From Halichondria panicea (lineage: Eukaryota; Porifera; Demospongiae; Suberitida; Halichondriidae), in the NCBI RefSeq assembly GCF_963675165.1, contig NC_087393.1:1079002-1143001 (forward strand): DNA of 64,000 bases, in the 5' to 3' direction. A model generated the notes under the pieces. It worked only from the letters and a program-made list of their open reading frames with translations, ran no database searches and was not told the DNA's origin. Position numbers and translations under genes: made by a program. Of the stretch, positions 1 to 64,000 are shown piece by piece (the stretch's first letter is position 1; each line of letters opens with the position of its first letter).

Positions 1-1613
1 CCCTATTTTCAGTTCAAAACACTACTCAAGGCATCAGTATATCCATCACTCCACTTTGTTCCAATGCTCCCTGTTCAACTCCGGAGGCAATCACTATCGA
101 CAATGTGTTCCTCCCTGCCGAATGCTCTCTTGCTCCATGTGATTCACACATGTTGTTCAAGAAGGAAGTGCTTAACGAGTCTTTTGTCCAGTATTTGATT
201 GGAGTGCCAGCTAATCAGTCGATGGTCATGCTAAGATTTCTGTATGAGACGACACTGCAATTGTTTGAAATGGTCGAGAAGGTTATAGCAAATCAAGGAA
301 TTGCTGACTGCAGTCCTACATCAGTTGTGCAGTTACACGAACAGTACTACACGCTGTGTGTTAATGAAGTTGACAACAATCTTCAAGTGCGTGCCATTAA
401 CAGTCTAGGCAATTTGAGTCAAGTGAGGTTCAACCCCATAACGGACATACCGATGGCCCTCCCAATAACTGCCATTTCCGTTCTCGACTACTTTGATATT
501 GTGAGACTCCTGCTTGCAAATGGACCAATATTGACCATAGTAAGCATTGGATTGCTTGAGAAAAGGTCACATCCTATTACCGAGTGTGTGGGGATTATAC
601 ACCAATTGAAGCTTCGCGATATTACTGACATTTATTCGACCATACCATACCTAGTCTATTGTGAAACAAACTACATTGTACTGGATACTTGGAGCTCTGA
701 CGATCCAAGTGTTATATCATCCCATTACTACAACGAGACTGGCTATCCTGTGATCTGTTCGAATGAAAATGGCTCTATAGTTGCTGAAATTGCTATCATT
801 CAATCTGATTTTAACAGTACAATCCACTACAGAGGCAAGGAAATCATTATACCAGGGCAAGAAATTGATCTCGAAAAAAGCGTTTGTTTTGGTGTTGAAA
901 AAAAACTGTTTTATCTCTACTCTGATTTTACACTAGGGGCGTTTCTTGTAAATTTAGAAACTGGAAACTGGATTGTTCTCTCTAGTTTATCAGCTATATG
1001 CACCAAACCACAAGTGTTTGATAATCGCTATGTTCTACTGGAAGAGGTGTTCAGTGGAAGCAATGTGACTCTACGTTTGTTTGATGTACTCGTACAAGAG
1101 TTTGTATCAGTAGTCAACATGGATCATGCTTCGAACTTTGTTCAGTTGTTACAGTTACCACAGCAAAAACCAGCAGAAAAAAATCTCACTACGGTGCATA
1201 ACATTTTCATTGGAATTGGTGCATTTCTATTCCTATTGCTGGTTGTAGTAGTTCCAGCAGTCATCATCATTGCATCACGGTGAGTCCTAATATTGTATTA
1301 TTATAATGTGTTATGATGATATTTTTTACTACACAGCCGTTGTCAGAGCAATCAGCAACCTCCCTTCAGTGTACAGGCAGATCCATCCAGTGAGATTCCA
1401 GGCTGCACGGAAGGAGAAAACGATCTAGGTTTCGGAATTGATGAAGCTGAGGACGTCCCTCAAGAAGAAGGTAATAGGGAATCTGATTCTGAAGAGCGTT
1501 CCCCTACAACTATCAGCCAAGAAGCCGACCCGACCAATGATGTATCTGATATATCTTATTTAGTACCAGGTATGGACAAAACACCAGTTACATACTCATT
1601 ATTAGCTAGCTAG
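1..1613 (+). CDS. Receptor-like type I membrane protein, plus-strand subfamily (5' end outside window)
   Basis: The reading frame is open from the left edge, so the signal-peptide exon lies outside. The large exon runs to 1279 and encodes an extracellular domain with several N-glycosylation sequons and paired cysteines, then a hydrophobic segment (about 1201-1275) typical of one membrane helix. A GT-AG intron (1280-1336) joins in frame to a cytoplasmic exon starting at 1337, which encodes an acidic Ser/Pro/Glu-rich tail ending at the TAG at 1611-1613. A donor-like site at about 1571 could extend the tail instead. The ectodomain aligns by eye with the gene at 7192-9045 (shared motifs such as FSVQNT/FSIQNT, FLPAEC/FLPEEC, YYNETGYPVIC) and more weakly with the minus-strand members (DNRYVL versus DNRFIL). 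I do not recognise a named family. Surface receptor or adhesion function is inferred from architecture only. Confidence 0.8.
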
Positions 1614-2047
1614 CTGCTATTGTACATTAATTTTTTGGCTGCTAATGAACTTTTTCCTCATATATATCTACTACCATTATTTTTGTATTTTCGTTTGGCT
1701 ATAAAATCCCACCTGTCCTACCTTAAAGATATATTGGGCCCCAGGGTTTGTCCAATGAGTATATTATATAATTATTGTAACACTAACTTCACTAAAAGGA
1801 TACTAACCTCCCTAGAATCGCAATCGGAGTCATTCAAAATGGAGTCCTTTGTTGGTTTGGATATACTTACATAAATTAAGGAGGAGTGGGCATGCAAGCA
1901 ATTTGTCTGAATACGCCATCTGTATCTACCCTGTTTAAACTCATTTTTATTATGTGATGATTAACACCAATTAATTAACACTGATATATTAAAAACCTAA
2001 TTGTGTGTCAGCTGCCAACACTTAGCTAACCTAACTCATGTATTGCA
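1614..2047. other. Intergenic spacer between convergent genes
   Basis: About 430 bases of AT-rich DNA lie between the stop of the plus-strand gene and the stop of minus-strand member A. An open frame of 84 codons at 1620-1874 has no recognisable features and is probably chance. Both 3' UTRs and polyadenylation sites should lie here, but no single signal stands out. Confidence 0.5.
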
Positions 2048-5000
2048 TCAGTTTTCATGGTCGTTGTTGGGCTCTGGAGAATCAACATCGTTGTCTGAGT
2101 TGCTAGGTGTGGTTGGTGAGTTAGAATGTTCTGGACGGGTGTTGGTAACGTCAGCTTTCACACGATCATATCGTTCAGACAGTCTAACTCTTCTTTGCGC
2201 TACGTCTTCATATTGATCTGTGTGGTGTGCGTTGATTCCAAGAGGGAGCCCAGGGCTAACTGTATCGTGACAATGATCACACTCTTGTTGACTCCTATCT
2301 GAGAGTGGAACAGCAGTCGTTTCTTCTCCATTAAAAGTCCATCTCTCTTCATCAGATTGAACCAGAGGGCTTTCACTTTGATGTTGAGTTATCAATGTTG
2401 GTACAGAAGGAATTTCGGGTGTCACAAGTGCATTCTTATTACAATTAGATTTCACAGTTGTAGGGGTGCCAATATTCTCCTGTGTCGTTGCTACCTCCTC
2501 TTCTGCTAGTTTCAGCATTGGTGTATTGTTCTCAATAGAAGCCTGTGTAGTGCCCTGTGTAGTGTCCTGTGCAGTGTCCTGTGCAGTGTCCTGTGCAGTG
2601 CCCTGTGTAGTGTCCTGTGTAGTGCCCTGTGTAGTGTCCTGTGCAGTGTCCTGTGTAGTGCCCTGTGTTTGCTTGTCCTTGCTAATTTGGTCAGATGAGG
2701 AACTCGATTCAACTTTATTGAGAGATCCAACAGAATGATTTTTTGTGGGGAATACTGCTGACTGATTTTCTGTAAACTCATTGCTACAATCCACAGGAAC
2801 AAAATCGACGGTATTACTGTTTCTGTGCATAATAAAGCATGAATGAATAATTACTTCCTTCAAATGACAACAATTATTTGCATATTAAGTAAGTAACTGG
2901 AAAAACTTACCCAGTACAATATGTCCTACATTTCCATATTATGATTGATCCCGCAACAATTATGCTGACCAAAACAATTAAGGCAACAACAATTCCAGCA
3001 ATAGCACCGTCAGACAAAGCTTGTGCAGTTGTTTCCACAGGAACAGTGGTCATGGTGGGTGGTTGCGTTGGTTGAACAGTAAAGCACGAAAATGAATGAT
3101 TTGCGGAGAAATTCGATAACTCAAAGGACACATTACTGACATGAATTGGAGTGGATGGATCCGGACAAGACAGGTCCAATAGAGCGGAGGAGGTGGAGTT
3201 ACTGTACAGTATGAATCGATTATCAATCACTTGATGGTTGACTATGGCATCCGTCGAGAGAATAGTTGTGGAGTTCTGTAACACATCAGTGAGAGCAATA
3301 GTTCCATCAGCTGACGATCCAATAAAGTGAACGTTTCCATTTATCTCCACACAGTCACCCACATACGGAAAAGACAGATCCAAAGGGAATGGAATCACAT
3401 TGTTATTGAAACTTAAATTTCCAGCTCCAACTTCCAAAAATGTATCCCTCCTTCCAGAGCAGTAGAAGGTAATTGAATTAACGATAAGGGCAGCCTCGCC
3501 ACAGATATCGACCTCCACAGTGTTGGATCCACAGTACGCTAACAGATATCTGTCTTGAAACAAAACCACTTGCTGGGTGCCATTGTCGAAGCACTGTGAT
3601 ATATTAGTGTCCATAGAGACAAGAGGTGAATCAATATCGATCCGTAGACTGTGCAGGAATGCATTCCCGTACCAGTATAAGTTGGTACCGAACGTTGCTC
3701 CAGAACAAGTGGAATGAAAAGCTTCTGAGATATACAATGTATTCCTAGTGTTACGTCCAATGTTAGAGATGATTGTCGACTGACTCAATGTTCCAAAATC
3801 CAAAAAGATTATAAACACTTGCACAATAACTTCTTCACCGGACACAATCTCATAACACAGTCCATAGACCACGACACCATCCACTATAAAAGTAGTGAGA
3901 GCACAACTTGGTGTACCAGGAAGTGGTACAAAGTATTGTTCAATAAAGTTTAAACTAGAGGATTCTTGGTCAAACAAAGCAACAGCTGCTCCATCTCCAA
4001 CAGCAACTAAAACTGCAACTCTGGTTCCAGCCTCCTCGTAGTGTATGGTCACATGACAGCGAGTGTATCGATCCCCACACGTCTGAGATGGTAGCTGTAC
4101 ACTAGGGAAGATGACGTCAGTGTAGGTGGTATTGCCTGAGGGGATCACAGCAGCTGCTGAGATTGTCAAACTGTTGTCTGGTGATTGGATGGCATTAAAG
4201 CAATATCCAGCAGGGGTTGAAGAAGTTTCTGTGAGGAGACAAAACAATATCATTGACCTCAAAAGGTGGAATGCATGGTGGAAGTGATAAAAACCCACAA
4301 GTGATTGATGCATGCACCCAATGAACGGTTTAGGCTACATGCACAGGGATAACCATTGGCAACATACCTTCCCACTGCACTAGAGTATGTACAAACAATG
4401 ACCACACACAAAATGCCTAGTCACTATTATTAACCTGAGGCCTGTACATATGTACATGCCATGTGTACATGTGGCTGTAGACTAAACCCCAAATTAACGC
4501 TGAGGGTTTGCACTTTAGTGCTCTAGCAATGAGGTAAAATCGGCCTTGAATTTAATCGGCCTTGAATCGAGGCTAGCCATTGCTAGGTAGCTACATGCAC
4601 AAAAAGGAGCAATGAGGTAGACCTAGTTACCACAAATACCACACATACCAATAGCTAGTAAACACACCTTTTGAAGTATATTATAGCTAACCACTCAATA
4701 ACTGGATATCAGCTATGGGCTAAACATATTTACAACAGCCACAAATTATACAACAGGTGCAACTCCACTTGCTGGCCGGAGCAATGCCATGACAGACATA
4801 CACACCTTACACTGCTAGTCATGAACCAACATCATACGTATGTAGACTACATGCCGTACTGTACTGTATGACTGGCTATGGTACACCAATTAGATCTAGC
4901 CATGCATATGCGCATAGATTTACTCATGATCAAGGCTGGTCTATTGAATCAAGAAGCTACATTCATCAGATTGAATGTAGACTATTCATATGGGCTAGCT

Positions 5001-5176
5001 TTATAGCCTGCCTGTACCTGTAAGAGTTGTAGATCTACTGCATACTGAAATGTGATTCATCGTAGATCTACATATAGAGTCTACAGTAGGTTTACAAAAC
5101 TTAATAACACACCTTCACAACAAGCTCCGGTACACAGTACATACAGTACAGTCAGTCTAGGCAGCCAGTAATTCAT
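2048..5176 (-). CDS. Member A: signal peptide, glycosylated ectodomain, TM, Gln/Thr repeat tail
   Basis: Three exons reconstruct a protein of 718 residues: signal exon 5113-5176 (21 codons plus one base), ectodomain/TM exon 2911-4228, tail exon 2048-2822; the lengths sum exactly to 719 codons. The ATG at 5176 opens a typical secretory leader (MNYWLPRLTVLYVLCTGACC). The ectodomain has many sequons and cysteines and the family motifs CGDR near its start and DNRFILYSNSTSSALLDLSC near its end. A TTVPVETT-like stalk precedes a helix around residues 425-450 and a basic stop-transfer segment. The tail carries a run of four-residue units of TTQG/TAQD type (DNA repeat about 2547-2668) and a Ser/Pro/Asn-rich end. 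It is the most divergent of A-G: the ectodomain resembles B-G but the tail is unrelated. Intron 1 (4229-5112) is about 0.9 kb. Function unknown; surface receptor inferred. Confidence 0.85.
2547..2668 (-). repeat. 12 bp coding minisatellite in the member A tail
   Basis: About ten tandem copies of a 12 bp unit (on the plus strand, variants of TGTGTAGTGCCC) encode alternating TTQG, TTQD and TAQD on the minus strand. The frame is kept throughout, so copy number changes the length of the cytoplasmic tail without breaking it. Confidence 0.85.
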
Positions 5177-5342
5177 CTCTAAATATTAGCGTACATTACG
5201 TACTCTTAGCAGTTTTTAATAACAACTCAGTGGAATGTACGGTACTGGTCATTAACTGTGCTTGCATTACTTGAACTTGCACTTAACTTTGTGAAGGCTC
5301 ATGCAACAACTAGAAAAAATGTTATTGTTTGGTAGTCTCACT

Positions 5343-5361
5343 GGGGGGGGGGGGGGGGGGA
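5343..5361. repeat. Poly-G tract in conserved 3' flanking block
   Basis: A run of about 18 G precedes a block with the words CACAAGGAGAATGACTT, a short distance downstream of a tail coding region on the minus strand. The same arrangement recurs near 13507, 18582, 22889, 29118 and 33541, always 75-120 bp beyond the stop codon of a tail exon, so in the transcripts it is a C-tract in the 3' UTR. Its length varies from roughly 7 to 18. Confidence 0.7.
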
Positions 5362-5445
5362 GGGGGTACCACACAAGGAGAATGACTTTTGGTTTTGGAA
5401 AGCTACGAGTCCCGCCTAAGAGTCCCTATAAATCTTAATTACAGA

Positions 5446-6800
5446 CTATATAATTGTTATCATGGTGTTCTTCTTCTTTTCTTTCGGCTGATCAATTTCC
5501 ACGACATAATCGAGTTTAGGCATTTTTGGTCGACACTCCACTTCACCAGAGAGGCGCTGTAGATCCGGCACCATAACATTGTTTGGTGTGCTACTTGATA
5601 TAACTTCAGAGAAAAAATGATGGCTCTGCAGAGGTAAGTTCCTCAGTAGTGATAAGTTCAGGCCTTTTTTTGATCTGAGGTGGTGGTGTTGTGTTTTTCT
5701 GATTTGTATATTCATCCACTTTCCTGTCTCTCTTTTGTAAGGTGGCTGCGTGTTCGTCAGAGTGAATATTATTGGATGGAATTAGGTTCGCATGGCCTGT
5801 TACAGTTAGTTCATTGTCGGATGCTTGAACAGGAACAAAGTGGTTCGCTCCATTACTCTTTTCAGAAACAGCGGGTGAGGACTGAGAAGCATGATGAAGA
5901 GGATCGGCATTACAACGTATTCTTGAACGTTTCTTTAATACATTAACAAACTTATTGACATCTGTGTACTGAGTCTGAGGTTCCTCAAGGGAATTGCTGG
6001 TACTTCAGAACCATAGATAAGAGTTCCACTTCTACTCTATATATCTATGGTTGAACAGCTTCCACAGCTTGCGTCTTCTTCCCTCGACTTGCCGAGTTAA
6101 TTGTGTGGTTGTATCGCTACCAGGAAGTGGGATTGTAGTCAGAGTATCGTTTGCATGCATGTGGTGGGCCACAGCTAGGACACAAAGAAAGGTAGTGGTA
6201 CATTTGGAGGGGGGTTTGCTAAAAGGGTATCCTTCTCAAAGCCTGTGCAGTGTCCTGTGTGTAGTTACCTGTGTTTACTTATCCTTGCTTCAAGGGGTAA
6301 CATGCATGAGGTACTCGATTCAACTCTATCATAATCTATATACTTTATAAACTCATTGCTACAATTAACATTATCGGGAAAGAACCAAATTGAATTCCTC
6401 ATTTCCATTTCTGTGCATAGAATAAAGACGATAGACAATCTTAAAACATTAATACGTATTATTTAATTTACCTCTTACCAATGAAGTCTTAATTGCTCTT
6501 ACTAATATCCATTTCAATCTGCAAAAACCCAGCTGATGGAGTATAACCAAAAAACGAAGACGACCCCACTAGTAAAGCCTGAGAGGGTTCTGGGTTTGTT
6601 TCCATAGGAACGGGTGGTCATGGTTGTATATGGAATAATACCCATAATTTGAGGAGAAAGTCGATAACTCAAAATACATAATACACCGCTGACATGAATT
6701 GCCCCGGGTAGGATCAAGCGAATATCAATCACTTGATGTTTGACCGGCATCTGTCGAGAGAATAGTTGTAGAGTTCCGTGTAGCAATGAGAAAGAGACGC
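5446..6800 (-). pseudogene. Relic of a receptor gene with mosaic tail
   Basis: Minus-strand sequence at 5446-6215 matches the C-terminal part of the tail used by members C-G (EVECRPKMPKLDYVVEIDQP is readable at about 5480-5560), but with frameshifts and gaps. Next comes a stretch (about 6240-6420) resembling the member A tail start, then (about 6540-6770) pieces of the member A stalk and the end of its ectodomain. No signal exon or 5' ectodomain remains. It is a decayed paralogue combining two tail types. The antisense open frames across it are not genes. Confidence 0.7.
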
Positions 6801-6869
6801 ACGCCATCCGTTTCCTGTGAGACTGCATGCAAAGAGATAGTCCTGGCTGCAAACTGGGACATCCTATAT

Positions 6870-7191
6870 AAAAGACCCGAGTGAATCGACAATTGCTGAT
6901 CAATTTGTACAATAATTTTCTCAGTTTTTGACGTTTCCTTTCGATTTCACGGACTGAGGCCATGAGAATTACATGTACATGTACGGTACGTAGACCATGA
7001 AATATGATAGTTGTGGCAGTGAAAGACACAACAAATACAGATCAGTGTGGGTCATTTTGGGGGCTCCCCAGGGAAAGCCCCAAACTTCACATTAATATAA
7101 GCGTCTATATAAGTACATGTACACAACATTACGTGTACTCTCAAGACTTCGATCATTAGGAACTCTTGTGGTTAAGTAGCTACCACAAGGA
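6870..7191. other. Spacer upstream of the plus-strand receptor gene
   Basis: About 320 bases separate the relic from the ATG at 7192. This is where the promoter of the plus-strand gene should lie. I see no diagnostic element other than general AT-richness and short ACATGT palindromes. Confidence 0.4.
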
Positions 7192-9045
7192 ATGCTGCCT
7201 GCACTTGCTGGACATGCTGCTCTGAGCTTCATATTGTGTCTTTTCTGCACTGCAGGTAAGAAACTAGCTCTTTTATATAATTATGCATGATGGCCTATAA
7301 TTATGTGCAATAAAGGAATAGTATATGAGAAATATTAAGGCTTACAAAAGTTTTTTTTTTTCACCCATGCATGCATGCAGGGACTGGATTGGCATCAACA
7401 AATTCCACAGACAATACAACACTCTTACTAGAAGTCAATTCGGACATAGTTCTGTTTTCGATTCAAAACACTTCTCATGGCATTAGCATTGCAGTCACTC
7501 CTCTGTGCCCCAATCAAGATGACTGTTTTGCCCCCCAATCTCTACTAATAGACGGTATTTTCTTGCCTGAAGAATGTACGAATGTCCCCTGTAACGAGCA
7601 CCAACTTGTCATCACCAAGGCATTGGATAATAATTCTACAATCCAATATGTAATAGGAGTACCAACCGTTCAATCTTTGCTGCTGCTACGGTTCCATTAT
7701 CATGTCCAATCACATATATTTGAGCTGGTCGAGAAAGCTACTGTAAATCGAGGAATTGTTCAATACAACTGTAATCCAACAGCAATTGTGTCTTTGAAGG
7801 AGGTGTACTATACGCTATGCGTGAATAATTCTGAAAATCGACTAATTGTTCTTGAAATAGATAATCTTGAAAAATTCAGTGATGTTACCTTTAATTCAGT
7901 TTTAGAGAGTTTGGTCGATATAAACCTCCCAATAACGGACATCTCAGTGGTAACCAGACAATCGAAATTGTATATCTTGTTTGTTGGAGGATCTGAATTG
8001 ACTGCTATAGACATTGGAGTGTTTGACTTTCATTCTCAAAATTTTGTGGATTGTACTGAAATAATTTACAGAATGCGTCTACGCAATGACACGAAAAGTG
8101 ACGACACAATTCCTTACCTGCTCTACTGTAGTGAGAACTATGGGTTGATTGACATTGAGGATGACTTTAACCCACCACTGTCCTATTACTACAATGAGAC
8201 TGGCTACCCTGTAATTTGCCAAGAACGAGATGCTATCGTTGCACAGATTACAGTCTTCAAAGACGGTGTGAATAGTATTCTACGACATAACGGCACAAAC
8301 TTTACTTTACCTGGGCAAGCAATTTCATTTGAAGATAGCTCGTGTTTTGGATTCGAAGATACTCTATTGTACGTTTACAGTGACCAGGATTTAGGTACAG
8401 TAATTGTTCACTTGCAAAAGCATATTTTAAGGGAACTGCTAATTGTGAAATGTCAGCCATTAATCTATTCCTCTTCTGTGCTCAACAATCGATACGTCTT
8501 GCAGAAACAAGAGTACAGTGATTCCAACATTACTCTGATATTGTACGACATGCAACAACAAAAGTTTGTGGCTGAAACTGCAATCGAGCATTCTACAAGC
8601 CTAATACAACTGCTTGAATTACCACAGCCACAACAACCCGATTGGTCGATCAAATTTACCACCCCATTAACCATTGGAGTGGTTGTTGCGTCTATAATTG
8701 CAATTTGTGTATTGGTTATTGCAATCATCGGCAGGTAAGATTGTAGACGTTACTGAGTATCAGTTACACTACTTCATATCCCACAGGTATTGTAAAAGTC
8801 GGAGAAGAGAGATAATAAGGGAGCCACTTTTTCCACCAGGAGAGCAGGCTGAAGTAAATGCAGCACCATATGCACATGTATACAACATACCAGCCCCACT
8901 ACCACTCCCACCACTACTACCATTACCACTCCCACCACCATCACCACTACTACCACCCCCACCACCACCATCACCACTACTACCACCCCCACCACCTGCA
9001 CCACTCAATGCTGCCCCCAATAACAATCTATTAATTTTTCTCTAA
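7192..9045 (+). CDS. Receptor-like type I membrane protein with polyproline cytoplasmic tail
   Basis: Three exons give 558 residues: signal exon 7192-7255, ectodomain/TM exon 7381-8734, tail exon 8787-9045; total 1677 nt, exactly 559 codons. The leader begins MLPALAGHAALSF. The ectodomain (residues about 22-445) has over ten N-glycosylation sequons and cysteine pairs and is close to the gene at the left edge. One helix lies at about residues 448-470. The short tail starts with a basic RYCKSRRR stretch, then passes into long proline runs (PLLPPPPPPSP and PLLPPPPPAPL), the kind of sequence bound by SH3, EVH1 or WW domains or by profilin. Intron phases (1, then 2) are the same as in the minus-strand members, supporting common descent. 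Function is unknown; a link from a surface domain to actin regulators is inference from the polyproline runs. Confidence 0.88.
8898..9003 (+). repeat. CCA/CTA-rich coding repeat (polyproline)
   Basis: Imperfect trinucleotide repeats (CCA, CTA, CCC) encode the Pro/Leu runs of the cytoplasmic tail. One longer unit, reading SPLLPPPPP, is present twice in tandem. Glycine-rich open frames on the opposite strand are shadows. Confidence 0.8.
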
Positions 9046-9333
9046 TAATATATGAATGGTCCCTGCATGAGTTTTTGGGTTACCACTAATTTGACCACCA
9101 CTACCCAGTAATGTTTTTATAGAATTGTATGGACTGTAGTTTTTATAATATTTTAATTTACTTCCCCGCCCTGAACTGCAGTTATAACATCATTTTTTGT
9201 ATAATTATTATGCTGTGCACTGATAAAAAAAAGAATAGAAACCTACGTGAATGAAAATAATGATTAAAATAGACTAGCTACTGGGTCTGCCAACACTAAA
9301 AACTAACTTCTGTAAGTATGTAAAATAATAGCT
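9046..9333. other. Spacer between convergent genes
   Basis: Nearly 290 AT-rich bases lie between the stop of the plus-strand gene and the stop of member B. No conserved block or element was seen. Confidence 0.4.
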
Positions 9334-12300
9334 TCAGTTTATTCTCTCATTATCGGGCTCTTGAGAATCACTGTGGTCAGTATGGATTAGGTTGGTAGGT
9401 ACAGATAGTGGTGAGTTAGAACATTGTGAGTCGGTTGAGGTTCTAGTAGGAGCAGTTTCCAGTGGTGGTCTCGAGTCTATTGCACCTTGAAGCTGATCGA
9501 AATGAAAAGACTTTGATTTAAGGAGAAGTTCGACGCCAGGTTCAGTCCTGTGATGTTCGGTATCTAGATGTCCAGTTTGGGAAACTGAAACTGCACAACA
9601 CTCGGCTGCTCTACTGTAATCATTGATGCTTGGATCAGCTTGAGAAGCTGTAATTGCACGACTCACACGGCTCGTAGATGTCCTCATTGTTGCAACAAGG
9701 GGAATACCATTGGCCACAATCTCAGCGTCATCATTGCCATCACGTTGGGCAGGCTCTGCAGCTACAACAGTGACACTGCTTTCTACACTTGTTATCGAGT
9801 TTTGCCGTTGTATATCGTCCTCTACAGGGTTCAAGTCTGTTCCTTGATCATGTGGATTTGCCAAATAAGCTGAACTGTCTATTTCCTTTCCTTCTTCTTG
9901 AGCTGAACCTGCTACATGTAGATCAAGTTTTGGGATTCCGTTGGGGATAAACGTATTGGGAGTAGCCCCTAACTGTGGTTGTGGTCCAGTAGGCTCAGTC
10001 ACAGTGGGGGGTCCGGGTGTTGGTTCTGTGGATGGTGGTGTATCGATGGAAGGTTCTGTGTACAATTCTTTAGTGGGCTCTTGTGTGGCAGGAATATTCT
10101 GTTCTACTGTAGTGGGTGGTTTTAACTGCTGTTCAATGAGTGGAGTTGACGCTTGTTGAGGATTTGCAGTGATCCTGCAGGGACAGGAGGATATATTATT
10201 ATTGATTAAGCTATACAACTCTTAGGACAAAATTAATATCAATTATTACAAGCTACTCAGACATGTTAGTAACAGATATATAGCATGAGACCGAGTGTTG
10301 TTTGATGAAAAAGAAATTTCATGCTATAATTATTATGTGTAACAACGACCTTTACCAAAAACATGCCTCAAGCCCGTGACCATGCAATAAAAATAATAAC
10401 TATATGTATAACACGAAAGGGACTGTATGACTTTATTACAACCTTGAAAATGTGATCATAATTATAAATAACTATATTATACAGCTTGGCCATAATAATA
10501 TATAAGTACCAATACGCAAACAAACCAATACACAAACATGTCACACTAAAAATTAGGCCACATACGGTACATGTTATTGTAGGCTATAATTGTATGATGT
10601 GCTATTAGTGACTGGAGAGTAATCCCGTATCACATCCGGTCCAGTAATCGCACGTCGTCATTGACAGTGTGCAATTACCTGTCACACTGTCAATGACAAC
10701 GTACTGTTCGAATAACGGCCGCGGTCAAAAATATTAATAAAAACTGCAGACGGAACTTCATCATGCACGATTAGTATGGCTACTCGTGCAATAAGGGATT
10801 AATAGCACTCATAACAAGCACTGGCAAGGCTACGCCTCGTCAATTAGTATCCTTGCCATTGCTTGTTACTCGTGCTATTATCCCATATTGCACTCTTAGC
10901 CATACTATTAATTGTACTATAATTATACACAGGCATGTAATAATCATCAGTGTATACAGTGCACACCATGCACATAATTATAGCAATACACAGACAATTA
11001 CAGAACTAACTTACGGAAACTTTCTTTGCTTTTTTCTTCTTTGCCTGTACCCCAGTATGCCCAGTATGGCCACAACAACGATTCCAATTCCAAACAAAAG
11101 TGTTCCAAAAATAATTCCTACAATAGTGCCACCTGAATGAGTTTGAATAGCACTACTTTCTTCTGTGAAGTCAGTTGTGTCCGTAGAAATAGTAACGGTA
11201 GTGGAGGGTGGTTGAGTTGGTTGATCGGTGAAGCAGGAAAACTCAGAATTTGAAAAGAAAGCCGACAACTCAAAGGACACATTGCTGACATGAATTGGGA
11301 TGGATGGTTCCGGACAAGACAGGTCCAATAGAGCGGAGGAGGTGGAGTTACTGTACAGTATGAATCGATTATCAATCAGTTGATGGTTCACTTGAGCGTC
11401 TGTGGCTAAAATAGTGGTAAGGTTTCCCAGTACATTGGTAAGCACAATGAAGCCATTAGTAGACGATCCAACAAAGAAAATTAGTCCTCTTATTTCCACA
11501 CAGTCACCCACATAAGGTACAGACGAATCCAAAGGGAAGGGAATCGCATAATCCATTGATGAATTTACGGTCAAATTATCACTAACTTCAAGATATGTGT
11601 CCCTGCTTCCAGAACAGTAGAATCTAGTTCTTGTCACTACAGGTTCACTTCTTTGACAGAAATCTACTTCAACAGTTATGTTATTATTGCAGTAGGCCAA
11701 TAAAGAGCTGTCGTCAAATATCACTACTTGGTGGGTTCCATTATCAAAGCATTGTTCAATGGCAGGATCACTCAAACTAATATCTTGGTCGTTGATTGAG
11801 GAGTCACTGATGTCAACTCTGAGATAGTAGAAAAATGCATTTCCAAACCAGTAGACATTGGTGAACCCAGTACAAGAAGAGAGAAAACCTCGAGAAATGT
11901 AAAAATCATAATTAGTACTTCTTGGAGCAATATAGACATCAAAGCTTGAGAGTTCCAGTTGATCAAAGTTCAACACCGTCCTATACACATTCAACAATAC
12001 TACACCATCATTGCTCGTGAATTCATAGCATAAACCATACAAAAATATGTCGTCTTGAACGAACGTTGTAAGTGAACAAGTTATGCCAGGCAAGAAGAAA
12101 AAATGCTGGTCGATAAATATCAGTCTATTGTTCAGTCTGTCAAATAAAGCAACAACAGTTCCATTTCCAACAGCCACTAAAACGGCAACTCTAGTACTTC
12201 CATCAATAGTAAAAACACTGACATCACAACGCCCATTTCGATCCCCACATGTCTGAGATGGTAGCTGTACACTTGGGAACACGACATCAGTGTAGGTGGT

Positions 12301-13290
12301 GGTATTGCCTGAGGGGCTCACAGCAGCTGCTGAGATTGTTAAATTGTCAGCACTTTGGAAAGCACTAAAAAGATAACCAGCAAAGGTTTGAGAGGATGCT
12401 GCAGGGAGAACAAATTATAAATATGCTTACTTGACCAAACAAGGAATATAGTCAGATGAGGTACGACACTTTTTTTCCATTGTGATGATGTTTGCTTAGC
12501 TGGCAGTTTATCACAACCATGCCACGACAAACTCTAGGCTTGTAGAACGCTTGTAACCGACTGTTTAGCCAATGTCAAAAAGATTGGAATGCAATTAGAA
12601 GAAAGATCACGAGATACGTGTCGTACCACCTCTGAGGGCTAGTGGTGGAAACAATATTCCCACAAGAGATTGTTGGCTTAAAATATTTATCATGCATGCA
12701 CCCAATAAACCGTTTAAGCTGGGATAACACTTAGCAACACATGACCCTCCCACTGCACTAGATTACCCTCCCACTGCACTGGACAAATGTACTGACAAGA
12801 CCACACATAAAATGCCTAGTGACTATTATTATGAATAGCAATGAGGTAGTTACCACAAATACCACAATAGCTATAGTAAACACACTTTTGAAGTGAATAT
12901 AGTTAACCACTCAAATAAAGTATATTGGAGATAGATTAACATGTATATAAAGCGCTGGAACTCCGTACACACTCTTGCTAAGCATGCACGACAAACGGTA
13001 GACTTTGTCAATGTTTCTGAACCAATGTCTACATAATATATTACATGTATAAGCTTACGTATGTCACACCGATTACAATGTAGGCATTCATAGATATACT
13101 CAATTGAAGCTGTATCCAATGAATGTATTGATATGGAATACCTAGCTTTATAGTCCAGTACGTGTATGTGCTATGTGTGAATAAGCAGGCTGTACATATG
13201 CGGTAGTCAAACATTAATTGCTAACACACCTTCACAACCAGCTCCTGTACATAGTACACACAGTAGAGTCAGTCTAGGCAACCAGTTCAT
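9334..13290 (-). CDS. Member B: intact receptor-like gene, tail type 1
   Basis: Exons: signal 13230-13290, ectodomain/TM 11015-12398, tail 9334-10174; 2286 nt, exactly 762 codons, giving 761 residues. The leader is MNWLPRLTLLCVLCTGAGCE. The ectodomain (to about residue 425) is almost identical to members C-G and bears sequons and conserved cysteines (CGDRNGRCDVS, QCFDNGTHQVVIF, YVGDCVEIRG). A TTVTISTDTTDF-type stalk precedes a Gly/Ile-rich helix (about 447-470) and a very basic juxtamembrane segment. The 280-residue tail (type 1) is Pro/Thr-rich (TEPTPGPPTVTEPTGPQPQ) and acidic, with no catalytic domain. Intron 2 (10175-11014) carries a foldback and a short hairpin shared with member C. Surface receptor is inferred; the ligand is unknown. 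Confidence 0.9.
10659..10695. repeat. Perfect 13 bp inverted repeat in intron 2 of member B
   Basis: Arms 10659-10671 (CATTGACAGTGTG) and 10683-10695 are perfect inverted copies around an 11-base loop. The same hairpin is kept in intron 2 of member C at about 15719-15756. It could be part of a decayed element or an RNA structure. Confidence 0.75.
10772..10907. mobile_element. Foldback MITE in intron 2 of member B
   Basis: Two arms of nearly 60 bases, beginning TAGTATGGCTACTCGTGCAA and ending in its near-complement, flank a loop of about 20 bases. This gives a 136 bp foldback with a few mismatches. It codes for nothing. The same foldback sits in the same intron of member C (15833-15969), so it was inserted before B and C separated. 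Confidence 0.8.
12453..12634. mobile_element. Old MITE in intron 1 with GAGGTACGACA-type inverted ends
   Basis: The ends CAGATGAGGTACGACA and TGTCGTACCACCTCTG form imperfect terminal inverted repeats 182 bp apart. Equivalent pairs are present in intron 1 of members C (about 17515-17687), E (about 25917-26130) and F (about 32417-32600), and in decayed form in D. A compact copy with clean ends stands alone at 46634-46751. The intronic copies were probably inherited by gene duplication. Confidence 0.65.
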
Positions 13291-15144
13291 CCTCCGTACA
13301 ATATAATTGTATAGCATCTAGCCTAGCTGTACTATTGACAGACTCGCCACTTAATAAAATATTGACACTGAATGGTATTGGTCATTGCTGTAAAAAATTA
13401 ATTTGCACACTTACAAAATTGGACAGCAATGGTAAACGATCAGTAATGGGATCTTTAAGTATACCGATAAGATTAATTATTGTTTGGTGTACACCTCACT
13501 GGTGAAGGGGGGGGGGGTGCCGCACAAGGAGAATGACTTGTGGTTGAATAAAAAGTTTGACTAATGGTTTTTACCTGAATAAAAATGGAAAATTAAAAAG
13601 CTACGAGTCGCTACGAGTCCCTATAAATCTTCATCACTATGATTGTTAGCATCGTGTTCATCTTTTTCTTCTTTCGGCTGATCGATATCCATGACACAAT
13701 CGAGTTTGGGCATTTCTGGTTGACACTCCACTTCACCAGAGAGACTCTGTATAGTGTCGTCACTGTTTAGTTCACTACTTGGTGGGTCTGGAGCAAAAAC
13801 AAATGGCTCTGCAGAATCATCAATAGTGGTAAGTTCCTCAGTAGTGGTATGTTCAGGCCTTTCTTCGGTCTGAGGTGGTGGTGTTTTGTATTCATCCACT
13901 TTCCTGTCTCTCTTTTGTAAGGTGGCTGCGTGTTCGTCGGAGTGACTGTTATTGGATGGAATTAGGTTCGCATGGCCTGTCACAGTTGAGCGATTAATTT
14001 CTGGTCCATTGTCCGCCTCATCACTCTTTTCAGAAACAGCGAGTGAGGACTGAGAAGCATGATGATGAGGATCGGCATTACAACGTATTTCTTGAACGCT
14101 TCTTTCAGTTTGAACATTACGAACTTTTTCACTCCAGTTTTTAGTTGGTAGCAGTGTGTCTGACTTCAGAATAGTAGCTTTATTCTCTTCTCTGTCTTGT
14201 ACAGCAACAGCGTCCATTAAATGTTCAGCTGGCTCTGTTGGAGGAGATGGAGTAGATGTTAGATTGACATTTGTGTGAGTCTGAGGTTCCTCTGAGGGGA
14301 CTTCAGATGGTGTTAACTTGTCTGTTGGTTGAACAGCTTCCGTGTCTCTACAGCTCACATCTTCTTGAGATTCTCGACTTGCCGAGTCTGATTGTGTGAT
14401 CGTATCGCTATCAGGAGGTGAGGTTGGAGAAACATCGAAGTTTGTATATGGCGGACAACGGGACGCAAAGACAGGTGGTGGTACATTCGGAGAGGGTAGG
14501 CTATCAGGTGAGGGTGGTGGGTTAGTTAGTGCGTGTTCGTTAGAGTGAATGTTATCTATTGCACCTTGAAGCTGATCGAAATGAAAACCTGCTACATGTA
14601 GATCAAGTTTTGGGATTCCGTTGGGGATAAACGTATTGGGAGTAGCCCCTAACTGTGGTTGTGGTCCAGTAGGCTCGGTCACAGTGGGGGGTCCGGGTGT
14701 TGGTTCTGTGGGTGGTGGTGTATCGATGGAAGGTTCTGTGTACAATTCTTCAGTGGGCTCTGGCAGGAATATTCTGTTCTACTGTAGTGGGCGGTTTTAA
14801 CTGATGTTCAATGAGTGGAGTTGACGCTTGTTGAGGATTTGCAGTGATCCTGCAGGGACAGGAGGATATATTATTATTGATTAAGCTATACAATTCTTAG
14901 GACAAAATTAATACAAGCTACTCAGACATGTTAGTATAGCATGAGACCGAGTGTTGTTTGATGAAAAAGGAATTTCATGCTATAATTATTATGTGTAACA
15001 ACGACCTTTACCAAAAACATGCCTCAAGCCCGTGACCATGCAATAAAAATAATAACTATATGTATAACACGAAAGGGACTGTATGACTTTATTACAACCT
15101 TGAAAATGTGATCATAATTATAAATAACTATATTATACAGCTTG

Positions 15145-15542
15145 CAGGGGCGTAGGGAGGGGGAGGGCTTTGGGGGCTGGAGCCCCCCCTTTCTCTGCAA
15201 AAACTACACTAAGAGCCCCACCTTCTCTGATGAGTCTTCAGCCTGGGAATTACTGGTATAGATTAGTGGCAGACAAACAGCATGTCCAAGAGCTAGCTAT
15301 ACTATACTAGTAACTTTGATTTTTTAGTGCAACAGAACTAAGCTAGCTAGCTAGGGCTAGCTAGCTAGCTTTAGCAGTATTATTAATTGAAGCAAGGTGT
15401 GGCTATTTCTTGCACATGCGCAATGAGTCATTAATTAGGGGGTGTGGCTCCTGGTCACCGGAATTTTCGGCGCTCCGCGCCAAGTAGTTTCTGGCGCGAA
15501 CAGCTCAGCCCCCCCTTCCTCAAATTCCTGCCTACGCCCCTG
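15145..15542. mobile_element. 398 bp non-autonomous DNA transposon, 5 bp target duplication
   Basis: The ends are CAGGGGCGTAGG and CCTACGCCCCTG, in perfect inverted orientation. GCTTG is duplicated at 15140-15144 and 15543-15547. Member B keeps the empty site (ACAGCTTGGCC at about 10480) in the same intron, so both borders are certain. There is no coding capacity. Base composition is distinctly more GC-rich than the surroundings. A relative with similar ends lies at 53581-54392. Confidence 0.93.
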
Positions 15543-15832
15543 GCTTGGCCATAATAATATATAAGTACCAATACGCAAACAAACCAATACACAAACATGT
15601 CACACTAAAAATTAGGCCACATACAGTACAAGTTATTGTAGGCTATATAATCGTATGATGTGCTATTAGTGACTGGAGAGTAATCCCGTATCACATCCGG
15701 TCCAGTAATCGCACGTCGTCATTGACAGTGTGCAATTACCTGTCACACTGTCAATGACAACGTACTGTTCGAATAACGGCCGCGGTCAAAAATATTAATA
15801 AAAACTGCAGACGGAACTTCATCATGCACGAT

Positions 15833-15969
15833 TAGTATGGCTACTTGTGCAATAAGGGATTAATAGCACTCATAACAAGTACTGGCAAGGCTACGCTCGT
15901 GCAATTAGTATCCTTGCCATTGCTTGTTACTCGTGCTATTAATCCAATATTGCACTTTTAGCCATACTA
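15833..15969. mobile_element. Foldback MITE in intron 2 of member C
   Basis: This is the orthologous copy of the member B foldback at 10772-10907, with a few substitutions. The stem is still readable over nearly 60 bases. Confidence 0.75.
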
Positions 15970-18673
15970 TTAATTATACACAGGCATGTAATAATCATGT
16001 ATACAGTGTACACCATGCTGCACATAATTATAGCAATACACAGACATTTACAGAACTAACTTACGGAAACTTTCTTTCCTTTTTTCTTCCTTGCCTGTAC
16101 CCCAGTATGGCCACAACAACGATTCCAATTCCAAACAAAAGTGTTCCAAAAACAATTCCTACAATAATACCACCTGAAAGAGTTTGAATAGCACTGCTTT
16201 CAGTTTTAGCTTCTGTGAAGTCAGTTGTGTCCGTAGAAACAGTAACGGTAGTGGAGGGTGGTTGAGTTGGTTGATCGATGAAGCAGGAAAACTCAGAATT
16301 TGGAAAGAAAGCCGACAACTCAAAGGACACATTGCTGACATGAATTGGAGTGGATGGATCAGGGCAAGACAGGTCCAATAGAGCGGAGGAGGTGGAGTTA
16401 CTGTACAGTATGAATCGATTATCAATCACTTGATGATTCACTTGAGCGTCTGTGGCTAGAATAGTGGTAAGGTTTCCCAGTACATTGGTAAGCACAGCGA
16501 AGCCATTAGTAGACGATCCAACAAAGAAAAGTAGTCTTCTTATTTCCACACAGTCACCCACATAAGGTACAGATGAATCCAAAGGGAAGGGAATCACATA
16601 ATCCACTGATGAATTTATGATCAAATTATCACTAACTTCAAGATATGTGTCCCTGCTTCCAGAACAGTAGAATCTAGTTCTTGTCACTACAGGTTAATTC
16701 ACTTCTTCGACAGAAATCTACTTCAACAGTTATGTTATTATTACAGTAGGCCAATAAAGAGCTGTCTTCAAATATCACTACTTGGTGGGTTCCATTATCA
16801 AAGCATTGTTCAATGGCAGGATCACTCACACTTATATCTTGGTCGTTGATTGAAGAGTCACTGATGTCAACTCTGAGATAGTAGAAAAATGCATTTCCAA
16901 ACCAGTAGACATTGGTGAACCCAGTACAAGAAGAGAGAAAACCTCGAGAAATGTAAAAATCATAATTAGTACTTCCTGGAGCAATATAGAGATCAAATCT
17001 TGCGAGTTTCAGTTGATCAAAGTTCAACACCGTCCTATACACATCCAACAATACTACACCATCATTGTTCGTGAATTCATAGCATAAACCATACAAAAAT
17101 ATGTCATCTTGAACGAACGTTGTAAGTGAACAAGTTATGCCAGGCAAGAAGAAAAATGCTGGTCGATAAATATCAGTCCACTGTTCAGTCTGTCAAATAA
17201 AGCAACAACAGTTCCATTTCCAACAGCCACTAAAACGGCAACTCTAGTACTTCCATCAATAGTAAAAACACTGACATCACAACGCCCATTTCGATCCCCA
17301 CATGTCTGAGATGGTAGCTGTACACTTGGGAACACGACATCAGTGTAGGTGGTGGTATTGCCTGAGGGGCTCACAGCAGCTGCTGAGATTGTTAAATTGT
17401 CAGCACTTTGGAAAGCACTAAAAAGATAACCAGCTAAGGTTTGAGAGGATGCTGCAGGGAGAACAAATTATAAAATGCTTACTTGACCAAACAAGGAATA
17501 TAGTCAGATGAGGAACGACACTTTTTTTTCCATTGTGATGATGTTTGCTTAGCTGGCAGTTTATTGCAACCATGCCACGACAAACTCTAGGCTTGTAGAA
17601 CGCTTGTAACCGACTGTTTAGCCAATGTCAAAAAGATTGGAATGCAATTCGAAGAAAGATCACGAGATACGTGTCGTACCACCTCTGAGGGCTAGTGGTG
17701 GAAACAATATTCCCACAAGAGATTGTTGGCTTAAATTATTTATCATGCATGCACCCAATAAACCGTTTAAGCTGGGACAACACTTAGCAACACATGACAC
17801 TCCCACTGCACTAGATTACCCTCCCACTGCACTCTACAAATGTACTGACAAGACCACACATAAAATGCCTAGTGACTATTATTATGAATAGCAATGAGGT
17901 ATAGTTACCACAAATACCACAATAGCTATAGTAAACACACCTTTGAAGTGAATATAGTTAACCACTCAAATAAAGTATATTGGAGATAGATTAACAGCCA
18001 TATATATGTATATAAAGCGCTGGAACTCCGTACACACTCTTGCTAAGCATGCACGACAAACGGTAGACTTTGTCAATGTTTATGAACCAACGTCTACATA
18101 ATATATTACATGTATAAGCTTACGTATGTCACACCGATTACAATGTAGGCATTCATAGATATACTCAATTGAAGCTGTATTGAATGTATTGATATGGAAT
18201 ACCTAGCTTTATAGTCCAGTACGTGTATGTGCTATGTGTGAATACTAAGCAGGCTGTACATATGTAGTCAAACATTAATTGCTAACACACCTTCACAACC
18301 AGCTCCTGTACATAGTACACACAGTAGAGTCAGTCTAGGCAACCAGTTCATCCTCCGTACAATATAATTGTATAGCATCTAGCCTAGCTGTACTATACTA
18401 TTGACATCCTCCTCTTCAGACTTGCCACTTAAATATTGACACTGAACGGTATTGGTCATTGCTGTAAAAAATTAATTTGCACACTTGGACAGCAATGGTA
18501 AACGATCAGTAATGGGATCTTTAAGTATACCGATAAGATTAATTATTGTTTGGTGTACGCCTCACTGGTGAATTCGAATGGGGGGGGGGTGCCGCACAAG
18601 GAGAATGACTTGTGGTTGAATAAAAAAGTTTGACTAATGGTATAAAAATGGAAAATTAAAAAGTTACGAGTCA

Positions 18674-21600
18674 CTACGAGTCCGTATAAATCTTCATCTC
18701 ATCACTATGACACTCCACTTCACCAGAGAGACGCTGTATAGCGTCGTCACTGTTTGGTTTGCTACTTGGTGGGTCTGGAGCAAAAACAAATGGCTCTGCA
18801 GAATCATCAATAGTGGTAAGTTCCTCAGTGGTGGTATGTTCAGGCCTTTCTTTGGGTATTTTGTATTCATCCACTTTCTTGTCTCTCCTTTGTAAAGTGG
18901 CTGCGTGTTCGTCAGAGTGAATGTTATTGGATAGAATTAGGTTCGCATGGCCTGTCACAGTTGAGCGATTAATTTCTGGTCCATTGTCCGCCTCATCACT
19001 CTTTTCAGAAACAGCGAGTGAGGACTGAGAAGCATGATGATGAGGATCGGCATTACAACGTATTTCTTGAACGCTTCTTTCGATTTTAACATTACGAATT
19101 TTTTCACTCCAGTTTTTAGTTGGTAGCAGTGTGTCTGACTTCAGAATAGTAGCTTTATTCTCTTCTCTGTCTTGTACAGCAACAGCGTCCATTAAATGTT
19201 CAGCGGGCTCTGTTGTTGAAGTAGATGTTAGATTGACATTTGTGTGAGTCTGAGGTTCCTCTGAGGGGATTGCTGGCACTTCATATGGTGTTAACTTGTC
19301 TGTTAGTTGAACAGCTTCCGTGTCTCTACAGCTCATATCTTCTTGAGATTCTCGACTTGCCGAGTCTGATTGTGTGATCGTATCGCTATCAGGAGGTGAG
19401 GTTGAAGAAACATCGACGCTTGTATATGGCGGACAACGGGACGCAAAGACAGGTGGCGGTACATTCGGAGGGGGTGGGCTATCAGGTGAGGGTGGTGGGT
19501 TAGTTAACAGTGTTGGCAGTTGAGATTGTGCTAGTGATCCTTGATGATCTGAAATGATTACAGATTGGCGGTTGTGTGGAGAAGGTAGTACTCTGATAAG
19601 TAGCTCTTCTTCGTGATGTAAGGGGCCGTATTCTGAACGTGTAAATGTATCTTCATAGGTAAACTCTTCTATCGGCGAGTCAATACTACAACTGCATGAG
19701 TTTGAGAAGATTTATGGATGTCAATACATACGTATAATAAAGCCTAAAAATACGAATAAACAGTTCACTACCAATATTACTTACACAGACATTTCAACAT
19801 TAGATGGATAAGAAAATTTTCGGCGCATTTTTGTGCGTTTCACAATCAATCTCAAGCAAACTCCGACACATACAAGCAACAACATCAGTAAAATAAAACT
19901 TCCAACGGCAATCCAAACCACCGCTCCAGTAGTGAGACCAGTGGAGTTACCAGTCGGCGGCAAACTAGTCGTTGAAGTGATAGTATCATTGTGGGTAGTC
20001 ATTGTCCCAGGGGGTTCAGATCTATTTGTAATTCCTGTTGGTTCTTGGGTACTTCCATCATTGGTAGTAGGTGGTGGTTTGACTGTGGTTACCATGGGAA
20101 CATTAGTCGTTACCCTGGGAACGGGAGCGGCAGTGGTGGGTGGTTGAGTTGGTTGATCAGTGAATGAAAACTCAGAATTTGGAAAAAAAGCCAACAACTC
20201 AAAGGACACATTGCTGACATAAATTGGGGCGGACGGTTCCGAACAAGACAGGTCCAATAGAGCGGAGGAAGTGGAGTTACTGTACAGTATGAATCGATTA
20301 TCGATCACTTGATGATTGACTTGAGCGTCTGTGGCTAGAATAGTGGTAAGGTTTCCCAGTACATTGGTAAGCACAGTGAAGCCATTAGTAGACGATCCAA
20401 CAAAGAAAAGTAGTCCTCTTATTTCCACACAGTCACCCACATACGGTACAGATGAATCCAAAGGGAAGGGAATCGCATAATCCACTGATGAATTTACGGT
20501 CAAATTATCACTAACTTCAAGATATGTGCCCCTGCTTCCAGAACAGTAGAATCTAGTTCTTGTCACAACAGGTTCACTTCTTTGACAGAAATCTACTTCA
20601 ACAGTTATGTTATTATTGCAGTAGGCCAATAAAGAGCTGTCTTCAAATATCACTACTTGGTGGGTTCCATTATCAAAGCATTGTTCAATGGCAGGATCAC
20701 TCAAACTAATATTTTGGCTGTTGATTGAAGAGTCACTGATGTCAACTCTGAGATCGTATAAAAATGCATTTCCAAACCAGTAAACATTGGTGAACCCAGT
20801 ACAAGAAGAGAGAAAACCTCGAGAAATGTAAAAATTAGTACTTCTTGGAGCATGGAGATCAAATGTAGAGAGCTCCAATTGATCAAAATTCAACACACTC
20901 CTATACACATCCAACAATACTACACCATCAGTGCTCGTGAATTCATAGCATAAACCATACAAAAATATGTCGTCTTGAACAAACGTTGTAAGTGAACAAG
21001 TTATGCCAGGCAAGAAGAAAAAATGCTGGTCGATAAATATCAGTCCATTGTTCAGTCTGTCAAATGAAGCAACAACAGTTCCATTTCCAACAGCCACTAA
21101 AACGGCAACTCTAGTACTTCCATCAATAGTAAAAACACTGACATCACAACGCCCATTTCGATCCCCACATGTCTGAGATGGTAGCTGTACACTTGGGAAC
21201 ACGACATCAGTGTAGGTGGTGGTATTGCCTGAGGGGCTCACAGCAGCTGCTGAGATTGTTAAATTGTCGGCACTTTGGAAAGCACTAAAAAGATAACCAG
21301 CAAAGGCTGGAGAGGATGCTGCAGGGAGAACAAATTATAAAATATGCTGTTTTCATTTACTTGACCACACAACTATAGTCAGATGAGGTATAACACTTTT
21401 TTACATTGTGATGACGTTTTTGCTTAGCTGGCAATTTATCGCAAAACCATGCAACGACAAACTCTATAGGCTTGTAGAACGCTTGTAACTGCTAGCTTTG
21501 TACATTGCTCGAGGTATCTATGGCTAGTTATAGTGTTTCTCCAGCTGGGGTCCTTGTTAGAACTCGTTCAGATATTTATGAAGGGTGCAGTGCTGCTCTC

Positions 21601-22675
21601 ATCTCAAGACTATATCTTGTAACTGAAAGGGTTCACTGGAGTGGAAACAGTTCGATCTCTATACTATGAAAAGCCTTAGTCATAGAATAACAATTATTAT
21701 GGAAAACACACTACATTGAAAAAACCAATGTCAAAAAGATTGGAAAGAGAGATCACGAGATGCATGTCGTACCTCCTCTAGGACTAGCGGAAACAGTTAA
21801 AACTAATATCACGCATGCACCCAATAAACCCTTTAAGATGCACAGGGATAGCCATTGCAATTGGATAACCATTGGCAACATTACCCTCCCACTGCACTAG
21901 ACAAACGCACAGACAATGACCACACATAAATGCCTAAGGTACAACACAAATGGAAATGAGTTTGACCTTCATAAAGTTGTCATATCAAAGTTTCATATAC
22001 CATTGGATTCCTTGTTAAAAAGCGCTTGTATCTATATGCTGTAGAGCTGATAAGCTCCAACCAGCTAAAAGTTAGCATTTTCCGTAAGAAGTCCCTGGCT
22101 TATTTGTCTACCACATAAAGCATAAATGAAGCCATGACTACATAACTTCCGGAGCCCGAAGTCAACGCAAATTAAATAGACTTTAGATAACTATTTATAT
22201 TGTGAGGTAGTTCCACAAATACCATACAATACCACACAGCTAGTAAACACACCTTGAAGTACTTCAGTTAACCACTCACATAAAGAGTTATAGTCTACTG
22301 GGAATAAACTGCCATATGTTAACTAAAAAGCGTTGGACTCCATACTAACACACTTGCTAAGTATTCACGACAAACTTTTAATGTTTCTGAACTAACGTCA
22401 ACATAGATATGTACGTATGTTACACACCGATTAAACAATGTAGGCATGCTGCATGCCATGCATAGATTTACCCAAGGCTAGTCTATTGAAGCTGTATCTA
22501 TTGATATGGAATTGCTAGCTTTATACCCTTGTATCAGTGTATCTATGTGTGAATAAACTACATGCACATGATCATCTATAGTCAGTTTTACAAAACATGC
22601 CAACACACCTTCACAACCAGCTCCTATACATAGAACACACACTGACAGTAGAGTCAGTCTAGGCAACCAGTTCAT
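18674..22675 (-). CDS. Member D: intact receptor-like gene, tail type 2 with altered C-terminus
   Basis: Exons: signal 22609-22675, ectodomain/TM 19785-21318, tail 18674-19691; 2619 nt, exactly 873 codons (872 residues). The ectodomain is nearly identical to B. The stalk (TTNVPMVTTVKPPPTT and following) is much longer, and the membrane cassette (GAVVWIAVGSFILLMLLLVC) matches G rather than B. The tail is type 2: a proline-rich stretch (TNPPPSPDSPPPPNVPPP), then long acidic Ser/Thr-rich sequence. Its end differs: about 75 bp present in E-G (encoding PEMPKLD and DQPKE) is missing and the last residues read HSDEMKIYTDS. Intron 1 contains about 450 bases (21490-21950) absent from B and C. The function is unrecognised. 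Confidence 0.88.
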
Positions 22676-25600
22676 CTTCTGTACTATAAAATTATAGATC
22701 TAGCTGACTATTGTATGGTCATTGTGGATGAATTCGAATGAATTTGCACACACATTTTAGGTCAAAGCACGATGCCAAATTACATTAATGCATTATTGAA
22801 CTAAACAAGGACAGACTCAATAATGACTGTCTGTTGTTGGTACGCTGATAACATTGACATTATTATGGTGTACGCCTCACTGGTGAAGGGGGGGGGGGTG
22901 CCGCATAAAGAGAATGACTTGTGGTTAAATAAAAAGTTGACTAATCTAACGGTTTTTACCTGAATAAAAAAATTAAAAACTACGAGTCGCTACGAGTCCC
23001 TATAAATCTTCATCACTAGATTCACTATGATTGTTATCATCGTGTTCATCTTCTTTAGGCTGATCGATTTCCACGACATAATCGAGTTTAGGCATTTCTG
23101 GTCGGCGTTCTACTTCACCAGAGAGGCGCTGTATAGCGTCGTCATCGTTTGGTTCGCTACTTGGTGCATGGGTCTGGAGAAAAAACAGATGGCTCTGCAG
23201 AATCATCAATAGAGGTACGTTCCTCAGTGGTAGTAAGTTCCTCAGTATAGTGGTACGTTCAGGCCTTTCTTCGGTCTGAGGTGGTGGTGTGTGTTGGTTA
23301 GATGTGACACTCTTCATCTTCTCAGCTTTGTATTCATCCACTTTCCTGTCTCTCTTTTGTAAGGTGGATGCGTGTTCGTCAGAGTGAATGTTATTGGGTG
23401 GAATTAGGTTCGCATGGCCTGTCACAGTTGAGTGATTAATTTCTGGTCCATTGTTTGGAGTTTCTTCGGATGCTTGAACAGGAACAAAGATGTCCGCTCC
23501 ATCACTCTCTTCAGAAATAGTGGGTGAGGACTGAGAAGCATGATGAGGAGGATCGGCATTACAAGGTATTTCTTGAACGCTTTTTTCAGTTTCAACATTA
23601 CGAACTTCTTTACTCCAGTTTGTGGTTGGTAGCGGTGTGTCTGACGTCAAAATAGTAGCTTTATTCTCTTCTCTGTCTTGTACATGTACAGCAACAGCAT
23701 CCATTAAATGTTCAGCTGCCTCTGTTGTAGGGGATGGAGTAGATGTTAGATTGACATTTGTGTACTGAGTCTGAGGTTCCTCTAAGGGGATCGCTGGCAC
23801 TTCAGATGGCGTTAACTTGTCTGCTGGTTGAACAGCTTCCGTGTCTCTATATACAGCTTGCATCTTTTTGAGATTCTTGACTTGCCAAGTCTGATTGTGT
23901 GGTCGTATCGCTATCAGGAGGTGAGGTTGAAATTGGAACATCGACGCTTGTATGTGGCGGACTACGAGATGCAAAGATAGGTGGTGGTACATTCGGAGGG
24001 GATTCGCTATCAGGTGAAGGTGGTGGGTTAGTTAACAGTGTCGGCAGTTGAGATTGTGCTAGTGATCCTTGATGATCTGAAGTGATTACAGATTGGTTGT
24101 GTGGAGAAGGTGGTAGGGCAGGTATCAATGGTAGCTCTTCATTGTTATGTAAGGAGCTGTGTTCTGAATGTGTACCTTTATAGGTACCATCTTCTACACG
24201 TAACCTCGGTGGGTCTGACATATTGGTAGATTGTAATAATTATAAGCGATTCAGGAAGGGGTAGATTTTCACGCCTGGATGGGAAAAAAATTATGCTGTC
24301 AATATATACATGTACGTGCAATCAAGCCTCAATGATATTATTATGTAACAATAGTGCTCATCATTACCTTACTCATTCATTTCAATCTCATAGATATTTT
24401 GCACTCTCTTTCTTTTGTGTTTCACAATCAATCCCAAGAAAACACAGACAAATAGCAACATCAGTAAAATAAAACTTCCAATGACAATCCCAGCCACCTC
24501 TCCAGTGAGAAGTATGAATGGGCTGCTGATTGTTTGTTCTGGGGTAGTAGTAATATATATTAGTTAGTTGTTGATTCTGAGATCATAGTTGCAGCACTAG
24601 TTGCAGCATTGGTTGCAGCACTAGTTGGTGGTTCTACAAAGTTGTTCATGGTACTAACAGCAGCAGTAGTTACCATGGGAACGGTAGCGGAAGTAGTGGG
24701 TGGTTGAGTTGGTTGATCAGTGAAGCATGAGAACTCAAGAGTTTGGGAAAAAAAGCCGATAACTCAAAGGAAACATTACTGACATGAATTGGAGTGGATG
24801 GATCAGGGCAAGACAGGTCCAATAGAGCGGAGGAGGTGGAGTTACTGAATCGATTATCAATCACTATGATGATTGACTTGAGCGTCTGTGGCTAGAATAG
24901 TGGTAAGGTTTCCCAGTACATTGGTAAGCACAGTGAAGCCATTAGTAGACGATCCAACAAAGAAAAGTAGTCCTCTTATTTCCACACAGTCACCCACATA
25001 AGGTACAGACAAATCCAAAGGGAAGGGAATCGCATAATCCATTAATGAATTTATGATTACATTTTCACTAACTTCAAGATATGTGTCCCTGCTTCCAGAA
25101 CAGTAGAATCTAGTTCTTGTCACAACAGGTTCACTTCTTCGACAGAAATCTACTTCAACAGTTACGTTGTTATTACAGTTGGCCAATAGAGAACTGTCTT
25201 CAAATATCACTACTTGGTGCATTCCATTATCGAAGCATTGTTCAATGGCAGGATCACTCAAACTAATATCTTGGTCGTTGATCGAGGAGTCACTGATGTC
25301 AACTCTGAGATAGTAGAAAAATGTATTTCCAAACCAGTAGAGATTGGTGAACCCAGTACAAGAAGAGAGAAAACCTCGAGAAATGTAAAAATCCAAATTA
25401 TGACTTCTTGGAGCAATATAGAGATCAAAGCTTGAGAGTTCCAGTTGATCAAAGTTCAACACCGTCCTATACACATCCAACAATACTACACCATCATTGC
25501 TCGTGAATTCATACAAAAATATGTCGTCTTGAACGAACGTTGTAAGTGAGCAAGTTATGCCAGGCAAGAAGAAAAAATGCTGGTCGATAAATATCAGTCT

Positions 25601-26859
25601 ATTGTTCAGTCTGTCAAATAAAGCAACAACAGTTCCATTTCCAACAGCCACTAAAACGGCAACTCTATACTTCCATCAATAGTAAAAACACTGACATCAC
25701 AACGCCCATTTCGATCCCCACATGTCTGAGATGGAAGCTGTACACTTGGGAACACGACATCAGTGTAGGTGGTGGTATTGCCTGAGGGGCTCACAGCAGC
25801 TGCTGAGATTGTTAAATTGTCAGCACTTTGGAAAGCACTAAAAAGATAACCTGGAGAGGATGCTGCAGGGAGAACAAATTATAAATATGCTTACTTGACC
25901 AAACAAGGAATATAGTCAGATGAGGTACGACACTTTTTTTCCCCATTGTGATGATGTTTGCTTAGCTGGCAGTTTATCGCAACCATGCCACGACAAACTC
26001 TAGGCTTGTAGAACGCTTATAACCGACTGTTTAGCTAGCTCTGTACGTTGCTCAAGGTAAACCAATGTCAAAAAGATTGGAATGCAATTAGAATAGAGAT
26101 CCTGAGATGCGTGTCGTACCTCCTCTGAGGACTAGTGCATGGTGGAAATAATATTCCCACAAGATTGTTGGCTTAAAATATTTATCATGCATGCACCCAA
26201 TAAACCGTGTAAGCTGCATGCACAGGGACAACACTTTTAGCAACATGACCCTCCCACTGCACTGGACAAATGTACTAACAATGACCACACATAAAATGCC
26301 TAGTAACGAATAGCAATGAGGTAGTTACCACAAATCAGTACCACCACAATACCAATAGCTATAGTCAACACACCTTTGAAGTGAATAATTATAGTTAACT
26401 ACTCGTACATTGGAGATAGATTAACAGCCATATATATGTATATAAAGCGCTGGAACTCCGTACACACTCTTCCTAAGCATGCACGACAAACGTTTGTCAT
26501 GTTTCTGAACCAACGCGTCTACATAATAGATATACATGTATACGTATGTCACACCGACACAATGTAGGCATTCATAGATACACTCAATTGAAGCTGTATC
26601 CAATGAATGTATTGATATGGAATACCTAGCTTTTAATAGTCCAGTACGTGTATGTGCTATGTGTGAATAAGCAGGCTATACATATGTAGTCAAACATTAA
26701 TTGCTAACACACCTTCACAACTAGCTCCTATAGAGCTATTTCATGTGACGTCACAGTCACGTGAAAAATGCCTAGTCAGCCATGTTGGTGTACAGATATT
26801 CATAATATCACAGCCAAAAAGAAGGGTGGGGCTCACCATAGATACTATAAATCACAGTC

Positions 26860-27180
26860 ATGGTTTTGTGCGTAGTGATAGGCTGCTCGAAGCGCTCTGG
26901 GCGAGATAAAGAAGTATCCTTCTATAGAATTCCTGCTATAATAAATGGCAGGAGTGCTGTTGAGAAAGAGCTCAGTAAAAAAAGGAGAAACGGATTTCTG
27001 GCTGCCATTTCACGAGAAGGTCTCACCAATAAGATATTGGTGAACGATCGAATTTGTTCAAGACATTTCATTTCTGGGAAGCCCGCCTATCTTTTTGATA
27101 AGAATAATCCTGACTGGCTGCCTTCCTTACACCTTGGCCATGAGAAACAAATGATTCATTCAGAAATACGTTCACCTTGA
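26860..27180 (+). CDS. THAP-domain protein within the transposon
   Basis: A 106-residue intronless frame encodes essentially one THAP zinc-finger domain. CVVIGC supplies the first cysteine pair, the FYRIP segment follows, and CSRHF gives the final Cys and His of the C2CH ligand set. Next comes the familiar PDWLPSLHLGH end of invertebrate THAP modules. THAP domains bind DNA and are common in P-element-like and Kolobok transposons and in proteins derived from them. The product stops directly after the domain, so it may be truncated. Its 3' end overlaps the 3' end of the opposing SWIM/YqaJ gene by 25 bases. A role in binding the element's own ends is inference. Confidence 0.85.
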   Translation: MVLCVVIGCSKRSGRDKEVSFYRIPAIINGRSAVEKELSKKRRNGFLAAISREGLTNKILVNDRICSRHFISGKPAYLFDKNNPDWLPSLHLGHEKQMIHSEIRSP

Positions 27181-28621
27181 TGAGAGTAAGGGCATTTAAC
27201 CTCTAATACACCTGTTCCACAGCATGTGCAATTGATTATACCATCTGGTGAGGCACCGATATATGGCCATTCATTACTAATGAATAAACCGTTGTCTCGT
27301 ACTTCAAACTCAGCATGCACTTGAGTAGATTTTGCAAAATATCGATCTCTTGCTGGTTTTTCGTGTTTGCAACCCCAGGTAGTTTGCTTGCTTTTGAAAC
27401 AAAAAGCCTCGGGATAACAAACACGTTTTACTAAGCTCTGGGAAGGGTTTAAGGCATCGGTGTGACAAACAGCTTTCATTTTTGACGCAGTCACCCTTCC
27501 AGCTCGAAATTTAAACCAAAGATTAGACTTAGCCTGATTCCTGGTTTCGATTTCAACCTTTTCTGCTTGATTCTTAGTTAAAAGTATCTTAAGTGATGCA
27601 CATTCGTTAAGGAGCTCTTGATATTCTAGAGTCATGAATTTAGGATCATGAAGCAACTGAAGAGGCCTAGGAAGTTCATTACATTTTACAAATTTGTCCG
27701 AATAATTAGGAACCAATGAGAGTACTACTGGTATTGTACCGCAATGATTTAAGCTCTCAAAAAAATCACTCATTTCCTTTTCATCAGGGATATTTGTGTA
27801 TACCTTTTGCTCTGTGCTAGTAGCAGGATGATTATCAGATTGTTGCTGTTTAGAAGTAGAGGAGGAATCGATCATTTCGTCCAATTTTCTTTTTTTACTA
27901 TTTGTAGAAGTGAAGTCAATGTGCCTGACGGGTTTGTATTCTATCTTCTTCAAAAAAGATGGCAAAAGCCATTCACACTTGGTTTGCGTACACGTTTCCT
28001 TTCCTTTAATCCTGTAAGCAGCTTCCAGATAAAACAGTACTGCCGCTATATGCGTACAAACCTCTCCAAGGCCAGCCATACAATTACAGTGAGCACAAGA
28101 CACAGCACCTGTCAAATCAAGTATGATCCAACATGCCAAAGGAGTATCGTTTAAGCGCTGAGAATGTCGAACCTATAATTTATAGAAAAGATTTGTTTAC
28201 TGTCCATATAGTACATACGTATCTACATGTAAGCTACATGAGCAAGTGAATTCAAGCATTGCATACTACTTCATCAGTGTCATAATCAGTACATGCATCT
28301 CATTATCTATGCACTTACACGGCCAACTGTGAGGTATGATCCACACACTGTCCAGGTACTGACATCCTTGACCCATCCACAAACAAACTGATTGTATGCT
28401 TCAAGCGATTTTCTGGCTTGGAATTGTTTAGATGTGATGAAACTAGTCTGCAGGATCAAGTAAGAGACAATATCACTTGCCTCTAGTGGTGGAACATGAT
28501 CTACTGGCTTTCCAAGGGCTGCTGAAAATGGATCTAGACCACCAATCACTGCTATTTTCTCTTTGTATCGCTTTATAGCCTCCAATCCCAGAGTTGCAGC
28601 GTATGAAGATAGATGCTGCAT
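27156..28621 (-). CDS. SWIM zinc-finger / YqaJ-like nuclease protein, C-terminally truncated
   Basis: Two exons, 28319-28621 and 27156-28172, give 439 residues (1320 nt including stop). The N-terminal exon has the SLEAYNQFVCGWVKDV motif seen in a family of invertebrate SWIM proteins. Exon 2 continues with RHSQRLNDTPLACW and a SWIM finger (CAHCNCMAGLGEVCTHIAAV, the CxCx-n-CxH pattern), a variable linker, then the start of a YqaJ/lambda-exonuclease-like domain (FRAGRVTASK, GASPDGI, EVKCPYS; the Asp and the Glu-x-Lys are probable metal-site residues). It stops soon after EVKCP, where family members normally continue for well over 50 residues. The protein is probably incomplete, perhaps broken when the THAP gene was joined tail to tail. 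Confidence 0.85.
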
Positions 28622-29238
28622 CTGCACGATAGCTAAATGCCGTATTTGCTACACCTGCCTGTGTTGAACAGTACACCATGCGTGGGCGGATGGATGAAAT
28701 GGATCACGTGATGAAATAGCTCTATACATAGTACACACAGTAGAGTCAGTCTCTAGGCAACCAGTTCATCCTCTGTACAATATAAGTGTATAGCATCTAT
28801 ATCTAGTCTAGCTGTACTGTACTATGGACATCCTATATCGATATCGACATCCACAGACTCTAAATATTAAATGGTATTGGTCATTGCTGATAAAAAATGA
28901 ATTTGCACACACTTGCAAAATTGCGATAAGATCCACCAGACTCACTTTTATAACCAAAATACGTATCATTATGGATGCACATTCCAATGTTTGCCAACAT
29001 GCTATGCACATTGAAAAAACAAGGACAGACTAAGTCAATGGTAAACGATCAGTAATGGGATCTCTAAGCATACCGATAAAATTAATGTTATTGTTTGGTG
29101 TACACCTCACTGGTGAAGGGGGGGGGGGGGTGCCGCACAAGGAGAATGACTTGTGGTTGAATAAAAAAGTTTGACTAATGGTTTTTACCTGAATAAAAAA
29201 AATTGGAAAATTAAAAAACTACGAGTCGCTACGAGTCC

Positions 29239-32200
29239 CTATAAATCTTCATCACTGGATCTACTATAATTGTTATCATCGTGTTCATCTTTTTCTTTAG
29301 GCTGATCGATTTCCACGACACAATCGAGTTTGGGCATTTCTGGTCGGCATTCTACTTCACCAGAGAGATGCTGTATAGCGTCGTCATTGTTTAGTTCGCT
29401 ACTTGGTGGGTCAGGAGAATAAATAGATGGCTCTGCAGAATCATCAACAGAGGTACGTTCCTCAGTAGTGGTACGTTCCTCAGTGGTGTTAAGTTCCTCA
29501 GTAGTGGTACGTTCAGGCCTTTCTTTGGTCTGAGGTGGTGGTATGTGTTGGTTAGATGTGGCACTCTTCATCTTCTCAGCTTTGTATTCATCCACTTTCC
29601 TGTCTCTCTTTTGTAAGGTGGCTGCGTGTTCGTCAGAGTGAATGTTATTGGATGGAATTAGGTTCGCATGGCCTGTCACAGTTGAGCAATTCATTTCTGG
29701 TCCATTGTTTGGAGTTTCTTCGGATGCTTGAACAGGAACAAAGGTGTCCGCTCCATCACTCCCTTCAGAAATAGTGGGTGAGGACCGAGAAGCATGATGA
29801 GGAGGATCGGCATTACAAGGTATTTCTTGAACGCTTCTTTCAGTTTCAATATTACGAACTTCTTTACTCCAGTTTGTGGTTGGTAGCGGTGTGTCTGACG
29901 TCAGAATAGTAGCTTTATTCTCTTCTTTGTCTTGTACAGCAACAGCGTCCATTAAATGTTCAGCTGGCTCTGTTGTAGGGGATGGAGTAGATGTTAGATT
30001 GACATTTGTGTACTGAGTCTGAGGTTCCTCTAAGGGGATTGCTGGCACTTCAGATGGCGTTAACTTGTCTGTTGGTTGAACAGCTTCCGTGTCTCTAGAG
30101 CTCGCATTTTCTTGAGATTCTTGACTTGCCAAGTCTGATTGTGTGGTCGTATTGCTGTCAGTGGGTGGGGTTGGAATTGGAACATCGACGCTTGTATATG
30201 GCGGACAACGAGATGCAAAGACAGGTGGTGGTACATTTGGAGTGAGTTCGCTATCAGGTGAGGGTGGTGGGTTAGTTAACAGCGTCGGCAGCTGAGATTG
30301 TGCTAGTGATCCTTGATGATCTGAAGTAATTACAGATGGTGTCAATGGTAGCTCTTCATTGCGATGTGAGAGGCTGGCAGATTGTGACTTAAGAAAGGGT
30401 TCTGGATTTGTAAGCCTGCATGAGTATGAGAAAAATTATGCATGTCAAATACACATGTAATCAAGCATAAAATATGGGTGCAAATAGTACTTATTATTAC
30501 AATGTGATACTAACATTACTTACTCAATCTCATTAATGTCATAGCTCTTTCTTTTGCGTTTCACAATCGAAAAACAGACACAAAATACAAGCAACAATAT
30601 CAATGTCAGTAAAAGTCCAATTCCAATTAAAATCCCAGCCAGCGCTCCAGTAGTGAGACCTGTGGAGTCAACAGTCTTCGGCGAACTAGTCGTTGGCATA
30701 ACGATGATGGTATAGAGGTTGGTAGCACTGTTATTTATAGTCGTGAAAGGGCCGGTTATTGGTTCTGGGGTAGTAGTAGCATTGGTTATTGGTTCTGGGG
30801 TAGTAGTAGCATTGGTTGTTGGTTCTGGGGTAGTAGTAGCATTGGTTATTGGTTCTGGGGTAGTAGTAGCATTGGTTGTTGGTTCTGGGGTAGTAGTAGC
30901 ATTGGTTATTGGTTCTGGGGTAGTAGTAGCATTGGTTGTTGGTTCTGGGGTAGTAGTAGCATTGGTTGTTGGTTCTGGGGTAGTAGTAGCATTGGTTATT
31001 GGTTCTGGGGTAGTAGTAGCATTGGTTATTGGTTCTGGAGCATTGGTTGTTGGTTCTGGGGTAGTAATAGCATTGGTTGTTGATTCTGGGATCATAGTTG
31101 TAGCATTGGTTGGTGGTTCTACAGTGGTACTATCAGCAGCAGTGGTTACCATGGAAACAGTAGCGGTAGTGGAGGGTGGTTGAGTTGGTTGATCAGTGAA
31201 GCACGAGAATTCAGAGTTTGGAAAGAAAGCCGATAACTCAAACGAAACATTACTGACATGAATTGGGGTGGATGGATCCGAACAAGACAGGTCCAATAGA
31301 GCGGAGGAGGTGGAGTTACTGTACAGTATAAACCGATTATCAATCACTTGATGATTGACTTGAGCGTCTGTGGCTAGAATAGTGGTAAGGTTTCCCAGTA
31401 CATTGGTAAGCACAGTGAGGCCATTAGTAGACGATCCAACAAAGAAAAGTAGTCCTCTTATTTCCACACAGTCACCCACATACGGTACAGACGAATCCAA
31501 AGGGAAGGGAATCGCATAATCCACTGATGAATTCATGATCAAATTATCACTAACTTCAAGATATGTGTCCCTGCTTCCAGAACAGTAGAATCTAGTTCTT
31601 GTCACTACAGGTTCACTTCTTTGACAGAAATCTACTTCAACAGTTATGTTATTATTGCAGTAGGCCAATAGAGAGCTGTCTTTAAATATCACTACTTGGT
31701 GGGTTCCATTATCAAAGCATTGTTCAATAGCAGGATCACTCAAACTAATATCTTGGTCGTTGATTGAGGAGTCACTGATGTCAACTCTGAGATAGTAGAA
31801 AAATGCATTTCCAAACCAGTAGACATTGGTGAACCCAGTACAAGAAGAGATAAAACCTCGAGAAATGTAAAAATCATAATTAGTACTTCTTGGAGCAATA
31901 TAGACATCAAAGCTTGAGAGTTCCAGTTGATCAAAGTTCAACACCATCCTATACACATCCAACAATACTACACCATCATTGCTCGTGAATTCATAGCATA
32001 AACCATACAAAAATATGTCGTCTTGAACGAACGTTGTAAGTGAACAAGTTATGCCAGGCAAGAAAAAAAATGCTGGTCGATAAATACAATCCATTGTTCA
32101 GTCTGTCAAATAAAGCAACAATAGTTCCATTTCCAACAGCCACTAAAACGGCAACTCTAGTACTTCCATCAATAGTAAAAACACTGACATCACAACGCCC

Positions 32201-33258
32201 ATTTCGATCCCCACATGTCTGAGATGGTAGCTGTACACTTGGGAACACAACATCAGTGTAGGTGGTGGTATTGCCTGAGGGGCTCACAGCAGCTGCTGAG
32301 ATTGTTAAATTGTCAGCACTTTGGAAAGCACTAAAAAGATAACCAGCAAAGGTTTGAGAGGATGCTGCAGGGAGAACAAATTATAAATATGTTTACTTGA
32401 CCAAACACGGCATATAGTCAGATGAGGTACGACACTTTTTTTTCCATTGTGATGATGTTTGCTTAGCTGGCAGTTTATCGCAACCATGCCACTACAAACT
32501 CTAGGCTTGTAGAACGCTTGTAACCGACTGTTTAGCCAATGTCAAAAAGATTGGAATGCAATTAGAAGAAAGATCACGAGATACGTGTCGTACCACCTCT
32601 GAGGGCTAGTGGTGGAAACAATTATTATTCCCACAAGAGATTGTTGGCTTAAAATATTTATCATGCATGCACCCAATAAACCGTTTAAGCTGCATGCACA
32701 GGGACAACACTTAGCAACATGACCCTCCCACTGCACTAGTCCACTGCACTGGAATGTACTGACAATGACCACACATAAAATGCCTAGTGACTATTATTAT
32801 GAATAGCAATGAGGTAGTTACCACAAATACCACAATAGCGTATAGTAAACACACCTTTGAAGTGAAATAGTTAACCACTCAAATAAAGTATATTGGAGAT
32901 AGATTAACAGCCATATATATGTATATAAAGCGCTGGAACTCCATACATACTCTTGCTAAGCATGCACGACAAACAGTAGACTTTGTCAATGTTTTTGAAC
33001 CAACGTCTACATATTATATAGATATACATGTATATGTATGTGACACCGATTACAATGTAGGCATTCATAGATATACTCAATTGAAGCTGTATTGATATGG
33101 AATACCTAGCTTTATGCCCAGTACGTGTAATGATGTACTATGTGTGAATAAGCAGGCTGTACTGACATATGTAGTCAAACATTAATTGCTAACACACCTT
33201 CACAACCAGCTCCTGTACATAGTACACACAGTAGAGTCAGTCTAGGTAACCAGTTCAT
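29239..33258 (-). pseudogene. Member F: receptor-like gene with repeat stalk and a frameshift
   Basis: Exons: signal 33198-33258, ectodomain/TM 30524-32364, tail 29239-30415. Relative to B and D the ectodomain lacks one base in an A-run near 32070 and one near 32088; the total is 3079 nt, two short of whole codons, so the first quarter is out of frame. If this is a sequencing error in the homopolymer, the gene would be intact. Downstream, the frame is open through a stalk of repeated TTPEPITNA/TTPEPTTNA units, a helix (GALAGILIGIGLLLTLILLL), a basic segment, and a type 2 tail ending SSDEDL. The tail starts with a version (LTNPEPFLKSQS) unlike D, E or G. The membrane cassette resembles E. Confidence 0.7.
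30754..31090 (-). repeat. 30 bp minisatellite encoding the member F stalk
   Basis: Nine almost perfect 30 bp units (30754-31023) plus degenerate ones encode a ten-residue unit of TTTPEPITNA type on the minus strand. Each unit carries one N-A-T glycosylation sequon and several Thr/Pro sites suited to O-glycosylation. Units alternate Ile and Thr at one position, so the array probably grew by 60 bp dimers. Member G has only one or two units at the same place, so stalk length differs between paralogues. Confidence 0.92.
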
Positions 33259-33656
33259 CCTCTGTACAATATAAGTGTATAGCATCTAGTCTAGCTGTAT
33301 TGTTGACATCCTATCCTAGCTCCTATCCCATATCCACAGACTCCGGCACCAGACTTAAATATTGAATGGTATTGGTCATTAATATTGCTGATAAAAAAAA
33401 ATGAATTTGCACACACTTACAAAATTGCTATGCACATTGAAAAAACAAGGACAGACTAAGTCAATGGTAAAAGATCAGTAATGGGATCTCTAACTTAAGT
33501 ATACCAATAAAATGTTTGGTGTACACTTCACTGGTGAAGGAGGGGGGGTGCCGCACAAGGAGAATGACTTGTGGTTGAATAAAAAAGTTTGACTAAATGG
33601 TTTTTACCTGAATAAAAAAATTGGAAAATTAAAAAGCTACGTGTCGCTACGAGTCC

Positions 33657-36600
33657 CTATAAATCTTCATCACTGGATCTACTATAATTGTTATCATCGT
33701 GTTCATCTTCTTTAGGCTGATCGATTTCCACGACACAATCGAGTTTGGGCATTTCTGGTCGGCATTCCACTTCACCAGAGAGACGCTGTATAGCGTTGTC
33801 ACTGTTTAGTTCGCTACTTGGTGGGTCAGGAGAATAAATAGATGGCTCTGCAGAATTATCAACAGAGGCACGTTCCTCAGTGGTGTTAAGTTCCTCAGTA
33901 GTGGTACGTTCAGGCCTTTCTTCGGTCTGAGGTGGTGGTGGTGTGTGTTGGTTAGATGTGGCACTCTTCATCTTCTCAGCTTTGTATTCATCCACTTTCC
34001 TGTCTCTTGTTTGTAAGGTGGCTGCGTGTTCGTCAGAGTGAATGTTATTGGATGGAATTAGGTTTGCATGGCCTGTCACAGTTGAGCAATTCATTTCTGG
34101 TCCATTGTTTGGAGTTTCTTCGGATGCTTGAACAGGAACAAAGGTGTCCGCTCCATCACTCTCTTCAGAAATAGTGGGTGAGGACCGAGAAGCATGATGA
34201 TGAGGATCAGCATTACAAGGTATTTCTTGAACACTTATTTCAGTTTCAACATTACGAACTTCTTTACTCCAGTTTTTAGTTGGTAGCGGTGTGTCTGACG
34301 TCAAAATAGTAGCTTTATTCCCTTCTCTGTCTTGTACAGCAACAGCGTCCATTAAATGTTCAGCTGGCTCTGTTGGAGGGGATGGAGATGTTAGATTGAC
34401 ATTTGTGTACTGAGTCTGAGGTTTCTCTGAGGGGATTGCTGGCACTTCAGATGGTGTTGACTTGTCTGTTGGTTGAACAGCTTCCGTGCCTCTACAGCTT
34501 GCATCTTCTTGAGATTCTTGACTTGCCAAGTCTGATTGTGTGGTCGTATCGCTATCAGGAGGTGAGGCTGAAATTGGAACATCGACGCTTGTATGTGGCG
34601 GACTACGAGATGCAAAGACAGGTGGTGGTACATTCGGAGGGGGTGGGCTATCAGGTGAGGGTGGTGGGTTAGTTAACACTTTCGGCAGTTGAGATTGTGC
34701 TATTGATCCTTGATGATCTGAAGAGATTACAGATTGGCTGTGTGGAGAAGGTGGTAGGGTAGGTAGCTCTTCTTTGTGATGTAAGGGGGTGTGTTCTGAA
34801 TGTGTATCGTCAACTTCAGACTCTTCTATCATGTCGGGCGTATTACGTAAACTGTATCGGAGAAAAATATGTGTGTAAATACATGTACGTGTAATCCAGT
34901 CTCAAATATACATAAACAGTACTTATTACTACCAATATAATTTATTACTTACACGTCCATTGGAAGCATTTGAACAGCTTCCGTGTTTCCACAGCTCGCA
35001 TCTTCTTGAGATTCTTGATGAGTAGACCATGATAAAGAGTAGCGCCTTTTGCGTTTCAAAATCAATCCCAAGCAAACACCGACACATACAAGCAAAAGCA
35101 ATAATATCAGTGAAACAAAACTTCCAACGGCAATCCAAACCACCGCTCCAGTGGTGAGACCAGTGGAGATACCAGTCGGCGGCAAACTATTCGTTGAAGT
35201 GTTAGTATCATTGCGGGTGGTCATTGTCGGTTGGCTGTCGGTATTAGTATATTCAGGTCCAGACGTGAATGGGGTGGTTGTTGGTTCTGGGGTACTGGTA
35301 GCATTGGTTGTTGATTCTGGGATCATAGTTGTAGCATTGGTTGGTGGTTCTACAGTGGTACTATCAGCAGCAGTAGTTACCATGGGAACGATAACAGCAA
35401 TGGTGGGTGGTTGAGTTGGTTGAACAGTGAAGCACGAGAACTCAGAATTTGGAAAGAAAGCCGATAACTCAAACGAAACATTGCTGACATGAATTGGGGT
35501 GGATGGATCACGGCAAGACAGGTCTAATAGAGCGGAGGAGGTGGAGTTACTGTACAGTATGAATCGATTATCAATCACTTGATGGTTGACTTGAGCGTCT
35601 GTGGCTAGAATAGTGGTAAGGTTTCCCAGTACATTGGTAAGCACAGTGAAGCCATTAGTAGACGATCCAACAAAGAAAAGTAGTCCTCTTATTTCCACAC
35701 AGTCACCCACATAAGGTACAGACGAATCCAAAGGGAAGGGAATCGCATAATCCATTGATGAATTTATGATCAAATGATCACTAACTTCAAGATATGTGTC
35801 CCTGCTTCCAGAACAGTAGAATCTAGTTCTTGTCACTACAGGTTCACTTCTTTGACAGAAATCTACTTCAACAGTTATGTTATTATTGCAGTAGGCCAAT
35901 AGAGAGCTGTCGTCAAATATCACTACTTGGTGGGTTCCATTATCAAAGCATTGTTCAATGGCAGGATCACTCAAACTAATATCTTGGCTGTTGATTGAAG
36001 AGTCACTGATGTCAACTCTGAGATCATATAAAAATGCATTTCCAAACCAGTAGACATTGGTGAACCCAGTACAAGAAGAGAGAAAACCTCGAGAAATGTA
36101 AAAATTATTACTTCTTGGAGCAATATAGAGATCAAAGCTTGAGAGTTCCAGTTGATCAAAGTTCAACACCGTCCTATACACATCCAACAATACTACACCA
36201 TCATTGCTCGTGAATTCATAGCATAAACCATACAAAAATATGTCGTCTTGAACGAACGTTGTAAGTGAACAAGTTATGCCAGGCAAGAAGAAAAAATGCT
36301 GGTCGATAAATATCAGTCCACTGTTCAGTCTGTCAAATAAAGCAACAACAGTTCCATTTCCAACAGCCACTAAAACGGCAACTCTAGTACTTCCATCAAT
36401 AGTAAAAACAGTGACATCACAACGCTCATTTCGATCCCCACATGTCTGAGATGGTAGCTGTACACTTGGGAACACGACATCAGTGTAGGTGGTGGTATTG
36501 CCTGAGGGGCTCACAGCAGCTGCTGAGATTGTTAAATTGTCAGCACTTTGGAAAGCACTAAAAAGATAACCAGCAAAGGTTTGAGAGGATGCTGCAGGGA

Positions 36601-37353
36601 GAAAAACATGTTTGTTTATTACTGAGTTTACCGAGTCCATTTATTTGACCACAAAGGGGGTGGAATTGACTAGTGGTGAACCGGTGAAACAAACCCACAA
36701 AGAAGAGATTGGTTGTCTTGTGTGCATGCAATAAACCACTAACTGTAAATATGTAAAGCTCAGTATTATGTATAAATTATACATGTACAGGTATAATGAA
36801 ATAACCGACTTAGCAACCCAACTGAAAATACAAATGTACGGGTGTGGTGATCCCACACATAAAATGCCGAGTCACTATAATGAGTAATCAATGAGGGTAG
36901 TTACCACAATTACTAAACAGTAAACACACTAAATTTATAACTAGATCTAAGTTTCTAAGTTCAAACTGTGCTACAAGAAAATAATGGGCTATATTCCTAT
37001 AAGGGATACACTGACATGGCAGATTGTATCTCGCACAGACTTACAACAGCAATATAAATACACGTACTTCTTTCTAGCTAGCTGTATTACTCTGCAGGAC
37101 ACACGTACTTACAGGAACATGTTTTTCACGTAACGTACGTAGATATGTTATTCAAGGCTGCCATGGTCAATCAATCGCTGTATCTGATGAATTTATAGAT
37201 ACGGAATCTCATGCTAGCTTTATAGCCTTGTATATATCTATGACTTGTGTCAGTTTACACAAAACTTGTTATTAATAACAAACCTTGACAGTACGCTCCT
37301 GTACAAAGTAGAAAGACATACAGTACAGCCAGTCTTGATAACCAGTAAATCAT
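33657..37353 (-). CDS. Member G: intact receptor-like gene, longest product, tail type 2
   Basis: Exons: signal 37284-37353, ectodomain/TM 34953-36591, tail 33657-34851; 2904 nt, exactly 968 codons (967 residues). The leader (MIYWLSRLAVLYVFLLCTG) and intron 1 differ from B-F, yet the ectodomain is nearly identical to theirs. The stalk has one TPEPTT unit; the membrane cassette (GAVVWIAVGSFVSLILLLLL) is that of D. Just inside the membrane is a stretch, STHQESQEDASCGNTEAVQ, that copies part of the type 2 tail (SQESQEDASCRGTEAVQ) coded in the next exon, a short internal duplication across the intron. The tail is proline-rich near its start and acidic at its end (SSDEDL). This is the best candidate for a functional type 2 receptor, since signal, ectodomain, helix and tail are all open. 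Confidence 0.9.
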
Positions 37354-37995
37354 CCTGTGAGATCTACTTTTGTGCACTTATAGCTAGCTAGCTAACTAAC
37401 TAGCCTTAGCCTCTAGGCGCTAGGTGCACACTTGATTCATGACTCAGCACTCGAACTCTATAAGAATGGAAATGATCACTAGATAATTATATATACGTAC
37501 TATTACTGGCCTCATATCCTTTGAATCACAAATGAAAAAGCAATTAATTGTAGTAGCAACCAATGAAATTCATTATATAATGTTTCATAGACTTTTCATT
37601 GATAACAGCTTTAACTGTAAAACATCATGAAATCAAAGCATACCCATGAAAATACAATTAGTTCACCATGATTTTCGTATTCACGTTGTATTCACGGTGA
37701 TTTGATGGGTATGCTGTTTTTGACAACTTTATTCAATCCATGAAACTAACAGTAAAATAAAAATTATTAATTTTTGGCCTGATAATGATTGCAGCAGGTA
37801 AATTTATGGCCTAAATTTAATATCATGTGAGCACTGAGCAAAGTTAACATAAGAAAGTTTGGATCATGTCTGGTGGATCTTGCAGACACCCCTCCATAAA
37901 GCAAGAGAAGACCATTGAGTTCTCATTAAGTCTTAGACTTTGTTGGTTGCTTTTCTTTTCTTTTTTCAGAATTTCTATATAAAGCCCAGTGCAGC

Positions 37996-38032
<37 letters not shown>

Positions 38033-39396
38033 CCTTTATGGCGAAACGAGTAGTTAAGGTAAGTACAAACTGGTAGACAGATATAAATCGAAATCTAAGT
38101 AAGGTAAAGATATGAAGAACAAACATATAGCTATGCGCATGCGCAGTTACTAGTTGCTATAGCTTCAGAACTGAGAGTAGTCTAAAAATTAAAGCAGGGA
38201 AACTTCAGAGGATACCATGTACGCCACTACGTATATCAGGGAACAAAGGCTCAAAGAGGATGAAACAGAGAATGGTGTCATGACCAGGATAGCAAGTGGT
38301 GAGTTTCTCCAGGCAGTATAATAGCTGTACACATCCAACGATAGAGTAAAATACCTATAATTATATATAGACTACTTTGCAGCTGCAGCCTAGGATTCTA
38401 CTAGAGAGACTTGAGTCAAAGTAGTCTGAAATAAGGAGGGACCAAGAGTGGCTTTTTATTATAGGTGAGTTTCTCCAGGCAGTTCTTCTGGCTAGCAGTA
38501 GACAACAGTTAATACGTACGTACCTACCTGTTTATTAGTGTTCTGTGTGTGTTGGTGTATCTCTACAATAATGATACACATGCAGGCTCATAATAATTAT
38601 GTTTATACAGGTAAAACTATTGTATTCACTGTTATCCCTCATGAATGCAAATCAATAGAAATTTTTTATATGCACATAGGGCTCGAAATATTGGTTGTCA
38701 GAGATAACGAAAAGAACGACCCTTCTACGTGTGCACTGGGAGAGGAAAAAGAGACAGGAAGATATTATGTTATGTTATGGCATACAAATGACAAATGCTC
38801 GTGGCCATAGCATGTACGTTTTTTAAGTTTCATTTGATGGATATGTAAATTTTGACTCACTTTATAACTATTATTAAATTTTAATGGATATTTCACAATG
38901 CTCAATCTTTGAAATTCTAAAATTTAATAGATGTATCCATGAATTTCCCATGAAAAGCAATGATGCCGTAGTTTGATTTTCCATCTGCTTTTCATGGGTG
39001 TGTAAAATTTTCAGCTGGTCTATCGGGCTGTGAAATGCACATGATTTTTAATGGGTATTTCACATTTCATGGTATGTACTATCCTTGAAATTCTTAATTT
39101 TAATGGGTGTTATCAATGATTTGCCTATGAAAAGGCAATTAAGTCATTGTGATTAATCCATAACATTTTCCCTGAAAAATAATGGATATGCACCCAACAG
39201 TACAGTGCTAGCTCTCTGAATGAAAAATGACCTGTACATTATCAAGAGTCATTAGGAAGAGCAGAGTTCGAGTAGTGTATGACCATAGATGAAGGAAATA
39301 GTCATTTCAATGTATGGTTCATGCATGATACATGAATTTTTGCTGTAAAAGGGTTAATATAAATATAAAATGACACACACGAAAAAATAAGAATCA
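37354..39396. other. 2 kb intergenic region with repeats, no convincing gene
   Basis: The region holds a T32 tract (about 37999-38030) and several imperfect copies of a sequence rich in TTTCATGGGTATTT and its complement (37560-37790, 38820-39190), which look like a decayed foldback or tandem repeat. A 90-codon plus-strand frame at 38538-38810 lacks domain features and is unsupported. Words such as GTGAGTTTCTCCAGGCAGT occur twice (about 38299 and 38465), suggesting a local duplication of about 165 bp spacing. Confidence 0.5.
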
Positions 39397-41823
39397 TTAG
39401 TTGGTAGACAAGGAGAATTCACAATTGATAGGTAGTGTGTTAGGATCAGTAGGTACAGGCATCCCGACATCATTGTCAGGTGTAGGACTCCTGTCCGCTG
39501 GTGAAAGGGTTGGTATCCTGCTAGGAGGATGAGGATCATTGATCACATGAGTTTGTTGTAAGGACAACCCTGGAGATGCTGACCTTGGCAGGACAATAGT
39601 GGGGCAATCCATCTCTTGACTCGACGTAGACTGTGAATGATGCAAGACCGCCAATTCAATGGCTGTGGGGCAAAATAATCCAGTCAATTCATTATTAACC
39701 ATCACAGCTTGATATCACCTCAAATAAACATAAAATGTATATCTAGTGTACCTCTTTCATGGTTTTCAGGGGTGTTGTTGCCATTGAGCAAGGCCGCTTG
39801 ACTGTTAGCAGAGTGATCCTCCCTCCCTCCCTGAGCCTCACCGCCAACCTCTTGTGTCGGCCTTAGAACAAATAATAACAGTGTAAGACTTACAATGTGC
39901 ATGCAATTAACAGAGACGTGACTGCATGTGTACCACTATATTGCTCACCTACTTCTGGCCATTCGCTTTTTTACCCAATAACACAGGCAAACTGCAATGA
40001 AGACGACAGCCAATACAACGACGACAACAAATCCACTCAGTCCAATTGAAAGACCAAGGGCGAGCTGTTGTCGATCAGTATAAACTGCTTCACCCGGTGG
40101 AGGAGAAGTCTCATTGTTCGGCTTATCTTGAGAGGTGGCAGCTGTTGTTTCTGCAGGAGTAGTCACGGGTTGCTGGTCAGGACAAGAAAAATCTGGATTC
40201 AACTCGAATGTGGCCAGAAGAAATGTTTCGTTGCTACTGAATTGCTGTGAGTGACAAGCGAGGTCTTGGACGACAGAAACGGTTGAATTACTGAACAGTA
40301 ACACATGACCATCAATCAGCTGGTGATTGATTTGCGCATCGTCAGCGAGAATGATTGTTTGATTGTCCAGAAGGTTTGTGAGTGCAATGCTACCGTCTCT
40401 CGAAGTACCAATAAAATACGCGGCATCTTCAGTCAATGCACAATCACCGACGTATCTCTCCAACAAGTTCAATGGATGAGGGATCACATGATCTAACAAT
40501 CCGGGTGACACCAGCGCTAAAGTTTTATTTCGTTGTTCAATATAAACGCCTTGAGGGCAGTGAAACCTCGTTTGAGTTCGCTTAACGCCGACTTTCATTT
40601 CCCCACGACCGCTCACGCTGATGTTGATCAGATTGTTCTCTGAGCAATACACTAGCAGATTATTTAAGTCTCTCGATTGCCTCACGTCCGTCACATTGTT
40701 CCCAAAGCATACACTCCTGTTGGAGTCAGCGTAAAAATGTTCAGCCGATGAGAATGAATTACCATTACCGGGTAGAACAGTGAATAAGACTTCATCGTCA
40801 AACCAGATCACACGACTGTCACTAACTAAATCAACACTAGAGAAGAAGATCGGAGATAGGCCAGTAGAGTACGATTGATACGGGGTATCAATATTGTCGT
40901 TCAGCAGCGATAGGGACGACTGGTTCAAAGTCTCAAAGTTGATGTGAACTTCGAACAACCATAAATCTACTTCAAAACGAGCAAGTGGAGTAAAGCGAAC
41001 ACACGATACCACACGTCCATTGTCTGATGGGTTTTTTGCGATGGAGGTGAAGCTACAGTTGACCTCTTCTTGCGGGCCAAGGACAAACTGGTCTATTAGG
41101 GTCAGCCTATCACTGTTTATGCCAGCAAATAGTGCCAGAGCAATTCCGGCTGAATGGGGGACTATAGCCACTTCTCTGTTGTTTGGAGTGTCTTTGATTA
41201 GGGTAACACGACATCGCCACAATCGATCACCACAAGTGCTAGGGAGATATGCCTCAGGGAATATTGCGTCACGTTGTATAGAAATATTGGTTGAGATTAG
41301 ACGAGCGGATACCACCAAACCATTCGAGGACTGTTGAACAGTAAATTGAGTACCTAATGGAGACGAACCTGCAGTGAGAGAGAATACTACATGAATGGGC
41401 TCGTACTAGCTGGGCGTGGCCCGGCCTCCGTTCTGACAGATGACCGGGGGACACGCTTATAATTATAGGAGAGAGACTACAATAGTGCATCATGAATATA
41501 ATTATAAACCGTATCCAGTTATGAATATTGTTATCTGCACTCCTCAGCACAAACCCTATATAAATGTGTCCCCCAGCCATCTGTCAGATGCAGAGAACGG
41601 GGGCCGGACCACGCCCAGCTAGGCTCGTACTGTACGTCTGATAGATCTAGTCTAGTCTCTTCTATTCATGATCTAGCGAGCATTCATGATGTAAACATGT
41701 ACTCTACTGTGTTAGATCTACATTTCTATACACTGTACGTACTGACTACGTACCTTGTAGCTGAGCTCGAGCATTGATCACAACAGTAAGAGAAAACAAC
41801 AGCACAGTAGGAAAGACTTCCAT
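39397..41823 (-). CDS. Member H: receptor-like gene of the second minus-strand subfamily
   Basis: Four exons: signal 41754-41823, ectodomain/TM 39949-41368, tail 39752-39861 and 39397-39662; 1866 nt, exactly 622 codons (621 residues). The leader is MEVFPTVLLFSLTVVINARA. The ectodomain is clearly related to A-G (STCGDRLWRCRVTL, INHQLIDGHVLLFSNSTVS, YVGDCALTEDAAYFIGTS) but only about a third identical by eye. After a short TTPAETTAA stalk there is a strongly hydrophobic helix (residues about 463-488) and YWVKKRMARSR. The tail is short, Ser/Pro-rich, and split over two exons, unlike the single tail exon of A-G. It lies directly downstream of, and on the same strand as, the serine carboxypeptidase gene in block 1. 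Function unrecognised. Confidence 0.88.
41407..41621. mobile_element. MITE with long inverted repeats and 9 bp target duplication in intron 1 of H
   Basis: Ends TAGCTGGGCGTGGCCCGGCC and its near-complement extend as inverted repeats for about 60 bases. GGCTCGTAC is duplicated at 41398-41406 and 41622-41630. Long terminal repeats with a 9 bp duplication fit a Mutator-like origin. The same element is in intron 1 of member I (about 61969-62210) and in the block 2 fragment (about 55690-55900), so it predates the block duplications. Confidence 0.85.
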
Positions 41824-41900
41824 CACAGATCACCCACACGCTGATACGTACTTCTGTATAATATTTGCTGGCCGCTTACTCACTCTGTTTTACTGGATGC
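41824..41900 (-). promoter_or_regulatory. Conserved block just upstream of the H-type start codon
   Basis: The bases directly 5' of the ATG (plus-strand words GATCACCCACACGCTGATAC and GTACTTCTGTATAATATTTG) are nearly unchanged at 56089-56165 and 62435-62490, next to the other H-type starts. On the gene strand this places a TATA-like ATTATACAG about 40-50 bases before the ATG. Promoter or 5' UTR is inferred from position and conservation. Confidence 0.5.
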
Positions 41901-42193
41901 CTTTTTATAATGCCCAGCTGAGCTGCAACGCTCACACGTAACGTCATATTAATTATATCTACCATGCATTGTTAATGTTCAATTTGGAAACTTAAATTTC
42001 CCTTCCTTTCACTCCTTACATATGTACATTATATTTGTAGATACAAATTGCGCAATCATCTACCATTATATCACCACAAAATCCCCACAATACATGGAAA
42101 CACAGAAACCATTATTAAAATGAATGATTTAGAGTCACAGTAATGTTATTATTTAGAGTCTTGTTATTATGAATCTATACACTGTTTGTGTAG
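41901..42193. other. Spacer between carboxypeptidase 3' end and member H
   Basis: About 290 AT-rich bases hold the 3' UTR of the carboxypeptidase and the upstream region of H. Much of it is shared with block 2 (56160-56430). No further element is seen. Confidence 0.4.
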
Positions 42194-42360
42194 TCAGCCA
42201 GTGATGACCCTCTGCAGCATGGTGAGGGCAGTGTCTCCGTTGTCAGCTGGTACCTGTAAATGCAAAGTTCTACATAATTAATAGATCTACTGTGATGTTT
42301 ATATACTGTGATGCTGTTACAGTACAGGAATAGAATATCAACACAAACACACACACACAC

Positions 42361-42454
<94 letters not shown>

Positions 42455-45400
42455 CCCTCACATCCCACTCCCACCCCCACCACACCCTCACCATGTGTCC
42501 AGCATTGAGTATCCAATAGAAGGCGAGGTTTTTGTACGCCTGATAAAAGCCACCAGTGTGTTTCTTAGTGTGGTCAGTGTCAGGGTAGACAGGCATTTTC
42601 TTAGCAGCCTTAAAACTAGGCAGTCCAGTCCACTTGAGTTTGTCCATCCAAGCCACAGTGCCTGTAGTAATAAAAAGGTAATAATTATATGTAACCAGGA
42701 GTGCATGAGTATGTAACTATAGCAGGATATAATTATCCCAATTAATTTCAGTGTTCCTTGCATCATCAGCACCTGTGTTCTAGTCCCTGGGTTTTTTCTT
42801 GTGTTTACCAATATGGGAACCAAACACATTCCTAAGTAGACTTCAAACAACTTTAATTGCCAACTCATCATGACCATGCAATAACCAGGGACTTACCTTG
42901 AGTACAGCAGATGAGGTCCAGCTGGCCATTGTACACAGTCACATTTACCCCCATAGAGAGTAGCTTGTCCACTGTATGAGGGAGGGTGAGCGGGCATAAT
43001 AAGTATCACACAGATACAAGTACACCCCTCCCCACTAGCACAGACCTGTGCTGATGACATCCTTCATGAAGTCCACTCTTTGTTTCTCAAACACTTTCCC
43101 AGCTTGCGCTACAGAAGTCAATTACCTTTTGAATTTGACACAGATTAATCAAAACACAAACCAATCTTCCTAAAAGATACGTTATGAATGTATCAATTGT
43201 TACAAAATCAGGCTGGTCAAATTCAATTTGCAAGTGCAGGTTCTCAAAGATAGTTACTACCAATAGAATTAGGCTTCGATAACGTACAATAATCGAGCAA
43301 CTCACATCCCCAAACCACTTGGTCCGGAATGTGGAGCTTCTGTTTGATTGGTCCATTCATGAGTTGACTGAGTGATTGGGCATTGTACCGTTGCAGGATC
43401 CGAGGGAGGCCACGCCCACTTTGAAGGGACGTCACTTCGTCATCGTTATGACGCAGGATGTTATAAAAGTCCACATCATCAGTCAACTGCGTGGAGGGGG
43501 AGGTAATTGTGGATGGGCAGGGTGTCATACAGGATTTTAAAGTTGGGGAAATAAGAAAAGTAACCGGAAAATTTGGCTAAAAAAAGGTCAATGTTATTTC
43601 GATACCCTGTTAGTATGTAAAATTGCCAGCTATCAGGGTTTCATACAGGATTTTTAGCCAAGGGGGGGAAATGACGACAGCCATACGCCGTTGAAAATTT
43701 GGGGGTGGGTCCGGGGGGCAGCCCCCGGAGAAAATTTGGCAGAATGATTGTCTAAGGTGCAATTTTGAGGTTTTGTGATTAAAACTATTCAGTCTAGTTC
43801 TTAACTGCATTGTACACTTAACTCACCAGAAAAAAAAAATGTTTGAGCAAAGCAGAAAAGGTACTCAAATTGACCTCTAGTGTGTGTACAGAGCCTATGG
43901 TCTCACTATGTACATGCTCTGCTTATGTTGTAAGGTTTAAATTTCAAAGGGTATCATAATAATAATTGTATACATGCATTTTGTGTATGTAATCTCCTGT
44001 CTGACCTTTTGAACTGTACCGTGTGCTAGATTGGATATACATGTATGCACTCCTGATGTATGTAAGAGGCTTTTTATCAATTGATACACGTAAAATAATC
44101 ATTATAGCTACATGTAGATCTATCTGAATCACTGTACAATTTGGTATGACATCATTAATTTTTCATATTTCCAGGGAGGAATTTTGGCCAGGGGGGAAAT
44201 CCCAGGGCCGGCCCCCCCTCTGTATGAAACCCTGGCTATAGACACTCAGTCATACAACTACTACTTTTAGGGGGGATATGCCACCTTCCCCCTGTACACA
44301 CCCTGATGGGTATACAGTACTGTAGTAAAAGTTGGTTGAATTTCAATGGCTTGATGATTTTATGAGAGCTTAAAAGGAGCCCGTTCAGATGGTAAGTAAT
44401 CTCATATTCCAAACAGGAAATTGCACTTTGTAGTGCCCAGCAATATTACACTCGACTCACTGCTTCAATGACATCCTCAGTCTGAGACCAGAGCTCAGTG
44501 GACCTGGCATAGTCTCCATTGTTGAACGCAGCCTCGGTCTGTTTAGAGTAGTTTTGAATACGAGCCAGCTCCGCCTCATTCACTAGCGACTGTGTGTGTG
44601 TGTGTGTGTGTGTGGGAAGGGGATTATGAGGTCAACGCTACACTTCGACTCACTGGTATATTGCAGTACACTCACACAGGAACTAATATTATTCACTGAA
44701 AAACCAGAACTAACCGTTGCAAAAAGATATGGACCCCACATGTTGACGTAATCTATGCAGAGGGTAAGCAAAGAGCACATGAACCAGTGGGAAAGGCATA
44801 GCAACAGTGGCCTGGGGTACTCACCAATAGCAGAGATCCAGCTGTCCCCAAGACCCACACCTTTGAAGACTACTGAGACATTCCCTGCATTGATGGCCTA
44901 CAAATAATCATTAACAATAATAAAAGCTCCTAGAATCGTTAGGAAAGTTAAACTGACCTCTTGAAGCACTTCAGCAAAAGCAGCTGTCATCTTTCCACCG
45001 TACGACTCACAGAATATGTAGAATGGCATTTTCTGCGTGACCACATGTCATGAGAATATGAAACACTCAAGCTACATCCTCACACATGCCATAATAAATA
45101 TGTAGAAAATCACTAATGAAAAAAACAGTGTTCACATTACATAATTGGTACCTGAAAAACAGAGTGTGTTTTAAGAAAGGCACTGAAGAGTGAGAGGAGA
45201 TCCTTAGCAATCTCTGCAACGTCAGTGGTATATGCTGAGTCATCATCAACGTAGCTATATCCGGTGCCAACAGGGTTATCGATAAACAGAATATTAGCCA
45301 CCTGAGTCCAAGTGGTGTTTCTAGGTCTGAGGTTAATATCCAGCGGTCCAATCTCCATGAAGTTCCCGAAACCAGTCGATGAGCTTCCTGGTCCACCCTA

Positions 45401-45768
45401 GAGGAAGGAACAAACAAGACGTGTTATTGCAGCTACATGTAGTGACATTGGGAATTACCCAATTTATGATATAGGTAATAGCAATGTAATGAAGGTTGCA
45501 TTTTGTACGTAAACGTATTTTAATTGTAGTATCACAAAAGGACTGGACTACAACAGAAGTACGTACGTACCTGCAACCACAAGACGAGAGGAACTTGTTC
45601 CCTGTTCTTGGTGCTGTCCGTGCACCCATAGAGCCACCAGAACATGTGTGCAGATGTCCTCACATCCACAAAGCCCCAATCCTCGTCTGGGATGACTGGA
45701 GCTGTCGACTGGACGCTGCAAACGAGCAGTAGAAGGCTTAATCCAAACACTGCAACTGGAGATACCAT
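42194..45768 (-). CDS. SCPEP1: Retinoid-inducible serine carboxypeptidase-like (peptidase family S10), block 1
   Basis: Eleven exons reconstruct 435 residues, close to the usual 450: 45571-45768, 45152-45397, 44958-45032, 44825-44897, 44714-44751, 44461-44589, 43306-43486, 43046-43108, 42897-42971, 42492-42661, 42194-42253 (1308 nt, exactly 436 codons). A leader ([14 protein letters not shown]) is followed by WWLYG, the [13 protein letters not shown] oxyanion region, [16 protein letters not shown], the nucleophile motif ESYGGK (exon 3), YNGQLDLI with the catalytic Asp (exon 9) and NAGHM with the catalytic His (exon 10). All three catalytic residues are present. The family removes C-terminal amino acids in secretory or lysosomal compartments. 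Intron 7 (before exon 7) carries a nested MITE pair, and a GT repeat abuts the acceptor of exon 6. This is the only complete copy in the window. Confidence 0.95.
42347..42450. repeat. CA microsatellite in the last carboxypeptidase intron
   Basis: About 50 CA units, interrupted once by CG, lie between the two final exons of block 1. Block 2 has only about 9 units here, and block 3 has an unrelated AC-rich stretch. Cys/Val-rich and His/Thr-rich open frames across it are artefacts. Confidence 0.95.
43518..44305. mobile_element. Outer MITE of a nested pair, 5 bp target duplication
   Basis: Ends CAGGGTGTCATACAGG and CCTGTACACACCCTG are inverted. ATGGG flanks both sides (43513-43517 and 44306-44310). 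The carboxypeptidase intron of block 2 shows the empty site (GGATGGGTATAC at about 57641), which proves the borders. Without the inner element it is about 180 bp. No coding content. Confidence 0.92.
43634..44234. mobile_element. Inner MITE, inserted into the outer one
   Basis: Ends CAGGGTTTCATACAGG and TGTATGAAACCCTG are inverted. GCTAT flanks both sides (43629-43633 and 44235-44239). The ends are close to those of the outer copy, so a family member has jumped into a relative. Internal sequence (GGGGGCAGCCCCCGG) includes GC-rich hairpins near the left end. Confidence 0.92.
44591..44614. repeat. GT microsatellite forming the exon 6 splice acceptor tract
   Basis: About 12 GT units on the plus strand read as CACACACAG on the gene strand, directly joining the exon 6 acceptor. 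In block 2 the run at the same place is about 30 units (57942-58000). Confidence 0.85.
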
Positions 45769-46018
45769 AAAACAGCTTTATGCTATGTGCAGCTTAGCTT
45801 TGACACTTCCACTGAGGCATCAGCACCGTACCCACGGTGCTTTTATTATGAAATAGCAATTAATATTATACATTCTTGGCTAGAATCAAAACTACTCTGA
45901 TTCCAAAAATAGAGTATAGTGTCGTTGTTGGCTTTGTTCATGTGAGACTCTTATATAGCTAGCTACAGCCGGCCGGCCTAAGCTAGCTCTAGCCATAGAT
46001 ACTATAAATTTATAGTAT

Positions 46019-46292
46019 GGCTACACCAAATTAATCTTATGTTTCACGGATTTTCCGGGTCATATTTTTGCAGAATGCCAAAAAAATAGTGGTCCAGGTC
46101 AGAGGTCAGAATGGCCATGTGATCTAGCAAAACGTTGTAATGTTTTGCTAAAGTGATTTTTTGTGGTGTGTTGTGACTCTGTTTGTGGTTTTATAATGAT
46201 ATTCATCAATTTTTTTCTTTTCTTTGCCTGCCACCCTGGTCTGTTTTTGGAAATTAAAATTCCGTGAAACATAAGATCAATTTGGTGTGGCC
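46019..46292. mobile_element. 274 bp MITE with 32 bp terminal inverted repeats
   Basis: The left end starts GGCTACACCAAATTAATC and the right end is its complement, matching at 30 of 32 positions (arms 46019-46050 and 46261-46292). The target duplication is not clear from the flanks (TATAGTAT and TAGCTATG). No coding content. Confidence 0.85.
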
Positions 46293-46633
46293 TAGCTATG
46301 CTCTAGCTCTTCCAGCTAGCTAGCTACCAGTGTGGAGGTGAAAAAGATGTCCACGACATAATACAGAACAGTTTGTACTTCTTTGTAATAATTGTATCGA
46401 TATACTTTGTTTTTAGTAGTCTGTAATGGGTGAATTTATCATCTATATAAATAAATACAGTGTCTACAACGTTATGACAGATTGACACATAGTCTTCTCC
46501 CCGCTCGCTTAATTGTTTCCACGCTTTTTGGTGCTGCCCTTTAGCGACTCGCAAATTGCATGTGCATGTGATGTAGTATTATTGCAAGCAAGGGACTCCC
46601 CCCCTTGTTTACTTACATCATGGTACACAGTCC

Positions 46634-46751
46634 CAGAGGAGGTACGACAGGCGCAGTGAATACTAGTTATCCACCCAAACCCTGTGTTATACTGCTGAGT
46701 TTAATCAGAGGCTAATTGCTGAGCTGCACCGTGCTTGTCGTACCTCCTCTG
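46634..46751. mobile_element. 118 bp MITE, compact relative of the intron 1 element
   Basis: The ends CAGAGGAGGTACGACA and TGTCGTACCTCCTCTG are perfect inverted repeats. The same end sequence, decayed, is found in intron 1 of the receptor genes (see 12453-12634). A GCAAGCAAGGGACTC word occurs on both sides (46585 and 46774), so the insertion may sit in a local duplication. Confidence 0.75.
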
Positions 46752-47975
46752 ACACATGCAGTCCAATACATATGCAAGCAAGGGACTCTCCCATGAAGTT
46801 TTGTTCAGATTATGGTACACACTCATGCAGAGTCAGCCTGGGCTCAAAGAAAAAAGAGCTCGTATGATTATAACTAGCAAGCACCCTTATCATATACTTA
46901 TTCGATTTAAGGCGATACTTATAAAAAATTACGAAGCCAGAGGTCGGTGTTTCTTTTGGAGTTTGAAAAATTATGATGAAGTCATGGTGTCAAATAATTA
47001 TCAATGCATGCAGCAGTCACTACTTTAGAAGTTAGAAAATTGCCTACAGCTTACTGCACAGTAGCCTCGATCCCAGGCCGAGTTTTCGCTTTTATAACGG
47101 TTAGGCGAACAGCTAACTGCACAGCAACTCTTCATTTTGCATTAACGCGTCGATTAAACGTGCATGTGCTTTAACACAAAAAGATCTTTTGCCACTCACG
47201 ACGGTGGATAGCAATGGTTGCTATTATTTTTTGCTTGAAACCACGCCCCGTGCACAACCTCTATAATTATATAGATCTAGTTCAACGCCGTAAGAAGATA
47301 TTTTATGGTGCATGGGGGGGGGGGGCTTGAGGTGAAATTATTCATTTTTATGCTCTCAGAAATAACCGTATATATAGCGGGAAATTTTCGCGGATGCAAA
47401 TTTTCCCAGTACATAAAATAATCTGCAGAAGGCATATTACAGTCTGCCCCCAGCCCCCCTGGTTCTTACGGGCATGTGACCATAAGCTTCATGTCGCACA
47501 GCTTTGGTGCCTTAACCGAGGCATCATCAGCACCCGTAGTGCATTCAATGTAATCAGTATAATTGTATATAATTATACATGCAGCAAATTTAGCCACTTA
47601 CTTCTCCATCAGGGATTGCAGCACTGCTAGCAGTAGCTTGTTAACATTAGCTGCAAGTATATAGTGGGATATGCAAATGATGACTCACATGCAACTACAA
47701 ATTACTGTGGATCACCAAGATACTCATGCATACATGTAGAGCAATCACCCCGTGCGTTGTGAACTTCATCGCATAGCAGCAAAACCGATACAATAACTTT
47801 TTACCATAATGACCTTAGAATTATCACAAATCAGGAATGATTGCATGTGAATCTAAAGCAACAATTAGAAAACAGTGTTTTTTATCGCCTTCAAAGATCG
47901 CCTATTATACAAGTTTCAACTATATTTATGCCTCGGTGCGCATGCGCAAGCGAGGTATACGGTAGTGTGTTTGTA

Positions 47976-47978
<3 letters not shown>

Positions 47979-48028
<50 letters not shown>
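47979..48028. repeat. GT microsatellite
   Basis: An uninterrupted run of about 25 GT units, with no gene attached. Confidence 0.95.
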
Positions 48029-48031
<3 letters not shown>

Positions 48032-49312
48032 CTATTTCAGCTGCTCAAGGATCAATAAAGTGCAAGTAAGAGTTTCTATAGGCTTCTAGTCATGTTTTCT
48101 TGGCATGCTATTTGTGGATTTGCAAAATAAAGCTTCGTTCTCGAGTTATGCCTAGTTTTGCTTACTTGGAATGCCATTGCAGCCTTTTCAGAAGAGTCCG
48201 TAGCAAAACTTGTTCACCGAGTGTTGCTACTCTACTTAGTAGTTAGCTCTGCACTAGAACGCTAGCTATTGGTAGCTGCAAGAGTGAGAAGAGAGCTGCA
48301 AGGCTCTGCTGACTTGCAGCCATTAATTTTAGCCTTAAACTTTTGGCCTCGATCGTTTTTAACAACAATCATGGTCGATCATTACCCACTATTTGAGTTT
48401 TCCACATGCAGTAAAAATGTTCATCATGACAATGTGTGTATAAAAGCTAGCTATTAGATTATGTAGCTTTGGCACCTCCACTGAGGCATCAGCACCCGCG
48501 GTGCTTTCATATTATAAGTAGCCTAAACCACTGTCTCATTAGCAGTTAAATCAGTCCATGTTTAGTTTCCTCAAACAGCTCATTTTGTGTCCACAAACAG
48601 ACACACACACACACCAATCACTCTACCCCTACTGCGCGCTGTGCATGTAGAGTCGCAAGCCACTCCTTTTTCTCTGATTGGACGGGGGCAGGAAAAAAGT
48701 ACTGGTGACTCTGGCATACAGTAGACTCCTTGTCCTAGAAGTTGGGTTAGGTTAATCTTACCATAGCATGTGATCCAAACATTGCGTGAAGTAGTAGAAT
48801 TGCGCAGCCCGCAAGTGCTCGGCTTCTTAGCTACAGATTGAGCTATAGTGCATGCTATAGAAAAGAGAAGATTGATGAAGTAATAACGAGAGCAGGCATT
48901 CAGCTAGGATATAGTCATCTAAGAGACCAGCAGAGATTATACTTAGTGATGAGAACTGGGTGTGTTATTGGGTGCCCAAGGCTTTTGATAACCTGTGCAA
49001 TACAAGACAGAGGGCAGCAGTTGAATTGCTAAAGTTATATAATTATAGAGTATAGTTGTCAGACACATACAAATCGCTGTCACTCGGTTCAAAAAATTAG
49101 GGCTGCCAAGATGTCTACGTCATCAGCTGTTCCATGCTAATCCACAAGTTGTGGCGCAATGGACATGCACTGCATGTGTCAACAGACACTGTGGTACAAG
49201 GATCTATATCAAAAGGCTGGTTAGATAGATTTCTTTTTTACACTCAGCCAATGATGCATGGTGTTAGTTTCGCCTGCATGAACTCTTGTGGTGTTGGTGG
49301 AAGTGTACTTAC

Positions 49313-51314
49313 ATGGCTCATCTTGTTCCAGCTTGGCTTCTGGCTGCATATCTGGTTCTTTTTGTTGCTCATCTTGTTGCTCCAGGGCCTTCTTCAACTG
49401 ATAATAGTATTGCTCACGAACTGCATGTAGTGAATTAATTAACATCGAACATGTGAAAATTAAAGGTGTTACCTTCACGTTAATTATATATAGTGGTGGA
49501 AGGACTTTACCTGGGCCATCTTGTTGCCGCTGGGCATCCTTCCGCTGATAATAGTATTGCTCACGAACTGTATAATTACTGTTTATTCTCACGTAACAAC
49601 AAATTATGTGAACAACTATAATGGTGTCACTTTTGCATGAATTCCAGTAGTGTTGTTAGTGGAAGGGATATACTTACCTGGGCCATCTTGTTGCTTCAGG
49701 GCGTTCTTCAGCTGATAATAGTATTGATCACGAACTGCATGTAGTAAATTACATGCATATATCGAACATGATTAATGAGGTGTCACTTTAGCATGAATTT
49801 TAATCTGTGGTGTTAGTGTAAGGTACACTTATATGCCTGGGCCATCTTGTTGCTCATGAGAAGGCCAGATATTTATAGTATTACTCACAAACTGTAATAG
49901 TTATGACAATTATAATGTTGTGAACCAACTAAAGTTACTTTTGCATGAATTCTAACTATATTATAATATCACAGTAAAAACAGATTCGTTACAAACATCT
50001 CAAATAAAATGCGAAATTTAATGTAGAAATGACATAAATTTCTGTCCGGCATTTTAACACTAAAATACGATGATGCATCCCATATATATAACATATGTGT
50101 TTTTGCATATAGTTAGACACTTGTAGTATAGACTATATTTAGTTAGGCCTAGGTCATTAGAGTTATTTATACCTATAATTTCCTAGTTAGTCCTGTTTTG
50201 TGTGTATTTAAGTCAGTGCATGGGCTGTGTATTATATTCATGCAGTTTTACTGCCATGATCTTGTTGCTTACTGAACCCCTATCAGTTTAGCTAGTGACT
50301 CAGCTAGGCTAACACACTACACACTGTTTTGGAGGTGTCTGTGGGATTTAGAAGCCCAAAGGCACTGATTTAGTATCCCGAGCGTAGCGAGGGTACACTA
50401 CAAGTGGCTGAGGGCTTCTAAATCACATGGACACCGACAAAACAGTGTCTAGATACTAGTGCGCATGCACAAACCGCTTGATTACAATATACATGCATGA
50501 TTATTTGACAACGGAATACTATATGTATTGTATACTAAGTAAATTGGACTTAGTATACCTGCTCTGAGGCACTTTTCCCATGTACTTCCCATGTAGATCT
50601 TATCAACTAGTGTCTAAAGTGATGTTGTATATATAATTATATACATGTATACTTACCAGGGCCATCTTGTTGTATCTGAGCATTCTTCTGCTGATAATAG
50701 TATATTTGCTCACGAACTGTATAAAAATAATAATTCTCATATTCTCATACAACAACTATATCAAACATGTGAACCGACTAAAATTAATGGTGTCACTTTC
50801 GTATGAAATAATTATACTGGCCAGTATACTGTGGTTTGGCAGATAAAATTGTATCACACTTAAATAGAGCAGAATGACTTCATTATCCTCGAGACAAAAC
50901 TGCAAAATAGATTTGAAGTAAGGTCGTTTTTTTTAGCTGCGACTATTTTCTGAAATGCAGCCACCTCGCTATTCCAGCCATGCAAGCTACACTGTCCCAA
51001 GGGTGACTGGATTAACGAGAGTCTGTATATCATATATATATACTTGCAATGGGCCATCTTGGGATAATAATTATAGTATTGCTCACGAAATGTAGTAAAT
51101 TTTATGACAATTATAGTGAACCAACTAAATAAATGATGCATGCATGCATGTTATCTACTTTGGCATGAATTCTATAGTGGTGTTGGTGTAATGTATATAC
51201 AATCATATATATTATACCTGGGCCATCTTGTTGGTTTGAAGAGAGAGCAGAAGAGGCCACGGCCATATACAGGAGAGATAGCAAAGCCACACTGGCAATC
51301 ATTGAAATCTTCAT
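49313..51314 (-). CDS. Secreted repeat-peptide precursor built from symmetric 57-60 nt exons
   Basis: Exon 1 (51218-51314) starts at ATG and encodes a clear leader (MKISMIASVALLSLLYMAVA) ending in NQQDGP. Then come small exons, all phase 1 at both ends: 50657-50716 (60 nt), 49678-49734 (57 nt), 49511-49567 (57 nt) and a longer one, 49313-49420 (108 nt). Each encodes one unit of VREQYYYQRKDAQRQQDGP type, the last extended by a Gln/Glu/Pro-rich part ending EQDEP. Two further units (about 51052-51101 and 49840-49898) are decayed; the second has a stop and a GC donor. The unit boundaries equal exon boundaries, so skipping or duplicating an exon adds or removes exactly one repeat. The terminal exon is uncertain; a candidate acceptor lies near 49175. 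I recognise no family. Secretion is supported; peptide hormone, mucus or matrix roles are guesses. Confidence 0.75.
50321..50448. mobile_element. 128 bp MITE inside the repeat-peptide gene
   Basis: Ends ACACTGTTTTGGAGGTGTC and its near-complement run as inverted repeats for about 37 bases, around a centre containing CCGAGCGTAGCGAGGGTA. It lies in an intron between repeat exons. No sure target duplication was found. Confidence 0.75.
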
Positions 51315-51386
51315 ATTAATATAAAAATCTTTTAGCAACTTAATTAAGGGAAGTGCAGTGAAGAGTGATTGCAGGGAATGGTCATT

Positions 51387-51567
51387 AGTCTCGTGGACCA
51401 GCTGTTTGCATTGACAGGTGGTTAGTGGTTGGAGGGACGGATATGTGAAACCTCATAATTAGATTTGCCAAATCTAGCAGTGCAGCTGTGCGGTTTCACA
51501 ACTTACTATAAACATTTATCAGCCACTTTGAGCGCCACGATATTCAGGGTCTGGGTCCGCGAGACTA
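51387..51567. mobile_element. 181 bp MITE with 9 bp target duplication
   Basis: Ends TAGTCTCGTGGACCAG and CTGGGTCCGCGAGACTA are inverted. AATGGTCAT is duplicated at 51378-51386 and 51568-51576. It lies about 75 bases upstream of the repeat-peptide ATG, so it may contribute to that promoter region. TAG/CTA ends with 9 bp duplication are also seen at 41407-41621. Confidence 0.88.
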
Positions 51568-51767
51568 AATGGTCATTGATCCTATAATATACTCAGCCTG
51601 CATGTATACTCATAATTATAAGCATAAGATAGTTATCTATTGATGTAAGGATGCCGGGATTCCCTAGGACTGTTCATCATTCCAGGTATATATAGTCTAA
51701 CCACCAGCAATAATAACACTGCACCACACTAGCTCGTATACATGCATGCAGTAAATTGAATAATACC

Positions 51768-52076
51768 GTCTTTCTTCTAATTACAGCGCCACTTATTATT
51801 TTCCGGTGCACAAATAGAACAAGAAAAACTATAAATTCCAGTTTGGCGCTTACATTCGAGTGGCGCTTAGCAATAGAACGTGTAGCTGTTTCCACAAGGC
51901 TATCATATAGATCAGTTGTCAGTTGTATATATGTATAGATCCTCGATTAAAGGCCACGTTATATCTAATTACCCGCCAGCAAAAAACAAATTTCACAATT
52001 TACCTGGCGCTCAATTAAAAATATTTTGTGAACTTGGCGCTTCTATTATAGAGTGGCACTGGAATTAAAAGAAAGA
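51768..52076. mobile_element. 309 bp MITE-like foldback with GCGCCACT-type arms
   Basis: The left arm (GTCTTTCTTCTAATTACAGC) and the right arm (its complement with a few changes) pair over at least 26 bases. Internal words TGGCGCTT and AAGCGCCA recur several times. Target duplication not resolved. Confidence 0.7.
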
Positions 52077-53580
52077 CAGTACACCTGTAGCAAAAGCAAC
52101 ATTCCAGGTAAAAACCACACAAACTGCATGCATGGATTCACAGATCTAATTTCCTCGGCTACAATGCATGCATGCATGCACTATAAGTACCGGTATAATT
52201 ATATTAGCTTATGCATGTGTAACTTCGCTAGCTAGACCCCAGGCCTATAAGCTTAATAATGCATGCCCCAGAGAAGCTCCCCACTGAACTCAATAGCTTT
52301 CAGAATAATTCATATAACACAAGACTGCCCTAAGGCATCACATGACAACAGTATGACGTGGCAGCCCTAAGGCCCACGCCTTACAATTAAAGAATAATAC
52401 AATAACAATAACTCATATATAGTCACTTGGTTACACATGCAGAAGCCAGAAGTCAACTATACACAGAAGCCAGAAGGGTCATTCTGTATCAATTCAACGA
52501 AATTTAAAACGTGACCTCTTCAAAATTGCACGAAACTTGGTATATGTATGAGGAATGGTATATGATAACATCTCAGAACAATTTTGTGTTTGTAAACAAT
52601 ATGGCTTCTGAGATTGAGTTAATCATTATTCTTGTGTTGTATCATTGAGCAGGTAGATTGATCTTGACACTGTATGATGATACCTCGAGACCTTCTGCTT
52701 CGCACCTGAATGTAGATAGTAGTATAATTATGATCATTGTATTTCTTCACCATCACTTGTGATCATTCTACTACAATGTGGCATCTATATGAAGCGTCTA
52801 CCATGCTCAATGAGACAATGGGGGTACATTTATGGGATGCAAACACTAATAAAAATAAAAAGCACTCCAGCCTGTTGGTAAAAAATTAGCATTTTGTCTG
52901 TTGATACATGGACTATACTTAGGCTTAGAAAATCACATGAGGAACTAGCAATTTCAACGGCATTATCGGTAAATCGTCGCAATGTTTGACCTACTAGTGG
53001 TACTATATGTGCTGCTACCCATAAAAATACTTAGACTGGAAACCACGCCCCTTTCTTTAGGGAAAGAGACTGGCTACGACTCGTCCCAACGGAATGCTTG
53101 GAATGTAGTGTGTGCATGAATGCGTGGGAGAGATCTAAACCACAATAATTATTGCACACTAAGTTATAATTGATTTTGTGTGAGTATTATTTTTAGCTGT
53201 ACAGTTGCAGTATAACTTTTATGTCTACTATAGCTGTTTAGATATAAGTTGTCTATCAGTACTTCCAAGGAAGCAATTCTAAAGTTGCTCTGCAAGCAGC
53301 TAACTTGGCTGGTTACAAGGCCACTGCACAAATAACAGACAGAAGTAGCAGAGATATAGTTATTGTCCACTAACATCGTATACATGTATAGAGGGAAATT
53401 TTTGTGTTTTTCGAGGGCATTGAACCGCGAATACCCACGAAAACAGCAACTGTCGTCAGGGGCAAACCATAAGCACGTGGCATTGTGTTCAGCGCATGCA
53501 TGCACAATGCATTGCAAACAGTTGCAGTTTCCCATCTCCTTCACTTCCAAGTTGCATTATTTCCACATGGCCTCCCTTCC
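52077..53580. other. 1.5 kb region without a recognisable gene
   Basis: AT-rich DNA with a short direct repeat (ACAGAAGCCAGAAG at about 52458-52490). A 128-codon minus-strand frame at 53164-53550 has no domain, no leader and lies over repeat-like sequence, so I do not call it. Confidence 0.4.
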
Positions 53581-54392
53581 CAGTGGCGTGTACAATGGGG
53601 GGCTTTGGGGGCTTGAGTACCCCCCTGTCCTCCCAGACAACCATGAAACTAATCCTATCACTCAGTAGCTAGCTAGCTAGCTAATTGTGCAGCTCCAGAG
53701 ATACATGCAGCTCTATCTCACGGTTACAAGTAATGACCACGCCCAATTGAGCATGTGCAATCAGCATTGCCATTGCCATTCCAATGTTGTTATGTAATGC
53801 ATAATAGCTGATCAAGATCCTCTGCACTCTCCCAGTCACCTCTTGCTCCACTGAGAGATACTGCAAAGCAATGACTAACACTAGAATTACTGGACATTCC
53901 CATTGCAGTGATTGACCAGTTTGCTAGGATGTACCCCTGGAGAATAGTGCATGGAGATCCTACAAGATAACTGACTCATAATCATGTCTTATTATCACAC
54001 TATGCATGTATTAGATCCCATTTGAATGTATTTAGCAGGGAACTATGAGCTATAGTATAGATTCTGGGCTACAAACCACAACATTATACATTTTGATACA
54101 CATAAAATTATTGTAGCTAGATGCTTTGTGTAGTAACATAGTAACAGAACTAGAATGGAAGAGAGAAGCTCTAGAGTATTTTTGGCTTTGTTCGAGAGTA
54201 GTAGGAGCCGCTCGTTTCTTGGGCAGTGTGCTGTACTTTTTTGCTGCAAGGCTGCATGGGGGAGGAGCTGAATGTATGAAAGACGCGCTGCAATAAATGC
54301 GGGGGCATAAAATCGCGTGTGCTATGCACACAGCCCCATTTTTTTCTGTGCTCTTGAGCACCCTCCTGCTTCAATCTCTAGAAACGCCCCTG
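53581..54392. mobile_element. 812 bp non-autonomous DNA transposon, 5 bp target duplication
   Basis: The left end CAGTGGCGTG and right end CGCCCCTG are inverted. CTTCC is duplicated at 53576-53580 and 54393-54397. Just inside the left end, GGGGGGCTTTGGGGGCTTGA matches the element at 15145 (GGGAGGGCTTTGGGGGCTGG), so the two belong to one family. No intact coding region. Confidence 0.85.
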
Positions 54393-54397
54393 CTTCC

Positions 54398-54740
54398 TAG
54401 TTATAGTTTTGACTCTGACCTTCCTAACTATATAGGAAGTGAATTGCCCTAATGGGCTTCCGTATTAGTTATTGGTATCTTTGATTTTATGATCATGCTG
54501 CATGGCACTATAGATGTTGTTAAACTGAGTATATCCAGCTATATATATACAACTGGATACCCCCACACCTTAATTGATTTGTCAAATTGGCAACATTAAT
54601 AAAATTAAAATAATTAAAATTAAATAAAAATTAATTATTAATAAATTATTTAATAAATTAAAATTCGTCGCCAAATTTACTCGCTATAATTATATACGGC
54701 TTATTATAATCACAAGCATCCAATTATGTGCTCTTACAGG
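54398..54740. other. AT-rich spacer
   Basis: About 340 bases, with an extreme A/T run at 54600-54665 (many AATTAAAAT words). No gene or element recognised. Confidence 0.4.
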
Positions 54741-55265
54741 GATGAAGCAAGTGGTGTGTGAAGCTCCTTGTTTATGTCCACATGATGTTGTCAACATGGT
54801 GGTTAGGTCAGATGTTCTTGTAGTAGGTATGTTAATTCACAAATTGCGCAAACCCAATTGTACTCTCGTTCATTGCAATTATGATGTAATAATGAAATTA
54901 AATGTTCCAGCCAGCAATCAGCCTGAATGTGCAGCCAGCATGCAATCAACCTGAATATGCAGTGACCGGCACATCTGATGCTGAGCAAGACATTCTGGGC
55001 ATGGTAATGATTGCCCACGACGAAGAACTGCAGATGAGCCTGCTTTAAAGTATAGTTCATGATATTCATATATACTAATTTCATGGCATACATGCAGAAG
55101 AACACTTCAACCACCTTCACCTTCTCGAAGAGATTGGACACGGTACCTTTGGGGTGGTCCACAAGGCAATTTGGAGAGGGAAAATTGTTGCTGCAAAAGT
55201 CGTTAGGGCTGAAGCTGGGACTAATGTTCACAACACTCTCCTATCTGAAAAATGGAAGCCATCAG
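54741..55265 (+). pseudogene. Protein kinase gene fragment (glycine loop exon)
   Basis: The exon at 55098-55265, bounded by an AG acceptor and a GT donor, encodes LLEEIGHGTFGVVHKAIWRG followed by VAAKVV: the glycine-rich loop and the ATP-binding lysine of a protein kinase, most like TAK1/Raf-type or tyrosine-kinase-like kinases. An upstream candidate exon (about 54743-54830) encodes a Cys/Val-rich peptide. No catalytic loop or DFG follows: about 100 bases further on, the sequence becomes a copy of the receptor H ectodomain on the other strand. The kinase gene thus seems to have been cut off by the block 2 duplication. It could be a real first part with distant exons, but none is visible here. 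Confidence 0.6.
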
Positions 55266-55362
55266 GTATAATTTTTATACCAAAACAGCATATTTCATTG
55301 CATGCTTAGTATATAGGAGCATCAACCATATCCCAACATACTGAGTCTGCTATATAAAAACA

Positions 55363-56088
55363 AACTGGTCTATTAGGGTCAGCCTATCACTGTTTATGCC
55401 AGCAAATAGTGCCAGAGCAATTCTGAATGAATGGGGGACTATAGCCACTTCTCTGTTGTTTGGAGCGTCTTTGATTAGGGAAATACGACATCGCCACAAA
55501 ATCGATCACCACAAGTGCTAGGGAGATATGCCTCAGGGAATATTGCGTCACGTTGTATAGAGATGTTAGTTGAGATTAGACGAGAGGATACCACCAAACC
55601 ATTCGAGGACTGTTGAACAGTAAATTGGGTACCTAATGGAGATGAACCTGCAGTGAGAGAGAATACTGCATGAATGGGCTCGTACTAGCTGGGCGTGGCC
55701 GGGGGACACGCTTATACATGATTTGTACTGCTGTGTTATGCAATACTGCATCATGAATAAAATTATAAACCGTATCCAGTTATGAATATCGTTATCTTGC
55801 AATCTGCCTCCTCAGTACAAACCCTGTACATGTACATGTATTAAGCGTGTCCCCCAGCCATATAATATGTCAGAATGGGGGTCAAACCACACCCAGCTAT
55901 GCTCGTACTGTACGTTTAGTCTATTCATGTCTAGCGAGCATTCATGATGTAAACATGTACTCTATTGTGTTAGATCTACATTTCTATAGACAGTACGTAC
56001 CGACTACGTACCTTGTAGCTGAGCTCGAGCATTGATGACACAACAGTAAGAGAAAATTAAACAACAGCACAGTAGGAAAGAATTCCAT
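55363..56088 (-). pseudogene. 5' fragment of an H-type receptor gene (block 2)
   Basis: It contains a signal exon (about 56019-56088) with small insertions that break its frame, intron 1 with the MITE found in H, and only the first roughly 270 bases of the ectodomain exon. The match to block 1 begins abruptly at 55363 (equivalent to 41082), next to the kinase fragment. No membrane helix or tail exists, so it is a truncated duplicate. Confidence 0.85.
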
Positions 56089-57939
56089 CCCAGATCACCC
56101 ACACGCTGATACGTACTTCTTGATCTTCTGTATAATATTTGCTGGCCACTTACTCACTCTGTTTACAAGAGCTAGCTACAGATTCACACAACTGGATGCC
56201 TTTTTATATAGCTGGCATCCCAGCTGAGCTGCAACGCTTAGACGTAACGTCATTTCATGCATGCTACCATGCATTGTCATGTCATGTTCAATTTGAAATT
56301 CCCCCTTCCTTTTTACCTTACAAATTGTGCAATCATAGACCATCACCACAAAATCCCCACAATACATGGAAGCACAGAAACACATTATATGATTTAGAGT
56401 CACAGTAATGTTATATGCAATCTATACATTGTTTGTGGTCAGCCAGTGATGACCCTCCGCAGCATGGTGAGGGCAGTGTCTCCGTTGTCAGCTGGTACCT
56501 GTAAATGCAAACTTCTACATAATTAATACTGTGATGTTTATATACTGTGATGCTGTTACAGTACAGGAATAGAATATCAACACACACACACACACACAAA
56601 CCCCTCACATCCCACCCCCACCCCCACCCCTCACACACCCTCACCATGTGTCCAGCATTGAGTATCCAATAGAAGGCGAGGTTTTTGTACGCCTGATAAA
56701 AGCCACCAGTGTGTTTCTTAGTGTGGTCAGTGTCAGGGTAGACGGGAATTTTCTTAGCAGCCTTAAAACTGCATGGGCAGTCCATCCCACTTGAGTTTGT
56801 CCATCCAAGCCACAGTGCCTGTAGTGATAAAAAGGTAATAATTATATGTAACCAGGAGTGCATGAGTATGTAACTATAGCAGGATACAATTAATTTCAGT
56901 GTTCCTTGCATCATCAGCACCTGTGTTCTAGTCCCTGGGTTTTTTCCTGTGTTTACTTTACCAATATGGGAACCAAACACATTCCTAAGTAGACTTCAAA
57001 CAACTTTAATTGCTAGCTCATCATGACCCATAACAAGGGACTAACCTTGAGTACAGCAGATGAGGTCCAGCTGGCCATTGTACACAGTCACATTTACCCT
57101 GCATAGAGAGTAGCTGGTCCACTGAATGAGGGAGGGTGGCAGGCAAAATAAGTATCACACAGGTACAAGTACACCCCTCCCCACTAGCACAGACCTGTGC
57201 CGATGACATCCTTCATGAAGTCCACTTTTTGTTTCTCAAACACTTGCGCTACAGAAGTCAGTTACATTTTTTGATGAATTTGACACAGATTAATCAAAAC
57301 ACAAACCAACCTTCCTAAAAGTTACGTTATGAATGCATCAATTGTTACAAAATCAGGCTGGTCAAATTCAAGTGCAGGTTCCCAAAGTCAATAGAATTTA
57401 GGCTTTGATAGCGTACAATAATCGAACAACTCACATCCCCAAACCACTTTGTCCGGAATGTGGAGCTTCTGTTTGATTGGTCCGTTCATGAGTTGACTGA
57501 GTGATTGGGCATTGTACCGTTGCAGGATCCGAGGGAGGCCACGCCCACTTTGAAGGGACGTCACTTCGTCATCGTTATGACGCAGGGTGTTATAAAAGTC
57601 CACATCATCAGTCAACTGCGTGGAGGGGGAGGTAATTGTGGATGGGTATACTAATACAGAACTGTAGTAAAGTTGGTTAAATTTCAATGACTTGATGATT
57701 TTATGAGAGCTTAGAAAGGAGCCCGTTCAGATGGTAAGTAATCTCATATTCCAAACAGGAAATTGCACTTTGTAGTGCTCAGCAATAAAATACATATTAC
57801 ACTTGACTCACTGCTTCAATGACATCCTCAGTCTGAGACCAGAGCTCAGTGGACCTGGCATAGTCTCCATTGTTGAACGCAGCCTCGGTCTGTTTAGAGT
57901 AGTTTTGAATACGAGCCAGCTCCACCTCATTCACCAGCG

Positions 57940-57941
<2 letters not shown>

Positions 57942-58000
<59 letters not shown>
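57942..58000. repeat. GT microsatellite at a splice acceptor (block 2)
   Basis: About 30 GT units abutting exon 6 of the pseudogene, against about 12 in block 1. Confidence 0.95.
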
Positions 58001-58003
<3 letters not shown>

Positions 58004-58604
58004 AGGTTTCAAAATAAAATTATAAGAAAATAATAAATAACTTTTGGGTGGAATTGTGTCCACTGCTCATATTACTAGCTCAAACGGGATGCTCGCTTAA
58101 TTTAATTTTAAATTATATTGACATCTGATGCTAATTAAGTGTATTTACGACAAGGATTTACTAGAAACAAACAAAAAACAAACAAAAAAATTAGACAGCA
58201 CAAAACTATACAGGTATAGAAAAAGCAAACAGATGCTCGGCCTTGAGAGCCGAGAATGATGGGTTAAAGAGTCTTTAACGGTGCACCAACCCTCCCCATT
58301 CATCTGTTGCAATTGCATTCAGAACTAAATAAGCTATTCACTTGGGGCCATGCTGATTGTAAGCTATATTCACATTTGAGGTAATGCTGACATAAAGTAT
58401 AGAACTTATCTTAGACTTGATATTGGCTGCTGTAATACTTCTAAATCTGACCGACTTATCTTATATAAGGCTGTATTGTATCTGATAATGGGGATGGGTC
58501 TATGTGGTTTTTCTAGGTGGCAAGCACAAAACAACTATTAACCTCTAATTTTGGTTCTTAGAATTAGCATTAGGCATTAGTCAAATAAAAATAAATAGAG
58601 ATGG

Positions 58605-58606
<2 letters not shown>
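58001..58606. mobile_element. 600 bp insertion between two GT arrays in block 2
   Basis: In block 1 the GT run is followed at once by GGGAAGGGGATTATGAGG. In block 2 about 600 bases of unrelated sequence, including an ACAAACAAAAAACAAAC stretch and AATAAAAATAAATA near its end, separate two GT arrays. The insertion split or duplicated the microsatellite. No inverted ends were found, so its type is open. Confidence 0.6.
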
Positions 58607-58681
<75 letters not shown>

Positions 58682-58691
58682 CGTGTGTGTG
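58607..58691. repeat. Interrupted GT microsatellite
   Basis: About 40 GT units with several GC interruptions, followed by a G-rich stretch. Confidence 0.9.
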
Positions 58692-59807
58692 GGTGGGGGG
58701 TGGGGGATTATGAGACGCTATATACACTTCGGCCAGACTGGTACAGTGTGTATTGCAGTACTCACACAGGAACTATCACTGAAAAATCAGAACTAACCGT
58801 TGCAAAAAGATACGGGCCCCACATGTTGACGTAATCTATGCAGAGGGTAAGCAAAGAGCACATGAACCACTGGGAAAGGCATAGCAACAGTGGCCTGGGG
58901 CACTCACCAATAGCAGAGATCCAGCTGTCCCCAAGACCCACACCTTTGAAGACTACTGAGACATTCCCTGCATTGATGGCCTACAAAGAATCATTACAAT
59001 ACTAGAATCATTACAAGCTACTACAATCGTTAGGAAAGTTAAACTGACCTCTTGAAGCACTTCAGCAAAAGCAGTTGTCATCTTTCCACCGTACGACTCA
59101 CAGAATATATAGAATGGCATTTTCTGCGTGACCACAGGTCATGAGAATATGAAACACTCAAGCTACATCCTCACACATGCTATATTAATTATGTAGAAAA
59201 TCACTAATGAAAAAAACAGTGTTCACATTACATAATTGGTACCTGAAAAACAGAGTGTGTTTTAAGAAAGGCACTGAAGAGTGAGAGGAGATCCTTAGCA
59301 ATCTCTGCAACGTCGGTGGTATATGCTGAGTCATCATCGACGTAGCTATATCCGGTGCCAACAGGGTTATCGATAAACAGAATATTAGTCGCCTGAGTCC
59401 AAGTGGTGTTTCTAGGCTTGAGGTTTATATCCAGCGGTCCAATCTCCATGAAGTTCCCGAAACCAGTCGATGAGCTTCCTGGTCCACCCTAGAGGAAGGA
59501 ACAAACAAGACGTGTTATTGCAGCTACATGTAGTGACATTGAGAATTACCCTATTATGATTATATAGGTATCAATAGCGATGTAATGAAAGTTGCATTCT
59601 GTACGTAAACATATTTTAATTGTAAAGGACTGGACTACAACAGAGGTACGTACCTGCAACCATAAGACGAGAGGAACTTGTTCCCTGTTCTTGCACCCAT
59701 AGAGCCACCAGAACATGTGTGCAGATGTCCTCACACCCACAAAGCCCCAATCCTTGTCTGGGATGACTGGAGCTGTCGACTGGACGCTGCAAACGAGCAG
59801 CAGAAGG

Positions 59808-60109
59808 CAGTACACACAGATCTAGACTGTGTGAATTTCTACAGGATGAATTAGACCACTAGCCAGCTATAGATCTAGTGGTAATTCATCCTGATGTACT
59901 GGCCTACCCGCTTCTACACCGGTAGGCCTCTGGCTCTAGCTCTAGCATAAGTGTACAGCTAGCTAGCCGGCTAAAGGTACTAGGCCTGTGTACAGCTTTG
60001 TTTATTGATAATCGAAAAACGACCTGCACACACATATACACATAAAGAAAAAATTTATATTGAAAATGCACATGCACACAAATAAATAAGAAATTCTATT
60101 ATGCTGGTT
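59808..60109. other. Junction between block 2 and block 3
   Basis: About 300 bases separate the truncated carboxypeptidase copy from the tail of member I. They contain a palindromic stretch around GGTAATTCATCC/GGATGAATTA (59842-59891). No gene. Confidence 0.5.
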
Positions 60110-62434
60110 TCACGAGGTACAGACATCATTGTCAGGTGTAAGACTCCTGTGTCCTAATGAAGAAGTGGATGTCCCACGAGGATGATGAAGATCATTGTTT
60201 ACAAGAGTTTGTTGTCTGCAGGACAACTCTGGTGCTGACCCTTGGACGACAGTAGAGTGATTTACCGCTGAACTCGACTCAGAGAGCGAGCGATGTAGGT
60301 CTGTCATTTTATTGCCTGTGGGGCAGTAAAAATAATTCATTATAAACCATCACAGCTATAACCAATTACATCTAGTGAATTCATTTTACCTTGGTTTTCA
60401 CTCCTCTGAGTCGCCTGTGCTATAAGCGGACGTTGGCTAAGAGCCCTAGAAATAGTTTAAGTATACAATTAGTATACACATCTGATCAAATGTGCATGAA
60501 ATTAACAGAGATGTGAATGCTATAGACTGTACATGTATCATGGCTTACTTATTTCTAGACTTCACCCAATAGCACAAGCACAAGCAAACTGCAATGAAGA
60601 CGACAGTCATGACAATACATGTAGGTAAACCCAATCCAATTAAAAGGCCAAGGATGAGTTGTTGTTGACGAGGATCGATCGAATCACCCGGTGGAGAAGA
60701 CGTCTCATTGGTCGGCTTTTCTTGAGGGATAGTTGATTCTGGACATAAGAAGTCAGGATTCAACTCGAATGTGGCCAGAAGATATGTTTGGTTGCTACTG
60801 AATTGCTGTGAGTGGCAAGCAAGGTCTTGGACGACAGAAACAGTTGAATTACTGAACAGTAACACATGACCATCAATCAGCTGGTGATTGATTTGCGCAT
60901 CGTCAGCGAGAATGATTGTTTGGTTGTCCAGAAGGTTTGTGAGTGCAATGCTACCGTCTCTCGAAGTACCGATAAAATACGTGGCATCTTCAATCGTTGC
61001 ACAGTCACCGACGTATCTCTCCGACAAGTTCAATGGATGAGGGATCACATGATCTAACAGTCCGGGCGATACCAGCGCTAAAGTTTCACTTCGTTGCTCA
61101 ATATAAACACCTTGAGGGCAGTGAAACCTTGTTTGAGTTCGCTTAAAGCCGACTCTCATTCCCCCACGATATATCACGCTGATGTTGATTAGATTGTTGT
61201 CTGAGCAATACACTAGCAGATTATTTAAGTTTCTCGATTGCCTCACGTCCGTCACATTGTTTCCAAAGCATACACTCCTGTTGGTGTCAGCATAAAAATG
61301 TTCAGCCGATGAGAATGAATTACCATAACCGGGTAGAACAGTGAATAAGACGTCATCGTCAAACCAGATCACATGACTGTCACTAACTAAATCAACACTA
61401 GAGAAGAATATCGGAGAGAGGCCAGTAGAGTACGATTGATACGGGGTGTCAATATTGTCGTTCAGCAGCGATAGGGACGACTGGTTCAAATCCTCAAAGT
61501 CGATGTGAACTTTGAACAACCATAAATCTACTTTAAAATGAGCAAGTGGAGTGAAGCGAACACACGATACCACACGTCCATCGTCTGATGGGCTTTTTGC
61601 GATAGAGGTGAAGCTACAGTTGACCTCTTCTTGCGGGCCAAGTATGAACTGGTCTATTAGGGTCAGCCTATCACTGTTTATGCCAGCAAATAGTGCCAGA
61701 GCAATTCCGGCTGAATGGGGGACTATAGCCACTTCTCTGTTGTTTGGAGCGTTTTTGATTAGGGTAACACGACATCGCCACAATCGATCACCACAAGTGC
61801 TAGGGAGATATACCCCAGGGAATATTGCGTCACGTTGTATAGAGATGTTAGTTGAGATTAGACGAGCGGATACCACCAAATCATTTGAGGACTGTTGAAC
61901 AGTAAATTGGGTACCTAATAGAGACGAACCTGCAGTGAGAGAGAATACTGCATGAATGGGCTCGTACCAGCTGGGCGTGGCCCGGCCTCTGTTCTGACGG
62001 ATGGCCGGGGGACACACTTATAGAGGATTTGTACTGCTTTGTGCAATACTGCTCTCTGTATTAAGCGTCATGAATAAAATTATAAACTGGCTATGAATAT
62101 TGTTATTTTAGAATACTGCAATCTGATTGGGTTACACTCCTCAGTGCAGCAGTACAAATGTTATATAAGCGTGTCCCCCGGCCACCTGTCAGAACGGGAG
62201 CAGGGCCATGCCCAGCTAGGCTCGTACTGTACGTCTGATAATTACATGTACGTAGATCTAGTCTCTTCAAGTTCTATTTATGATCTACATGATGTACACG
62301 TACGTACACGTACTGTACTGTGGTTGAATCTAATTTCTATACACTAGTACATGCAGTAAGTACGTACCTTGTTGAGTTTGAGCATTGACCACAGCAGTAA
62401 CAGAAAACAACAACACAGTAGGAAAGAGTTCCAT
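60110..62434 (-). CDS. Member I: intact H-type receptor-like gene (block 3)
   Basis: Four exons: signal 62368-62434, ectodomain/TM 60549-61929, tail 60390-60445 and 60110-60315; 1710 nt, exactly 570 codons (569 residues). The ectodomain is over 90% identical by eye to H, with the same cysteines and sequons. The stalk is shorter (STIPQEKPTNETSSPPG). The helix is followed by CYWVKSRNK. The tail keeps the H exon pattern but has diverged strongly: the middle exon is half as long, and the last exon shares mainly RSLTPDNDV. So the outside is conserved while the inside changes, as in the A-G set. Confidence 0.88.
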
Positions 62435-62985
62435 GACAGATTACCCACACGCTGATACGTACTTCTGTATAATTTGCTGGCCACTGCACTCACTATAGCT
62501 AGCTATACGGTACTTGCTTTATTATAATTATTATAGCCCAGCCATAGATATAATACTATAAATTACAGCTGAGTAGCCTCGATCTCCAATCAGATTGCAG
62601 TATCTCAAGGGGATTGATCACACCCACTCAACTGTACCACGTGTGAATTTTGCACACGTGAGAGGCGAGGCCAACACCCACTTTAATAAATGATATTCAT
62701 CGCTATTGGTTAGCACCCACATAGAATGAATTATGATTTCATGATACTATTGCGTAACAGGCCAGAACAAAACTCAATTAACTGTGGATAGGCTTGATTC
62801 CCGACCTCCTTCAAGGAGGGCGGCGGCGCTCGACTACAACTTTCCCATGTACAGCTTTTACATATTGCACAATCATCATTATCACTATAATTATCAGAGT
62901 TCATTAGCCACAAAAACATGGAAACACAGAAATTCTTGAATGATTTAGAGTCTTGTTATTATGAATCTATACAATGTTTGTGTAG
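62435..62985. other. Upstream region of member I / 3' flank of the block 3 carboxypeptidase
   Basis: It begins with the conserved H-type upstream block (62435-62490). The rest includes an inverted pair CACGTGTGAATTTTGCACACG (about 62638-62660, a short hairpin) and sequence not found in block 1. No gene is seen. Confidence 0.45.
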
Positions 62986-64000
62986 TCAGCCAGAGATGAC
63001 CCTCTGCAGCATGGTGAGGGCAGTGTCCCCGTTGTCAGCTGGTACCTGCAAGGAGAGACATTTGTAAAGTTCGACATAATTTATAGAATACCGTATAGTA
63101 AACTTTCGCAGAATGACCGGATTTAATTTTATGGAATATCAGCCTTTTTTTATTAAATTTGTGGTGATAAAATTAATTAATGTTTGCGGTACGTGCTGAA
63201 TCAGCGAAAACCGCAAACACCCTTGAAATACACCCGGTTACGGTACATAGATTGTAGTTACAGGAATGGAATATCAACACACAGACAGACATTACACACA
63301 AACCCCTCACACCCACACACCTCACACATAAACCCCCACCCCTCACGCACCTCACACATAAACCCCCCACCCCTTACACACCCTCACCATGTGTCCAGCA
63401 TTGAGTATCCAATAGAAGGCGAGGTTTTTGTACGCCTGATAAAAGCCACCAGTGTGTTTCTTAGTGTGGTCAGTGTCAGGGTAGACAGGCATTTTCTTAG
63501 CAGCCTTAAAACTAGGCAGTCCAGTCCACTTGAGTTTGTCCATCCAAGCCACAGTGCCTGTAGTGATAAAAAGGTAATAATTATATGTAACCAGGAGTGC
63601 ATGAGTATGTAACTATAGCAGGATATAATTATCCCAATTAATTTCAGTGTTCCTTGCATCATCAGCACCTGTGTTCTAGTCCCTGGGTTTTTTCTTGTGT
63701 TTACCAATATGGGAACCAAACACATTCCTAAGTAGACTTCAAACAACTTTAATTGCCAACTCATCATGACCATGCAATAACCAGGGACTTACCTTGAGTA
63801 CAGCAGATGAGGTCCAGCTGGCCATTGTACACAGTCACATTTACCCCCATAGAGAGTAGCTTGTCCACTGTATGAGGGAGGGTGAGCGGGCATAATAAGT
63901 ATCACACAGATACAAGTACACCCCTCCCCACTAGCACAGACCTGTGCTGATGACATCCTTCATGAAGTCCACTCTTTGTTTCTCAAACACTTTCCCAGCT
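62986..64000 (-). CDS. SCPEP1: Serine carboxypeptidase-like gene, 3' part (block 3, cut by window edge)
   Basis: The last four exons are visible: 62986-63045 (stop), 63388-63557 (with NAGHM and the catalytic His), 63793-63867 (with YNGQLDLI and the catalytic Asp) and 63942 to the edge. Within these exons there are no lesions and near identity to block 1, including introns. The final intron differs, with an insertion at about 63090-63246. Whether the 5' part is complete cannot be seen. Confidence 0.88.
63090..63246. mobile_element. Probable MITE with ACCGTA-type ends in the final intron
   Basis: The stretch from ATACCGTATAG to CCGGTTACGGTA is absent from the same intron in blocks 1 and 2. It has short inverted ends (TACCGT / ACGGTA) and internal words TTTCGC and GCGAAAA in opposite orientation. 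Borders are approximate. Confidence 0.55.

Follow-up and report, generated by a model that had tools for sequence, protein, structure and literature searches.

What kind of product is made by a gene in which each repeat of the predicted protein occupies a small exon of its own? The question is raised by a gene on the minus strand of the window, a stretch of 64,000 nucleotides from contig C17 (NC_087393.1) of the sponge Halichondria panicea. A first-pass annotation read the locus as a secreted precursor whose repeat exons could be skipped or duplicated without loss of frame, so that one gene might yield a ladder of products. The reading favored here, at a rough probability of 0.45, is that the gene encodes an intact, secreted, low-complexity extracellular polymer rich in glutamine and tyrosine, of the matrix, mucus or adhesive type, with a length set by exon duplication. 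The matrix or adhesive role in this proposal is read from composition alone.

Exon Organization and the 3′ End

The gene begins with a leader exon of 97 nt (51314-51218, minus strand), which ends in phase 1 and encodes a signal peptide (MKISMIASVALLSLLYMAVASSA), recognized by inspection rather than by a predictor, and the half unit LSSNQQDGP. Four exons bearing repeat units follow on the same strand, all of them phase 1-1. Exon 2 (50716-50657) has 60 nt and encodes VREQIYYYQQKNAQIQQDGP, and exons 3 (49734-49678) and 4 (49567-49511) have 57 nt each and encode VRDQYYYQLKNALKQQDGP and VREQYYYQRKDAQRQQDGP. Exon 5 (49420-49313), of 108 nt, joins a unit head, VREQYYYQLKKALEQQD, to a tail, EQQKEPDMQPEAKLEQDEP. 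Each of exons 2-5 is directly preceded by AG and directly followed by GT, and the donor of the leader exon, GTATAA, is weak.

The first-pass annotation had described a secreted precursor with one symmetric mini-exon per repeat unit, and this description agrees with the exon map. Its finer points require some revision. The exon sizes that it gave (57, 57, 60 and 108 nt) are correct, while the transcript order is 60, 57, 57, 108. The unit motif REQYYYQ occurs literally in two of the four units, the others reading REQIYYYQ and RDQYYYQ. Moreover, the QQDGP ending attributed to every unit does not hold for the 108-nt exon, which ends in a non-repeat tail (QQDEQQKEPDMQPEAKLEQDEP), and the half unit NQQDGP that closes the leader exon itself had been missed.

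The earlier gene model also ended at 49313 and thereby overlooked a conserved terminal exon. Exon 6 (47650-47598, minus strand) encodes SNVNKLLLAVLQSLMEK followed by TAA, and it was found by comparing the downstream stretch of the window with the ends of related genes; it is kept in the paralogs on contig C6. The first four introns measure 501, 922, 110 and 90 nt, and 1662 nt lie between exons 5 and 6. When joined, the six exons form 432 nt that encode 143 amino acids with no internal stop.

The TAA of the terminal exon overlaps a donor-like hexamer, GTAAGT. A phase-2 splice donor of the form GTRAGT always reads as a stop, and GTRAGT stands at the terminal stop (TAA or TGA) in five of the six aligned genes, C6_1876 being the one that lacks it. 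Exon 6 may instead end at 47602 and splice to a few extra residues. In C6_1807, C6_1814, C6_1834 and C6_1840, a common acceptor lies 108-114 nt downstream, which would add two to three residues before a stop; in the C17 gene, neither of the two candidates listed for a next exon is convincing. This ambiguity between stop and donor makes the last residues of the protein uncertain. Neither AATAAA nor ATTAAA occurs in the roughly 890 nt that follow the C17 stop.

Properties of the Predicted Product

Past residue 21, the C17 product has no cysteine and consists of 21% glutamine and 10% tyrosine. The tyrosines are preceded by E/D-Q in all four units. Each unit has a single proline per 19-20 residues, and all four glycines found after the signal peptide lie within DGP. 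An amphipathic helix was considered as a candidate feature and rejected, the hydrophobic moments of seven peptides (the units and the terminal segment) being not clearly greater than those of shuffles (fraction at or above the observed value, 0.08-0.72).

A signal peptide followed by similar units, one per exon, would also be expected of a multi-copy peptide precursor, in which every exon encodes one releasable peptide. The conserved E/D-Q in four of four units could then mark the site of cleavage, with DGP as the other candidate, in place of dibasic residues. As far as the cited accounts go, there are precedents for both elements of this proposal: the skin peptide genes of frogs use tandem-duplicated exons (PMC3899252), and sponges excise proline-rich macrocyclic peptides (PRMPs) from ribosomal precursors (PMC11382151). 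Against it, the two dibasic sites of the C17 product are both inside units, with none at a unit boundary; among the paralogs, C6_1814 and C6_1876 have no dibasic site and C6_1834 has one. Amidated neuropeptide precursors carry Gly followed by Lys or Arg as amidation and cleavage sites, and no such pair was found in the C17 product. With one proline per unit, there is also no proline-rich core. In addition, the 642-nt repeat exon of one paralog and the leaders that precede lectin exons, both described below, are at least equally compatible with a structural chain. Among the alternatives to the polymer reading, a peptide precursor is the strongest, although it is regarded as rather unlikely.

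Decayed Exons, Coding Constraint and Tandem Duplication

Two decayed unit exons had been noted in the introns, and both could be located. The first, in intron 1 (approximately 51089-51045, minus strand), has lost its acceptor AG and its donor and has a shifted frame. The second, in intron 2 (49891-49837, minus strand), contains in-frame stops and has a donor changed from GT to GC. In their present form, both are unusable.

The intact unit exons, with exon 5 cut to its unit head, share 73-88% identity in all six pairs, at z values of 4.6-9.1 relative to shuffles. In their flanks, taken as 40 nt on the upstream side and 80 nt on the downstream side, similarity mostly falls close to that of shuffles, with some relic likeness, z reaching 4.6 upstream and 3.4 downstream among exons 2-5, where the downstream flank of exon 5 is partly its own exon tail, and at most 5.6 in comparisons with a decayed exon. 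The dN/dS ratio was 0.51 for the units (six pairs, with one codon of exon 2 omitted and exon 5 cut to the head) and 0.53 for the terminal exon (seven genes, 21 pairs), values that back coding constraint only moderately because the pairs are non-independent and the sites few. For the leader, the ratio of 0.96 (13 genes, 78 pairs, with a two-codon insertion of the C17 leader ungapped) gives no support for constraint. The leaders are near-identical at the DNA level, apart from this insertion in the C17 leader, and by eye the 5′ flank is largely common to nine C6 leaders and less so to C17.

The whole gene is contained in a head-to-tail duplication of about 20.9 kb, whose first copy spans 42379-63276. 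A second copy starts at 63277 and continues beyond the end of the window; the duplicated region, in which a 94% match starts a third copy, extends to window coordinate ~85568 on C17. Identity is 99.1% and 99.0% in the two aligned blocks, and a short stretch at 54011-54656 is left unaligned. All six exons are identical in the two tandem copies. At 0.4% divergence, about two exon differences would be expected, so this identity is weak evidence, and the duplication itself may be an assembly artefact.

These observations bear on whether the C17 copy is a relic, its exons being the remnants of once-coding repeats. The two dead unit exons are consistent with decay, as are the paralogs with frame breaks or stops and the missing canonical poly(A) signal close to the stop. 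The six exons are nevertheless open, bounded by standard splice dinucleotides and identical in both tandem copies, and pN is lower than pS in the units. Decay of the whole gene is considered very improbable.

Several features of the surroundings can be recorded separately. The repeat gene is followed on its strand by a gene (45777-42400, minus) that is presumably serine carboxypeptidase-like (SCPEP1-like); this neighbor has its own signal-like start and lies inside the duplication. Farther along, at approximately 10.4-36.6 kb of the window on the minus strand, there is a tandem array of segments about 89-96% alike. Their long open frames resemble one another (FVLPAASS...AGYLFSAFQSADNLTISAAAVSPSGNTTTYTDV...) and may represent a family of receptor-like genes. 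On another contig, C2, the peptide CGASYAF is encoded in a cluster at 656915, 659062 and 667864, which are three of the five pattern matches; for the one locus that was read, the solved structure that matched best was silicatein alpha (6zq3, E 2.2e-12), with cathepsins behind it. These sites suggest that the sponge is a siliceous one.

A Family of Leader-Bearing Loci

The family searches covered the 131-Mb genome from which the window comes. A DNA pattern for the leader, allowing three mismatches, matched at 20 places, 18 on C6 and two on C17, and a pattern for the terminal exon, allowing two mismatches, matched at 12, ten on C6 and two on C17. The reversed patterns, used as controls, gave no genome match in either case. 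Every one of the 12 terminal-exon matches is on the same strand as a leader and 712-4958 nt downstream of it. This pairing is the best indication that the leader probably shares one transcript with the unit exons. Judged by these matches, at least 20 loci bear the leader, and the window gene is no singleton. The leaders and related units are found mainly in two stretches of C6, at ~1.05-1.18 Mb and 1.79-1.88 Mb, and one leader match stands apart at 0.30 Mb.

From the 12 leader-terminal pairs, five were modelled end to end, namely both C17 copies, C6_1814, C6_1876 and C6_1834, and all five spliced models are open. Pairs outside this set include those with leaders near C6 1796.6, 1823.4, 1863.8 and 1870.5 kb. 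The modelled genes differ greatly in their repeat exons. C6_1876 has one internal exon. In contrast, C6_1834 comprises 15 exons, including 13 symmetric internal ones, and its open model encodes 414 residues. The REQ unit motif is present in twelve of the internal exons, of which nine measure 63-66 nt, two 114 nt and one 57 nt; the remaining one encodes QGYYQNADE repeats instead, and the donor of the leader exon (C6:1834428) is apparently GC (AG|GCAAGT) rather than GT. Within this array, the nine standard exons have a mean pairwise identity of 95% and ten introns a mean of 91%, and exon starts are spaced 173-240 nt apart; such high identity in exons and introns alike, together with this spacing, points to recent duplications of exon plus intron. 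In C6_1814, the repeats, mostly of 15 residues each, are instead contained within a single 642-nt exon.

Other members are less intact. The large repeat exons of C6_1807 (C6:1807481-1808125) and C6_1840 (C6:1841007-1841822) have frame breaks, part of the array reading in another frame (ATITIRHRCSRTVAQ), which may reflect decay or assembly error. In C6_1851, in-frame stops occur 34 residues into the sequence. The TADDWTPETPAEVDAMQEERP exon of the C6 genes had no C17 counterpart among the tblastn matches listed (E ≤ 0.01).

The earlier proposal that exon duplication changes repeat number without loss of frame is well illustrated by the four unit exons of the C17 gene and the 12 of C6_1834. Based on the gene models, the paralogs have come to differ in repeat number in two ways, through the duplication of exons and through repeats inside one exon. 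Growth by two routes would fit selection on total repeat content.

The same exons could in principle be used differently, through regulated skipping that yields products with different repeat numbers. All of the internal exons of the window gene (57-108 nt) are symmetric, the leader donor GTATAA is weak, and precedents are available in the micro-exon genes (PMC8293314) and in hymenochirin transcripts (PMC3899252), within the scope of those accounts. Symmetry, however, results whenever phase 1-1 modules are duplicated in tandem and by itself is no proof of skipping, and it is from exon symmetry alone that the isoform ladder is argued. Most splice sites of the unit exons also fit a simple consensus well. 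An isoform ladder made by regulated skipping is considered quite improbable.

Lectin-Type Relatives

Eight of the 20 leader matches have no terminal-exon match. Five of these, at C6 ~1063.9, 1066.5, 1086.4, 1102.4 and 1141.4 kb, precede an exon encoding a SUEL-like lectin domain; the other three, at C6 1150.4, 1178.5 and 300.6 kb, are outside the lectin comparison. In three of the five lectin loci, a unit-like exon (RQQHYYQLKN...) lies between the leader and the lectin exon. From phase and order, these leaders probably splice to the lectin exons. Over the 1.2-1.5 kb that follow each of the five C6 lectin exons, the terminal-segment motif was not found.

The lectin assignment is based on a profile of eight sequences, which matched the L-rhamnose-binding lectin of a sea urchin in PDB 5h4s (E 1.3e-11). 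Pfam SUEL was matched in all eight members, with a best E of 3.7e-5. Weighing against the assignment, a direct search of the genome with the Pfam SUEL model returned three places at E ≤ 0.01, none of them over the Pfam cut-off. More lectin exons are present on C5 and C11, where the upstream signal peptides are different. The window gene itself was also searched for a lectin exon, and none was found, the lectin query at E ≤ 10 matching only the units on C17. As a separate observation made by eye, an integrase-like retroelement frame (C6:1053.7-1054.5 kb, minus strand) is located just upstream of the lectin exon at C6:1052741.

Proposed Mode of Action

Taken together, the preferred reading of an intact extracellular polymer would assign a role to each part of the gene. 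The near-invariant leader exon would supply the signal peptide, the symmetric phase-1 unit exons the repeats, and the small conserved terminal exon a leucine-rich C-terminal segment. Repeat number is set in the genome, as the comparison of paralogs shows, by duplication and decay of modules of exon plus intron and, in some paralogs, by repeats within an exon. Once secreted, the polymer could be cross-linked through its Tyr, Gln and Lys side chains, and the relatives in which the same leader is followed by a SUEL-like lectin exon might act as glycan-binding partners. Exon skipping may occur, although an intact polymer would not need it.

A broader version can be imagined in which the family forms an exon-cassette system, a conserved export exon being joined to phase-1 repeat exons and terminal exons that are interchangeable, and the choice of exons within single genes giving secreted ladders that are rich in tyrosine and possibly cross-linked or of unit length. 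As a whole, this version is unlikely. The value of the family is that it allows one to trace, copy by copy, how secreted repeat proteins evolve, since in this one animal family the leader and terminal exons have stayed the same while repeat number has evolved by two routes, symmetric exon duplication and repeats within an exon. Moreover, the loci point to uncharacterised secreted sponge proteins, some of them apparently linked to lectin domains.

Comparison with Known Systems

The first-pass annotation knew of no described family with this unit, and the comparisons with Pfam, PDB, genomes and the literature likewise gave nothing convincing. The C17 products matched GIT_CC in Pfam at E 4.3e-5 (127 amino acids) and 0.0011 (143 amino acids), below the Pfam cut-off, and this match was read as coiled-coil composition and set aside; the other Pfam hits of these products were weaker still and also below the cut-off. 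Among three further C6 sequences, two had no Pfam match and one had nine matches, all sub-cut-off. The units gave a single match in PDB, at E 0.37. Pattern searches for relatives yielded 12 stretches in viral contigs and 50 in bacterial and archaeal genomes, none of which was confirmed. Five repeat motifs had no occurrence in the literature searched, a body of text to which most subscription papers do not belong. The family has so far been seen, by these sequence comparisons, in one sponge genome. The protein family appears new, while the principle of one exon per repeat is already known from frog skin peptide genes.

The micro-exon genes (MEGs) of schistosomes are also built from short symmetric exons that can be skipped without frame loss, according to the part of a review used here (PMC8293314). 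Both systems share exon symmetry. In contrast, most MEG exons do not exceed 36 bp and those of the window gene measure 57-108 nt; the MEGs seem restricted to schistosomes, and one repeat unit per exon, a feature of the sponge gene, is absent from the MEG account in that part of the review (PMC8293314).

Caseins offer a different parallel. They are secreted proteins with phase-0 exons and phosphoserine clusters, and no casein match was found in the Pfam scan of the C17 products and three C6 sequences. The casein genes CSN1S1 and CSN1S2 have acquired many small exons through exon duplication, skipping and conversion, as summarized in the cited work (PMC12470106).

Among sponge products, the precursors of PRMPs reportedly possess signal peptides and highly repetitive core units. 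In the account consulted, PRMPs are excised from ribosomal precursors encoded by the sponge (PMC11382151); the two systems are alike in being sponge-encoded, and the window units differ in having no proline-rich core. For the SUEL or L-rhamnose-binding lectins, the likeness lies in the exon that follows five of the family leaders, as identified by profile, whereas the window gene ends in a short leucine-rich segment.

The closest parallel in gene organization is with the frog antimicrobial peptides. In precursors of the frog type, basic cleavage sites flank each released peptide. The skin peptide genes of the Pipidae contain tandem-duplicated exons, each encoding one of the near-identical repeats of a secreted precursor, and hymenochirin transcripts with different unit numbers have been seen, for which alternative splicing was proposed in the available portion of that study (PMC3899252). 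As described there, the frog antimicrobial and caerulein precursors resemble the sponge gene in their signal peptide and tandem-duplicated repeat exons, the sponge arrangement being derived from genome sequence alone. Compared by description, the frog units release short bioactive peptides, whereas the sponge units are rich in Gln and Tyr and without dibasic boundaries. Finally, unlike the frog genes, the sponge family includes loci in which the same leader is accompanied by lectin exons.
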